This document shows positions 1 to 42,891 of a stretch of DNA of 42,891 nt, in pieces. Position 1 is the first letter of the stretch; each line of letters opens with the position of its first letter. A program made the position numbers and the translations under genes. Origin of the DNA: a virus; the IMG/VR virus record IMGVR_UViG_3300047408_000130, positions 1 through 42,891 of that record. One strand, 5' to 3'. The notes beneath the pieces were generated by a model, which was given only the letters and a program-made list of their open reading frames with translations, had not been told where the DNA came from and made no database searches.

Positions 1-101
1 CTCATGATCGCCGTGCTGTCGTACCTCTTCACCGACACGCATTTATCGTAGTGCCGCCGCTTGGCAATGTTGAAGTCGACGATTTTCGGGCCCTCGTTCA
101 T
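1..101 (-). CDS. 5' part of small hypothetical gene, cut by the window edge
   Basis: This is the N-terminal third of the gene seen complete at 42585-42842, repeated because the window is terminally redundant. The start ATG is the CAT at 99-101, with an AGGAAG-type ribosome site just upstream on the minus strand. The reading frame runs off the left edge. It is not a second gene. See the full copy for its description. Confidence 0.8.
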   Translation of the reverse strand, partial: MNEGPKIVDFNIAKRRHYDKCVSVKRYDSTAIM

Positions 102-151
102 AACCTGCTTCCTCACTTGGGGGGGGGTTGCATCCGTGGTGAGCCGCCTTT
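1..151. repeat. Terminal direct repeat, left copy
   Basis: These bases recur at 42742-42891. The only difference is the G run: nine G here (119-127), eight at the other end. The repeat shows that the window covers one full phage unit of about 42.74 kb plus overlap. It may be an assembly overlap of a circular or permuted molecule, or a true short terminal redundancy; the sequence alone does not decide. The G-run difference looks like homopolymer slippage or a base-calling error. Confidence 0.9.
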
Positions 152-258
152 TTTGGCGCGCAACTATAGCGGAGTCCGGCAGCCACGGGACTCTTATTTC
201 GTATCGAGGATATTTGTTCGCTTGGAGCTGACAGGGCATACGCCGTGCTGACCGATTT

Positions 259-271
259 CTACACTATGTAC
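259..271. promoter_or_regulatory. Operator-like dyad upstream of the gcrA homologue
   Basis: CTACA CTA TGTAC matches the phage's recurrent dyad CTACA-N3-TGTAG with one mismatch. It lies 48 bases before the gcrA-like start. I see no strong -35/-10 pair around it. The rest of 102-318 is non-coding: a nine-G run and two GANTC sites (172-176, 189-193), the motif methylated by CcrM in alphaproteobacteria. Confidence 0.5.
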
Positions 272-318
272 GCAATCCGACGCAAGCTCGAGATGAGGCC
301 CTTCACGAAGGACACCGT

Positions 319-780
319 ATGGCGTTGCTGCAGCAGTGGAACGAAGAGCTACTCGCAAGCCTCACGCAGTTTGCCAAACTCGGACTGACCGCCGGCCAGA
401 TCGCCGCGAAGACCGGCCGCACCCGCTCCGCCGTCATCGGCAAAATCCATCGCCATAAGATCCCCTGGAACCACCAAAGGGGTCAATTCGTCGGCAAACG
501 AGAGCGCAACCGCAAACCATCCCCCGCCCGCGCATCGCCCGCCGTGATGGATGCGCGCCTGCGCGAGAAGATCTCACGGCGCCCGCTACCGCCGCCGGCG
601 CCGATCATCGAGCCCCAGATCGGCACTGTGACGTTCGCCGACTTGCAGCCGCATCATTGCCGGTGGCCATTCGGTGATCCTAGGACTCCGGAGTTCCGCT
701 ACTGCGGGCTGACCCAGATTGACGGCAAGCCCTATTGCCCCGCGCACGCCCGCGTGGCCTGGGAACGGTGGCGACCATGA
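319..780 (+). CDS. gcrA: GcrA-family cell-cycle regulator homologue
   Basis: GcrA is an alphaproteobacterial transcription regulator that binds sigma70 RNA polymerase and acts at promoters with CcrM-methylated GANTC sites. This 153-aa protein has both family blocks: an N-terminal helix-turn-helix (about residues 5-50, GLTAGQIAAKTGRTRSAVIG) and a C-terminal Cys/His block (about 113-150, HHCRWPFGDP, then RYCG and YCPAH). The middle is a basic, Pro-rich linker. An AAGGA site precedes the ATG. It is the first gene of the left operon and its TGA overlaps the next ATG. Family identity is from conserved blocks. That the phage uses it to redirect or sense host cell-cycle transcription is inference. 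Confidence 0.9.
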   Translation: MALLQQWNEELLASLTQFAKLGLTAGQIAAKTGRTRSAVIGKIHRHKIPWNHQRGQFVGKRERNRKPSPARASPAVMDARLREKISRRPLPPPAPIIEPQIGTVTFADLQPHHCRWPFGDPRTPEFRYCGLTQIDGKPYCPAHARVAWERWRP

Positions 781-1196
781 GACGCGAGCGCCCCGAGGAC
801 AAAATTCAGCGCGGCGTGATCGCCCACCTGCATGCGCGCGGCGTGCCCAACATCTTCTTCTTCCATGTCCCGAACGGCGGCAAGCGCTCAAAGATCGAGG
901 CCGCGATCCTGTACGGTCTCGGCGTGCGCGCCGGTGTCCCCGATATTTTCATCATCATGAACGCGCGCGTGTTTGCGATGGAGCTCAAGGCGCCCGGTCG
1001 CCGACCCGAGTCCGCGCAGCGCGAGGCGCTGGTGGCGCTCGAGCGCGCCGGTGCAATCACTGCAGTCTGTGACAGCATCGACATGGCCGTCGCCATCCTC
1101 GAGGACTGGGGCGTGCTGCGCGGCCGCGCGGCGCTGCGCACGATCGGCGACCTCGCCACCCGCATGGACGAGCGCCAGAAAATTCAACAGTCGTAG
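777..1196 (+). CDS. VRR-NUC domain nuclease
   Basis: A 139-aa protein starting in an ATGA overlap with gcrA, so translation is probably coupled. It carries the small PD-(D/E)XK-type VRR-NUC fold: HVPNGGKRSKIEAAILYGLG, then GVPDIFI, AMELK and SAQREAL (about residues 28-90). The Asp of PDIF, Glu-x-Lys of ELK and the Gln are the expected metal and catalytic positions. Phages often carry such stand-alone nucleases in replication or recombination regions. A role in branched-DNA processing is inferred; the substrate is unknown. About 45 C-terminal residues (LRTIGDLATRMDERQK) are outside the core fold. Confidence 0.85.
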   Translation: MRRERPEDKIQRGVIAHLHARGVPNIFFFHVPNGGKRSKIEAAILYGLGVRAGVPDIFIIMNARVFAMELKAPGRRPESAQREALVALERAGAITAVCDSIDMAVAILEDWGVLRGRAALRTIGDLATRMDERQKIQQS

Positions 1197-1360
1197 GAAG
1201 AAGATCTGCGGGAAGTTTGCGGTTTGTTGCGTGGAGTGGCCGCTTAGTTCAAGCGGCGGGCGCAGGGTGTAGGGGCTTGCTCCAGCTCGGATGCGCCTAG
1301 TGATAAATGCCGAGCACTGGCTATGTCCGAAGCCTCGTCCGAAGTGACAGGAACGACATA

Positions 1361-1424
1361 GGCCAGCCTTCCTTGCCCGCCGGAGAGGGATAAATCCCTC
1401 AATGGGGGTAAGGGGGTGCTGGCC
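1361..1424 (+). promoter_or_regulatory. Long imperfect stem-loop in the leader of the next gene
   Basis: The 281-base gap 1197-1477 has no convincing gene. It holds nested complements: GGCCAGC (1361-1367) with GCTGGCC (1418-1424), CCTTGCCC with GGGTAAGG (one G-T pair), and an inner hairpin GAGGGAT-AA-ATCCCTC. Together they fold into one rod-like element ending about 54 bases before the ATG at 1478. There is no U-run, so a simple terminator is unlikely. A structured leader or attenuator is possible. Confidence 0.5.
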
Positions 1425-1477
1425 TTGAACCGAGCCTGAACCGAGTGACAGGGATGGAGAAAGAGGAGACTAGGGGG

Positions 1478-1672
1478 ATGCAATACCTGATCAGAAAGAC
1501 AGGTCAGAAGGTCAAGGCGCACTTGTGGACAGGTCGCGATACTTTTTGCCGAATGTGGTCGACCGGAGGCCTCAAGCAGCCGAGATTTGAAGTGCGCAAA
1601 ACTCCAGGCCCGCACGAAATCTGCCAAATGTGCATGGTCGCAGCTTCCAGGAAATCAGCGGCGCGCGCATGA
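1478..1672 (+). CDS. Small Cys-containing phage protein
   Basis: A 64-aa protein. ATG 1478 is chosen because GAGGAG (1463-1468) sits nine bases upstream; an in-frame ATG at 1454 would put that site inside the gene. The segment HLWTGRDTFCRMWSTGGL and the later CQMC pair look like a small metal-binding or redox fold. I recall similar short proteins in Hyphomicrobiales phages but know no function. Its TGA overlaps the next ATG (ATGA at 1669), tying it to the downstream replication-type genes. Confidence 0.6.
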   Translation: MQYLIRKTGQKVKAHLWTGRDTFCRMWSTGGLKQPRFEVRKTPGPHEICQMCMVAASRKSAARA

Positions 1673-2226
1673 AAATCGACTTCGACATACTCGACAGGCT
1701 GGTGGCGGAGGGAACCCCCGCCAAGGGAATTGTCGAATTTTTACGGGTCCAGGACGCAAGACTGGCGCCGAAGAGGACCAAGGAAAAGCTGCGACAACGG
1801 GCAAAACGCAGCAACAAACAGCAACATCGAGCAACAACTAGCAACACCGAGCGACAATCTGCGACAAACAGCGACATCGAGCGACAATCGGCGACAATCG
1901 GCGACATTTCCAAAACACCCTCACAGGTTGCAGAGCGGGAACTGTATAGGCTCGGTCGTCAGGTCTTTGGCAAGAATGGGGGCGGGCTCACGACCAGCCT
2001 ACTCAAGCTCCATCGCTACGAATTTGCTGTGACCCGTGCGGTCATCGAGACAGCGGCAACCAAGGCTGATCCACGCGAATACGTGATGGGCCTTTTGCGA
2101 AAGGTGGCAGGCAATGGCGCAATCGATCCAACCATGGCAGCCTTCGACCGCCTTATCTCTCAAACAGAGGGCGGTGAAGTCGAGAGAAATCCTCCAATGC
2201 GAGACGTCACCCCGCGCCGCGCTTGA
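1669..2226 (+). CDS. Possible O-like replication protein with internal DNA repeats
   Basis: 185 aa with an N-terminal helical segment (DFDILDRLVAEGTPAKGIVE), a polar low-complexity middle encoded by ten 10-bp DNA repeats, and a helical C-terminal region ending near DPREYVMGLLRKVAGNG. I cannot assign a family. Two things suggest a replication initiator: an iteron-like array inside the gene, as in lambda O, and the following small gene in the place of lambda P. Both are analogies. The middle segment (NKQQHRATTSNTERQ, SATNSDIERQSATIGD) is compositionally unlike the flanks and probably a linker. Start in ATGA overlap with the previous gene; no strong SD nearby. Confidence 0.6.
   Translation: MKIDFDILDRLVAEGTPAKGIVEFLRVQDARLAPKRTKEKLRQRAKRSNKQQHRATTSNTERQSATNSDIERQSATIGDISKTPSQVAERELYRLGRQVFGKNGGGLTTSLLKLHRYEFAVTRAVIETAATKADPREYVMGLLRKVAGNGAIDPTMAAFDRLISQTEGGEVERNPPMRDVTPRRA
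1811..1910 (+). repeat. Ten tandem 10-bp iteron-like repeats GCRACANNNN
   Basis: Ten consecutive 10-mers all begin GCAACA or GCGACA (four GCAACA, then six GCGACA) with variable last four bases; TCGA, AACA and ATCG recur. The period is exactly 10 bp, near one helical turn, and not a multiple of three, so the reading frame shifts with each copy. The repeat is therefore a DNA-level feature rather than a peptide repeat. The preceding 10-mer (1801-1810) is a degenerate copy. Confidence 0.9.
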
Positions 2227-2473
2227 GGCTGGTCGCCAGCTCATTGGGCAATGGCCCCATGCCAAGCCGGCCGATCCTGAAACCTACGCGGCAGCCCTGG
2301 CGTGCGTGCTGGCGCAATATCCGCTCGGTGTGGTGCACGAGTGCGTCGACCCCAGCCGCGGGCTCGCCAGTGAGCGGGAATTCCCGCCCACGGTGGCATC
2401 CGTTGTCAATTGGTGCGACCGCAGGCTGGCCTGGCACCAAGCGGTGGCCGGCTACCAAGGACGTACCGGATGA
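2177..2473 (+). CDS. Hypothetical protein in lambda P-like position
   Basis: 98 aa from GTG 2177 (GAGG just upstream). An ATG at 2114 is in frame but would overlap the previous gene by 113 bases. The core (ALEAGRQLIGQWPHAKPADP, then LAQYPLGVVHECVDP and FPPTVASVVNWCDRR) looks like a compact helical domain that I recall next to replication genes in Hyphomicrobiales prophages. Function unknown: a helicase loader or a replication accessory protein is a guess from position. It ends in an ATGA overlap with the next gene. Confidence 0.6.
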   Translation, partial: KSREILQCETSPRAALEAGRQLIGQWPHAKPADPETYAAALACVLAQYPLGVVHECVDPSRGLASEREFPPTVASVVNWCDRRLAWHQAVAGYQGRTG

Positions 2474-2649
2474 CCTACACCCTCCTGATCTTCACCTGGC
2501 TCGGCGCCACCCACAGCGTCACCCACGTCGACGGCTATATTTCGCTGCAGGCCTGCCAGTCGGCGTCGACCCAGATCGCCGGACCGCCCCCGCTGCGGGT
2601 GGTGTCGTTCTGCATCAGTGGGCCGGACCGCAGGTTCTTGTTCCCTTGA
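2470..2649 (+). CDS. Small hypothetical protein with hydrophobic N-terminus
   Basis: 59 aa starting in ATGA overlap with the previous gene. The N-terminus MTYTLLIFTWLGATHS is hydrophobic but short for a full membrane helix and lacks the basic n-region of a typical signal peptide. Two Cys follow (LQACQS, VSFCIS). No family recognised. Support is the coupled start and tight packing; it might still be a chance frame. Confidence 0.45.
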   Translation: MTYTLLIFTWLGATHSVTHVDGYISLQACQSASTQIAGPPPLRVVSFCISGPDRRFLFP

Positions 2650-2660
2650 GCGAGCGCAAA

Positions 2661-2990
2661 ATGTTTCACGTTTTACAAACAGCATGTTCGGGCTGCGGCA
2701 AGGGCCACCGGCGAACGGGGCAGCGATACTGTCCGGCCTGCCATGCCGCGTATCAGCGCAGATGGCGCAGGGCGCACCCACCGTCTCCCGCCCAACGAAT
2801 GAGGGACACCGCGCGCAGCTACGCGGGGGTCTCCAAACGCCGCGGATTCCTCGCTCCAGAACCCTGCGCGTGTGGCTCCATCGAAGTGGAGATGCATCAC
2901 CCTGATTATGCGCGGCCGACGCACGTCGTCTGGATGTGCCGGCCGTGCCACCACCAGCTTCATCGTGAGCAGAAACCAACTGGCAGTTGA
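2661..2990 (+). CDS. Zn-binding HNH-like protein
   Basis: 109 aa. A first zinc knuckle (CSGCGKGHRRTGQRYCPACH, residues 9-28) is followed by a basic stretch and a second unit: CACG, then VEMHHPDYARPTHVVWMCRP and CHHQLHRE near the C-terminus. The EMHHPDY...CxxCH...H pattern is typical of small phage proteins with an HNH/zinc-ribbon fold. The His-His and terminal His could form a ββα-metal active site, but a full H-N-H triad is not clear. It may be a homing-type or packaging-associated nuclease, or only a DNA-binding Zn protein. Last gene before the operator at 3024. Confidence 0.7.
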   Translation: MFHVLQTACSGCGKGHRRTGQRYCPACHAAYQRRWRRAHPPSPAQRMRDTARSYAGVSKRRGFLAPEPCACGSIEVEMHHPDYARPTHVVWMCRPCHHQLHREQKPTGS

Positions 2991-3010
2991 CAACGCGCAG
3001 CATTGCCGGC

Positions 3011-3039
3011 TGGACAAAGGCGGCTACATTATGTAGACA
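3011..3039 (+). promoter_or_regulatory. Promoter with overlapping operator, possibly leaderless
   Basis: TGGACA (3011-3016), 17-bp spacer, TAGACA (3034-3039). The perfect dyad CTACA TTA TGTAG (3024-3036) overlaps the spacer and the first half of the -10. The expected start point is about 3046, the A of the next ATG, and no SD precedes that ATG, so the mRNA may be leaderless. The same arrangement is seen before 42316. Confidence 0.6.
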
Positions 3040-3045
3040 TGTGGG

Positions 3046-3270
3046 ATGGACAAGAAACAGAAGCAAGCCGAGCGCGAGCTGTTGGAGGTGATTAGGCTGT
3101 GCCGTGCAACCCGTCGCGCATTCGGAAAGCTGATGGTGTCGATGGACCCAATTGATTTCGAAGGGTCCGAGCTTAAGGATCTGGCCAACGGCCTCAATGC
3201 GGTGGAAGAGATCGAGGAGGCGGCGCGGCGGGGTCTCGAGAAGCTCAGAAAACCTATAGGTAAGCCATGA
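3046..3270 (+). CDS. Small helical hypothetical protein
   Basis: 74 aa, mostly charged helix (ERELLEVIRLCRATRRAFGK, later NAVEEIEEAARRGLEKLRKP). First gene of a five-gene unit directly under the operator-covered promoter at 3011-3039, so it is probably expressed when the repressor is absent. The translation start appears leaderless. It ends in ATGA overlap with the next gene. No family recognised. Confidence 0.65.
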   Translation: MDKKQKQAERELLEVIRLCRATRRAFGKLMVSMDPIDFEGSELKDLANGLNAVEEIEEAARRGLEKLRKPIGKP

Positions 3271-3464
3271 GCAGGACACCGCACGGCGTTCGCGCCGACC
3301 TCACCACCCACATCATGGACAAGGTCGTGCAGGCCGCCAACGATGTCGCCGATCTGATCGACATCGACGAAGAACCCGAAGGGGTCGCGCTGCTGCCGCG
3401 CGGGCTCATGCTCATCCCGCGCTATGAGGCTGATGATCCCGCTATCGTGGAGGTGTGGTTGTAG
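3267..3464 (+). CDS. Small acidic hypothetical protein
   Basis: 65 aa, start coupled to the previous stop (ATGA). The middle is acidic (DVADLIDIDEEPEGVA), followed by a short β-like end (LMLIPRYEADDPAIVEVWL). No motif or family recognised. Position in the 3046 unit suggests an early accessory protein. Confidence 0.6.
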   Translation: MSRTPHGVRADLTTHIMDKVVQAANDVADLIDIDEEPEGVALLPRGLMLIPRYEADDPAIVEVWL

Positions 3465-3466
3465 CC

Positions 3467-3928
3467 ATGGCACCAAAACGCTTGGACACGTACGCCGACG
3501 GCACGCGCAGCATCACGTCGGTGCTCAGACCGAAGGGCGACGGCTGGCGCGAGATCCCCTGCGACCCGCGGGTCAGCATCGGTTATCCGTCGCGTATGTT
3601 CTTTCACGCGAAGTCCAGCCTGGCGGTGATCAGCGCGGTCGAGGTTGCCGACGATGGCAAGATCGCCAAGGGCCCCGAGTACCACATCTCGATCAGCAAG
3701 CAGACCGTGCTCGGCCCAGGACGCTGCGACACCAACGCGGCTAAGTGGGTGCTCGCGCAGTTCGGCCTCGATGGCGCCGAGGAAGACAACCATGTGCCGC
3801 ATGGGGTGGTGCGCAACTTCTGGCGTCCGGTTGCCGCGCCGCTGGTTGGCCTCGAATGCGACTGCAAGGCCGAGGAACCGGCTATCCGCGAAGATAAGGG
3901 CGATTTCATCTGGAGACCATCGTCATGA
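3467..3928 (+). CDS. Hypothetical early protein
   Basis: 153 aa. ATG 3467 is used; GGAGG lies 13 bases upstream, and a GTG at 3455 is a possible alternative. Segments such as SIGYPSRMFFHAKSSLAVIS and GPEYHISISKQ suggest an α/β fold. KWVLAQFGLDGAEEDNHVPH is similar to segments I associate with phage proteins of unknown role. No catalytic motif is evident. The end overlaps the next ATG (3925). Confidence 0.65.
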   Translation: MAPKRLDTYADGTRSITSVLRPKGDGWREIPCDPRVSIGYPSRMFFHAKSSLAVISAVEVADDGKIAKGPEYHISISKQTVLGPGRCDTNAAKWVLAQFGLDGAEEDNHVPHGVVRNFWRPVAAPLVGLECDCKAEEPAIREDKGDFIWRPSS

Positions 3929-4155
3929 CCCTCACCGTCAAGAAGGATCGAATGGCCACTGAGAAAATCAAAGACTGGATCAGCTGGGAAGAGGCGATCG
4001 CCCTCGTCATGCAACGCACCGGCAGAACCCGCCGGCAAGCGAAGGTGGCGCTGGCGCAAAAGTGCCGTTCGGGAGAGTTGCCGGCGTCGGTGTGCAAGCC
4101 AGGAACCGACGAGCACGTCACGATCCCGCCCAAGGCCTTCCCCCCAATCCACTGA
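3925..4155 (+). CDS. Small hypothetical protein
   Basis: 76 aa from the coupled ATG (ATGA). An internal ATG at 3952 is another option. The segment SWEEAIALVMQRTGRTRRQA followed by a basic stretch and ELPASV resembles the domain used by some excisionase-like or small DNA-binding proteins to read a linear element (RTGRTRRQAKVALAQKCRSG). DNA binding is a guess from this pattern only. Confidence 0.6.
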   Translation: MTLTVKKDRMATEKIKDWISWEEAIALVMQRTGRTRRQAKVALAQKCRSGELPASVCKPGTDEHVTIPPKAFPPIH

Positions 4156-4162
4156 GGACCGA

Positions 4163-4387
4163 ATGGCCACTGAGTATCCGAAACTTGTATCCGACGAGGA
4201 GGCTGAGCAATGCGATTACGTCATCTGCATGCGGGCCGGAACGCCGTCGCCCTTCACTGACGACGAGACCGGCGTCTGCGCCCATTGCGGCCACGCCATC
4301 TTCTGGCGGCCCCACATGCCGAAGCGCCCGCCCAAAATCTGTATACAGTGCATGCTCGACATTGAGGGACGGGCGGGCCATGGTTGA
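4163..4387 (+). CDS. Small zinc-ribbon protein
   Basis: 74 aa with two CxxC knuckles, CAHCG and CIQC, about 25 residues apart, a typical zinc ribbon. DYVICMRAGTPSPFTDDETG precedes the first knuckle. I recall such proteins in alphaproteobacterial phages without known role. Its TGA abuts the stop of the convergent gene on the other strand (shared TGATCA at 4385-4390), so the two operons collide with no spacer. Confidence 0.65.
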   Translation: MATEYPKLVSDEEAEQCDYVICMRAGTPSPFTDDETGVCAHCGHAIFWRPHMPKRPPKICIQCMLDIEGRAGHG

Positions 4388-4852
4388 TCACTTTAATGGT
4401 CGCATCGAGGTAAACGGGATCATGATGATGGGCTCGATGTCGTTGCAGGACTTCACCAGTCGTGAGCAGCCAGCGATCCGCATCGGTCTTGGATCGATCT
4501 CGCTGTGCGGTATCCAAACAACACAATCGGAAAATTTGACCACAAAGATCGCGGGCACACCGAGACCGACACTCGCAAGCGACAATGCAAGCCACTTGCG
4601 GACATTGAGAAATACAACCTTGAAGGTATCGCTCGCATGATGCCGTGTTTTGAGTTCGAGCACGCCGACCATGCGATCGTGGCGTAGCGCGTACCAGTCA
4701 ATCGGCGCCAGCGCTCCGAACGAGTACAGCTTACATTTCCACGCCGCGCTGATCCGGTCAGCCACCTCGCGCTCAGCGCGTTGGTCTTCCGGCTTGTGAA
4801 AGATCGACGAGCCGTCGAGATGAACGACGTTGGTGCGATCGTAATAGCTCAT
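4388..4852 (-). CDS. Putative PD-(D/E)XK-type nuclease-like protein
   Basis: 154 aa, last gene of the minus-strand operon. APIDWYALRHDRMVGVLELK gives an Asp and a following E-x-K on consecutive strands, the usual signature of a PD-(D/E)XK core (about residues 48-68). An upstream Glu (AEREVADRISAAW) fits the helix-1 position. The C-terminal half (AIFVVKFSDCVVWI) continues as β-strands. Nuclease activity is inferred from this motif only. Its stop abuts that of the plus-strand gene at 4387. Confidence 0.6.
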   Translation of the reverse strand: MSYYDRTNVVHLDGSSIFHKPEDQRAEREVADRISAAWKCKLYSFGALAPIDWYALRHDRMVGVLELKTRHHASDTFKVVFLNVRKWLALSLASVGLGVPAIFVVKFSDCVVWIPHSEIDPRPMRIAGCSRLVKSCNDIEPIIMIPFTSMRPLK

Positions 4853-4861
4853 CTCAGGTGG

Positions 4862-5065
4862 CTATGACCAATTCGCAATGTTGTCGAAGCGTCCGGTCAG
4901 GGCGCCGATCGCCGCCATCAAGCCGATGATCACGAAAATCACCGTCAGGATGTTTTGCGGAATATGGACACCTAAGAGTCCAAGGATCCAGATCACGGTA
5001 AAATAGGCGAGCACGACAAAGGCGATTGCCAGCAAGATCGACAGGATGCGAATGAACAGGCTCAT
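4862..5065 (-). CDS. Two-helix membrane protein, holin candidate
   Basis: 67 aa. Two hydrophobic segments, about residues 4-33 (SILLAIAFVVLAYFTVIWIL) and 38-57 (NILTVIFVIIGLMAAIGALT), are separated by a short turn. The C-terminus is short and polar. Size and topology fit a class II-like holin, but no endolysin is adjacent, so another inner-membrane role is equally possible. AAGGAGA lies at good spacing before the ATG. Confidence 0.65.
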   Translation of the reverse strand: MSLFIRILSILLAIAFVVLAYFTVIWILGLLGVHIPQNILTVIFVIIGLMAAIGALTGRFDNIANWS

Positions 5066-5081
5066 GTTGGTCTCCTTGAGT

Positions 5082-5303
5082 TCACCTCACGATGTCACCC
5101 GCCTTCAACCGCTCGTTCAGCGCGTGCTCGTAACCTTCCATGTGGTGCAGCTGAATACGTAGCCAACTCTGCTGCAACACCGTCAAATCGTGGAATGGCT
5201 TTGAGTCGACAAACACCGCCAGGTCCGACCGCCGCTCGGCCAACTCCGCCCGCTCTTCCAGCAATCGCTTCCGCCAATCTCCCGCCATTGCCGTCATCGG
5301 CAT
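5082..5303 (-). CDS. Small coiled-coil protein (crAss001_48-related type)
   Basis: 73 aa. The pattern LLEERAELAERRSDLAVFVD, then FHDLTVLQQSWLRIQLHHME and YEHALNERL, is that of a widespread family of very small phage proteins annotated as crAss001_48-related. The function is unknown. Starts at 5303 and 5288 (MAGDWRKR) are both possible; neither has a clear SD, and the start overlaps the end of the upstream gene, suggesting coupled translation. Confidence 0.7.
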   Translation of the reverse strand: MPMTAMAGDWRKRLLEERAELAERRSDLAVFVDSKPFHDLTVLQQSWLRIQLHHMEGYEHALNERLKAGDIVR

Positions 5304-5644
5304 GTCTGCCGCCGTTTTGCGGACTTTACGGACTTGATCTTGCCGCGGCTTTTCTGGATTTTGAGGGCCGTGCGGACTGCGTAGACCATTGCGGATGCAC
5401 TCCGCATTGCGGATGCTAGTGGTGCCACCTCAACCTTGATCTGGCCGCTGCCCTGGCAGTGTCCGCACGGATGCTGCTGCGGGGTCGCCGGCTGATCGAG
5501 GTCGTAGACGTAGAGCACGCGCTCACCATAGCAGCACGGGCACTCGTCGTAGCCTGGTGGGAACCCCTCCCGACGAGGTTGGACCGCCGAAAGCGTCGGG
5601 AGGGGCCTCTGCACGGGCGTGGGCGCGTGCCGAGCTGATTTCAT
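5294..5644 (-). CDS. Small DnaJ-type zinc-knuckle protein
   Basis: 116 aa. Two knuckles, CPCCYGERVLY and CGHCQGSGQI, about 25 residues apart, are like the CxxCxGxG repeats of the DnaJ zinc centre. The C-terminal third is basic (KIQKSRGKIKSVKSAKRR). The start is ATG 5644, in ATGA overlap with the gene upstream, with GGAG about ten bases before it. Zinc binding is likely; the partner is unknown. Confidence 0.65.
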   Translation of the reverse strand: MKSARHAPTPVQRPLPTLSAVQPRREGFPPGYDECPCCYGERVLYVYDLDQPATPQQHPCGHCQGSGQIKVEVAPLASAMRSASAMVYAVRTALKIQKSRGKIKSVKSAKRRQTCR

Positions 5645-5883
5645 GGTGCGGTGCTCCGCTCCGCGGCCTTCTCGAGGTCCTCGCACCACTCGTGGTCGAC
5701 CAGCCGCCGCAGCTCAAGGAGCTCGCGGTGGACCTCATGGACCCTCGCCATGGCGCAGAGGTGCTCCTCGAGCGCGGCGACGGCCGCGTGCGCCTGCGAC
5801 CAGCAGGGGTGGGTTTGCGCCACGAAGCGGATCTGGCGGGCGAGATCGCGCAGGTCAGGCTTGCTTGTCATCGGCGCGCTCAT
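5641..5883 (-). CDS. Small helical hypothetical protein
   Basis: 80 aa, coupled at both ends: its ATG (5883) overlaps the TGA of the SPRY-like gene, and its TGA overlaps the next ATG. Nearly all helix (LRDLARQIRFVAQTHPCWSQ, AVAALEEHLCAMARVHEVHR). No family recognised. Two longer starts exist, but the ATGA overlap favours 5883. Confidence 0.65.
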   Translation of the reverse strand: MSAPMTSKPDLRDLARQIRFVAQTHPCWSQAHAAVAALEEHLCAMARVHEVHRELLELRRLVDHEWCEDLEKAAERSTAP

Positions 5884-6623
5884 GCCGGCCACCCCGCCGT
5901 GAAGCCGGCCGGTACTGCGTAAGCAAAAGCCGATGCGCCGAAATTCGCCGTGACGTTATTACCGCTGCCACCAGTCGTGAACCCGACAGCAGGCGTATAA
6001 CCACCGCCAGGAGCCGCAAACGGGGTGCCACTGACATTGGTCGCAGGATCGGCAGAACCGTTATTGTTCCAGATCCCGCCATTCTTGCGGAACCATAATT
6101 TTCCGGCACCGAAATCGACCGCCACCGACAGCACGTTGCCAGCAGTGAACCCGCCAGGAAACTGAATGCTTTGGCTGGTGTTGAGAGAGTAAACTTCCCC
6201 GCTCCCGAAAACCGAACAACAATTCGAACCATTGGTTACAAGATTGGTATAAGTTGCCGAGGTTTGAAGAATTCCAACCGGATCACCGACGCTTGGTGCT
6301 GTGTTATAGGTAATCTCGAAATAAAACTTCCCAGCCGTTTTGCTGGAAGTCGGCCGCGCTCCAGAGTTGGTGCTGGTGTTGCTGTGGGTCGCAGTTCGAT
6401 TGCCGTTGGACAACGTGACGTTGGTCGCAGTCCCGTCAAACGTCGCCCATACGACCGGCGCTACCACCCCGATGGTCTCGTACACCACCGGCAGGCCATA
6501 GGTCGCCACCTTAGTGACGGGAACACCACGGCCACTAGCGACTTCCGTCACCGGCGTGCCCCGCAAGGACCCACTCACATCCACGACGGGAAGCCCGCCG
6601 GCCGCCACCGTGACTACTGGCAT
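5880..6623 (-). CDS. SPRY-like domain tail or decoration protein
   Basis: 247 aa from ATG 6623. The N-terminal ~45 residues are short β repeats of the type GxPVVxV (GMPVV, GLPVV, GTPVTEV, GVPVTKV, GLPVV), common in phage appendages. The remainder (about 60-247) matches the SPRY/concanavalin-like phage domain: VTLSNGNRTATH, AGKFYFEITYN, VLSVAVDFGAGKLWFRKNG, then FGASAFAYAVPAGF. Such domains serve as surface-binding or decoration modules. It sits outside the late operon in the minus unit, so its timing may differ from the virion genes. Longer frames upstream overlap the preceding gene and lack an SD. Confidence 0.75.
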   Translation of the reverse strand: MPVVTVAAGGLPVVDVSGSLRGTPVTEVASGRGVPVTKVATYGLPVVYETIGVVAPVVWATFDGTATNVTLSNGNRTATHSNTSTNSGARPTSSKTAGKFYFEITYNTAPSVGDPVGILQTSATYTNLVTNGSNCCSVFGSGEVYSLNTSQSIQFPGGFTAGNVLSVAVDFGAGKLWFRKNGGIWNNNGSADPATNVSGTPFAAPGGGYTPAVGFTTGGSGNNVTANFGASAFAYAVPAGFTAGWPA

Positions 6624-6634
6624 TCCGATGACAC

Positions 6635-6853
6635 TCACTCCTGTGCTGGTGTTTCCGCAGCCGTCTCTTCCACGGGGAGCGCCGCTGCCGTGTTCCGATA
6701 GGCGACCCCCTTGTAGCGCGCGATCTGCCAGTATTTGCCGTCCCAGCACAGCAGGTCGCCGACATGCGGATCGAACGGAATGGGCGAACCGTCGACCTCG
6801 ACGATGATGGCTGGGAACGCTTCGTTGTCGCCGATGTCCTTTGGCTTACCCAT
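6635..6853 (-). CDS. Small phage protein, probable appendage accessory
   Basis: 72 aa with GGGAGA before the ATG. VGDLLCWDGKYWQIARYKGV is a compact β motif seen in small phage proteins next to fibre or SPRY genes. The C-terminal ~15 residues are acidic and Ala-rich (PVEETAAETPAQE). It lies immediately upstream of the SPRY-like protein with a 12-base gap. Function unknown. Confidence 0.6.
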   Translation of the reverse strand: MGKPKDIGDNEAFPAIIVEVDGSPIPFDPHVGDLLCWDGKYWQIARYKGVAYRNTAAALPVEETAAETPAQE

Positions 6854-6862
6854 GTTGTCTCC

Positions 6863-6955
6863 CTACAGGGCGCCGGTCATCACCAGCACCAGCACCACCA
6901 CCACCACCGCCACGATCGCCATTGCCGCGCCAATGTACCTCTGCTCTTCGGTCAT
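6863..6955 (-). CDS. Single-helix membrane micro-protein
   Basis: 30 aa from ATG 6955: six to seven polar residues (MTEEQRY) followed by one long hydrophobic helix rich in Val (AIVAVVVVVLVLVM). AGGGAA lies at normal spacing. The ATG overlaps the TGA of the frameshift-corrected upstream gene as TGATG, a typical coupling signature. A lysis regulator or small membrane peptide is possible; no family is assigned. Confidence 0.5.
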   Translation of the reverse strand: MTEEQRYIGAAMAIVAVVVVVLVLVMTGAL

Positions 6956-7124
6956 CACCGTTCCCTGTAACTCATATCCGCCAGCGAGCCCATCGTCGGC
7001 ACGGCGCCGGCGAGGCCGTACTTCGCCACGATGTGAACCGCTCATAAACGGCAATCGCGTCTTCGAATGCTTTTCCTGGATGTGAGGCGTTCAGATCTTT
7101 TACGGTGTCGACATACGAACTCAT
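6955..7124 (-). pseudogene. Small gene with apparent single-base frameshift
   Basis: From ATG 7124 the frame reads MSSYVDTVKDLNASHPGKAF then EDAIAVYERF, and then continues as an implausible Arg/Trp/Cys-rich tail to 6972. The next frame gives a natural ending, HIVAKYGLAGAVPTMGSL then ADMSYRER, whose TGA (6957-6955) overlaps the next ATG. One extra base near 7036 would join them into about 56 residues. This is either a real loss-of-frame mutation, a sequencing error, or (less likely) programmed shifting. The family is not recognised. Confidence 0.6.
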
Positions 7125-7141
7125 CCCTGCGATCTGGCGAC

Positions 7142-7160
7142 TTGCTACACTCTGTAGCAA
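7142..7160. promoter_or_regulatory. Extended operator TTGCTACACTCTGTAGCAA
   Basis: A perfect copy of the CTACA-N3-TGTAG dyad, extended here to eight-base arms. It lies 18 bases upstream of the minus-strand gene starting at 7124 and overlaps the stop codon of the gene before it. It is well placed to control most of the minus operon, although I see no good -35 hexamer beside it. Confidence 0.6.
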
Positions 7161-7369
7161 TTGCGATCTGCCGGCAAGCCGTCTTCCCGATCCATACGGA
7201 GCGCGAGGTCGCATGGCAGCTCATGCCACAGTGCATCCCGCAACTCACCGAGCTTGAGGTCGAGCCGCTGCATAACTGTGGCCGGCTCCTGACCCGCATA
7301 ATAAGCGGCGATCGCCCGATCGATCTGGCGGAGCAGCGCATGGATCTTCGTTGCCCTGCTACGCTTCAT
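7145..7369 (-). CDS. Small helical hypothetical protein, first of minus operon
   Basis: 74 aa from ATG 7369, with GAGG about eight bases upstream. Helical throughout: ATKIHALLRQIDRAIAAYY and MQRLDLKLGELRDALWHEL. No family recognised. It would be the first gene of the leftward operon that ends at 4388. The long non-coding region 7370-8505 lies upstream and presumably contains its promoter, which I could not locate with confidence. Confidence 0.55.
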   Translation of the reverse strand: MKRSRATKIHALLRQIDRAIAAYYAGQEPATVMQRLDLKLGELRDALWHELPCDLALRMDREDGLPADRNCYRV

Positions 7370-7552
7370 GCGGAGCCCCTCATTGCTACAGCCCCCGCAG
7401 ACACAGCTTCCGACAAGACCTCTCCCCTTTGCCGCCCCACACTGGGGGCCTTCCTGAGGGTCTCCGCCCCGTATGGCCACCCCCAACCCCCTAGATCGTA
7501 CCCCTCAGAGGTCGGGGCTTAAGTGCCCAGAATTCTCCCGCCGGTTGGTTAT

Positions 7553-7713
7553 GGGTGGTGCTGGGGCCCCTGGGGATTTCTCGCCGCCGATCGGTGGGTG
7601 GTGTTGGGGCCCCTACAGCCGGCTCTGGTTCTAATCGGGCTGCAGGAAGCTGGGTCTCGTTCATATTGGGCTGGGTGGGGTTCCAGAAGCAGTGATCTCG
7701 TTCTTATCGGGCT
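7553..7713. repeat. Two families of direct repeats in the non-coding region
   Basis: Family A: GGGTGGTGYTGGGGCCCCT at 7553-7571 and 7596-7614 (one mismatch, 43-bp pitch, with a GGGGCCCC core). Family B: consensus TCTCGTTCTTATCGGGCT at 7624-7641, 7655-7672 and 7696-7713 (up to four differences from consensus). No convincing gene covers them. The plus frame 7523-7843 is judged spurious. They look like protein-binding arrays in an origin or control region. Confidence 0.7.
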
Positions 7714-7785
7714 CCCCCCCAAGAAAGAACCCCCCCACGGAGGTTTCCTTTCCTACAACTTACCGGTGTGGTGTGGGGGGCCTGG

Positions 7786-7947
7786 TTGTAGGTACCGGAC
7801 TTGTAGGTACCGGACTGTAGTCCTATCCGTGTTAGCACAGTAGGTATGACGAATGCAGGCAAAGTGCATACACATCCGTGCTATCACGGATAGGACATAG
7901 GTCCGTGTTATCACGGTTAAGGTTGGGGGATAGTTACCAATGGTAAC
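7786..7947. repeat. Repeat cluster, candidate origin or control site
   Basis: Two perfect tandem 15-mers TTGTAGGTACCGGAC (7786-7800, 7801-7815). Three dyads of the type CCGTG-N4-CACGG: 7827-7840 (right arm CACAG), 7876-7889 and 7903-7916. A 12-base inverted pair GTCCTATCCGTG (7820-7831) and CACGGATAGGAC (7885-7896). A separate palindrome GTTACC AAT GGTAAC (7933-7947). Such density of iterated sites between divergent operons is typical of replication origins, partition sites or complex operators. Which one is not determined. Confidence 0.75.
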
Positions 7948-8069
7948 GATATCCCTCTGCCCGCCCTTTGATCACCCTGCCTACCTGCAAGCTGTAATCA
8001 GCTGATGGCTGGGGGAACGGCAGGGTCGGGAGCCGCGCGCGAGTAGAGGATAGGAATTTCTACTTGTCA

Positions 8070-8143
8070 AGTTGTCAACTGACACCAACGATATCAACGC
8101 ATTAGACGACACCATGATGTCAGATTCGCCGCCGATTCGGCGG
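8070..8143. repeat. Two palindromes in the non-coding region
   Basis: AGTTGTCAACT (8070-8080) lies within repeated TGTCA steps, and CCGCCGATTCGGCGG (8129-8143) is a perfect seven-base-arm palindrome that includes a GATTC (GANTC) site, with another GATTC at 8123. The GANTC sites may matter because the phage encodes a GcrA homologue, but this is speculative. Confidence 0.5.
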
Positions 8144-8220
8144 TTGCAGTGCAGCGAACCAGTGGCAGAAAGCGGCCGTAAACTATTTTTTGGACAAACG
8201 GCAGCTTTGTACGTTTCGGA

Positions 8221-8250
8221 TTGACAACTACGACGGCGTCTGCGTATTGT
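8221..8250 (+). promoter_or_regulatory. Candidate promoter of the 8506 operon
   Basis: TTGACA (8221-8226), 18-bp spacer, TATTGT (8245-8250). This is the best sigma70-type match in the 1.1-kb non-coding region and points towards the small-gene operon at 8506. It would give a leader of about 250 bases containing the hairpin at 8441-8474. No repressor dyad overlaps it. Confidence 0.5.
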
Positions 8251-8440
8251 GGACATGTTGGCTCGCCCATGCGAGCCGGTTCACCGGATCGGGTCTGCCC
8301 CTCCACAAGGCAGCCGCGCGCGGACAACCCGCGCCAGCAACGATCCCGCGCCACTCCCGAGCGCCGCGCGTCAATGCGCGTCCCGCCGGAGCAACCCGCC
8401 ACCAGAGCGAAGCCATGCCCACGCATTGGCGATATTCGAC

Positions 8441-8474
8441 GTGCCGCCCATGCGACGGCGCGTCCGATATCACC
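8441..8474 (+). repeat. Structured leader repeat, copy 1
   Basis: 34 bases that recur at 8746-8779 with four changes. The copy, with three bases before it, forms a nine-bp stem GACGTGCCG/CGGCGCGTC around the loop CCCATGCGA. It lies 32 bases before the 8506 gene. The second copy keeps the loop (CCCACGCGA) and most of the stem, including a change of a T-G pair to T-A, which argues for selection on RNA structure. Confidence 0.65.
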
Positions 8475-8505
8475 CCCGCAAACCCCAACCCTACGGAGTT
8501 CCACC

Positions 8506-8742
8506 ATGGCTTCCGAATTTGAATATACCGTCCACTTTCAGAAGGGCGCCCGCGTCGGCGCTCGTTCCTTCCGCATGGTCCCCGTGCAGGCGGTGACACC
8601 ATCGCAAGCTTGCGCGAAGGCGCGCCTTGAGTTCCCCGACGCGCGATCCAAGGGCTACCACATCACGCGCGTTGATCATTCCGACGACAATGGCCGCATC
8701 ATCATTGATGAATGGAATGGCTGGGAATTTGTCGAGAACTAA
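8506..8742 (+). CDS. Small hypothetical protein, first of small-gene operon
   Basis: 78 aa with CGGAG before the ATG. Two-part α/β pattern: EYTVHFQKGARVGARSFRMV, a helix VTPSQACAKARLEFP, then YHITRVDHSDDNGRIIIDEW. It could be a small β-sheet domain acting as an inhibitor or adaptor, but no family is recognised. It is the first product expected from the promoter at 8221. Its leader carries a conserved hairpin that recurs before the next gene. Confidence 0.65.
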   Translation: MASEFEYTVHFQKGARVGARSFRMVPVQAVTPSQACAKARLEFPDARSKGYHITRVDHSDDNGRIIIDEWNGWEFVEN

Positions 8743-8745
8743 CGC

Positions 8746-8779
8746 GTGCAGCCCACGCGACGGCACGTCCGATTTCACC
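8746..8779 (+). repeat. Structured leader repeat, copy 2
   Basis: Second copy of the 34-base element at 8441-8474, 20 bases before the start of the 8800 gene. The hairpin is retained with one A-G mismatch and loop CCCACGCGA. A small alternative hairpin GCGTG-CAGCC-CACGC is also possible here. It is followed by the CGAAAGG ribosome site used throughout this operon. Confidence 0.65.
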
Positions 8780-8799
8780 GCAACCGAAAGGCAACTCCA

Positions 8800-9012
8800 A
8801 TGATCGGCAATCTTTACGAGACGACAGAGGCAACCCTAGTCGAGGCACACAAGAGCGGCGCGGCTTATTGGACGCGTAATCGCACGCTGGCAGCAACGGA
8901 AGACCGGCTTTCGTCACTGGCGCGCTCCATTGGCTACCATGGCGAGGAAAACGACGCTTGGCTGGCCGGATATTACGGCGCCAAGCGCCGCGACCAAAAT
9001 GCACGCATCTAG
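8800..9012 (+). CDS. Small hypothetical protein
   Basis: 70 aa from ATG 8800, preceded by CCGAAAGGCAACTCCA, the ribosome-site pattern typical of this operon. Sequence pattern: TTEATLVEAHKSGAAYW, then a helical end EENDAWLAGYYGAKRRDQNA. The N-terminal part, with a possible helix-turn-helix, is not conclusive. The stop TAG (9010-9012) touches the first base of the hammerhead ribozyme, so ribosomes finishing here would cover its stem II. Confidence 0.65.
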   Translation: MIGNLYETTEATLVEAHKSGAAYWTRNRTLAATEDRLSSLARSIGYHGEENDAWLAGYYGAKRRDQNARI

Positions 9013-9063
9013 GACGAAACGGGGGCAACCCCGTCGCATGGTTAGGCCATGCCTGATGAGTCC
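9012..9063 (+). ncRNA. Type II hammerhead self-cleaving ribozyme
   Basis: All parts of a hammerhead in the type II (open stem II) order are present. Stem II strand GGAC (9012-9015); core GAAA (9016-9019); stem III ACGGGG/CCCCGT (9019-9024, 9029-9034) closed by a GCAA tetraloop; cleavage triplet GTC with C17 at 9035; stem I GCATGG/CCATGC (9036-9041, 9047-9052) with loop TTAGG; core CTGATGA (9053-9059); stem II strand GTCC (9060-9063). Every stem is fully paired and every invariant core base is correct. Predicted self-cleavage is between 9035 and 9036. It lies between two genes of one operon, 20 bases before the next ATG, so it may split the transcript and separate expression of the two halves. 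Confidence 0.95.
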
Positions 9064-9082
9064 AATCCGAAAGGCAAATCCA

Positions 9083-9304
9083 ATGAAACTTTTCGATCAA
9101 CCCCTGACCGTCACTCTCACAACGGCACAATGGCTGGACGTGCAAGTCGCACTGTCGGACGCATGGGCGCACAATGAGCGGCATTTCCCATGCATCGCGC
9201 GCGAGAATATCGCGCTCAAACATGTGCTCGCTGCACAGACGCGAACGGCCATCGATGCGGCAGCTGCACAAGTCGATGAGATGCGGGCCGCACGCGCGGC
9301 TTAG
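9083..9304 (+). CDS. Small hypothetical protein directly after the ribozyme
   Basis: 73 aa from ATG 9083, with CCGAAAGG at 9067-9074. Pattern: LTVTLTTAQWLDVQVALSDA, then HVLAAQTRTAIDAAAAQVDE, a helix pair with an alanine-rich end. After ribozyme cleavage its mRNA would start with stem I and the CUGAUGA strand and keep its ribosome site. Function unknown; no family recognised. Confidence 0.65.
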   Translation: MKLFDQPLTVTLTTAQWLDVQVALSDAWAHNERHFPCIARENIALKHVLAAQTRTAIDAAAAQVDEMRAARAA

Positions 9305-9315
9305 TTTCCCCAATC

Positions 9316-9392
9316 GGGCACGCCGCAAACGTGCCCATCTGCCGCTTAGATGCTGCCGCAAACAGCATCACACGCGCCGCCGCAAACGGCGC
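9316..9392 (+). repeat. Three tandem hairpins with identical CCGCAAA loops
   Basis: GGGCACG/CGTGCCC (9316-9336), GATGCTG/CAGCATC (9349-9369) and GCGCCG/CGGCGC (9374-9392). Each stem is perfectly paired and each loop is CCGCAAA. The stems differ completely while the loop is constant. A weaker hairpin with loop GCCGCTT (9336-9352) lies between the first two. They fill the gap before the GP88-like gene. No U-tract follows, so they are not standard terminators. Confidence 0.85.
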
Positions 9393-9415
9393 TTAAACCT
9401 TGAAAGGCTATCCCT

Positions 9416-10207
9416 ATGTCGATCATCTATGATCTGTCTAAGCTTGCGCCCGATACGCGCGAGTTGATCCTATACACTCCCAAGTTCCGCAAATGGTTCT
9501 CGCAAAAGCCTGACGCGATGCTGCGGCTTGATGGCTCTACCAAGGTCATCAAGGGCAACAAGTATGGGTTCAAGACTGCCATTCTCTATCTTGCTCCCGC
9601 GTCCATCTCAGGGGCCAACGTGTGCCCAATGGCCACCTTGGCCGCATGCGCCAGCGCTTGCCTCAATACAGCGGGACGCGGCGCAATGACTGGCGTGCAA
9701 ATATCGCGACTGCGCAAGACCCTGTTTTGGCTTCAGTTCCGCGACGAAGCCATTGCCATGATCAAGGCCGAAATCGCCATGTTCGAGGCGCGCGCGGCAA
9801 AGCAGGGGTGGACGTTGCTAGTCCGACTGAACGGTACCTCTGATCTGCGATGGGAAAACTACGGGATCGTGCAAGCTTTCCCCCTCGTCCAGTTCTACGA
9901 CTACACAAAGCTTGCCAATCGCAAAAACGTGCCCGCGAATTACGATCTCACCTTTAGCTATTCCGGCGTTGCGGCTTATCAGTCGCAAGTGGCGATTGCG
10001 CTCGCGAACGGCATGCGCATGGCCGTTGTGTACGGCAAGCGCCGCACAGTTGAAACCATTCTCGCGAATGGCGATGGGTTCATGGGTCTGGATTTGGTTG
10101 ATGGTGACGACACCGATATTCGCCACCTTGACCCCGCGGGCGCTGCGGTTGCGCTCTATGCCAAAGGCAAGGCTAAGCACGATCACTCAGGCTTTGTTGT
10201 TCACTAA
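9416..10207 (+). CDS. GP88 (gene product 88) family phage protein
   Basis: 263 aa, start after TTGAAAGGCTATCCCT. The block KYGFKTAILYLAPASISGAN followed by VCPMATLAACASACLNTAGR (about residues 44-84), with its Cys cluster, is the hallmark of the GP88 family, found in actinophages and other phages. Later conserved pieces are RLNGTSDLRWE, FYDYTKLANR and LTFSYSG. The Cys cluster and Asn/Asp-rich strands suggest a metal or Fe-S centre, which is inference. Family function is unknown. The gene is the largest in the ribozyme/hairpin operon and is flanked on both sides by CCGCAAA-loop hairpins. Confidence 0.85.
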   Translation: MSIIYDLSKLAPDTRELILYTPKFRKWFSQKPDAMLRLDGSTKVIKGNKYGFKTAILYLAPASISGANVCPMATLAACASACLNTAGRGAMTGVQISRLRKTLFWLQFRDEAIAMIKAEIAMFEARAAKQGWTLLVRLNGTSDLRWENYGIVQAFPLVQFYDYTKLANRKNVPANYDLTFSYSGVAAYQSQVAIALANGMRMAVVYGKRRTVETILANGDGFMGLDLVDGDDTDIRHLDPAGAAVALYAKGKAKHDHSGFVVH

Positions 10208-10213
10208 CAACGA

Positions 10214-10238
10214 TGCGGCATGCCGCAAACGTGCCGCA
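10214..10238 (+). repeat. Hairpin with CCGCAAA loop after GP88 gene
   Basis: TGCGGCATG pairs with CGTGCCGCA (nine pairs, one T-G) around the loop CCGCAAA. It starts seven bases after the GP88 stop. It belongs to the same family as 9316-9392. Confidence 0.8.
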
Positions 10239-10272
10239 CGTTTCATATCAACTCCACTCGAAAGGACAATCA

Positions 10273-10455
10273 ATGTTCAGGATCACAGATGAGAGCAATC
10301 GCTATAGCGATGCATTTGCCTTGCATAAACTCAACGCGCACGGCCAGTGGCTTGTCGTCGAAGTTTGCCAAACGCGTTATGAGGCGGAACTAACAAAACA
10401 ACGCCGCGAAGACAACGCCAAAATCGTAGCGGCATGCCTCGCGGAAAGGGAATAA
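10273..10455 (+). CDS. Small hypothetical protein
   Basis: 60 aa from ATG 10273, preceded by CTCGAAAGGACAATCA. FRITDESNRYSDAFALHKLN then HGQWLVVEVCQTRYEAELTK: a short β-hairpin-like start and a charged helical end. No family recognised. Three bases separate its stop from the next ATG. Confidence 0.6.
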   Translation: MFRITDESNRYSDAFALHKLNAHGQWLVVEVCQTRYEAELTKQRREDNAKIVAACLAERE

Positions 10456-10457
10456 CC

Positions 10458-10625
10458 ATGATCATGCGACGTTGCATCTACTCGCGATTTGCCTCGCGCA
10501 TGCTGGCGCGAATGGGTCTGGAGTACATGCGCATGATGGGCGAGTTCGACAACAGCGACCGTCCGCGTATTCAGCGTGTGGACGGCGTTTGGTGCGTCAC
10601 GACGCTGCGCGTTTTCACAAGCTGA
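10458..10625 (+). CDS. Small Met/Arg-rich hypothetical protein
   Basis: 55 aa from ATG 10458, with GAAAGGG ten bases upstream. The first half is basic and Met-rich (MIMRRCIYSRFASRMLARMG), the second more polar (NSDRPRIQRVDGVWCVTTLR). No family recognised. Support is tight packing and the operon's typical ribosome site. Confidence 0.5.
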   Translation: MIMRRCIYSRFASRMLARMGLEYMRMMGEFDNSDRPRIQRVDGVWCVTTLRVFTS

Positions 10626-10657
10626 CCCGCAAACCGTAAACCTGAAAGGCAACAGCC

Positions 10658-10945
10658 ATGATGACGTTCGAACAGTTCCAAGCGACCCGCACGCCTTGCG
10701 ACGACCTTGGCGCAAAGCTCAAGGACGACAGATGGAAAGAGGCCTGCGCGATGGCCGCCAAGGGCAATGTGTATCTGGATTGTCTCTACATCGAAGACGT
10801 GAGCGACGACCGGAACCTGCATGCCAATTGGTCGCTGCAACGCGACCGCGACATTGAAACCGGCGACGACCTCACCGCGCTGGAACGCAAGCTTTACGAC
10901 TGGGCAGTGGCGGAAGGGTACTGCGATGACACGCCGACAACCTAG
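10658..10945 (+). CDS. Small acidic hypothetical protein
   Basis: 95 aa, preceded by CTGAAAGGCAACAGCC. FEQFQATRTPCDDLGAKL and NVYLDCLYIEDVSDD look like a small α/β domain; the C-terminus is acidic (EGYCDDTPTT). No family recognised. Its leader also contains CCCGCAAACC, but no matching stem around it. Confidence 0.6.
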   Translation: MMTFEQFQATRTPCDDLGAKLKDDRWKEACAMAAKGNVYLDCLYIEDVSDDRNLHANWSLQRDRDIETGDDLTALERKLYDWAVAEGYCDDTPTT

Positions 10946-10958
10946 GAAGACACCGCAA

Positions 10959-11165
10959 ATGAACATCGACCGCACACTAGCGGCGCTCGCGCGCCAGATG
11001 GACTATCTGGCCAATACCGCCATGGGCGACCTGTCGAAAGACGAGGCCGACCTGTTCCACACCGCCTGCGACAACATCAATCAGCTGATGGAGTTGATCG
11101 ACCGCCGCGAGAACGGGCCGCCAGACCCGCCAGGATGGGAAGGCGGATTTGCGGAAAATCACTGA
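10959..11165 (+). CDS. Small helical hypothetical protein
   Basis: 68 aa from ATG 10959 with AGGAAGA about ten bases upstream. Two helices (TLAALARQMDYLANTAMG and LFHTACDNINQLMELIDRRE) and a Gly/Pro tail. No family recognised. The 64-base gap that follows carries two GAAAGG sites and no gene. Confidence 0.6.
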   Translation: MNIDRTLAALARQMDYLANTAMGDLSKDEADLFHTACDNINQLMELIDRRENGPPDPPGWEGGFAENH

Positions 11166-11229
11166 TTGAGTTTTGACGGACGAAAGGCGAATGCAAAGCT
11201 GAACCCCGCAATCCCGAAAGGAACCGCAA

Positions 11230-11448
11230 ATGAACATGGCAAAGATAACGCTCGATCACATTGGCAAGGCGTCACAGAACAATGATCTTGACGCCGCCCT
11301 CAAGCAGTTGATGGACATTGCGGGGGTCACAACGGGAGATGTCGCCGCGCAAGTGTTCTCCGGTTTTGATTGGGCCGGCGCAGACCAGTGGTCGCGGGTC
11401 GAAAGGCTCGCACGATGGATAAGAGCCGAAAAGGCGTTCTGCGAATAG
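11230..11448 (+). CDS. Small hypothetical protein
   Basis: 72 aa from ATG 11230, after CCCGAAAGGAACCGCAA. Pattern: ITLDHIGKASQNNDLDAALK, then LMDIAGVTTGDVAAQVFSGF and a helical end with Trp residues (DQWSRVERLARWIRAEKAF). I know similar small proteins in Hyphomicrobiales phages but no function. Confidence 0.6.
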   Translation: MNMAKITLDHIGKASQNNDLDAALKQLMDIAGVTTGDVAAQVFSGFDWAGADQWSRVERLARWIRAEKAFCE

Positions 11449-11456
11449 GTCCGCCA

Positions 11457-11561
11457 ATGACGCGCAACCAAAAAGCCGAGTACGCCGTGTTGGCGGTGCT
11501 CTACCTGGGCGAGGGCGTGATCGTGCTTGGCATCGCGCTCGCGCTCTTAGCCCTGTGGTGA
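11457..11561 (+). CDS. Single-helix membrane micro-protein
   Basis: 34 aa from ATG 11457: MTRNQKAEY and then one hydrophobic helix (AVLAVLYLGEGVIVLGIALA). Basic N-terminus and hydrophobic C-terminus suggest N-in insertion. Only a weak AGG precedes the ATG; an in-frame ATG at 11415 overlaps the previous gene. No family recognised. Confidence 0.45.
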   Translation: MTRNQKAEYAVLAVLYLGEGVIVLGIALALLALW

Positions 11562-11584
11562 TAACACATAAACGGAGGCCCGCC

Positions 11585-12280
11585 ATGACCGCAACGATTG
11601 ATGCACCTCACGCGCCAGCAGCGGAAGCGCCGTCCGCTCGGACGATCCGCATGCTGGCGCCAGGTGTTGCCATCATTGATGGGCTGCTCGACGCTCAGCA
11701 GCGCGCGTCGGTGCGGAACGCAATGCGCCGCGGCTGGACGTTTGGCTGGAAGTCATCGAAGAAAACTGACATTTACTCATTTTGGCACCAGCACTTTGCT
11801 GGTCACCGGAGCGGCGGGAAGCCTTACGAATGTTCCGGCGAGCTGGGGAAAACCGCGCCGACATTGTTCGCATTCTGGCAATGGCTAGCGCGCATGCCGT
11901 TCTTTGCCGGCCACGAGCTGGTGCGCTGCTATGCGAATGCATCGTGCTTTGGCGGGGAAGGGACAATCCATACCGACGCTAAGGCGGAGGGGCATTACAC
12001 GGCGATTTATTATCCGGCCGAGCACTGGGAACCGAATTGGGCAGGCGAAACGCTGATCTTTAACGAACAGCGCGACGACATTGTCGCGACCATCTATCCG
12101 CGCCCCAATCGGCTATTGGTATTTCCTGGCAACATGCCGCATGTTGCGCGCGGCGTGAGCCGGACGTGTCCTGAATTGCGGATAACTGTTATGTTCAAAA
12201 CGCGGATCGCCAAACATGATCGAGTCGAAGCTGACACAGTTTCTGATCGTGCAAGCGAAGGCGGACAAGACGCGCCATAG
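11585..12280 (+). CDS. 2-oxoglutarate/Fe(II)-dependent oxygenase
   Basis: 231 aa from ATG 11585 with GGAGG upstream. Prolyl-4-hydroxylase-like double-stranded β-helix: the iron triad is H129-x-D131 (HTDAKAEGHYT) and H186 (FPGNMPHVARG); R199 (ELRITVMF) is placed to bind 2-oxoglutarate. FHQH-like and GGE-TLIF elements (WAGETLIFN) support the fold. Related enzymes hydroxylate proteins, nucleotides or small molecules; the substrate is unknown here. The last 65 bases overlap the next gene, indicating a coupled pair. HSIYGT-type partner proteins next to such oxygenases suggest a two-step oxidation, which is inference. Confidence 0.85.
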   Translation: MTATIDAPHAPAAEAPSARTIRMLAPGVAIIDGLLDAQQRASVRNAMRRGWTFGWKSSKKTDIYSFWHQHFAGHRSGGKPYECSGELGKTAPTLFAFWQWLARMPFFAGHELVRCYANASCFGGEGTIHTDAKAEGHYTAIYYPAEHWEPNWAGETLIFNEQRDDIVATIYPRPNRLLVFPGNMPHVARGVSRTCPELRITVMFKTRIAKHDRVEADTVSDRASEGGQDAP

Positions 12281-12698
12281 CGGGCGCAGTCTGTTTGACC
12301 ACCTGGTCGGGACCCACGACTTGCTGCAACGATGGGGCAACAGCGAGGACGTTTGCAACGCGGGGCTGTTCCACAGCATCTATGGCACGCGACATTTCAA
12401 GCACAAGGCTTGGCCACTGACGGATCGCGCTACAATCCAGAGGCTGATCGGCCACCAAGCCGAATATCCGGCATTTCTGTTCTGCACGATCGACCGGCCA
12501 AGATCTCTCTTTGAGGAAATAAAATCTCCGGCCGAGTGGCTTGTGGTGGCAGAGGATCAGCCAGTGCGGCGCATCCTGCGCGAGATCGAGGCGGCTAATC
12601 TGCTTGAGCAAGGCAGCAAGGGGCGGTGGCTCGCCCTGCTGCGCGATAGCGACATCAGCGCCGCCGCCAAAGCCGCGATCGATGCTCGCGTAATTTGA
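12216..12698 (+). CDS. HD-like, DUF6817-type protein paired with the oxygenase
   Basis: 160 aa. HSGRSLFDHLVGTHDLLQRW followed by VCNAGLFHSIYGT and RLIGHQAEY gives a series of His residues in helices, like an HD-domain metal site in which the usual His-Asp is replaced by His-Ser. This matches what I know as the DUF6817 type. Metal binding is likely, hydrolase or oxygenase activity unknown. It overlaps the 2OG oxygenase gene by 65 bases. In phosphonate catabolism a 2OG oxygenase (PhnY) and an HD-type oxygenase (PhnZ) act in sequence; the resemblance here is only of gene pairing. Confidence 0.7.
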   Translation: MIESKLTQFLIVQAKADKTRHSGRSLFDHLVGTHDLLQRWGNSEDVCNAGLFHSIYGTRHFKHKAWPLTDRATIQRLIGHQAEYPAFLFCTIDRPRSLFEEIKSPAEWLVVAEDQPVRRILREIEAANLLEQGSKGRWLALLRDSDISAAAKAAIDARVI

Positions 12699-12703
12699 GG
12701 GTA

Positions 12704-12741
12704 GGGGCGCAGCCGACGCGGCGAAATTCCGGCTGCGCCCC
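12704..12741. terminator. Strong inverted repeat between convergent genes
   Basis: GGGGCGCAGCCG (12704-12715) and CGGCTGCGCCCC (12730-12741) are perfect complements around a 14-base loop. It sits between the end of the plus operon (12698) and the end of the minus gene (12778). No T-run follows on either strand, so termination, if any, is not of the classic type; transcript 3'-end protection is an alternative. Confidence 0.6.
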
Positions 12742-12777
12742 ATGCGTCCCGTGCGAGGACGCTCCCTTTGTGCAGTG

Positions 12778-13104
12778 CTAAGAGGGGGTCTGCACAAACT
12801 GCGGATTACTGAAAAACTGTCGCTGTTTTTTTTCGATCTCACTCGGCAGGTCGTCGAAATAACCACTGATGATCTCCTGCTGATCGCCTTTCGGCAGGCC
12901 CGCGATATAGAGCGTTAGTAATTCGGTCAAAACTGCCCCGATCAAGTCATGGGACTTGTTCTTGAACAGAGGCACAATCTGCTCAAGCAGTGCGTCTATG
13001 CGCGCGTTGATGTCGGCAAGCTCGAATTCGTCGGGCAGGCCGAATTCCTCGCCTGACCAAGCGAAAACAGTCGTAATCAATTCGCTCAGCTTGGCGGACG
13101 GCAT
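12778..13104 (-). CDS. Lone minus-strand gene with operator, possible lysogeny gene
   Basis: 108 aa from ATG 13104 with a perfect AGGAGG. Acidic, helical protein: LSELITTVFAWSGEEFGLPD, DINARIDALLEQIVPLFKNK, LTELLTLYIAGLPKGDQ. No DNA-binding motif or family recognised. It is the only minus gene between 7.4 and 41.5 kb and has its own promoter with an overlapping repressor-type dyad. That suggests expression separate from both neighbours, for instance in the lysogen, as a moron. This is inference from layout. Confidence 0.65.
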   Translation of the reverse strand: MPSAKLSELITTVFAWSGEEFGLPDEFELADINARIDALLEQIVPLFKNKSHDLIGAVLTELLTLYIAGLPKGDQQEIISGYFDDLPSEIEKKQRQFFSNPQFVQTPS

Positions 13105-13124
13105 TCTGGCCTCCTGGCTGGTGT

Positions 13125-13157
13125 CCACATAATGTACCTTTCTACGAAGCGTGGCAA
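13125..13157 (-). promoter_or_regulatory. Minus-strand promoter with operator variant
   Basis: On the minus strand: TTGCCA (13157-13152), 17-bp spacer, CATTAT (13134-13129), start point near 13122, then AGGAGG and the ATG at 13104. The dyad CCACA TAA TGTAC (13125-13137) covers the -10. It is a symmetric two-mismatch variant of the phage operator. Confidence 0.55.
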
Positions 13158-13168
13158 GACCCAACCAT

Positions 13169-13185
13169 GCCCGCCGCAAACGGGT
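13169..13185 (+). repeat. Hairpin with CCGCAAA loop before the 13206 gene
   Basis: GCCCG pairs with CGGGT (one G-T pair) around the loop CCGCAAA. It is the weakest stem of the family. The usual CTCGAAAGGAAC ribosome site follows it. Confidence 0.65.
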
Positions 13186-13205
13186 TCACTCGAAAGGAAC
13201 TGAGC

Positions 13206-13406
13206 ATGCGAATACCGTCACTGATTGCTATCGCCGCCATCGCGGCTGGAATCATAGGTCTCGTTCACGGCGTGGTCATGGGCCTCAATAGGCCGCCCAC
13301 CGCCGCAACGTCTGGCGAAAAAACCCCGCAACAACGCATCGACGAGGTGTTTGATGAGCTGGGGTTCCAGCGGTTGCCGTTGCCGCCAGGGGTGCCGCGG
13401 CGGTAA
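13206..13406 (+). CDS. Small membrane-anchored protein
   Basis: 66 aa from ATG 13206, after CTCGAAAGGAACTGAGC. One N-terminal membrane helix (MRIPSLIAIAAIAAGIIGLV) is followed by a Pro-rich linker and a short helix (TPQQRIDEVFDELGFQRLPL). It could be a signal-anchored protein in a lysis or surface role. No family recognised. Confidence 0.6.
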   Translation: MRIPSLIAIAAIAAGIIGLVHGVVMGLNRPPTAATSGEKTPQQRIDEVFDELGFQRLPLPPGVPRR

Positions 13407-13445
13407 ACATAACGTAGACTGGCCCGCAAATAGAAAGGAACCACG

Positions 13446-13673
13446 ATGGTAGAAATCACCCTGGAATTTATCGCCAAGCAGCTCGAACGCGTGCTGGCCG
13501 AGCAAGCAGCATTTCGTGATGAAATGCTGGTTATGGGCGCACGCATTGGTTACGTCGAGGCGTCCCTCGAACGCATCGAAGCCTCTATCACCACGCTGTC
13601 GCTTGAAATGCGCGCGGTGCGCAATCGCACCGATCGTTTAGAGCGGCGCGTCGAGAAACTGGAGCAGGCATGA
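13446..13673 (+). CDS. Coiled-coil protein
   Basis: 75 aa, start after AATAGAAAGGAACCACG. Continuous heptads (FIAKQLERVLAEQAAFRDEM, then VEASLERIEASITTLSLEMR and RNRTDRLERRVEKLEQA) predict a coiled coil over nearly the whole length. Its TGA overlaps the next ATG, a membrane protein with a similar coiled segment. The two may form a complex; function unknown. Confidence 0.6.
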   Translation: MVEITLEFIAKQLERVLAEQAAFRDEMLVMGARIGYVEASLERIEASITTLSLEMRAVRNRTDRLERRVEKLEQA

Positions 13674-13918
13674 GAGACCCAGCACAAATCGAATATGACG
13701 GCCCAAGGCACGGCGCTTACAGCGGCCTGAGCTACGACGAGCGCGCTGAAGCGCTCATCGAACTCGGACGCCGGATCGAAGAGCGCCTCGCCCGCATCGA
13801 CAAACGCCTGGATGGTATGGAAGCGACGTGGGGACGCTCGGTCGCCCTCGCGCTGTGCTTCGTTCCGGTGTTCCTGCTTGGGTTCGTAGCGAGGGCATGG
13901 TTTGCGGCTTGGGGATAA
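13670..13918 (+). CDS. Coiled-coil protein with C-terminal membrane helix
   Basis: 82 aa, start coupled to the previous stop (ATGA). A polar N-terminus, a coiled segment (RRIEERLARIDKRLDGMEAT) and one C-terminal membrane helix (SVALALCFVPVFLLGFVARA). Tail-anchored topology is expected. Small phage proteins of this build occur in lysis or superinfection-exclusion regions; no family is assigned. Confidence 0.6.
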   Translation: MRDPAQIEYDGPRHGAYSGLSYDERAEALIELGRRIEERLARIDKRLDGMEATWGRSVALALCFVPVFLLGFVARAWFAAWG

Positions 13919-13924
13919 AAAGGT

Positions 13925-13951
13925 GGGGCGGCCCCCGCAAAGGACCGCCCC
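13925..13951 (+). repeat. Hairpin with CCGCAAA loop after the 13670 gene
   Basis: GGGGCGG pairs with CCGCCCC; inside, after one C-A mismatch, CC pairs with GG and the loop is CCGCAAA. It starts seven bases after the stop. It is the most GC-rich member of the family and may act as a 3'-end stabiliser or weak terminator. Confidence 0.75.
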
Positions 13952-14006
13952 GCGTCAATGCCAGCGCATCTGAGCCCGAAAGGCTTAACAACCCAGAGGC
14001 AACACA

Positions 14007-14225
14007 ATGACGATGAAAAGGTCTAGCACACAAACGCGCGCATTGAAACTGTTGCAGCGCGGATTAATCACGCACTCCGAAGCCGCCGCCTACACCGAGG
14101 TGACACGGCAGGCCGTGCGCCAGATGTGTGCGCGCGCCGGCATCGATGCCCCGCTGGCACGCTATCGCCACCTGCAACGGCTGTTCGCCGAGCGGGGAAC
14201 TCACGCCAAAAAAGAGGCAGAGTAG
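14007..14225 (+). CDS. Small helix-turn-helix protein
   Basis: 72 aa with AGAGG before the ATG. LLQRGLITHSEAAAYTEVTR followed by QAVRQMCARAGID is a helix-turn-helix of the kind seen in phage regulators and resolvase-like proteins (residues about 14-48). The basic end (RYRHLQRLFAERGTHAKK) supports DNA binding. It lies just upstream of the double operator before the recombination operon, so local regulation is plausible. Confidence 0.6.
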   Translation: MTMKRSSTQTRALKLLQRGLITHSEAAAYTEVTRQAVRQMCARAGIDAPLARYRHLQRLFAERGTHAKKEAE

Positions 14226-14267
14226 CCACAAATTGTAGTTGCTGGTCTTGCCTACATATTGTAGTAA
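14226..14267 (+). promoter_or_regulatory. Double operator and promoter of the recombination operon
   Basis: Two dyads: CCACA AAT TGTAG (14226-14238, one mismatch) and CTACA TAT TGTAG (14252-14264, perfect), 26 bp apart. Promoter: TTGCTG (14239-14244), 17-bp spacer, TAGTAA (14262-14267). The second dyad covers the spacer end and the start of the -10. Expected start point about 14274, giving a 30-base leader with AGGAG before ATG 14303. Confidence 0.65.
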
Positions 14268-14302
14268 TGTTCTCTTGGTCCCCTCACCAGGAGAATACGC
14301 CT

Positions 14303-14617
14303 ATGACCTTGCTGGAGCAGCTCCAGGCCTCCGCCGCCAAAGTCACCGCTGAAAAGCTCGAAACCGTCGAGAGCGAAACATTCGAGTTCGCCTCTACCGA
14401 CGGCGACGAGGGCACCGTCGTCAGCTTGGCGGCCGGCGTCGATGACGACCTCGTTCCGATCGTCACACTGTGCCTTGAGCCTGGCATCGGCAAGCAGACC
14501 CGCTTTCTCGACATGCATCCAGCCGGCGCACGCGCACTGTGCGCTCGCATTCTCGCGTTCACCGCAAAAATCGAGGAGATCACCAATGTTAAGCCCAACC
14601 CAACTGGCAGCCCGTGA
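14303..14617 (+). CDS. Hypothetical protein before the exonuclease
   Basis: 104 aa from ATG 14303 with CAGGAG upstream. First gene behind the double operator. LLEQLQASAAKVTAEKLETV is helical, then a β-rich part (FASTDGDEGTVVSLAAG, LVPIVTLCLEP) and a helix (ARALCARILAFTAKIEEI). It overlaps the exonuclease gene by 32 bases. A single-strand-binding or recombination accessory role is a guess from position only. Confidence 0.6.
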   Translation: MTLLEQLQASAAKVTAEKLETVESETFEFASTDGDEGTVVSLAAGVDDDLVPIVTLCLEPGIGKQTRFLDMHPAGARALCARILAFTAKIEEITNVKPNPTGSP

Positions 14618-15374
14618 GGGCCGCCTGACTGCCTCGCGTGTCGCCTGCTTGATGACTGGCGACGAGAGCGCCGTGCTCAACTTGTGGCGCGAGATGGTCG
14701 GCGATCCCGACTACGTGCCTGAGGATTTATCCGCCGTGTGGGCGGTGCAGCTCGGCTCCACCACCGAAGGTCTGAATTTGGAGTGGTACGAGCGCAAATA
14801 CGGCGCAATCACCCGCCGTGGCGAGGTGGTGATCGGCCAGCACGAATGGATGGCGGCAACGCTCGACGGCTGGGACGTCGTCAATAATTGTCCGATCGAG
14901 TGCAAGCATGTCGGCGGCTTCGAAAAGTTCGAGGTCATCGTCGCGCGCTATCAACCGCAAATGCAGTGGCAAATGTTGGTCACCGGCGCACGGGAATGCG
15001 CGCTGTCGGTGATCATGGGCGCGAGCGAGCCCACGATCGAGTGGGTGCCGTTCGATGCCGGCTACGCCGCTGAGCTGATGCGGCGCGCGGTTGCGTTCAT
15101 GCAGTGCGTCCGAGAACTGACGCCACCGGTGCAAACATTTTCGGCGCCGGTCGCAGCGCCGGTGAAACCGGTCATGATCTACGACATGAGCGGCAACAAC
15201 GTCTGGGGCTCCGAAGCCGCGGTCTGGCTCGAGCACCGCGTGAGCGCCAAGAAGGCAACGAGCGCCGAGAAGGAACTGAAAAGTCTGGTGCCGGCCGATG
15301 CCGCGCGCTGTCACGGCTACGGCGTCACGATCAACCGCGACCGCGCTGGTCGCCTGTCATTACGGGAGGGCTGA
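14586..15374 (+). CDS. YqaJ-type viral recombinase exonuclease
   Basis: 262 aa from ATG 14586. REGRLTASRVACLMTG opens the YqaJ/lambda-exonuclease-like fold. WMAATLDGWDVVNNCPIECK supplies the metal-binding Asp and E-x-K of a PD-(D/E)XK nuclease (about residues 93-112). YQPQMQWQMLVTGARECALS gives the conserved Gln helix. The C-terminal ~60 residues (SAKKATSAEKELKSLVPADA) are an extra helical segment. Such 5'-3' exonucleases produce single strands for the annealase RecT, encoded two genes downstream in the same operon. Assignment is secure at family level. Confidence 0.85.
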   Translation: MLSPTQLAAREGRLTASRVACLMTGDESAVLNLWREMVGDPDYVPEDLSAVWAVQLGSTTEGLNLEWYERKYGAITRRGEVVIGQHEWMAATLDGWDVVNNCPIECKHVGGFEKFEVIVARYQPQMQWQMLVTGARECALSVIMGASEPTIEWVPFDAGYAAELMRRAVAFMQCVRELTPPVQTFSAPVAAPVKPVMIYDMSGNNVWGSEAAVWLEHRVSAKKATSAEKELKSLVPADAARCHGYGVTINRDRAGRLSLREG

Positions 15375-15376
15375 GC

Positions 15377-15700
15377 GTGACAAACCTTTTCGAACTCCAT
15401 GAACGACTGACCGCCCATCTCTTTCCGGCGTACTCATCCAAGGATGAGCGCTTTCTTGCGCTCGCGCTTTGCGGCGAGGCGGGCGAACTCGCCAATTACA
15501 TCAAAAAGCGCTGGCGCGATGATGCCGACTTCACCGAAGAAATCCGCGACGAGATCGCCGACATCCGCGTGTACCTCGAATTGCTGGCGCGGTGTTTCGG
15601 GATCGAGGGAGATAAGTTGGATCAGCGCGTGCAAGCGAAGCTGGTGAAGGTGGTGGCAAAACATACGAAGCGTTTAACCGAAGGAGTAACCCGCGCATGA
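15377..15700 (+). CDS. MazG-like nucleotide pyrophosphohydrolase
   Basis: 107 aa from GTG 15377, with GGGAGGG before it. LCGEAGELANYIKKRW and EEIRDEIADIRVYLELLARC carry the ExxE and ExxD metal ligands of MazG-type all-helical NTP pyrophosphohydrolases (about residues 30-70). Phage MazG-like proteins may clean or adjust nucleotide pools during replication. The gene sits between exonuclease and RecT and its stop overlaps the RecT ATG. Confidence 0.8.
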   Translation: MTNLFELHERLTAHLFPAYSSKDERFLALALCGEAGELANYIKKRWRDDADFTEEIRDEIADIRVYLELLARCFGIEGDKLDQRVQAKLVKVVAKHTKRLTEGVTRA

Positions 15701-16851
15701 CCGCGACCCATAATGTTGTCCCCTACGTGCCGCCGGTGCCGGTCGCACAAGGCCTGGTGCCGGCCACGCTGGCGGAGGCGATGCAGCTCGCCAACATGAT
15801 GGCGAGCAGCAAGCTGGTGCCGGCTGCGTTGCGCGACAGCCCAGCCGACTGCCTGATGGTGATCCAGCAGGCGGTGCGCTGGCAGATGGACCCGTTCGCG
15901 GTGGCGCAGGAGTGTAGCGTCATCCAGGGCAAGCTGATGTACGGCGGCAAGCTCGTTGCCGCTGTCGTCAACTCACGCGGCGGGCTCGAGGAGCGGCTGA
16001 GCTTTGATTACGCGGGCACTGGCGAGACCCGCACGATCACGGTCAGTGGCAAGGTCCGCGGCGAGAAGGCGGCGCGCAGCGTGTCGGTGATCCTGCGCGA
16101 TGCCAGAACCAACGCCGCGGTCTGGAAGACCCAGCCCGACCAGCAGCTGATGTATCACGGGAGCCGCGTTTGGGCGCGCCGCCATGTGCCCGAGCTGATG
16201 CTCGGCGTCTGGTCGCCGGAAGAGTTTCCGGTCGATGCCGCCAACAGCAACCAGCCGGCGCCGGTGAGCGAGATCTCGCCGATTGCGCCGGTGACGATCG
16301 AGAAGCCGCCGGAGCACGACCCGGTGACCGGCGAGGTGGGGCCGCGCGAGCTGCCGCTGCCGGCAGGCGACACGCCATGGCGCCGCATGATCGCCTGGGG
16401 CGCGACTTACATCGCCGCGCTCAACGGTGCGCAGACATTGACCGAGCTTGATCAGTGGCAGCGCGCCAATTACGCCCGTCTGGACGAGGTCAAAAAGGAT
16501 GCACCCAAAATCTACGAGCGCATCCTGCCCAACATCGAGAACGCGCGCAAAAAGCTGATCCTCAAGGAGGCCGGCGCCAGGCCGCCGAAGATGGCGGAGG
16601 CGGACGGCGACATCCCGCCGTTTCTTGACCGGCTCAAGCAACTCGTGACGCCACAAGACGAACCGGAGGCGTATCTGGAATACATCTCCGACATCCTTGG
16701 GGCATGCACGACGTCGGCGGACGTCATCGCGGTGTGGGAGGGCAAGTTTCTCCCCACCTTGGCCGACATGTTTCCCCGTGACGCGTCCATTGCGGGTGAC
16801 GTGTTCGAGCGCACGCTCGAGGCACTGCGCAAGCAGGAGCTTGTGTCGTGA
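15697..16851 (+). CDS. recT: RecT-family single-strand annealing protein
   Basis: 384 aa, start coupled to the MazG-like gene (ATGA). The RecT core covers about residues 20-175: LRDSPADCLMVIQQAVRW, VAQECSVIQGKLMYGGKLVA, then QQLMYHGSRVWARRHVPELM. A Pro-rich linker and a helical C-terminal region (WEGKFLPTLADMFPR) follow. RecT anneals single strands made by the partner exonuclease during phage recombination and end repair. The C-terminal extension beyond the core is unusually long and may bind host proteins. Confidence 0.85.
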   Translation: MTATHNVVPYVPPVPVAQGLVPATLAEAMQLANMMASSKLVPAALRDSPADCLMVIQQAVRWQMDPFAVAQECSVIQGKLMYGGKLVAAVVNSRGGLEERLSFDYAGTGETRTITVSGKVRGEKAARSVSVILRDARTNAAVWKTQPDQQLMYHGSRVWARRHVPELMLGVWSPEEFPVDAANSNQPAPVSEISPIAPVTIEKPPEHDPVTGEVGPRELPLPAGDTPWRRMIAWGATYIAALNGAQTLTELDQWQRANYARLDEVKKDAPKIYERILPNIENARKKLILKEAGARPPKMAEADGDIPPFLDRLKQLVTPQDEPEAYLEYISDILGACTTSADVIAVWEGKFLPTLADMFPRDASIAGDVFERTLEALRKQELVS

Positions 16852-17111
16852 GGGCGGCGCGGAAGGTAGCGACGAAAAAGTCCATGCACGAAATCTACGA
16901 CACGCCAGTGTTGTGGTTGAACGAGGATGAGATCGAGCGCCTGGACGAGCAGTCGCAGGTTTGGGTGCGCAGACTGCAAGCGATGCGCCGGCGGCATAAT
17001 AATTGCCGCCGGCACGAGCGGGTGCTGATCTCGAGCAAGAACGGTTGGTTGAGCGGCAAGTGTCGGCGCTGCGGCATGGATATGAGTTACCAGGGTGGAC
17101 GAACCGACTAG
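16848..17111 (+). CDS. Small Cys/His hypothetical protein
   Basis: 87 aa from GTG 16848 overlapping the recT stop (GTGA). The helical N-terminus (YDTPVLWLNEDEIERLDEQS) is followed by a Cys/His element (NNCRRHERVLISSKNG, GKCRRCGMDM) that may hold zinc. No family recognised. Its GTG start is supported by the coupling rather than by an SD. Confidence 0.6.
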   Translation: MRAARKVATKKSMHEIYDTPVLWLNEDEIERLDEQSQVWVRRLQAMRRRHNNCRRHERVLISSKNGWLSGKCRRCGMDMSYQGGRTD

Positions 17112-17123
17112 GGCACCTCGCTG

Positions 17124-17390
17124 ATGTTTACGCGTATCCCAGGCGTTCCTGACAGCTCGACTGTCGTGCGCGGCATGGCACATTTCGCCGGCACTGGGCC
17201 GCCCGACACGATCTGCCGCGACTGTGTGTACTGGAACTACATGTTGAAAGACCATTGGTCGCTTGGGCAGGTACCAGCGGCGGCCTGCCACATGCACAAG
17301 AAGCTGTCGCAGCAGCGCGGCAAGGTTCCACCGGTGCCGGCGGGAACGCCGAGCTGCAAGTATTTCGAGCCGCGCCCGAAGCGACAATAA
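17124..17390 (+). CDS. Small Cys-rich phage protein
   Basis: 88 aa. CRDCVYWNYMLK, then CHMHKKL and PSCKYFEPRP, spaced over 55 residues, form a four-Cys plus His pattern suggestive of a metal site. This pattern (ICRDCVYW...CKYFE) is common in small phage proteins with unknown role. The ATG at 17124 has no strong SD. Confidence 0.6.
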   Translation: MFTRIPGVPDSSTVVRGMAHFAGTGPPDTICRDCVYWNYMLKDHWSLGQVPAAACHMHKKLSQQRGKVPPVPAGTPSCKYFEPRPKRQ

Positions 17391-17403
17391 GGGGATAACG
17401 GCC

Positions 17404-17742
17404 ATGACGTTGTTGACAGCCAAGCAAGCCGCCGCCGAACTCAAAGTCACCGAGCAGCAGGTACGGCTCTTGGTGCGCGGCGGACTATTGAGCTTTGTCA
17501 ATGTCGGTCTCGGCGACAAAAACCCGCGCATGCGTTTCGACGAGGAAGAGATCGCGGCGTTCAAGGCGCGCCGGACACAAACGAGAGGACCACCAGGAAA
17601 ATGGCCACACTCTACAAAGACCCGCGGTCAAAATTCTACCGGTGCGAGATCTGGATCGGGGGCCGTAAGTTTTCTCGCACGACAAAAAGAACGAGCCGAC
17701 GCGAAGCTGAGATTGCAGCAGGAGAAATCGAAAAAGAGCTGA
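17404..17742 (+). CDS. Excisionase-like helix-turn-helix protein
   Basis: 112 aa from ATG 17404. LTAKQAAAELKVTEQQVRLL and a following wing (MRFDEEEIAAFKARR) make a MerR/Xis-type winged helix (residues about 3-60). The C-terminal half is basic and Gly/Ser-rich (TRGQNSTGARSGSGAVSF). It overlaps the integrase gene by 142 bases in another frame; the last ~50 residues may thus be a by-product, and the functional domain the first 60. Position directly before the integrase suggests recombination directionality factor. Confidence 0.7.
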   Translation: MTLLTAKQAAAELKVTEQQVRLLVRGGLLSFVNVGLGDKNPRMRFDEEEIAAFKARRTQTRGPPGKWPHSTKTRGQNSTGARSGSGAVSFLARQKERADAKLRLQQEKSKKS

Positions 17743-18752
17743 CCGCGCAAGTGCGCGCCGAAGAGGCGGCGGGGACATCACTGACGCTGGATGCGGTCTG
17801 CGAGCGCTACATGCGTGCCGTCGGCGATCACCTCAAGGGCGCCCGCAACATGGAAGCCAGGATTGGCATCCTGATCAAACATTTCGGGCCCGCCAAGTTG
17901 ATCACCGACATCACGCACGAGGACGTGGTGGCGCTGATCGCCAAGCGGCGTCGCGACAAGGTGCCGCGCACGCAGCGCCTGATTGCGCCGGCGACCGTGA
18001 ACCTGACGACGCAGCAATTGCTGAAAGTGTTCAACTGGTGCCGTGCGCAGCGGGTGGCGTTTCCGGTCGAGCCGACCTGGCGCAAGCTGTGGCTCAAGGT
18101 GCAAAACGAGCGCGAGCGCTTGGTCGGGCGCGAGCTGGGCGATGCCGAGGTGGAGCGGCTCGATGCGGCGCTGCGGCCCGACTACGCGCCGCTGTTTGAC
18201 TTTGCGCTGTTGACCGGCAAGCGGCAGGCGGAGTGCGTGAGCCTGTCGTGGGGAAACGTGCATTGGGATACCGGCTGGTGCGAGTGGCTGGGCAAGGGTG
18301 GTCGGGTGGTACGGGTGCAGATCACGCCGAAGGTACGGGCGATCCTGGAGCCGCTGCGAGGTCACCACCCCGAGAAGGTGTTCACCTACGCCGCCACGCA
18401 GACCCGCCGCGCCAAGGCGGACGGCACCGGTGCGCGCGTCAAAGGGCGGCGCTACCCGATCACGCTAACCGGCTTGCGGGCGCTGTGGTGGGACCTGCAG
18501 CCGAAGGCAGGGCTCAAGCACATTCGCTTCCACGACCTACGGCACACGGCGGCGACGCGGGTGCTGCGCGACACCGGCAATCTGAAGATCGCCGCCACCA
18601 TGCTCGATCACGCCGGCATCGAGATGGTGGCGCGGTTCTATGGCCACATCACCGACGCCGAGGTGGGCGCGGCCATGGACGGCGCTGCTCGTGACAAGAA
18701 CCACCCGAGTTTCCACCCGAGTGGTCGTCTGAAACTGGTGAAAAGCCAATAG
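17601..18752 (+). CDS. int: Tyrosine site-specific integrase
   Basis: 383 aa. N-terminal arm-binding-like part (YRCEIWIGGRKFSRTTKRTS), SAM-like core-binding domain (about 60-160), and catalytic domain (about 170-365). Active-site residues: Arg in LTGKRQAECVSLSW, H-x-x-R in FHDLRHTAATRVLR, a later His (MLDHAGI), and Tyr in ARFYGHI. It catalyses integration and excision between attP and a host attB. The gene's 3' end contains two arm-type repeats, and three more lie just downstream. Start 17601 lies inside the excisionase-like gene and has AGGAAA... upstream (AGGACCACCAGGAAA). Confidence 0.9.
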   Translation: MATLYKDPRSKFYRCEIWIGGRKFSRTTKRTSRREAEIAAGEIEKELTAQVRAEEAAGTSLTLDAVCERYMRAVGDHLKGARNMEARIGILIKHFGPAKLITDITHEDVVALIAKRRRDKVPRTQRLIAPATVNLTTQQLLKVFNWCRAQRVAFPVEPTWRKLWLKVQNERERLVGRELGDAEVERLDAALRPDYAPLFDFALLTGKRQAECVSLSWGNVHWDTGWCEWLGKGGRVVRVQITPKVRAILEPLRGHHPEKVFTYAATQTRRAKADGTGARVKGRRYPITLTGLRALWWDLQPKAGLKHIRFHDLRHTAATRVLRDTGNLKIAATMLDHAGIEMVARFYGHITDAEVGAAMDGAARDKNHPSFHPSGRLKLVKSQ

Positions 18753-18953
18753 CCATCGGCACAGTCGCGAACGAGCATGAGTTAGTCGTAGAAGCTGATG
18801 GCAAACGCTTAACAAGTACCGCCGACCGGAAAAAGACCGTATGTTATCAAAGTGTTGGGTCTAGTTTCCGGCGGCGGCGCGAAGTCCAGAAAATAAGAAC
18901 AAACCATGTAAGACCACCCGATTTTGACAAAAACCACCCGACTTTCCACCCGA
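18699..18953. other. Candidate attP region with arm-type repeats
   Basis: CCACCCGA occurs five times: 18701, 18713, 18913, 18933, 18945. The pairs 18701/18713 and 18933/18945 are both 12 bp apart and lie in a 21-base repeat with a single difference. They flank 18722-18912, where a core site could lie. Within this interval an inverted repeat (18819-18832 with 18865-18877, one bulge) is also present. The 285-base gap 18753-19037 holds no gene. Repeats on both sides of an attP core are normal arm sites; the core itself is not identified. Confidence 0.65.
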
Positions 18954-18973
18954 GCCCGTTCACGCCCTGTACC

Positions 18974-19002
18974 TTGACGTGGGCGGGTTCCGCATTTAAG
19001 GG
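18974..19002 (+). promoter_or_regulatory. Weak candidate late promoter
   Basis: TTGACG (18974-18979), 17-bp spacer, TAAGGG (18997-19002). It is the only reasonable hexamer pair before the late operon that begins at 19038. The -10 is poor, so an activator or read-through may be needed. No operator dyad lies nearby. Confidence 0.3.
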
Positions 19003-19037
19003 CGCTAGTGGGTTGGACCCTTTAGGCGACGGACCCG

Positions 19038-19253
19038 ATGGCCAACGCGAAGATGATCAGCTTGATCGACGCGGAGCTTCGGGTCGTGCGTACCGACATG
19101 GTCGTTCTCGTGCGAGCACTTGGCAGCACGCGGCACGAAGTCGGGGAGCTGCGGACGCAAGTCGAGCAGCTGCGCATCGACGTCGACCAGTTGATGCGAG
19201 GGTCAGGTGGCGACACGGACGAGCGGGCCGCGGGCCGGCAAGGCAATCCATAA
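19038..19253 (+). CDS. Small coiled-coil protein before terminase
   Basis: 71 aa. LGSTRHEVGELRTQVEQLRI continuing as DVDQLM is a short coiled coil; N-terminal part helical as well (MISLIDAELRVVRTDMVVLV). The end is Gly/Arg-rich and overlaps the terminase small subunit candidate by 47 bases. No family recognised. Confidence 0.55.
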   Translation: MANAKMISLIDAELRVVRTDMVVLVRALGSTRHEVGELRTQVEQLRIDVDQLMRGSGGDTDERAAGRQGNP

Positions 19254-19533
19254 GCCGCACAAAGAGATCAGCGTAGCAACGCTCGCCCGCGGCTACACCG
19301 AGCTGGCCATCAGGACGCTCGGCGGCATCGCACAAAACGGCACGAGCGAAAGCGCGCGGGTGGCCGCCTGCATGGTCCTGCTTGACCGCGGCTGGGGCAA
19401 GGCTGCGCCAGCCCGCCCCACCGACGCCGGCCAAATGCCCATGATCGTGGAGATTGTTTACCGGCAGCGCGAACCGCGGCCGGTCCTGGAGCTAAAGCCG
19501 AATGGATCAGCCTCGCCTGCAGCTCCCGCATAA
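19207..19533 (+). CDS. Probable terminase small subunit
   Basis: 108 aa from GTG 19207 (GAGGGTCAG upstream). KEISVATLARGYTELAIRTL and SESARVAACMVLLDRGWGKA make the helical core often annotated as small terminase or terminase-associated protein in podovirus-like prophages. It sits directly before and overlaps the large subunit gene by 32 bases, the standard position. There is no clear helix-turn-helix, so the DNA-recognition role is inferred from location. Confidence 0.6.
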   Translation: MATRTSGPRAGKAIHKPHKEISVATLARGYTELAIRTLGGIAQNGTSESARVAACMVLLDRGWGKAAPARPTDAGQMPMIVEIVYRQREPRPVLELKPNGSASPAAPA

Positions 19534-20884
19534 CTGGACGGAACGACCGTACCAGGAGCCGCTGTGGGATTATCTCATGGGCGGCGGCAAGCGTGCGATG
19601 GCGGTGTGGCACCGACGCGCCGGCAAAGACGAAGTCGCCATGCACTTCGCTGCGGTCGAGATGCATCGGCACACAGGAATTAACGCATGGCACTGCCTGC
19701 CCGAATATGCGCAGGGCCGCAAAGCGATCTGGAGCGCGGTCAACCCGCACACCGGCAAGCGCCGCGTTGATGAAGCCTTTCCGCCTGAGCTGCGCGAGAC
19801 CACCAACGACAACGAGATGTTTATCCGCTTCGCAAAGAACGGGAGCACCTGGCAGATCATCGGCTCAGACAAGTACGATAGCACCGTCGGTGCATCGCCA
19901 AAGTTGATCACCTACTCGGAGTACGCGCTCTCCAACCCGTCGGCTTGGGCCTACCATCGGCCGATGCTGCAGGAGAACAACGGCACCGCAATTTTCATTA
20001 CGACCCCCAGAGGCAGGAACCATGCCTACGACCTGGCGCAGTACGCCGCAAAGACCAAGGGCTGGTTTTATCAATCCCTCACCGCGCGCGACACTGGCGT
20101 GCTGAGCGAGGAGGAACTCGAGGAGGCACTCGAGGAGTACCAATCGCTTTACGGATTTGACGTCGGACGCGCCCAATTCGAGTCCGAATATCTCGTGTCC
20201 TGGAACGCCGCCGTGCTCGGTGCCTTCTATGCGCACGAGATGTTAACGGTGCGCGAGGAGGGCCGCGTCACCGATCAGTTCCAAGTGCCGCCTGGACAAG
20301 AGGTGCATCGCGCCTGGGACCTGGGCGTCAGCGACGATACCTCGATCTGGTGGTTCACACCGGCCGGCAACGGTCAACTGCTGATCCTCGACTGCTATTG
20401 CGCCTCTGGCGTTGGCCTCGAGCACTATCGCGATGTGATCGAGCAGCGCCAGCAGGAGCATGGTTGGCGTCACGGCGTCGACTACGTTCCGCATGACGCC
20501 AAGATCAAGGAATGGGGCTCTGGCCGCACCCGCGTCGAGACCATGCAGAGCATGGGTCTGCGCCCCGTGCTGGTGCGGCACGCAACCGTCGAGGACGGCA
20601 TCAACGCCGCGCGCCAAACGCTGCCGCTGTGTGTCTTCCACCCGAGGTGTGAACTGAGCGGCCTCAACGCGCTCGAGCTCTATCGGCGTGAATGGAACGA
20701 CGAGAAGAAATGCTTCCGCCAGAGCGCGCTGCACGACTGGACGTCGCACGCCTGCGATGCCTTCCGCTACTTGGCGATGGCCTGGCGTCCGAGGCTGCGC
20801 CTCACGGCGAAGCCGAGCCGGCAGCCCACGGGCGTGATCATCCCGCCGCCGCCTGAGCCGCGCGCTGGGGAGATGCGGCTATGA
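19502..20884 (+). CDS. terL: Terminase large subunit
   Basis: 460 aa packaging motor. ATPase domain: Walker A-like AVWHRRAGKDEVAMHF near residue 33, Walker B-like LITYSEYALSNP near 133, coupling motif FITTPRGRNHAYDL near 160. Nuclease domain: HRAWDLGVSDDTSIWWF near 272, LLILDCYC, and a later Asp (HDWTSHACDAFRYLAMAW). The enzyme cuts concatemers and pumps DNA through the portal. Full length and intact motifs indicate a functional phage. The gene ends in ATGA overlap with the portal gene. Confidence 0.9.
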   Translation: MDQPRLQLPHNWTERPYQEPLWDYLMGGGKRAMAVWHRRAGKDEVAMHFAAVEMHRHTGINAWHCLPEYAQGRKAIWSAVNPHTGKRRVDEAFPPELRETTNDNEMFIRFAKNGSTWQIIGSDKYDSTVGASPKLITYSEYALSNPSAWAYHRPMLQENNGTAIFITTPRGRNHAYDLAQYAAKTKGWFYQSLTARDTGVLSEEELEEALEEYQSLYGFDVGRAQFESEYLVSWNAAVLGAFYAHEMLTVREEGRVTDQFQVPPGQEVHRAWDLGVSDDTSIWWFTPAGNGQLLILDCYCASGVGLEHYRDVIEQRQQEHGWRHGVDYVPHDAKIKEWGSGRTRVETMQSMGLRPVLVRHATVEDGINAARQTLPLCVFHPRCELSGLNALELYRREWNDEKKCFRQSALHDWTSHACDAFRYLAMAWRPRLRLTAKPSRQPTGVIIPPPPEPRAGEMRL

Positions 20885-23205
20885 CCGATAAGCCCGTCAA
20901 CGACGACATTCGCCACGACGACCTCGAGTACAACCCGCAACTCGAGCCGACGAAGTCGTTGGCCTGGCTCAACCTGCTCAAGGAGAGCGAGGACGCGTTC
21001 GAAAAATGGAACGACCACTGCGACCGCATCGACAAGCAGTATGCGAACCTCGAGCGCCTCGCCCAGATGGGGCGTGACAAAGAATTTCAGATGTTCTGGG
21101 CGAATATGGAGGTCATTAAGCCCGCGATCTACGCGCAAGCGCCGATCCCCGTGGTGGTCCCGAAATTCAAGGATAGGAGACCGGTCGTACAGCAAGCGAG
21201 CGAGGTGCTCGAGCGCTGCGCCACCGTGGCGTTTGATCTCGCCTACATCAACGAAACGATGTTGCAGGTGCGCGACGACCTGGCGCTCATCAGCCGCGGC
21301 GTGGTGTGGTGCCGCTACGAGGGCGGCAAGAGCAAGAAGTCCTACTACGACGGCGAGCGGGTCTGCTTCGACGTCAAGCAACGGCGCGACTTTTTGCACA
21401 GCATCTCGCGCTCATGGCCCGAGGTGACGTGGGTCGCAGCCGCGAGCTACCTGACGCGCGCAGAAGCCCGCGAGCGGTTCTACCAGTACTCTGGCGACGC
21501 CTATCAGACCGCCGAATACAAGGTCGACCGCGACGCCAAAGAGGTCGGCGGCGCCGACAATCGCGAGCGCGCCAAGTTCTGGGAAATCTGGGACCGACCC
21601 TCGAGGCGCGTGGTGTGGGTCTCGGAGGGCTGCGAAGACATCCTCGACGAGGACGACCCGCACCTCGACCTGCAGGGCTACTTTCCTTGCCCCAAACCCG
21701 CCTACGGCAGCTGTCAGCGCGGCTCACTGATCCCGGTGCCCGACGTGCTGCAGTACAAGGACCAGCTCGAGGAGATCAACAAGCTCACCGGCAAAATCCA
21801 CGCGCTCTCCGACGTGCTCGAGGCCAAGGGGTTTTACCCGAGCGGCGATGCTGAGAAGACCGAGGCGGTCGAGGCCGCGATCAAGATGAAAACGCCTGGT
21901 CGCGTGCTGGTGCCGATTGCCAACTGGGCGACCTTTGGCGGCACCAAGGAGATCATTGTCTGGCTGCCGATCGACATGATCGCCGAGGTGATCAAGACAT
22001 GCATGGACCTGCGTACCCAGGTCATCAATGACATTTACCAGATCGTTGGGCTCAGCGATATCATGCGCGGCTCGACCGATCCGCGCGAGACCTACGGCGC
22101 GCAGTCACTCAAGAGCTCGTATGGCTCAAGCCGCGTGCGCGACAAACAGAACGAATTGGCACGGATCGCGCGCGACCTCGTCTGCATTACCGGTGACATC
22201 ATTTGTGAAAAATTCAAGGACACCACCATCGTCGAAATGTCACAGACGCAATTGCCGACGAAGCAGATGCAGCAGCGGGCCGTGGCGTTGATCCAACAGC
22301 AGGTTGCCCAACAGACGCAAGCGCTCCAGCAGGCGAGGAATACGCCGCAAGCCCAGCAGCTCGCGCAAAGCAATCCAGACCAGGCCAATCAAATGCTGGC
22401 GCAGGCCCAGAAGCAAATTCAGAGCGGCCAGGACACTATTGCCAAGATCGGTCAGCGCCCCAACATCGATCAGGTGCTCACATTCCTGCACGACTATCGC
22501 TTGCGCTCGTTTGTTTTGGACATCGAGACCGATAGCACCATCATCGTGGACGAGCAGGCCGAGAAAGCCAGCCGCGCCGAGTTCATGGGGATGCTCGCGC
22601 AGTTGATCCCGCAGCTCACCCAAATGCTGTCAGCGATCCCATCCACCGGCGACTTCTGCGGCCAGGTGCTCAAATTTGCGTGCGCGCCATATCGCGCCGG
22701 CCGCTCGCTCGACGGAGCCATCGACGACCTGATCCAGATGATGGCGGCGAAGGCAGACGAACCGCGCGGCGACGACCCGACCACCGCCACCAACAAGACC
22801 GCCATCCAGATCGAGCAGATGAAGCAGCAGCGCCAGGCCGAGAAGGACAAGGCCGATACCTCGCTCAAACAGCAAGAGCTGCAGATGCGCGACAATTGGG
22901 AGAAGCTCAAACTCGCAAACAGTCAGCGCCTCGAGGGCATGAAGCTGCAAGGCAAGCAGGGCGACAACGCCGCCAAAGCTTTCCAGGCCGACCAGCAGGC
23001 CGCGCACGAACAAGAGCAGCACCAGGCCGACATGATGGAGCGCGCTGCCGACTTCAAGATCAATCAGCAAGAAGCGGGCATGCGGCAACAGGAGTCGGCG
23101 GCGCGACAGAGCGATATGGCGGCGCGGCAGCGGGAACGTATGGCTGCGCAGCAGTTCCGCCAAACTCAGGCAGCACAGCGCACGGCACCGCCAGGAATTA
23201 TCTGA
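20881..23205 (+). CDS. Portal protein (podovirus type)
   Basis: 774 aa, coupled to TerL. Residues about 20-560 form the portal body: LLKESEDAFEKWNDHCDRID, IYAQAPIPVVVPKF, KTCMDLRTQVINDIYQIVGL and SDIMRGSTDPRETYGAQSLK are typical segments of large podovirus portals. The C-terminal ~150 residues are Gln/Ala-rich coiled coil (MKQQRQAEKDKADTSLKQQE), as in long barrel-forming portals. It forms the dodecameric ring at the capsid vertex. Assignment rests on these segments and the position after TerL. Confidence 0.85.
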   Translation: MTDKPVNDDIRHDDLEYNPQLEPTKSLAWLNLLKESEDAFEKWNDHCDRIDKQYANLERLAQMGRDKEFQMFWANMEVIKPAIYAQAPIPVVVPKFKDRRPVVQQASEVLERCATVAFDLAYINETMLQVRDDLALISRGVVWCRYEGGKSKKSYYDGERVCFDVKQRRDFLHSISRSWPEVTWVAAASYLTRAEARERFYQYSGDAYQTAEYKVDRDAKEVGGADNRERAKFWEIWDRPSRRVVWVSEGCEDILDEDDPHLDLQGYFPCPKPAYGSCQRGSLIPVPDVLQYKDQLEEINKLTGKIHALSDVLEAKGFYPSGDAEKTEAVEAAIKMKTPGRVLVPIANWATFGGTKEIIVWLPIDMIAEVIKTCMDLRTQVINDIYQIVGLSDIMRGSTDPRETYGAQSLKSSYGSSRVRDKQNELARIARDLVCITGDIICEKFKDTTIVEMSQTQLPTKQMQQRAVALIQQQVAQQTQALQQARNTPQAQQLAQSNPDQANQMLAQAQKQIQSGQDTIAKIGQRPNIDQVLTFLHDYRLRSFVLDIETDSTIIVDEQAEKASRAEFMGMLAQLIPQLTQMLSAIPSTGDFCGQVLKFACAPYRAGRSLDGAIDDLIQMMAAKADEPRGDDPTTATNKTAIQIEQMKQQRQAEKDKADTSLKQQELQMRDNWEKLKLANSQRLEGMKLQGKQGDNAAKAFQADQQAAHEQEQHQADMMERAADFKINQQEAGMRQQESAARQSDMAARQRERMAAQQFRQTQAAQRTAPPGII

Positions 23206-23223
23206 ACACAGCAGGAGTGAACC

Positions 23224-24120
23224 ATGGCCCAGAGCGCGATAACTTGTACGCCCCCGAACCCGACGCCGCCGACCAATTTCAGCTGCACGGGCGCAACCCC
23301 GCCTAATCCGCCGAATTATACCAAGAACTCCTATCTCAACCCGTTCAACCTGTCGGCGGTCGCCAGTCCGTCGATCTACACGGATGGGCGGCCGGTGCAG
23401 ACCATCCCCGGTGTCGGGGTGAACCAGAGTCCGCCGCCGTACTTCGATGACGGCACAGGGGGAGCCCGCGGGACGTTTGCGACCAACACCGCGGCGCTGG
23501 CATCCGGCACGGGCGCGACCTCTGGCGGCACCGAGAACTCCTATCCTGGCACTGATACGGCGCCGTTTGACACGCCGAACATGATCGGTGCGGTTCCGGC
23601 CTCGACCAGCGTGGCGCACGAAGGTGCCGGCACGGAGACCCAGACCTGGGGGCCGAGCACGGGTGCCAACCTGACGGGGTACAATGCAGCCGTGCTGGTG
23701 CCTGGAGTGGTCGCGACTTACCTCCCCAACAACCCTGGCACGGCGTGGGCGGAAGGCGCTGCGGGCGGTCCACCGGTGATGGTGAGCGATCTCGGCGCCT
23801 ACGCATGGATCGCGGCTGGCGGCCCCAACGGGCAGCACGCCTCAAGCCTGTCGCCGGTGACCAACCCGACACTGACCACGATCGCGCCGACCACGGCGGT
23901 GTCCGGCTCTGGAACAACCGCACTGACTGCAGTGACTGGCGTCGGTTTCACGCCTCAGAGTGTCGTGTACGCCAATGGCGTGGCAATTCCGACGGTGTTT
24001 GTCTCGAAGACAACGCTGACGGCGACGATGCCCAAGAAGGCGACCGCGGGCACCTGGCCGATCACAGTGGTGACCGGTGGCGTCGTGACGACAACCGCGC
24101 AGACGTTCACCTGGACTTAG
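23224..24120 (+). CDS. IPT/TIG-domain virion protein 1
   Basis: 298 aa. The N-terminal two thirds are Pro/Thr/Gly-rich without clear fold (PPNPTPPTNFSCTGATPPNP). The C-terminal ~90 residues are an Ig-like IPT/TIG domain (LTTIAPTTAVSGSGTTALTA, then FTPQSVVYANGVAIPTVFVS and MPKKATAGTWPITVVTGG). It is the first of three neighbouring genes with this domain between portal and scaffold. A capsid decoration function is inferred from the position and fold. Confidence 0.7.
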   Translation: MAQSAITCTPPNPTPPTNFSCTGATPPNPPNYTKNSYLNPFNLSAVASPSIYTDGRPVQTIPGVGVNQSPPPYFDDGTGGARGTFATNTAALASGTGATSGGTENSYPGTDTAPFDTPNMIGAVPASTSVAHEGAGTETQTWGPSTGANLTGYNAAVLVPGVVATYLPNNPGTAWAEGAAGGPPVMVSDLGAYAWIAAGGPNGQHASSLSPVTNPTLTTIAPTTAVSGSGTTALTAVTGVGFTPQSVVYANGVAIPTVFVSKTTLTATMPKKATAGTWPITVVTGGVVTTTAQTFTWT

Positions 24121-24132
24121 GAGGACGACATC

Positions 24133-24450
24133 GTGGCCGAAAGCATTAACGAGCCGCGGGGATCGGGCGCAAACCCCTACCAGGTCACGCCGTCGCTCAG
24201 TAGCATTTCACCGGCATCGACGCCGGCCGGTGGAGCGCCCGTGCGATTGACTGCGACGGGAACCAACTTTCTGAAGCAGAGCGTCATCAGCGTCAACGGC
24301 GTAAAATACCCGACGACGTTTACCTCCGGTAGTTCGATCAACGCGATGGTAAAGCCTGGTTCAACGGCGGGGACGTGGCCCGTCTGCGTGCTCACTCCCG
24401 TGACCGCGGCAACGATTTCGACGCAGACCATCCCGTGGACATTCACCTGA
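24133..24450 (+). CDS. IPT/TIG-domain virion protein 2
   Basis: 105 aa from GTG 24133 with AGGAGG upstream. One Ig-like domain: LSSISPASTPAGGAPVRLTA, FLKQSVISVNGVKYPTTFTS, KPGSTAGTWPVCVLTP. It shares the start SINEPR with the next protein (SINEPQ), which suggests tandem duplication. Its small size and single domain fit a decoration protein. Confidence 0.7.
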   Translation: MAESINEPRGSGANPYQVTPSLSSISPASTPAGGAPVRLTATGTNFLKQSVISVNGVKYPTTFTSGSSINAMVKPGSTAGTWPVCVLTPVTAATISTQTIPWTFT

Positions 24451-24473
24451 TAGCGGACCCAGAGGAGGCAACC

Positions 24474-25166
24474 ATGGTGCAATCCATCAACGAGCCGCAA
24501 ACGCCTGGCTTCGACCAGATTGCCGGCGCGGTCAAACCGACGATCACGGCGATCACGCCGGACACCTGCGCGATCGGCGACGCCGACTTCACGCTCGACA
24601 TCACCGGCACTGGGTTCGGCCCCGACAGCATCATCTACTTCGCCGGCCACGACGAGCCCACCGAGTTCGATGGTGCCGACACGGTGTCGACTGGGGTCAA
24701 GCCGTCGTTGTGGGGTTCACCGGCCACTGTGAAGGTCTACGTGCACAACGGCACGCTGCACAGTGATCCGGTGGACTTCACCTTTACCGAAGCAGGCGGC
24801 GCGGCGCGTTCCGGCAAGAAGTCGGCGAAGTTGGCGTTGCACGAGCTCGAGCCCGATCATGCGCCGGTTGGCACTGGCGCCGACTTTCATTTGCGTGTGA
24901 TCGGCGAGGGCTTCGACGAGACTTGCAAGATCGTGTTCGACGACGAGGAACTGCCGACACGGTGCGAGACCGACAAGACCTTGGTGGCGTGGGCGCCGAC
25001 CGCAAAAATGCCTGGTGAGGTCGACGTCGAGGTCAGCCGCGGCGACGATCTGACTGAGGTGCTGACGTTCGAGTTTGTCGCCAAGAACGACGTCAGGCGC
25101 CGCGGCAAGACCGAGCGCAAGGCGGCCAAGGACACGCCGGCGCACAAGCGGCTCAAAAAGAGGTAG
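24474..25166 (+). CDS. IPT/TIG-domain virion protein 3, two domains
   Basis: 230 aa from ATG 24474, GAGGAGG upstream. Two Ig-like domains, about residues 20-107 (ITAITPDTCAIGDADFTLDI) and 120-210 (LHELEPDHAPVGTGADFHLR). The basic end (RRRGKTERKAAKDTPAHKRL) may bind nucleic acid or capsid. N-terminal SINEPQ links it to the preceding gene. Confidence 0.7.
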   Translation: MVQSINEPQTPGFDQIAGAVKPTITAITPDTCAIGDADFTLDITGTGFGPDSIIYFAGHDEPTEFDGADTVSTGVKPSLWGSPATVKVYVHNGTLHSDPVDFTFTEAGGAARSGKKSAKLALHELEPDHAPVGTGADFHLRVIGEGFDETCKIVFDDEELPTRCETDKTLVAWAPTAKMPGEVDVEVSRGDDLTEVLTFEFVAKNDVRRRGKTERKAAKDTPAHKRLKKR

Positions 25167-25170
25167 CGCA

Positions 25171-25524
25171 ATGGTTGGCAATGGGACGACGCGCCTCTAC
25201 GCGGGCGCCGAGGACTATGAGTACCGCGTCCAACACCTGATCACGGGGGCCAACTACGCGGCTGGCCCTATCGCCGCCCTGAACAAGGCGGCCGAGGCCC
25301 TGCACGAGGCCTCGAGGGTGTTCGAGGGCGTGGCACTGAACTTGACCAAGATCGGCAGCGACACCGCGCGCGCCCTGAGCGACACGGTCGTTATGAAACG
25401 GCACCTGAAGGCGATCACCGAACGCGAGCAAGTCTTGCGGCGCGAGCTGGATGCGATCAAGGCCCAGTTGCGCAAGCGCGAGCGCAAGAAACCAAAGCGC
25501 AAGATGCAGAAGCCCAAAAAATGA
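25171..25524 (+). CDS. Helical structural-region protein
   Basis: 117 aa from ATG 25171. Helical: IAALNKAAEALHEASRVFEG, KRHLKAITEREQVLRRELDA, ending in a strongly basic tail (KRERKKPKRKMQKPKK). Four-base overlap with the next gene. Located between decoration-type proteins and scaffold. The Lys-rich tail suggests DNA or scaffold interaction. No family recognised. Confidence 0.6.
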   Translation: MVGNGTTRLYAGAEDYEYRVQHLITGANYAAGPIAALNKAAEALHEASRVFEGVALNLTKIGSDTARALSDTVVMKRHLKAITEREQVLRRELDAIKAQLRKRERKKPKRKMQKPKK

Positions 25525-25835
25525 CACTGGTCGAGATCGAGCCTGGACGTTTTCGCTTTCTACGGCCGTCACTGCCGCCGGCTCGCTCCGACCTGCCTTG
25601 CCCGCACATCATCTCCGACATCATGCCGGAGACCGAGCAAGTCGATGGCAGGTGGTACACCTCAAAGCGCGCGTTCCGCGCCGTCGGCCGCGCGCTGGGG
25701 CTGACCGAAGTGGGCGACCAAAAGTTCAAGCCGAAGCAGCGCGCCAGCGCCGATCCAAACGTCAAAAAGGCGCGGCGCGAAGCCCTGCAGCGGGCCCTTG
25801 CCCGCAGCGATGCCAAACCGACTAGGAGACGCTGA
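25521..25835 (+). CDS. Conserved small podovirus protein before scaffold
   Basis: 104 aa, coupled start (ATGA). CPHIISDIMPETEQVDGRWY then TSKRAFRAVGRALGLTEVGD is the pattern of a small conserved protein commonly found between portal and scaffold/capsid genes in podovirus-like phages (MP-x-DGR-Y-SKR-FR). Function unknown; the end is basic. Confidence 0.65.
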   Translation: MTLVEIEPGRFRFLRPSLPPARSDLPCPHIISDIMPETEQVDGRWYTSKRAFRAVGRALGLTEVGDQKFKPKQRASADPNVKKARREALQRALARSDAKPTRRR

Positions 25836-25837
25836 AA

Positions 25838-27109
25838 ATGTCCGACACCAATGTCGCACCCGCCGCAGCGCCGGCTGCCGCGCCCTCCGAAGCGGTCATT
25901 GATCAGAGCCCAGTGCAGCGACCGAACCCGGTCGGATCGCAGGCGCCGCAGAAGCCGGTCGGTGACATCGAGGGCTCGCCGCACCGCACCGAGAGCCGGC
26001 GCGACACGATCTCGCGGGCGTTCCAGCGCGCCAATGAGCGCGCCGTCATGGGCAACAACAATCCGCCCGAGCCGATGGCAAAGGAGCGCACGCCACCGCC
26101 ACAACGCACGCAACGCGCCGAGCCCAAGGCGAAAACTGCAGAACCTGCGGGCGAGAAGCTCGATCTGAAGAAGCGGCCGGACGACCAACCGCGGGACCAG
26201 GGCCGCTTTGCGCCCCGAGAGCGGCCTCCTGGTGAGCGCGGGCAGCAACAGCGGCAGCCAGGCGCGCAGGGTCAGGCCTCACCCGCACAACAATTGCCGA
26301 GCCACGCGCCCTACCACCAGCCACCCTCGCAGCGCGGATGGTCACAAGCAGCGCGCAACGACTGGGCGACGACGCCCGAGAGCGTGCGGGCCGACGTGCA
26401 TCGCATGCACAAGGAGTTCATGGGCGCCCAGCAGGCAGCGCAGGCCGACCGCCAGGAAATGAACACGCTGCGCCCCTATCAACAGCTCGCGAAGCAGAGC
26501 AACACCACGATTGCGAAAGCGCTCGAGAACTATCTCGGCATCGAGCAGATGCTGACCGAAGATCCGATCGCTGGACTGAGCAAGATCGTCGATAATCTCA
26601 ACCGGCAGACCAGCGACGGCCGGAGGCTCACGCTGCGCGATATCGCCCACTACCTGGCCACGCAATCGCCCGAAGGTCACCAGCTGCTGCAGGCACGCAA
26701 CCAGCAGCAGGTGCAACAGCACCAGATGGGGCGATTGTACCAGAGCGTCAATCAGCTTGCGCGCCAGCAGGAACAGCTGATATACGGGCTGCGCTACAAC
26801 AACACGCGTGGAGTGGTCGACCGGTTCGCCGAGACCCACCCGCGGATTGATGAGCTAGGCGACGACATCAAGCGAGAGTTGGGCTTCGGCTATGACTTGC
26901 CGACCGCCTACAAACGGGCCGCGTTGCTAAAACCGGCCGCACACGCGGATCAGACCCGCACCACATCGGCTCAGACCCGAAGCGTTGACCGATCTATTTC
27001 TGGCGCACCCGCAGGTCCTACGAACGGATCTGGGCGACGCCCGAAAGCATCGGCTTCAGCACGAGACGCCGTCGTGAACGCGCTCAAGCGCGTGAACGGC
27101 TCGATCTGA
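25838..27109 (+). CDS. Scaffolding-like protein
   Basis: 423 aa. N-terminal ~170 residues are Pro/Ala/Gln/Arg-rich and probably disordered (AAPAAAPSEAVIDQSPVQRP). The middle (about 170-370) is helical: TIAKALENYLGIEQMLTEDP, GRRLTLRDIAHYLATQSPEG, FAETHPRIDELGDDIKREL. The end is Ser/Arg-rich. Size, composition and location immediately before the capsid gene indicate the internal scaffold that guides procapsid assembly. No protease gene was recognised nearby, so the scaffold may leave intact. Confidence 0.75.
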   Translation: MSDTNVAPAAAPAAAPSEAVIDQSPVQRPNPVGSQAPQKPVGDIEGSPHRTESRRDTISRAFQRANERAVMGNNNPPEPMAKERTPPPQRTQRAEPKAKTAEPAGEKLDLKKRPDDQPRDQGRFAPRERPPGERGQQQRQPGAQGQASPAQQLPSHAPYHQPPSQRGWSQAARNDWATTPESVRADVHRMHKEFMGAQQAAQADRQEMNTLRPYQQLAKQSNTTIAKALENYLGIEQMLTEDPIAGLSKIVDNLNRQTSDGRRLTLRDIAHYLATQSPEGHQLLQARNQQQVQQHQMGRLYQSVNQLARQQEQLIYGLRYNNTRGVVDRFAETHPRIDELGDDIKRELGFGYDLPTAYKRAALLKPAAHADQTRTTSAQTRSVDRSISGAPAGPTNGSGRRPKASASARDAVVNALKRVNGSI

Positions 27110-27140
27110 ACCCTTTGTGCCCGTCTGGCTGAGCGTTGCA

Positions 27141-27158
27141 CGCCGCCATGACGCGGCG
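27141..27158 (+). promoter_or_regulatory. Hairpin in capsid gene leader
   Basis: CGCCGC pairs with GCGGCG around the loop CATGAC in the 60-base gap before the capsid ATG. The ribosome site GGGAGC follows at once. It could tune translation or stabilise the capsid mRNA 5' end. Confidence 0.45.
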
Positions 27159-27169
27159 GGAGCAATGCT

Positions 27170-28192
27170 ATGCCGAATATCAACACCAACGTCGCCTACC
27201 AGCAGATCCTCTCAATGGCGCTCGAGGATCGCTCGAGCTCCTACCAAGACCTCGTGAGCAACAACAACGCGCTGCTCGCGGTGATGCGCAGAAAAGGCCA
27301 GTGGCAAACCTACTCTGGACCGCGCATTCGACAAACCCTGCAGATCGGCAAGCAATCCGCGCAGTGGTATTCTGGCTACGATCAACTGGTCAATCCTGCC
27401 ATCGACCTGTTCAACGATGCCTACTACGACCCCAAAATGGTCGTGGTGCCGGTCATCCTGTCGATGCAGGAAATCCTCAACAACGAGGGCGAGGCGCAGC
27501 TACTGGATGTCTACGACACCTACATAACCGCAGCCGAGAACGCGCTCGAGGACACGATGGATGCGGCCATCTACTCCGACGGCACCGCCAACGGCGGCAA
27601 GCAGGTGACCGGTCTCGCAACCGCGATCCCGATCGTCAACACCAGTGGCACCTATGGCGGCATCGACCGCGGCTCGGCCATCATCTGGCGCACCCAGACG
27701 TTCGACGCGCAGACATACAACACCGCCATCGGCACGCAGGTCAACGCGACCACCGTGCGCCCGTTCTTGAACGCGATCATGACGCGGCAAAGCCGTGGCC
27801 GCGACTACGCCGATCTGTTGATCATGTCGCCGGAACACTATGCGGCCTACGACGCGGCGACAGTCCTGATCCAGCGCCAGACCAACGAGACCTCGCTCGG
27901 CAAGTTGGGCTTCAGCGCCTTGGAATACATTGGCGGCGGCAAGCGAGCCGAGATCGTGCTCGACGGCGGCATCGGATCGAACATGCCGGCCAACACCACG
28001 TTCGGCATCAACACCGACAGTTTACGGCTGCGCTACCACCCCAGCCGCAACTTCGACAAGCTGTTCGACGGCGACGGACAGATGCCGATCGACAAGGACG
28101 CAATCGCCCAGTTCATCGGCTGGATGGGCGAGCTGACGATGACCAACCCGCTGTTCAACTGGCGGTTCTACGACTCCAACCCAGCAGCGTAA
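27170..28192 (+). CDS. Major capsid protein
   Basis: 340 aa from ATG 27170. MPNINTNVAYQQILSMALED, RIRQTLQIGKQSAQWYSGYD, VVVPVILSMQEILNNEGEAQ, and the end GELTMTNPLFNWRFYD are typical of podovirus-like HK97-fold coat proteins. The helical spine and ASTDGTANGG-type loop (DAAIYSDGTANGGKQVTGLA) support this. No N-terminal prohead-cleavage extension is obvious. Located directly after the scaffold. Confidence 0.85.
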   Translation: MPNINTNVAYQQILSMALEDRSSSYQDLVSNNNALLAVMRRKGQWQTYSGPRIRQTLQIGKQSAQWYSGYDQLVNPAIDLFNDAYYDPKMVVVPVILSMQEILNNEGEAQLLDVYDTYITAAENALEDTMDAAIYSDGTANGGKQVTGLATAIPIVNTSGTYGGIDRGSAIIWRTQTFDAQTYNTAIGTQVNATTVRPFLNAIMTRQSRGRDYADLLIMSPEHYAAYDAATVLIQRQTNETSLGKLGFSALEYIGGGKRAEIVLDGGIGSNMPANTTFGINTDSLRLRYHPSRNFDKLFDGDGQMPIDKDAIAQFIGWMGELTMTNPLFNWRFYDSNPAA

Positions 28193-28201
28193 GGAGAGCG
28201 G

Positions 28202-28249
28202 ATGGCAAGAAAGCCGAAGCCCAGCCGGAAAGGCGGCAAGGGCTGCTAA
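28202..28249 (+). CDS. Basic 15-residue mini-protein after capsid gene
   Basis: ATG 28202 with AAGGAGA eight bases upstream encodes MARKPKPSRKGGKGC and stops. The good ribosome site and uniform Lys/Arg/Gly content suggest that it is translated, and similar tiny basic frames occur after coat genes in some podoviruses. It could bind DNA or be a remnant. The support is limited by its length. Confidence 0.45.
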   Translation: MARKPKPSRKGGKGC

Positions 28250-28261
28250 CCAGCAGCAGGC

Positions 28262-28294
28262 AGCGGGCGCGGTCCTGGTACAGCCGCGCCCGCT
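28262..28294 (+). terminator. Strong hairpin downstream of capsid gene
   Basis: AGCGGGCGCGG (28262-28272) pairs perfectly with CCGCGCCCGCT (28284-28294), loop TCCTGGTACAG. No T-run follows. It may attenuate transcription or protect the capsid mRNA 3' end, giving the coat gene higher expression than the genes behind it. Confidence 0.6.
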
Positions 28295-28325
28295 CTCCGA
28301 TTACTCCTTCGAAGAGAGAGCATCC

Positions 28326-29066
28326 ATGGCACTCAACAAACGCCCGACCGGGACCGACGACGACCTGGTGGCAATCTTCAAGCACATCGCCATCCCTAAC
28401 GAGGGGAAGTCGAAAGCAGCAGGTCGATTGATCTGCGACGACGTCGAGATCTGCGAAATTCGCACTCCAGGGCGAACCGACATCAAGCACTTCCCAGCCA
28501 CCGAGTTTTCCCACTGGAAAGATGATCAGTTTACCGGCGCACAACTGAAGGTGACTTACGCAGAGCGTTTTCCGCGCCAGTACCTGCAGTTCAAGCAGCA
28601 GGCGGCGCAAACCAAGAGCGGAACGCTACTCGAACGCGTGCCGTTCCTATCCGAAGGTCGCCGCGCCGAGCTGCGCGCGCTGAACGTCTACACCGTCGAG
28701 CAGCTCGCGCACATCGACGGCCAGGAGCTCAAGAATTTGGGGCCAGGCGGACGCGACTGGAAAAACCAGGCGATCGACTTCATCGAAGAGGCCAAGGCGC
28801 TGGTGCCCAACATCGCAATGCAGACCGAGCTCGAGGCGCTGCGCGCTCGCACGCAGGCGCTCGAGGCCGACAACGAAGTGCTGAAAGCCAAGCGCGACGA
28901 CACCGACGGCTCGCAGTTCGATGAAATGTCGAACCTGCAAATCAAGGACTTCATCTTCAAGGAGACCGGCACGCGCCCGATCGGCAACCCGTCGCGCAAG
29001 ACGCTGCTGCAATTGGCCAACACGATCGCCAGTAAGCAACCCACTCCGGACCTGATGCCAGCATGA
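28326..29066 (+). CDS. Structural-region protein with helix-hairpin-helix-like part
   Basis: 246 aa. N-terminal β-rich part (about 1-90), then LNVYTVEQLAHIDGQELKNL, a segment like the helix-hairpin-helix/SAM units used by phage structural proteins, then a coiled coil (ALRARTQALEADNEVLKAKR) and a lysine-containing C-terminal motif (IKDFIFKETGTRPIGNPSRK). Position between capsid and adaptor suggests a head-completion or virion accessory protein. No family is assigned with confidence. Confidence 0.6.
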   Translation: MALNKRPTGTDDDLVAIFKHIAIPNEGKSKAAGRLICDDVEICEIRTPGRTDIKHFPATEFSHWKDDQFTGAQLKVTYAERFPRQYLQFKQQAAQTKSGTLLERVPFLSEGRRAELRALNVYTVEQLAHIDGQELKNLGPGGRDWKNQAIDFIEEAKALVPNIAMQTELEALRARTQALEADNEVLKAKRDDTDGSQFDEMSNLQIKDFIFKETGTRPIGNPSRKTLLQLANTIASKQPTPDLMPA

Positions 29067-29073
29067 GGGTATC

Positions 29074-30021
29074 GTGAGCGTTCTGTCGGTCGTCAAAGAT
29101 GTCTGCGCCTTCGTCGGCGTGCATGTGCCGACCTCGTTGTTCGGCAGTGTCACCGATGCGCGCACGCAACTTGAGCTGCGTGCCGTGGTCAACGAGATGG
29201 CGCAGCGCATTGCCGGCGATAGCCGTGAGTGGCAGCGACTGATTGCGCGGCAGGTCTTCACCGGTGACGGCATCATCACACCGCCGTCCGCGGTCATTGC
29301 CGGCACCGAAGCGTTCCCCATGCCGGCCAACTACAAGCGCATGCTCGTCGACGGCAACGTGTGGCGCTCGACCAGCGCCATCCAGCCGATGCTGTTTATT
29401 TCCAGTGCCGACGAGTGGCTGCAACGCCGCGCGCGTGGCTACAACCACGCCTGGGGCGAGTGGATGCTGCAGGGTGGCAACATGCACATCTGGCCGATCA
29501 TGGCCGCCCACACCTCGTCGGCCTGGCAACCCAATCACACGTACAATGTTGGCGATCTTGCTGTCGACATGGATATTGGCACAGTGCCGTACCAATTGGT
29601 CTGGCAGGTTGCCGTCAAGCATACCTCAGGCTCGACGACGTTCGCAAACGATCGCCTAGCCAACTCGTCATTGTGGGTGCTGCCGGCGCAGGACATCGAT
29701 GCCGTAAGAGCGACCTTCAACTACATCGACAAGAACTGCGTCACGCTCACCAGCGGCGGCTTCGGCGACGCCTTCATGGCGGACACCGACAGTTTCCGTC
29801 TCGACGAACGCCTGCTCAAGCTCGGCATGATCTGGCAATGGAAGGCGCTCAAGGGCTCGCCGTACGCGGAGGACATGGCGACGTTCATGGACGCGCTCAC
29901 GCGCGCTGAGGGGGCGGACAAGCCTGCGCCGATCCTGATCGACCGGCTGCCCAGTTCGGTCATGACGGCTTATCCCTACCCGACGCCGTCGACGTCTAAT
30001 TGGGGCTGGCCGCTGTCATGA
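29074..30021 (+). CDS. Head-tail adaptor (tail tubular protein A-like) with carbohydrate-binding insert
   Basis: 315 aa from GTG 29074. The flanks (VNEMAQRIAGDSREWQRLIA; FMADTDSFRLDERLLKLGMI then WQWKALKGSPYAEDMATF) match T7 gp11-like adaptors that join portal and nozzle. Residues about 146-205 are an extra β module: SAWQPNHTYNVGDLAVDM, VWQVAVKHTSGSTTF, SLWVLP. This has the W..Y..GD.V...HTS...W plan of CBM5/12-like domains. The same type of module occurs in the next protein. Assignment of the adaptor is by position and end motifs. Confidence 0.75.
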   Translation: MSVLSVVKDVCAFVGVHVPTSLFGSVTDARTQLELRAVVNEMAQRIAGDSREWQRLIARQVFTGDGIITPPSAVIAGTEAFPMPANYKRMLVDGNVWRSTSAIQPMLFISSADEWLQRRARGYNHAWGEWMLQGGNMHIWPIMAAHTSSAWQPNHTYNVGDLAVDMDIGTVPYQLVWQVAVKHTSGSTTFANDRLANSSLWVLPAQDIDAVRATFNYIDKNCVTLTSGGFGDAFMADTDSFRLDERLLKLGMIWQWKALKGSPYAEDMATFMDALTRAEGADKPAPILIDRLPSSVMTAYPYPTPSTSNWGWPLS

Positions 30022-30031
30022 GTAATCCCTG

Positions 30032-31948
30032 ATGCCCTACGCCCTGCACCGCCGAATTCCGGTACCGCAACAGTACGAGCAATCGCTGCGGACGACGACA
30101 TTCCCTGCGCCGACGCGTGGCATCGTTCAGAGCGAGAACGAGTCCTACATGCAGCCAGGCGGCGCCAACATTCAGGACAATTGGGCGCCGACCATGCGCG
30201 GCGTCAAGCTGCGCGGCGGCACCGTGCGCTATTGCGACCTGCACGCGCTTGACGCAACGGTGCCGCCGGTGCCCTCCGCACTACGTCAGCCGGTCATCAG
30301 CGCGTTCACGTATGTAAGCGGCACCGCAGAAAAGATGTTTGCGGCACAGCCGACCAAGCTGTTCGACGTGACGCTGACGACACCGGTGCTGGTCAAAAGC
30401 GGACAGACCAGCGGCAACTACGCCGCCGCGCAGATGAACAATGCGGCCGGCGAGTGGTTGATCGCTTGTAACGAAAGTGGCGACCACCCGCTGCGCTTTA
30501 ATGGCACCAGCTGGGTCACCCTCGACGGAGTCAATCCGACACCTGGTGACGGTGCCTCGCAGATCACCGGTCCAGCTCCCGGTCTTGGCCCGCCGCCGGC
30601 GCTTAGCTACGTCTGGAAATATCGCAATCGGTTGTTCTTCATCCAGAAGCGCTCGATGAGCGCCTGGTATCTCGACATCAACAGCGTCGGTGGCGCATTG
30701 CTGGAAATCCCGTTGTCGGGAGCCGCTGGCAAAGGCGGGACGCTGTTGTTCGGGGCGGTCTATTCGACCGACGCTGGCGACGGCAACGACGACAAATGCG
30801 TGTTTGTCACGACCTTAGGCGAGGTGCTGGTCTTCACCGGCACCAACCCAGGCGATGCCGCCAACTGGCGGCAGGAAGGGCGCTGGTCGCTCGGCAGGCC
30901 AATGGGGATGAATGCTCACATCCAGATCGGCGGCGATCTTATGGTGCTGACGATCGAGGGCATTGTACCGCTCTCGGTGGCGCTTGCGCGCGATATCTCG
31001 CAGACAGAGCTCGCGATGCTCACGCGCACCATCAAACCGATGTGGCGGGAGAATGTGGCTAAGAGGACCACTTACCCGTGGACGATCGCGCGGTGGGATG
31101 AATACGGCGCGCTGTTTGTAACCTGGCCTGGCGGCAATCCTGGCGATCGCATGTGTGCGGTTTCCAATCTGGCGACCGGAGCCTGGTGCCGGTTCATTGG
31201 CTACGACGCGCTCTGCTTCCTGCGCCGTGGCGCCGACCTGTTCTACGGCACCCAGGACGGCATCATCATGCAGGGCGAGCGCACCGGCTACGATGACGGC
31301 AATCATGCAAGGAAGCCTTATCTCGCCACGCTGGTCGGCGGCTGGGAGATGTTTGGTGCGCCCGCCGCCAACTTCATCTGGCATCAGGCCCGCGCCAATT
31401 TCCACTCCGCGGCCGGCGAGCCGTTCCAACCCCAGCTCGCAGCCGCCGTGAACTACAACATCGTGCTGCCATCGCCACCACAGGCTGGTCCAGACCCAGG
31501 GCCACTGGATATATGGGATCAAGGAATATGGGGGCCGTCGATGTGGACGCCGCCGGCGATGTGGGCGAATGCCACTGCCTATGCTGTCGGGGCCACGGCC
31601 TATGATGGTCCTGCGCACAACTACTGGACTGCCGCGGTCGCTCATACCAGTGCAGCCGCACCGACGGTATTCGCAGCCGATCGTACGGCACACCCGACTT
31701 ATTGGACCTTAGCCAGCCCGCAACCGGGGCCGCCAGTGCCGACGCCGACAGAGCGCGATCGCTACGCGCAATGGGATCAGCCAGGGCCGATAGCACCGCC
31801 GGTGCGCTCGACCTTGTGGGTCAGCATCGGCGAGACCGGCTACGCCCATGCACCGATCGTGCAGGTGACGGTTGCGCAAGCCGTGCGCCCGCAGGTCGAG
31901 TTGATCAGTATCGGGGCCACTTACGAGCCCGCAGGCGTCAACGTCTAG
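30032..31948 (+). CDS. Tail nozzle (tubular protein B / gp10-like stabilisation protein)
   Basis: 638 aa β-rich protein. TTFPAPTRGIVQSENESYMQ and PGGANIQDNWAPTMRGVKLR, then repeated blades (YVWKYRNRLFFIQKRSMSAW; RWSLGRPMGMNAHIQIGGDL; FLRRGADLFYGTQDG) fit podovirus nozzle proteins that continue the tube after the adaptor. Around residues 509-561 a CBM5/12-like module (WANATAYAVGATAYDG, WTAAVAHTSAAAPTVF, YWTLA) interrupts the C-terminal region. It may bind cell-surface glycan. The start ATG 30032 follows the adaptor stop by ten bases. Confidence 0.75.
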   Translation: MPYALHRRIPVPQQYEQSLRTTTFPAPTRGIVQSENESYMQPGGANIQDNWAPTMRGVKLRGGTVRYCDLHALDATVPPVPSALRQPVISAFTYVSGTAEKMFAAQPTKLFDVTLTTPVLVKSGQTSGNYAAAQMNNAAGEWLIACNESGDHPLRFNGTSWVTLDGVNPTPGDGASQITGPAPGLGPPPALSYVWKYRNRLFFIQKRSMSAWYLDINSVGGALLEIPLSGAAGKGGTLLFGAVYSTDAGDGNDDKCVFVTTLGEVLVFTGTNPGDAANWRQEGRWSLGRPMGMNAHIQIGGDLMVLTIEGIVPLSVALARDISQTELAMLTRTIKPMWRENVAKRTTYPWTIARWDEYGALFVTWPGGNPGDRMCAVSNLATGAWCRFIGYDALCFLRRGADLFYGTQDGIIMQGERTGYDDGNHARKPYLATLVGGWEMFGAPAANFIWHQARANFHSAAGEPFQPQLAAAVNYNIVLPSPPQAGPDPGPLDIWDQGIWGPSMWTPPAMWANATAYAVGATAYDGPAHNYWTAAVAHTSAAAPTVFAADRTAHPTYWTLASPQPGPPVPTPTERDRYAQWDQPGPIAPPVRSTLWVSIGETGYAHAPIVQVTVAQAVRPQVELISIGATYEPAGVNV

Positions 31949-31957
31949 GAGGGTGCG

Positions 31958-33535
31958 ATGGCCGAAGACGACGATCTGTTCCCGTTTAACCCGTTCCGCA
32001 ACAGAGGGTTGGGACAGCGTCAGTTTGACGAACGCTTTGGTTTCCCAACACCGTTTAACCAACGCTTTGGGTTTGAGGGGCCACCTTCGTTCGCGGAGGG
32101 CGACACAATCCCCAGTCTGACACCACCGGCGGTGCCAGGGGACCGGCCATTTGTTCAGCCACCAGGAGCCGACAGTGTCAGGCAGTTTGGGGGTGGCCGG
32201 AATGCCATGTTTGGCCTGCAGTCAAATCCAGGAGCGGACCCTCGCGCTCCCGATCGGCGCGACGCCATCGTGCGGGCATTAATGGCGCAGCGATTGAGCG
32301 GCGCTTCGCAGATATATCCCGAGGGTGACAGCGGCGTGGAAGGCTTCCATGGGCCGCCGAGCGGTGGCCCAGGCGTGCAGGGTGCGCAGCCGCAGGATCA
32401 GCCGCCTGTAGCCGAGCCACCGGTACCGCAGGGCCCGGCATTCCCGGCAGTCCCGGTGACGCGGGGGGGCCTACCCCCGCCACCTCCGCTTGCGCCATTC
32501 GGCACCCCGCCGGTGGGGTTCACCGGCTCGGTAAACGACCAAGGAGGGCCCACGCCATTTACGCCGCAGGCGACGCCAACACCATTTACGGCAGTGCCGA
32601 CAGTGCCGGTTACACCGCCAGGGCTACCACCGATGTCGCCACCGATTACGCCGACACCGGTGCCATCGGTGCCGTTCTCGGCACCGCCGATCGGCAATGT
32701 GATGTCGGTCCCGCCGCCGATCGGAACGCCGCTGCCCAACCACCTGCTGGCATCGCTGCTGACGGCACCGCAGGCGAACCAGCCAGGCGCGCCTTCGACC
32801 TGGGGCGATGGCCAACTGTCGGAAAGTCCAGGCGCACCAGCGGCGCCAGGGTCGTTTGGGTTCGGTGATCCGAGCAGCGTCACCTCACCCTCATCGACGC
32901 CCCAAGGCCAGGGCGAGCCGGCGCCCGCCGGAAGTCCAACAGGCACGCCAGGGGGGTCGCAGGGGCATGTTTCGGTAGGCGGGGTCGAGATTGGTAGTCC
33001 AGAACCTGGCTACACCGGACCGGGCTACGCCGCACCGGGCCTCTCGGCGCCAACGCCGACAGGGCTCCCCGATCTTCCGGCGGGTCTTCCGGACCTTCCC
33101 ACGGCCGACCTGCCGAGCAACATTCAGGGGCTGCTCGACGACCCCTACTCTGCTTACGCTAGCGCGACACCTGGGTTCGGGTTCGGCTCTGACCCATTCG
33201 GCTCTGGGTTCGGCTTCGGCGGCGGTTTTGGGGCCGCGGCGTATGGTGCTCCCGACGCCTACGGCGAAGGTTTTGGTGGCGGCTTTGGCACCAGCGAGGG
33301 CAACGCTTTTGGTGGCGGCTTTGGCACCAGCGAGGGTGAGGCCACTGGAGGCGGTTTCGGCACCAGCGAAGGCAGTGCTGTTGGCGGTGGGTTCGGCACC
33401 AGCGAGGGCGAGGCCGGTGGGGGTGGCTACGGAGCTCCTGATGATGGCGCGCCCGATGGCGACGACGACGACGGCGATGACGACGCCGGTGACGCCGGTG
33501 ACGCCGACAGCGGCGACGGCGACGACGATAGTTAG
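31958..33535 (+). CDS. Pro/Gly-rich low-complexity virion protein with tandem repeats
   Basis: 525 aa, GAGGGTG site upstream. N-terminal ~100 residues mixed, then a long Pro-rich stretch (PVTPPGLPPMSPPITPTPVP), then about residues 410-490 Gly/Phe-rich with four 12-residue units GGGFGTSEG plus three variable residues. The end is acidic (Asp/Gly). No fold is recognised. The composition suggests a flexible fibre-like or extended virion protein. The unit repeats are nearly identical in DNA (36 bp), which makes copy-number change likely. Confidence 0.6.
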   Translation: MAEDDDLFPFNPFRNRGLGQRQFDERFGFPTPFNQRFGFEGPPSFAEGDTIPSLTPPAVPGDRPFVQPPGADSVRQFGGGRNAMFGLQSNPGADPRAPDRRDAIVRALMAQRLSGASQIYPEGDSGVEGFHGPPSGGPGVQGAQPQDQPPVAEPPVPQGPAFPAVPVTRGGLPPPPPLAPFGTPPVGFTGSVNDQGGPTPFTPQATPTPFTAVPTVPVTPPGLPPMSPPITPTPVPSVPFSAPPIGNVMSVPPPIGTPLPNHLLASLLTAPQANQPGAPSTWGDGQLSESPGAPAAPGSFGFGDPSSVTSPSSTPQGQGEPAPAGSPTGTPGGSQGHVSVGGVEIGSPEPGYTGPGYAAPGLSAPTPTGLPDLPAGLPDLPTADLPSNIQGLLDDPYSAYASATPGFGFGSDPFGSGFGFGGGFGAAAYGAPDAYGEGFGGGFGTSEGNAFGGGFGTSEGEATGGGFGTSEGSAVGGGFGTSEGEAGGGGYGAPDDGAPDGDDDDGDDDAGDAGDADSGDGDDDS

Positions 33536-33558
33536 GCGATCAACGAGGAGACCGCGTG

Positions 33559-33894
33559 ATGGCATACGGTAACGATCCAGCGATGGGTGATGGCAGTCCG
33601 CGCGACGCGATCACACAGGCGCTGCTCCAGATTACAGATCCGCCGCCAGGGGGCATCCACCAGCCTCCTGGCGGGATGCCGCCCGCGATGGCGCAACAGC
33701 CAACCGGCGGTGGCCAGACCCCGCCTGGCGGCATGATGCAGCAGCAAGCCCCGGTAGGCGGCATGGCTGGGGCGATGCCTGGCATGCAGCCGGCGGCCTT
33801 CGGCACCGCGCCGCCTCCAGGCGGTCCGATGGGACCAATCGGCGGGCCGTACTCGTCCGCCGCCAGGCTGCCAGGAATTACGCCGCAGTTTTAG
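33559..33894 (+). CDS. Pro/Gly/Met-rich small virion-region protein
   Basis: 111 aa from ATG 33559 (GAGGAG eight bases upstream; GTG 33556 is also possible). DAITQALLQITDPPPGGIHQ then PPGGMPPAMAQQ and repeated GGM/PGGM steps. Low-complexity and probably disordered. It resembles the composition of the preceding protein and may form part of the same structure. Confidence 0.55.
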   Translation: MAYGNDPAMGDGSPRDAITQALLQITDPPPGGIHQPPGGMPPAMAQQPTGGGQTPPGGMMQQQAPVGGMAGAMPGMQPAAFGTAPPPGGPMGPIGGPYSSAARLPGITPQF

Positions 33895-33903
33895 GGGCAA
33901 GCG

Positions 33904-34404
33904 ATGCCGCTGAAATACCTATTCGGGCAGGACCAGTTGGTCGCGGATTGGGTCGCGCAGACAAAACTCGCGTCTGGGTTTTCTCCGCGCGCGGGCTTCA
34001 CCGACAAGAAACTGCGAGCAATTGGCATCGCCAATGTCGCCGACGAACTGATCGCCGGCCTGGTTTATTTCGACCACAAGCCGGAAGCCGGCACCATTGA
34101 GTTTAGCGTGGAGGCAAAGCCGAAGCAGCGATGGCTGACCCCATCCACGCTAGCTTTGATGTTCCAATATCCGTTTCAGGTTTGCGGATGCCAGATGCTC
34201 ATAACAAAAACATCTGCACGCAGCACGCACGTCCTGCGAATGCTCGCAGCCATGAACTTCACGCACATCCTGGTGCCCAGGGCTGGCGGGCGCGATCATG
34301 ATGGCGTGATCTCCACGTTGACGTATGAGGACTGGGTGGCCGGAAAATTCTGTCAGAAGTTTGGACATCACATTGTCGATGTACAAACAGAAAGGGCGGC
34401 ATAG
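33904..34404 (+). CDS. GNAT-like acetyltransferase in virion operon
   Basis: 166 aa. LRAIGIANVADELIAGLVYF, TIEFSVEAKPKQRWLTPSTL, then FQYPFQVCGCQMLITKTSAR and VLRMLAAMNFTHILVPR match the β-strand order of the GNAT fold, with the acetyl-CoA loop in the middle and the C-terminal N...A..R-like element. Such proteins are commonly encoded near the internal virion genes of podoviruses and might modify a host or virion component. Catalysis is not proven from sequence. Confidence 0.7.
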   Translation: MPLKYLFGQDQLVADWVAQTKLASGFSPRAGFTDKKLRAIGIANVADELIAGLVYFDHKPEAGTIEFSVEAKPKQRWLTPSTLALMFQYPFQVCGCQMLITKTSARSTHVLRMLAAMNFTHILVPRAGGRDHDGVISTLTYEDWVAGKFCQKFGHHIVDVQTERAA

Positions 34405-34406
34405 TC

Positions 34407-35831
34407 ATGGGCTCATGTTGTGGAGGCGATGCACCACAGCCGCCGAACCCAATCGCCACGGCGGCGGCACAGACCGGCACCAACGTCTCGACGGCGGTGG
34501 CTAATGCCGAGCTCAGCCACGTTAACCAGGTCACGCCAACCGGCAGCTTGGACTACAGCCAGAGAGGCACCTTCTCCTGGACCGATCCCACCACCGGCTC
34601 AACCTATCAAATTCCACAATACACGGCGACCCAGACGCCCACGGCAGCCCAAGCGGCAATCCAGCAGCAAAACGAAGGAGCACAGAAAAATCTGGCGACG
34701 CTGGCCAATACTCAGAGCGGCAATATCGGCAACCTGCTCTCGCAACCTATCGACTTGTCGCAGGCGCCGGCGGCGGGCGACACCTCGCGCATTGAAAACC
34801 TACCCAGCGCAGCGACCTCGTTCGGCGGCGCCGGCGTACAGCAGGGCACGTTCGATGACGCCGGCAACCTGACGCGCAGCTATGGCCCAGCCGACAATTT
34901 CTCCGCCGACCGCCAGCGTGTCGAGGACGCGCTCTTTGGCCGCCTGAGCCCGCAGCTCGACCGCGATCGCTCGCGCCTCGAGCAACAGCTCGCCGACCAG
35001 GGCATTCGTTACGGCTCACCGGCCTACCAGCAGGCGATGAGCGACTTCAACCGACAGTCCACCGACGCGCGGCTGGCCGTGACGGCAGCGGGCGGCGCGG
35101 AACAGCAGCGCCTGGCCCAGATGGCTCAGAACCAAGCCGAATTCCAGAACGCGGCGCAACAGCAAGCCTACCAAGAGGCGCAAGGGCGCGGCACATTTGC
35201 CAATGCTGCGGAAGCACAGAATTACCAGCAAGCGCTCGGACGCGGCACCTTCGCCAATGCCGGTCAGCTACAGAACGCCCAGAGCGCGCAGGCGGCGTTG
35301 AACGCCGAGAACGCGCGGCGCGCCAACTATCTGCAAGAGCAGTACGCCGGTCGCCAGGAGCCCATCAACGAGATCTCGGCGCTGTTGTCGGGCTCGCAGG
35401 TGTCCAAGCCAAACTTCATCACTCCGCCGCAGACCTCGATCCCGACCACCGATGTCGCAGGGCTGATCAACACAAACTTCAACCAGCAATTCCAGAACTA
35501 CAACACGCAGCAACAGGCAACAAACCAGCTGCTCGGTGGGCTCCTGGGTCTCGGCAGCAACGTCGGTGCCGCGTATCTGAAGTCCGACCGCCGCGCCAAG
35601 GAAAACATCAGCAAGATGGGCACGGTGTTCGCCGCTAGCGCGGAAGGCAACGAGTCGGCGCTGCCGATCTACAAGTATTCTTACAAGGACGATCCAGTGA
35701 GCACACGGCACATCGGCCCGATGGCGCAGGACGTCGAGAAGGTTGATCCAGGCGCGGTCGTCACCGACCGCGGCGGAACCAAATACATCAAGCCGCGCCG
35801 TGTCATGGGCTCGATCATGAGGGCATCCTGA
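34407..35831 (+). CDS. Internal virion protein with C-terminal S74 chaperone domain
   Basis: 474 aa from ATG 34407. N-terminus MGSCCGGDAPQPPNP (a Cys pair), then Gln/Asn/Ala-rich helical region (about 90-330). The C-terminal ~80 residues are an intramolecular chaperone/peptidase S74-type domain: KSDRRAKENISKMGTVF near residue 391, then YKYSYKDD and GPMAQDVEKVDPGAVV. The Ser and Lys of the SD...K motif are present, so self-cleavage is possible. Such proteins occur in short-tailed phages next to ejection proteins. Overlaps the next gene's ATG by one base. Confidence 0.75.
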   Translation: MGSCCGGDAPQPPNPIATAAAQTGTNVSTAVANAELSHVNQVTPTGSLDYSQRGTFSWTDPTTGSTYQIPQYTATQTPTAAQAAIQQQNEGAQKNLATLANTQSGNIGNLLSQPIDLSQAPAAGDTSRIENLPSAATSFGGAGVQQGTFDDAGNLTRSYGPADNFSADRQRVEDALFGRLSPQLDRDRSRLEQQLADQGIRYGSPAYQQAMSDFNRQSTDARLAVTAAGGAEQQRLAQMAQNQAEFQNAAQQQAYQEAQGRGTFANAAEAQNYQQALGRGTFANAGQLQNAQSAQAALNAENARRANYLQEQYAGRQEPINEISALLSGSQVSKPNFITPPQTSIPTTDVAGLINTNFNQQFQNYNTQQQATNQLLGGLLGLGSNVGAAYLKSDRRAKENISKMGTVFAASAEGNESALPIYKYSYKDDPVSTRHIGPMAQDVEKVDPGAVVTDRGGTKYIKPRRVMGSIMRAS

Positions 35832-37987
35832 TGCCAGACCCCTATCCCACCAATCCGTTGTCGTATGCGTTCTGGGCCGACCAGCCTGCCGGCAGCCCTG
35901 GCGGCTACGACGCGCTGCAGGCGCGCCGCAAGATCGCTGAAACTCTGCTCGGCAAGCGCTCACCCTTCCCCAAAACCCTGGGCGAAGGCCTCACCTATGC
36001 GGGCGAGCGCATCTACGACGTCGCGATGCAGCGCGACCTGATGAACCGTGAGGCCGCCGACGAGGCGCGCCAGAAGGCGGAGTCGGAGGCCTACGGCACG
36101 TCTTTGCGGAGGGCAGGCGGCCTCGCGTCAGCCGATGATACAGCGCCGACCGATCAAACGGCAGCGGCCCCTAATCCAGTGCGCGATCAGATCGCGTCAG
36201 TTATGACGCCGCCGCCGCAAGTGCCCGCAGCTCAGGCCGGCATTCCGATGCCGCCGCCACGCCCGGTGTATGACCGCAACAGGCAGATTGCCGAGCTTCA
36301 AGCCAATCCTGCTTTGCAGAACCGTATTCTGACGATCGCCAGAGGCGAGGTCGGGGACAACCCGCAAGAACAGCAGATTATTGCCGAAACAATCATGAAC
36401 CGCGCTGCCGCGCGCGGCCAGCCGTTGGAGCAGGTGACACGCCAATACGCCGGCCCTGGATCGACCGGCTATTATCCGGCATCTACGTTCGGGAGAGGTG
36501 CGGCCCCGCCCGATATCCTGTCGCCGGTCTTACGCGGGTCCGATGCCGGTGGGCAGACCTTGGGGTTTTCGCCGACCGGCAATGCCTCCGGCGGCGTTGC
36601 CTCCCGCGGCGTCGCATCCGGCCGCTACAACGCTGCCGGCCAGCTTCCTGGCGGCGCCGAAACCTATGTACAGCAAGAGCGTCCCGAACAGCTTGCCCGC
36701 CTTGCCGCGACGCGGCTGGGGGGCGGCGGTAGCGGCAGTCCCCCGACCATGACCGACATCCCATCGGCACCACCGGCCGGCGCTGGCGCTGACGCCGCCC
36801 AAACGGCCGCGCTTGCAGCCACCGGCGGCAGCGCAACCGACATCCCATCAGCACCGCCGCCGACGATGGTTGCGCAGGCGGGAGGACAACCGCCAACCCC
36901 ACAAGCAACGGGCACGCCACAATCGAGGTATGGCACCCCCCTGGGGCCGTTTGATCCGCGGGCGCCGGAGCCGGCGCCGCCATCGGCGGGAGGTGTTCAG
37001 CAACCCCTAGAAAGGCCTGTATTGGGGCCGGCGCCAGTCATGCGACCGATGGGGGAGGAGGAGATCAAGGCGATGGTGGCGGCGCGCGCCACTCGCGACC
37101 CGCTATCGCAGCAGCGGTTCCTGGAGCTTGCGGGCGTATACAAGGCACAGCGCGAGGCGGATCTCGCGCGGCGCAAGACGGTATGGGACGCCCAGGCAAG
37201 GAGTGTCGAGGCCGCAAACCAAAAGTATATTGAAGCCGGCATCGCCCAGAACAGTCCCGAGGCCCAACGGAGACTCGCAGACCTGAACATCGCGGCCGCA
37301 GAGAAGGAGAATGACCGCCGGCTTGGCGGCAGCGACAAGGAGGCGAACGACCGCTTGACGCCGCTGTACGAAAAAGTCAGGCCGGTGCTGACAGCCGGCA
37401 GGACACTCGAGCAGGCCAAAGCCATGGCGGACAAGATGTTCACGGGCGTCGGTTCAGTGAATGCACAAGCAGCGGCGCGTTACATCAGCGCGCTGCCTGG
37501 CGGCGACGCCGTTGTGAAGTACTTCACCGGCAAGGACGTAACATCAGGCCAGTTATTCGAGGCTTACATGCGGCAGATGCTGGCCCCAGCGCGCGCCATC
37601 GTGGCTGGGAACAACAACCAATCCAACGTCGAGCTTGAAACTGCACTCTCGTCGATTGGCGCTCAGCGCAACCTGGAACTGGGAACCATCAAGGGTCTAC
37701 TCGATCATGCCAAGGAAATGAACTTCGATGTCCTGCACAATTTCCAGCGGGAGAAGTCTTCGTATTCCATCGGCAAGCCCACCGACGACTATGTACAAAA
37801 CCGGCGGACGACGCTCGACACACGCTACCCGACCGATCTCGAGGAACACATTCCAGACTCCAAGATCGAGAAGTTCAGGGAATTGTATGCGAAAAATCCG
37901 CAAAGAGCAGTGGATGGCTTCGACAAGGCCATGCACGCCCCTGGGTTGGCTGCAAAGGTCATCGAGAAATATGGCATTGGACAGTGA
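35831..37987 (+). CDS. Ejection protein with SleB-type cell-wall hydrolase domain
   Basis: 718 aa. Residues about 160-270 match the SleB hydrolase fold: NRILTIARGEVGDNPQEQQI, IAETIMNRAAARG, with the catalytic Glu in ARGEVG, and GYYPASTFGRG. A Pro/Ala-rich linker follows (about 300-400), then a helical C-terminal half (VYKAQREADLARRKTVWDAQ, then MFTGVGSVNAQAAARYISAL). It is probably an internal virion protein that locally opens peptidoglycan during DNA entry. No separate endolysin was found, so this domain is the only clear murein-active candidate in the genome. Confidence 0.75.
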   Translation: MPDPYPTNPLSYAFWADQPAGSPGGYDALQARRKIAETLLGKRSPFPKTLGEGLTYAGERIYDVAMQRDLMNREAADEARQKAESEAYGTSLRRAGGLASADDTAPTDQTAAAPNPVRDQIASVMTPPPQVPAAQAGIPMPPPRPVYDRNRQIAELQANPALQNRILTIARGEVGDNPQEQQIIAETIMNRAAARGQPLEQVTRQYAGPGSTGYYPASTFGRGAAPPDILSPVLRGSDAGGQTLGFSPTGNASGGVASRGVASGRYNAAGQLPGGAETYVQQERPEQLARLAATRLGGGGSGSPPTMTDIPSAPPAGAGADAAQTAALAATGGSATDIPSAPPPTMVAQAGGQPPTPQATGTPQSRYGTPLGPFDPRAPEPAPPSAGGVQQPLERPVLGPAPVMRPMGEEEIKAMVAARATRDPLSQQRFLELAGVYKAQREADLARRKTVWDAQARSVEAANQKYIEAGIAQNSPEAQRRLADLNIAAAEKENDRRLGGSDKEANDRLTPLYEKVRPVLTAGRTLEQAKAMADKMFTGVGSVNAQAAARYISALPGGDAVVKYFTGKDVTSGQLFEAYMRQMLAPARAIVAGNNNQSNVELETALSSIGAQRNLELGTIKGLLDHAKEMNFDVLHNFQREKSSYSIGKPTDDYVQNRRTTLDTRYPTDLEEHIPDSKIEKFRELYAKNPQRAVDGFDKAMHAPGLAAKVIEKYGIGQ

Positions 37988-37990
37988 GCC

Positions 37991-39412
37991 ATGAACGAGT
38001 TCGAGGACTATTTCAGTACACGGGCCAGTCCGAAATCGGTACGGGATCGCACCGAAGCCCTGTTATCGGGAATGGGGCTCGGCACGAATGTCCCGCCGGA
38101 AACGTATCGCGGTCAGATGCTGCCCTTCTCCGTCTCAAAAAGCAGGGGCATTGAATGGGACCCGTACAATTCCGGCGCAGCCGCACCTGCTCTCACCGTC
38201 ACCCGCAAGGCCGTGGACGCTGCTACAGGTTCGGGTCCGCCGCTGAAAAGCGAAGACATTGCCGGCCCGTCAATGTATGCGATCCCAGTGGCCGGCAGCG
38301 TGCGAGGTTTTACGGCGCGTGTTACCAGACCGCCGAGCGACCAGGCGCTGCTACGGCGCAGCAACGACACTATCCGGAACCTCTCCGAACTCGACCATCC
38401 CCGTTATCCGACCGGCTATCCTGACGAGGGCGGCGTGCTTGGGCATTATGCCGACGCCGCGGTGGAGAATTTTCCACCGGGCACGACTCGCGAAACCTCG
38501 CCGGAGGTCCATGCTGCGCTCGACCGGCTCCGCAACCAGCCAGGCGGCGCTCCCAAGCCCGATCCGGTCGCAGACGCGAAAGATGCGGCATTCCAGGCAA
38601 GAATGGAAACCGATCCATTTCTCGCCAGGGTAGCTGCCCAAATGCAACAATTGTCGGCTGCGGCTGGCGAGCGGGCCTCAGGCCCGCCAATGACGCTCGG
38701 CGAGCTCGTCAAGCTGCGCGAGAACCTTCCGCATAACGAGGCCGGCGCGGCAGAAACTCGCACCGCGATCGACAACGCCATCACGGCCGGCCGCAACGAC
38801 TTCGGCGTTGGGGATGCTTACCGCAATGCCATGCTCAACCACGACGCGGCACAGGCCTCTATCACGGCCGCTGGGACGCCGGCACCAGGTCGCGTCAAGA
38901 GCGCACTGCTCGGCGCTGCCGACCGGCTCGAGCAAGGCAGCGGGCCACTGGCTCCAAGCATCACGGCAGCTCTGCTTGCGGCGGGATCGCATGCGCTCGG
39001 CATGCCAGGGTGGATCACCGCCCTGGCGGGGACAGGGGGGATGGCAACAGGCAACAGGGTCCCCTTCTTCGGCCAGGCGCTTGGCGCTGGCGCAAGAACG
39101 CTGGCCGGCAAGCCGGTTCCGCAAGGCGAGTTCGGCCCTGGCGCGCTGGCGGCGCGCGCAAATTCTCCGCTGGGCCAGGAGACGATAGGAAGCACCATTC
39201 CGTATTCGCCGCCTGGCGGCGGGTTCTTTTCGCCGAGGGCGCAGCTCGCGCAAGCACTCATGCTGCGGGACGCGGAAGCGCAGAGACAGTATTGGCGGAA
39301 CGGCCCGCCAAGCGTGGCTCTCGCGCCTCCCGCGCCAGCGCAAGTGCGTGGCAACGCCCCCGCTCCCGCGCGACCGCCGATCGACTACAACGATCCAGAG
39401 AACGCCTTGTAA
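37991..39412 (+). CDS. Putative internal virion/ejection protein
   Basis: 473 aa. A mixed N-terminus (YFSTRASPKSVRDRTEALLS), middle helical region (about 225-300: TLGELVKLRENLPHNEAGAA), then a hydrophobic, Gly/Ala-rich stretch (ITAALLAAGSHALGMPGWIT and ALAGTGGMATG, about 325-355), and a Pro-rich end. This plan is seen in podovirus ejection proteins, where the amphipathic segment may enter the membrane. Assignment is by position and composition. Confidence 0.6.
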   Translation: MNEFEDYFSTRASPKSVRDRTEALLSGMGLGTNVPPETYRGQMLPFSVSKSRGIEWDPYNSGAAAPALTVTRKAVDAATGSGPPLKSEDIAGPSMYAIPVAGSVRGFTARVTRPPSDQALLRRSNDTIRNLSELDHPRYPTGYPDEGGVLGHYADAAVENFPPGTTRETSPEVHAALDRLRNQPGGAPKPDPVADAKDAAFQARMETDPFLARVAAQMQQLSAAAGERASGPPMTLGELVKLRENLPHNEAGAAETRTAIDNAITAGRNDFGVGDAYRNAMLNHDAAQASITAAGTPAPGRVKSALLGAADRLEQGSGPLAPSITAALLAAGSHALGMPGWITALAGTGGMATGNRVPFFGQALGAGARTLAGKPVPQGEFGPGALAARANSPLGQETIGSTIPYSPPGGGFFSPRAQLAQALMLRDAEAQRQYWRNGPPSVALAPPAPAQVRGNAPAPARPPIDYNDPENAL

Positions 39413-39425
39413 TGGAGATGATCTA

Positions 39426-41240
39426 ATGTCGCCACGAGGGGGAGACGGTGTCTATACGCGTCCCGCTGGGATCGACGCGGTCACCGACACGACCATCGAG
39501 AGCGCCAAGTACAATCTCAACGTCCAGGACGTCGAGTATGATCTCAATGTGCCGCGGCCGATCTCGTCGGGCGGCACCGGCGCCAACAATGCCGTCGACG
39601 CCATGGTGGCGCTGGGTGGTGAGATCGCCAACCAGGTGGTGACCAACTACGACACGTTCGCGTTCAAGTCGGGCTCGTTCGGATCAAGTCCAGGCGCGAC
39701 TAGCGCCCCCAACGGCACCGATTACTTTGAGGGGATTTGCTATACGACGGCCCCCGGCTTTGCGGATTTTTTCCTAGAGGCCCGCAGCGTGGGGACCGGG
39801 GTTAAATACATGCGCCGTAAGTCTGGCGGTGTCTGGCAGCCGTGGACGCTCGACAACCAAGCCAGCACTGATTTTACCAACACCAAGGTCGCCAAGGCCG
39901 GCGATACCATGACCGGCGGCCTGATGATCGACGCCGTAAATCCAACCTTTACGATGAACGCCGCCGCCGGCGCCAACGCCAACGTCATCTACGGCAAGAA
40001 AAGCGGCCAGAGCCGCTGGCTCGTTGTGCCTGGCAACAACACGGCTGACACCGGCGGCAACGTCGGCTCCGATTTTGCGATTTATCGATGCGCCGATGAT
40101 GGTTCTCCGATCGACATCCCGCTTGCTATCCATCGCAACGATGGCCGCATGCTCGGCAACGGCGTGGTGCCGACGAACGCCAACGACCTCACAAACAAGG
40201 CTTACGTCGATGCCCGTGTTGGCAGTGTCGATCTGTCAAGCCGAGTGGCAAAAGCCGGCGATACCATGACAGGGTCGCTCGTTGTCGATAGCGGCAACGC
40301 TATTTTTGCTAAAAACACGCCGTCCGATACCATGGTTTACATTACTGCCAACTTTGGCGGGTCCAGTGCCTTGCAGGCCGTCAATGCCATCAACAGTGTC
40401 AGCAAAGACTTGCTGGTCAACCCGAATGGCGGCAACGTCGGCATCGGCACCGGCACGCCTGGCGCCAAGCTGGACGTGAATGGCACGATCAAATCCGCCG
40501 GCAGCATCACTGCGAACGCCATCGTTTCCGGCACCGCCTTGCAGGCAAGCCAAGGCAACCTCTATGTCGACAGTCCCGCTGGAGGGCAGCCGAACATTTG
40601 GCTGCGTGATGACACCTTCGCCAACAAAGGCATTGTCTATTGGGACCGTGCCGCCAATAGCATTGGGCTCGTCAACCCGAGTTTCACTGGTGTTTTAGTT
40701 GGCCCGACGGGTACGGTCACGCTCGGCACCGGCATGCGCGGTCGTAGTGGCACCAGCGGCTCCTACGACACCAACTCGCACAACTTCTTCTGGACCGGCT
40801 CTGCCGCCCAGGTGTGGATCGACGTCACCAATGTCGGCAACATCTCGATCACCTGCGATTACCGGATCAAGAAGGACGTGGCGCCGCTGCCGAGCACCTG
40901 GGACGCGGTGAAGGCATTGAAGCCAATCAGTTATACCGGAGCCGAGTTCACGCCGCCGGCCGAGAAGCTCGAATATCTCAAGAACGTAGAAAAACGTGCC
41001 AAGGAAAACCTGCCGCCGCTCGATCCCCTGGCGCCGATGTTCGTCAATGATGACGAGCCACAGTGGGGGTTCCTGGCGCACGAGCTGCAGGAGACCTTGC
41101 TGAAGAGCGCGGCATCCGGCGTGAAGGATGCGCCAGCGATCGTCCAGTCGCCCAACCTGATGGCAATCTGCGCGGCGCTCACGCGCGCGTTACAGGAAGC
41201 GATGGAGCGCATCGAGGACTTAGAGACGCGCGTGCCGTGA
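39426..41240 (+). CDS. Tail fibre/spike with C-terminal S74-type chaperone domain
   Basis: 604 aa from ATG 39426. N-terminal virion-attachment part (VPRPISSGGTGANNAVDAMV), two to three collar-like repeats (KAGDTMTGGLMIDAVNPTF; KAGDTMTGSLVVDSGNAIF), β-helical shaft (GGNVGIGTGTPGAKLDVNGT), and a C-terminal S74-type domain from about 475 (TCDYRIKKDVAPLPSTWDAV; WGFLAHELQETLLKSAASGV; coiled coil MERIEDLETRVP). The catalytic Ser of the usual SDxRxK motif is Cys here. It is the receptor-binding protein. A longer frame begins at 39348 but overlaps the previous gene. Confidence 0.85.
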   Translation: MSPRGGDGVYTRPAGIDAVTDTTIESAKYNLNVQDVEYDLNVPRPISSGGTGANNAVDAMVALGGEIANQVVTNYDTFAFKSGSFGSSPGATSAPNGTDYFEGICYTTAPGFADFFLEARSVGTGVKYMRRKSGGVWQPWTLDNQASTDFTNTKVAKAGDTMTGGLMIDAVNPTFTMNAAAGANANVIYGKKSGQSRWLVVPGNNTADTGGNVGSDFAIYRCADDGSPIDIPLAIHRNDGRMLGNGVVPTNANDLTNKAYVDARVGSVDLSSRVAKAGDTMTGSLVVDSGNAIFAKNTPSDTMVYITANFGGSSALQAVNAINSVSKDLLVNPNGGNVGIGTGTPGAKLDVNGTIKSAGSITANAIVSGTALQASQGNLYVDSPAGGQPNIWLRDDTFANKGIVYWDRAANSIGLVNPSFTGVLVGPTGTVTLGTGMRGRSGTSGSYDTNSHNFFWTGSAAQVWIDVTNVGNISITCDYRIKKDVAPLPSTWDAVKALKPISYTGAEFTPPAEKLEYLKNVEKRAKENLPPLDPLAPMFVNDDEPQWGFLAHELQETLLKSAASGVKDAPAIVQSPNLMAICAALTRALQEAMERIEDLETRVP

Positions 41241-41251
41241 GTTGTGACGCC

Positions 41252-41455
41252 ATGAGCGACACTGACGGGATTAGGCTGTTGATGCAGCGCGCCTTCGAAC
41301 AGGCGTTCGCCACGCAAATTGGCAACCTCTATCGCGTCTACGTCACCAACGCGCCGAGCGTCGAGACCCAACGAAAAGCCACTGCGCGCGGCATCGAAAG
41401 TGCGGTGGCGGCCTACCGGCTCGGCGTCGAAGCGGTGGCGAACTGGAAGGGATGA
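41252..41455 (+). CDS. Small hypothetical protein, last late gene
   Basis: 67 aa from ATG 41252. Helical (GIRLLMQRAFEQAFATQIGN, AYRLGVEAVANWKG). It follows the tail-fibre gene by 11 bases and ends the late operon. It could be a fibre-assembly factor or a lysis-related protein, but no motif supports either. Confidence 0.55.
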   Translation: MSDTDGIRLLMQRAFEQAFATQIGNLYRVYVTNAPSVETQRKATARGIESAVAAYRLGVEAVANWKG

Positions 41456-41479
41456 ATTTCTCGATCCTCCCAAACTTGG

Positions 41480-41509
41480 CCCCCAGGTACTTAAGTAACG
41501 CCTGCGGGG
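41480..41509. terminator. Late-operon terminator candidate
   Basis: CCCCCAGG (41480-41487) pairs with CCTGCGGGG (41501-41509, one bulged C), loop of 13 bases, followed on the plus strand by TTCCTTTCC, a pyrimidine-rich tail. It lies between the convergent ends of the late operon (41455) and the repressor gene (41519). Confidence 0.5.
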
Positions 41510-41518
41510 TTCCTTTCC

Positions 41519-42139
41519 TCACCGGGGTGCTTGCAAGCCAATGCGCGCCGCCCAGATCGGGCGCACGTCCATGATCGGAAGCTCGTTTCTTGACACCAAA
41601 TGATACCAGCCGCGCTTCCACGCCTTCTCGACGCGACGCAAGTAGACCTTGCCATCACTGCTCGCAACGACACACAGTTGGCCGACCAAACTGGGGTTCA
41701 TTGGGCGCTTCGCATAATCGAAATAGGCCAGCCAGCGCGGATAGTCCGGATTGTTGCGCATCTCGAGCGCCGCATTCCAAGGTAAGGCGAGCGGGACGGG
41801 GCCGGCAACACCTGGAAACCGGACCCGCTCGATTTCGTCCTCCCTAAAAAAATGCACGATGTCCCCAGGCTCAACGTACCCAATCACAGGGATCGTTGGA
41901 GAGGTATTATTGGACGGTGGGTCGCCAGAAATTCCCATCAATAGGTGCTCTAATTTGACCCCGAACCTGTCCGCGTAGATTTGCGCCTCTTCTGGCGAAA
42001 AATCGCGCCCGCCCTTTTGTTGGGCATGCTCGTGCGCGTTATATGTCGCCACCGGCACGCCCAAGGCTATGGCAGCCTGCCGTGCAGATTTGAAGTAACC
42101 TTCCCGTGCCTGTTTGAGGCGATCGCCGCGAGTCGTCAT
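41519..42139 (-). CDS. CI-like repressor with degenerate S24 domain
   Basis: 206 aa from ATG 42139 (ATG 42145 also in frame). N-terminal HTH: GDRLKQAREGYFKSARQAAI, LGVPVATYNAHEHA (about 5-70). C-terminal S24/LexA-like domain from about 85 (IPVIGYVEPGDIVHFF; YLRRVEKAWKRGWYHLVSR; IWAARIG). The usual GDSMxP with catalytic Ser is replaced by RNNPDYP, and the Lys position by YLRRV, so RecA-stimulated self-cleavage seems lost while dimerisation may remain. It lies opposite the Cro-like gene across an operator-rich gap. It is probably the protein that binds the CTACA-N3-TGTAG sites, by analogy to lambda. Confidence 0.8.
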   Translation of the reverse strand: MTTRGDRLKQAREGYFKSARQAAIALGVPVATYNAHEHAQQKGGRDFSPEEAQIYADRFGVKLEHLLMGISGDPPSNNTSPTIPVIGYVEPGDIVHFFREDEIERVRFPGVAGPVPLALPWNAALEMRNNPDYPRWLAYFDYAKRPMNPSLVGQLCVVASSDGKVYLRRVEKAWKRGWYHLVSRNELPIMDVRPIWAARIGLQAPR

Positions 42140-42148
42140 GGTCATCGC

Positions 42149-42177
42149 ATTATTACCGATTTCTATAAGTTTGTCTA
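42149..42177 (-). promoter_or_regulatory. Repressor gene promoter
   Basis: On the minus strand: TAGACA (42177-42172), 17-bp spacer, AATAAT (42154-42149). The expected start point is near 42142, at the ATG pair 42145/42139; no SD is present, so the repressor mRNA may be leaderless. A CTACA half-site (42175-42179) covers the -35 and could mediate autoregulation. Confidence 0.55.
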
Positions 42178-42218
42178 CATAACGGGTCGTGACGTAGCAC
42201 AACATGCCACAAAACCTT

Positions 42219-42307
42219 CTACATAATGAAGGGGTTCCACAAAAATTTCTTGGACTCTAAAGCATCTACAAAGTGGAGTTGACAGGGCCTCCTACATTTT
42301 GTAGAAA
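42219..42307. promoter_or_regulatory. Operator array and Cro-like gene promoter
   Basis: Three dyads: CTACA TAA TGAAG (42219-42231), CTACA AAG TGGAG (42266-42278), CTACA TTT TGTAG (42292-42304, perfect). Rightward promoter: TTGACA (42279-42284), 17-bp spacer, TAGAAA (42302-42307). The second site abuts the -35 and the third covers spacer and -10, so binding should block the polymerase. The start point (~42314) is at the ATG 42316. Confidence 0.7.
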
Positions 42308-42315
42308 CATGGGCC

Positions 42316-42576
42316 ATGCCCATCACCAACTACGCAAGTATCATCACCCGCTGGCCCAGCTTCGGCACCTTTGCGAAGGATGTCGGCATCCCCCGCAAGC
42401 ATGCCCACGCGATGTACGCGCGCGACTCGATCCCGCCGTACCATTGGCTGGCTGTGGTCAAGGCCGCCGACGAGCGCGGTTACGCGGGGATCACTTACGA
42501 GCTGCTGGCGAGGCTCGCCTCAAAAACCACACTGCGCGTGCGCCGGCCGGCCGGCCAACGCAAGAAGCGGGCGTGA
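42316..42576 (+). CDS. Cro-like small DNA-binding protein
   Basis: 86 aa. WPSFGTFAKDVGIPRKHAHA then MYARDSIPPYHWLAVVKAAD forms a compact helix-turn-helix typical of small Cro-like regulators in alphaproteobacterial phages. The basic tail (LRVRRPAGQRKKRA) should contact DNA. It is transcribed divergently from the repressor behind the operator array; its transcript appears leaderless. A lytic switch role is inferred by analogy. Confidence 0.8.
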   Translation: MPITNYASIITRWPSFGTFAKDVGIPRKHAHAMYARDSIPPYHWLAVVKAADERGYAGITYELLARLASKTTLRVRRPAGQRKKRA

Positions 42577-42584
42577 AAATCATG

Positions 42585-42842
42585 TCAGCCGTGGCCGGCA
42601 TCGGCTTCGAACAAGACGACGCTGATCGTGTCGCGAAGCTCGCGCATCTCGTCGAGGGTCAGCGAGACATGCGCCTTAACGAGCAAGACCTCCTCAATCG
42701 GTGTTCCTGGCGCCTCCTGAAGCGACTCCAGCTGCGCGAAGCTCATGATCGCCGTGCTGTCGTACCTCTTCACCGACACGCATTTATCGTAGTGCCGCCG
42801 CTTGGCAATGTTGAAGTCGACGATTTTCGGGCCCTCGTTCAT
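42585..42842 (-). CDS. Small hypothetical protein
   Basis: 85 aa from ATG 42842; GAGGAAG lies upstream on the minus strand. β-rich start (VKRYDSTAIMSFAQLES), then IEEVLLVKAHVSLTLDEMRE and a helical end. No family recognised. It converges on the Cro-like gene, nine bases apart, and its start is repeated at the left edge of the window because of the terminal redundancy. Its promoter must lie in 102-318 of the circular map, divergent from the gcrA homologue. Confidence 0.65.
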   Translation of the reverse strand: MNEGPKIVDFNIAKRRHYDKCVSVKRYDSTAIMSFAQLESLQEAPGTPIEEVLLVKAHVSLTLDEMRELRDTISVVLFEADAGHG

Positions 42843-42891
42843 AACCTGCTTCCTCACTTGGGGGGGGTTGCATCCGTGGTGAGCCGCCTTT
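42742..42891. repeat. Terminal direct repeat, right copy
   Basis: Same sequence as 1-151, with one G less in the homopolymer (42860-42867). The repeat covers the start of the 42842 gene and its leader. See the left copy for interpretation. Confidence 0.9.

Follow-up and report, generated by a model that had tools for sequence, protein, structure and literature searches.

Compact type II hammerhead ribozymes placed against upstream stop codons in phage genomes

We identified a complete type II hammerhead ribozyme at positions 9012-9063 (+ strand) of a 43-kb tailed-phage record, which we refer to as the window (42,891 nucleotides, analysed at full length). The ribozyme is one member of a compact type II subtype that has a 4-bp stem II and a near-invariant A/U pair and lacks a pseudoknot between loop I and the 3' tail. 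The novelty lies at the level of this family: its members contact the stop codon of the upstream gene more tightly than other intergenic hairpins do, and some have a five-base AUCAG tail. As judged from sequence and comparison, the window copy is probably a cis-acting ribozyme that would split polycistronic phage mRNA into hairpin-capped messages.

Results

A complete hammerhead between two co-directional genes

The window has terminase, portal, major head, RecE, RecT, and integrase genes. Features of the ribozyme locus are listed here with their basis; L120 and L132 are two contigs from close relatives.

8800..9012, +: upstream ORF, 70-aa orphan with a GAAAGG ribosome-binding site, ends in TAG (ORF analysis)
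9010..9012, +: TAG stop codon, in which A9011 is the conserved A next to stem II on its 5' side and G9012 opens stem II
9012..9063, +: type II hammerhead ribozyme (motif, fold, chance scan, covariance model)
9012..9015 and 9060..9063, +: stem II, 4 bp, GGAC with GUCC (sequence)
9016..9018, +: core GAA, G12 A13 A14 (sequence)
A9019-G9024 and C9029-U9034, +: stem III, 6 bp, ACGGGG with CCCCGU, including the required A-U pair (sequence; one compensatory pair in L132)
9025-9028, +: stem III loop, GCAA tetraloop (sequence)
9035, +: C17, with predicted cleavage after it (core alignment; C in 171/182 relatives listed)
G9036-G9041 and C9047-C9052, +: stem I, 6 bp, GCAUGG with CCAUGC (sequence; one compensatory pair in L132)
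9042-9046, +: stem I loop, UUAGG (sequence)
9042, +: U at +7 from the cut, predicted to make a trans-Hoogsteen contact with A9011 (168/170 relatives listed)
9053..9059, +: core CUGAUGA (sequence)
9069..9074, +: GAAAGG ribosome-binding site of the downstream gene (same leader form before ATG 8800)
9083..9304, +: downstream gene, 73 aa, function not assigned (82-95% identical in L120 and L132)

All core bases are present (CUGAUGA, GAAA, and UH with the A15.1-U16.1 pair), as are three perfect stems, and the topology is that of type II, with loops closing stems I and III and stem II open. The initial annotation had described these elements correctly, including the GCAA tetraloop in stem III and the 5-base stem I loop. 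It had also called the open-stem-II order rare, which is wrong, because hammerheads of this type are common among bacteria and phages (PMC3088659). As it had noted, the ribozyme lies between two co-directional genes and the upstream stop codon touches stem II: the upstream ORF ends in TAG, so G9012 serves as the final base of this stop as well as the first base of stem II. We found no relatives of the protein encoded by this ORF, and no Pfam or PHROG matches; we counted its orphan status against the self-cleavage explanation.

The minimum free energy (MFE) fold of 9007-9068 is the hammerhead structure (-25.5 kcal/mol, z -2.8). By equilibrium folding, the probability of stem II depends on context: it is 0.68-0.90 in 8950-9100 and 8980-9080, 0.23 in 9000-9075, and 0.10 in 8900-9150. 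Longer-range folding can thus compete with stem II in these models, a point that we also counted against self-cleavage. The 5' product tail of the predicted cut folds at -11.6 kcal/mol. Cleavage after C9035 with hairpin-ended products, as originally proposed, is a prediction well supported by sequence and comparison.

The motif is not a product of chance

A scan of 40 Mb of random sequence with the dinucleotide content of the window returned 0 matches, and a motif scan of the window itself found no second hammerhead on either strand. We built a covariance model, R2, from 39 other phage hammerheads with the window copy left out. This independent model scores the window motif at 64.4 bits (E 1.9e-14), and the copies in L132 and L120 at 56.5 and 55.2 bits, respectively. 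An alignment of 40 sequences (A1), whose rows were picked for having stems, which qualifies the covariation seen in it, has covariation in all three stems, with 164 cells changed on both sides versus 43.6 in shuffles.

The initial annotation had proposed an Infernal search with the Rfam type II model and had named a miss as refuting. No Rfam hammerhead matched in the window, even with lax thresholds on 121 bases, and the motif falls below the 37-bit gathering cut-off of RF02276 (Hammerhead_II). We do not take this miss as a refutation: RF02276 recovers 3/66 sister motifs in the contigs tested and misses the other 63/66, so the negative reflects a sensitivity gap of the Rfam model.

A family of compact phage hammerheads

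A wide search pattern, in which only GAC/GTC of stem II, GAAA, GTH, and CTGATGA were fixed, matched at least 119 stretches of viral contigs. A narrower pattern matched at least 119 stretches in viral contigs versus 16 in 257 Gb of prokaryote genomes. Stems I and III, which lie outside the pattern, are both present in 116/118 distinct narrow matches listed, where shuffling gives an expectation of 0.45. Together with the random-sequence scan, this led us to reject a chance origin.

We assembled a family set of 182 distinct viral-contig sequences with a 4-bp stem II among the matches listed; the frequency of GGAC/GTCC in it partly follows from the search pattern, while that of the A at -1, the U at +7, the stems, the tails, and the stop codons does not. 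Among the matches listed, an A stands just 5' of stem II in 172/182, the cleavage-site base is C in 171/182, and loop I is mostly 5-6 nt. Among those with a loop I of 4-8 nt, 168/170 have both the U seven bases after the cut and the A 5' of stem II. The window copy has this arrangement of a minimal A-U hammerhead, with U9042 at +7 and A9011 adjoining stem II at its outer end. A loop I-3' tail pseudoknot belongs to the published type II consensus, whereas in the family such pairing is not enriched (8 runs of at least 4 bp versus 10.9 expected, among 170 listed), and we rejected it as a family feature. In the window, UUAGG and the tail AAUCCG could form only GG/CC, 2 bp, short of the published pseudoknot of at least 4 bp. 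Because the A/U pair is present in nearly all members and loop I-tail pairing is not enriched, we infer that the usual pseudoknot is absent and replaced by a single A-U trans-Hoogsteen contact, which in the window copy would be a tertiary contact between A9011 and U9042.

Family ribozymes occur repeatedly in some phages. Among the matches listed, the hammerheads of multi-copy loci lie on one strand in 30/31 loci, with a median spacing of 544 nt, roughly one per gene. The largest cluster of downstream genes, in L070 and 12 similar loci, encodes DUF932 proteins; serine recombinases, GP88, and DUF6011 proteins are also encoded beside family ribozymes. No DNA match to the window or to two multi-copy loci was found among the named phages of INPHARED. 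Identical hammerheads occur in L136 (three), L137 (three), and L147 (one), with the assembly labels Phycicoccus, Streptomyces, and Eggerthellaceae, respectively, and probably come from a common contaminating phage. A contig that has a GP88 gene in common with the window carries a pseudoknotted type II hammerhead (L129:7199-7255), with loop I UAGCU, tail AGCUA, and almost no stem II. The published phage hammerhead of PaP3, which has a variant core, gave only a weak 13-bit match (45438-45478, - strand); hence, we rejected it as a member of the compact subtype.

Stop codons are placed at the 5' edge of stem II

Among the matches listed, the upstream stop codon ends within -5 to +3 of stem II in 109/175, versus 3.2% of random co-directional positions. 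The offsets in these 175 peak at 0 (37, of which 33 are TAG in the exact register of the window), at -1 (29, as TAA or TGA), and at -3 (24). A stricter ORF length left 146 cases for comparison with other hairpins. The stop codon lies within -5 to +3 in 103/146 ribozymes listed, versus 14/135 terminator-like hairpins (Fisher p 3e-26) and 4/84 other intergenic hairpins (Fisher p 8e-25); these controls are imperfect because ORF calls are simple heuristics and terminators, which keep away from the stop codon (median -24) where the ribozymes do not, may avoid stops for reasons of their own. Among the matches listed, the gene end runs past the first bases of stem II in 1/146, and the next start codon is farther away and more loosely spaced, mostly at 11-31 nt. 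The placement is far too regular for chance. Contact with the stop codon recurs across the family and is not an accident of the window locus.

Some members have an AUCAG tail

The five bases after stem II are AUCAG in 27/182 of the matches listed, where base chance predicts 0.18, an excess of about 150-fold. Together with the preceding C, AUCAG can pair with the core CUGAUG to give a hairpin of 6 bp with the loop AGUC; the predicted MFE structure of nearly all 3' products of members with the tail contains this hairpin. Folding thus suggests that the tail can rearrange the 3' product so that the core is buried. The 27 members fall in 25 upstream and 18 downstream sequence clusters, and the tail is kept in L174, where stem II is GGUC/GACC. 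Examples of AUCAG loci are L091:4464-4518, L070, and L174. We rejected such refolding for the window copy, whose tail AAUCCG allows only a weak version with one mismatch. A search of the main text of open-licence papers found no description of the tail.

The ribozyme stays with the downstream gene in close relatives

L120 and L132, whose portal proteins are 95-97% identical to that of the window, keep the ribozyme directly 5' of the same 73-aa gene. In L132, one stem III pair changes from G-C to C-G and one stem I pair from U-A to C-G, so that both stems are kept by compensatory change. Loop III of L120 differs from that of the window. In both relatives a single additional U separates CUGAUGA from stem II; it may slow their ribozymes, and we counted it, too, against self-cleavage. 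The sequence upstream of the ribozyme differs among the three: L132 has a different upstream gene with its TAA flush with stem II, the upstream reading frame of L120 continues through the ribozyme, and the stretch of homology between the window and L120 begins exactly at TAG. The motif is absent from the more distant portal relatives searched, some of which are fragments. Thus, the ribozyme was gained in the lineage of the window, L120, and L132, and has stayed with the downstream gene.

Other RNA elements occur in these contigs. In L132, another gene carries at its end a degenerate sequence resembling the 5' half of a hammerhead (TAGAACGAAACGG, L132:3490-3560), possibly a decayed copy. In the window, five mostly intergenic + strand hairpins (9316-9336, 9349-9369, 9374-9392, 10214-10238, and 13169-13185) have in common a 7-nt loop, CCGCAAA, closed by G-C, with stems that differ. 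L120 and L132 have these hairpins too, with stem differences that are compensatory (GATGCTG/CAGCATC versus GACGTTG/CAACGTC), and the other portal relatives have hardly any. They may be an RNA element with no assigned role, possibly a protein-binding site.

Discussion

We infer the self-cleavage activity of the window copy, and the fate of its products, from its structure and its relatives. In the mechanism that we consider probable, polycistronic phage mRNA would be cut after C9035 co-transcriptionally by the ribozyme itself. The 5' fragment would end 23 nt past the stop codon in the stem III hairpin with a 2',3'-cyclic phosphate, and the 3' fragment would carry a 5'-OH and the stem I hairpin at its extreme 5' end, 47 nt before the start codon at 9083. 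With the stop codon on the 5' edge of the ribozyme, translation of the upstream gene would be complete before the ribozyme is reached, which would give a minimal 3' UTR and keep ribosomes out of the fold. Against this explanation, a simple cutter would need no stop codon so near, and terminators and other hairpins are not so placed.

In the early region of phage T7, intergenic cuts by RNase III split a polycistronic message into mRNAs with hairpin ends. The predicted outcome here is alike, with phage polycistronic mRNA cut between genes and hairpin-ended messages formed. The cutter of T7 is a host protein, whereas here the RNA would be its own cutter and the new ends would be a cyclic phosphate and a 5'-OH; separate hairpin-capped messages would be obtained without a host nuclease.

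The placement of the stop codon can be read in more than one way. It is quite possible, if short of probable, that it reflects packing only: the conserved A-G at the 5' edge would end a stop codon through mutation and pressure for a short genome, with no coupling to translation. This accounts for the placement and is compatible with self-cleavage. The stops are those that A(-1) and G(+1) allow, almost always TAG at offset 0 (33/37 of the matches listed) and TAA or TGA at -1; yet other intergenic hairpins in similar phage contigs are not packed against stop codons, and an offset of -3 (TAACA, TGACA) gains nothing over -2. A ribosome terminating at TAG 9010-9012 would cover the 5' strand of stem II and the GAA core, and the cut might then happen only when termination is rare and so report on upstream translation. 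We find this gating by the ribosome, which the initial annotation had proposed, doubtful. The excess of nearby stops over both hairpin controls speaks for it, as do the wide berth that terminators give the stop codon and the looser spacing of the next start, and gating would be compatible with the placement. On the other hand, any stop in about -10 to +3 would serve, and the peaks are sharp at 0, -1, and -3; about 30% of the members listed have no such stop; and the upstream frame of L120 extends across the ribozyme. Hammerheads also fold and cut fast relative to translation of a gene, so a delay is expected rather than a switch. A simpler account, in which translation has to end before the ribozyme and A-G doubles as part of the stop, explains the peaks at 0 and -1 at least as well.

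A broader and rather unlikely proposal is that a widespread family of phage hammerheads is fused to stops so that termination would time the cut, and that AUCAG refolding in some of them would bury the core and make the cut irreversible. It is very improbable that the window copy is an inactive relic, a decayed or chance hammerhead without function: L120 and L132 do have the inserted U next to the core, and L132 has the degenerate half upstream, but the core and stems of the window copy are perfect, the changes in L132 are compensatory, and chance is excluded. Self-cleavage of the polycistronic message is the reading that we favor.

Hammerheads are known in phages, as the initial annotation said, and type II among them has been published. 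Perreault et al. 2011 (PMC3088659) described type II hammerheads in bacteria and prophages, flanking prophage genes; phage hammerheads cleave in vitro and in E. coli, 14/18 consensus hammerheads tested were active, and processing of long phage transcripts by hammerheads was already proposed. Our family is like the published type II (PMC3088659; RF02276) in its core, open stem II topology, and repeats between phage genes, and unlike it in its 4-bp stem II and near-invariant A/U pair; RF02276 recovers few of its members. The main text of PMC3088659 does not mention stop codons, and we found no link between hammerheads and stop codons in the main text of open-licence papers.

One A-U trans-Hoogsteen contact is reported to improve the activity of a minimal hammerhead (O'Rourke, Estell and Scott 2015, as cited in PMC9217987). 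The family resembles the designed minimal hammerheads described there in having U at the seventh position past the cut, with an A where stem II ends. In the designed ribozymes, which act in trans, a GUGA loop closes stem II (PMC9217987), whereas stem II of the window copy is open, with the A immediately 5' of it; in the family this A frequently belongs to a stop codon.

Most hammerheads of this class escape annotation when the current Rfam model is used. A 2017 review (PMC6155905) regarded the role of hammerheads in prokaryotes and their phages as an open question. With the placement of stop codons, a natural minimal hammerhead with what would be a single contact, and a tail that may switch the 3' product off, this question becomes directly testable.
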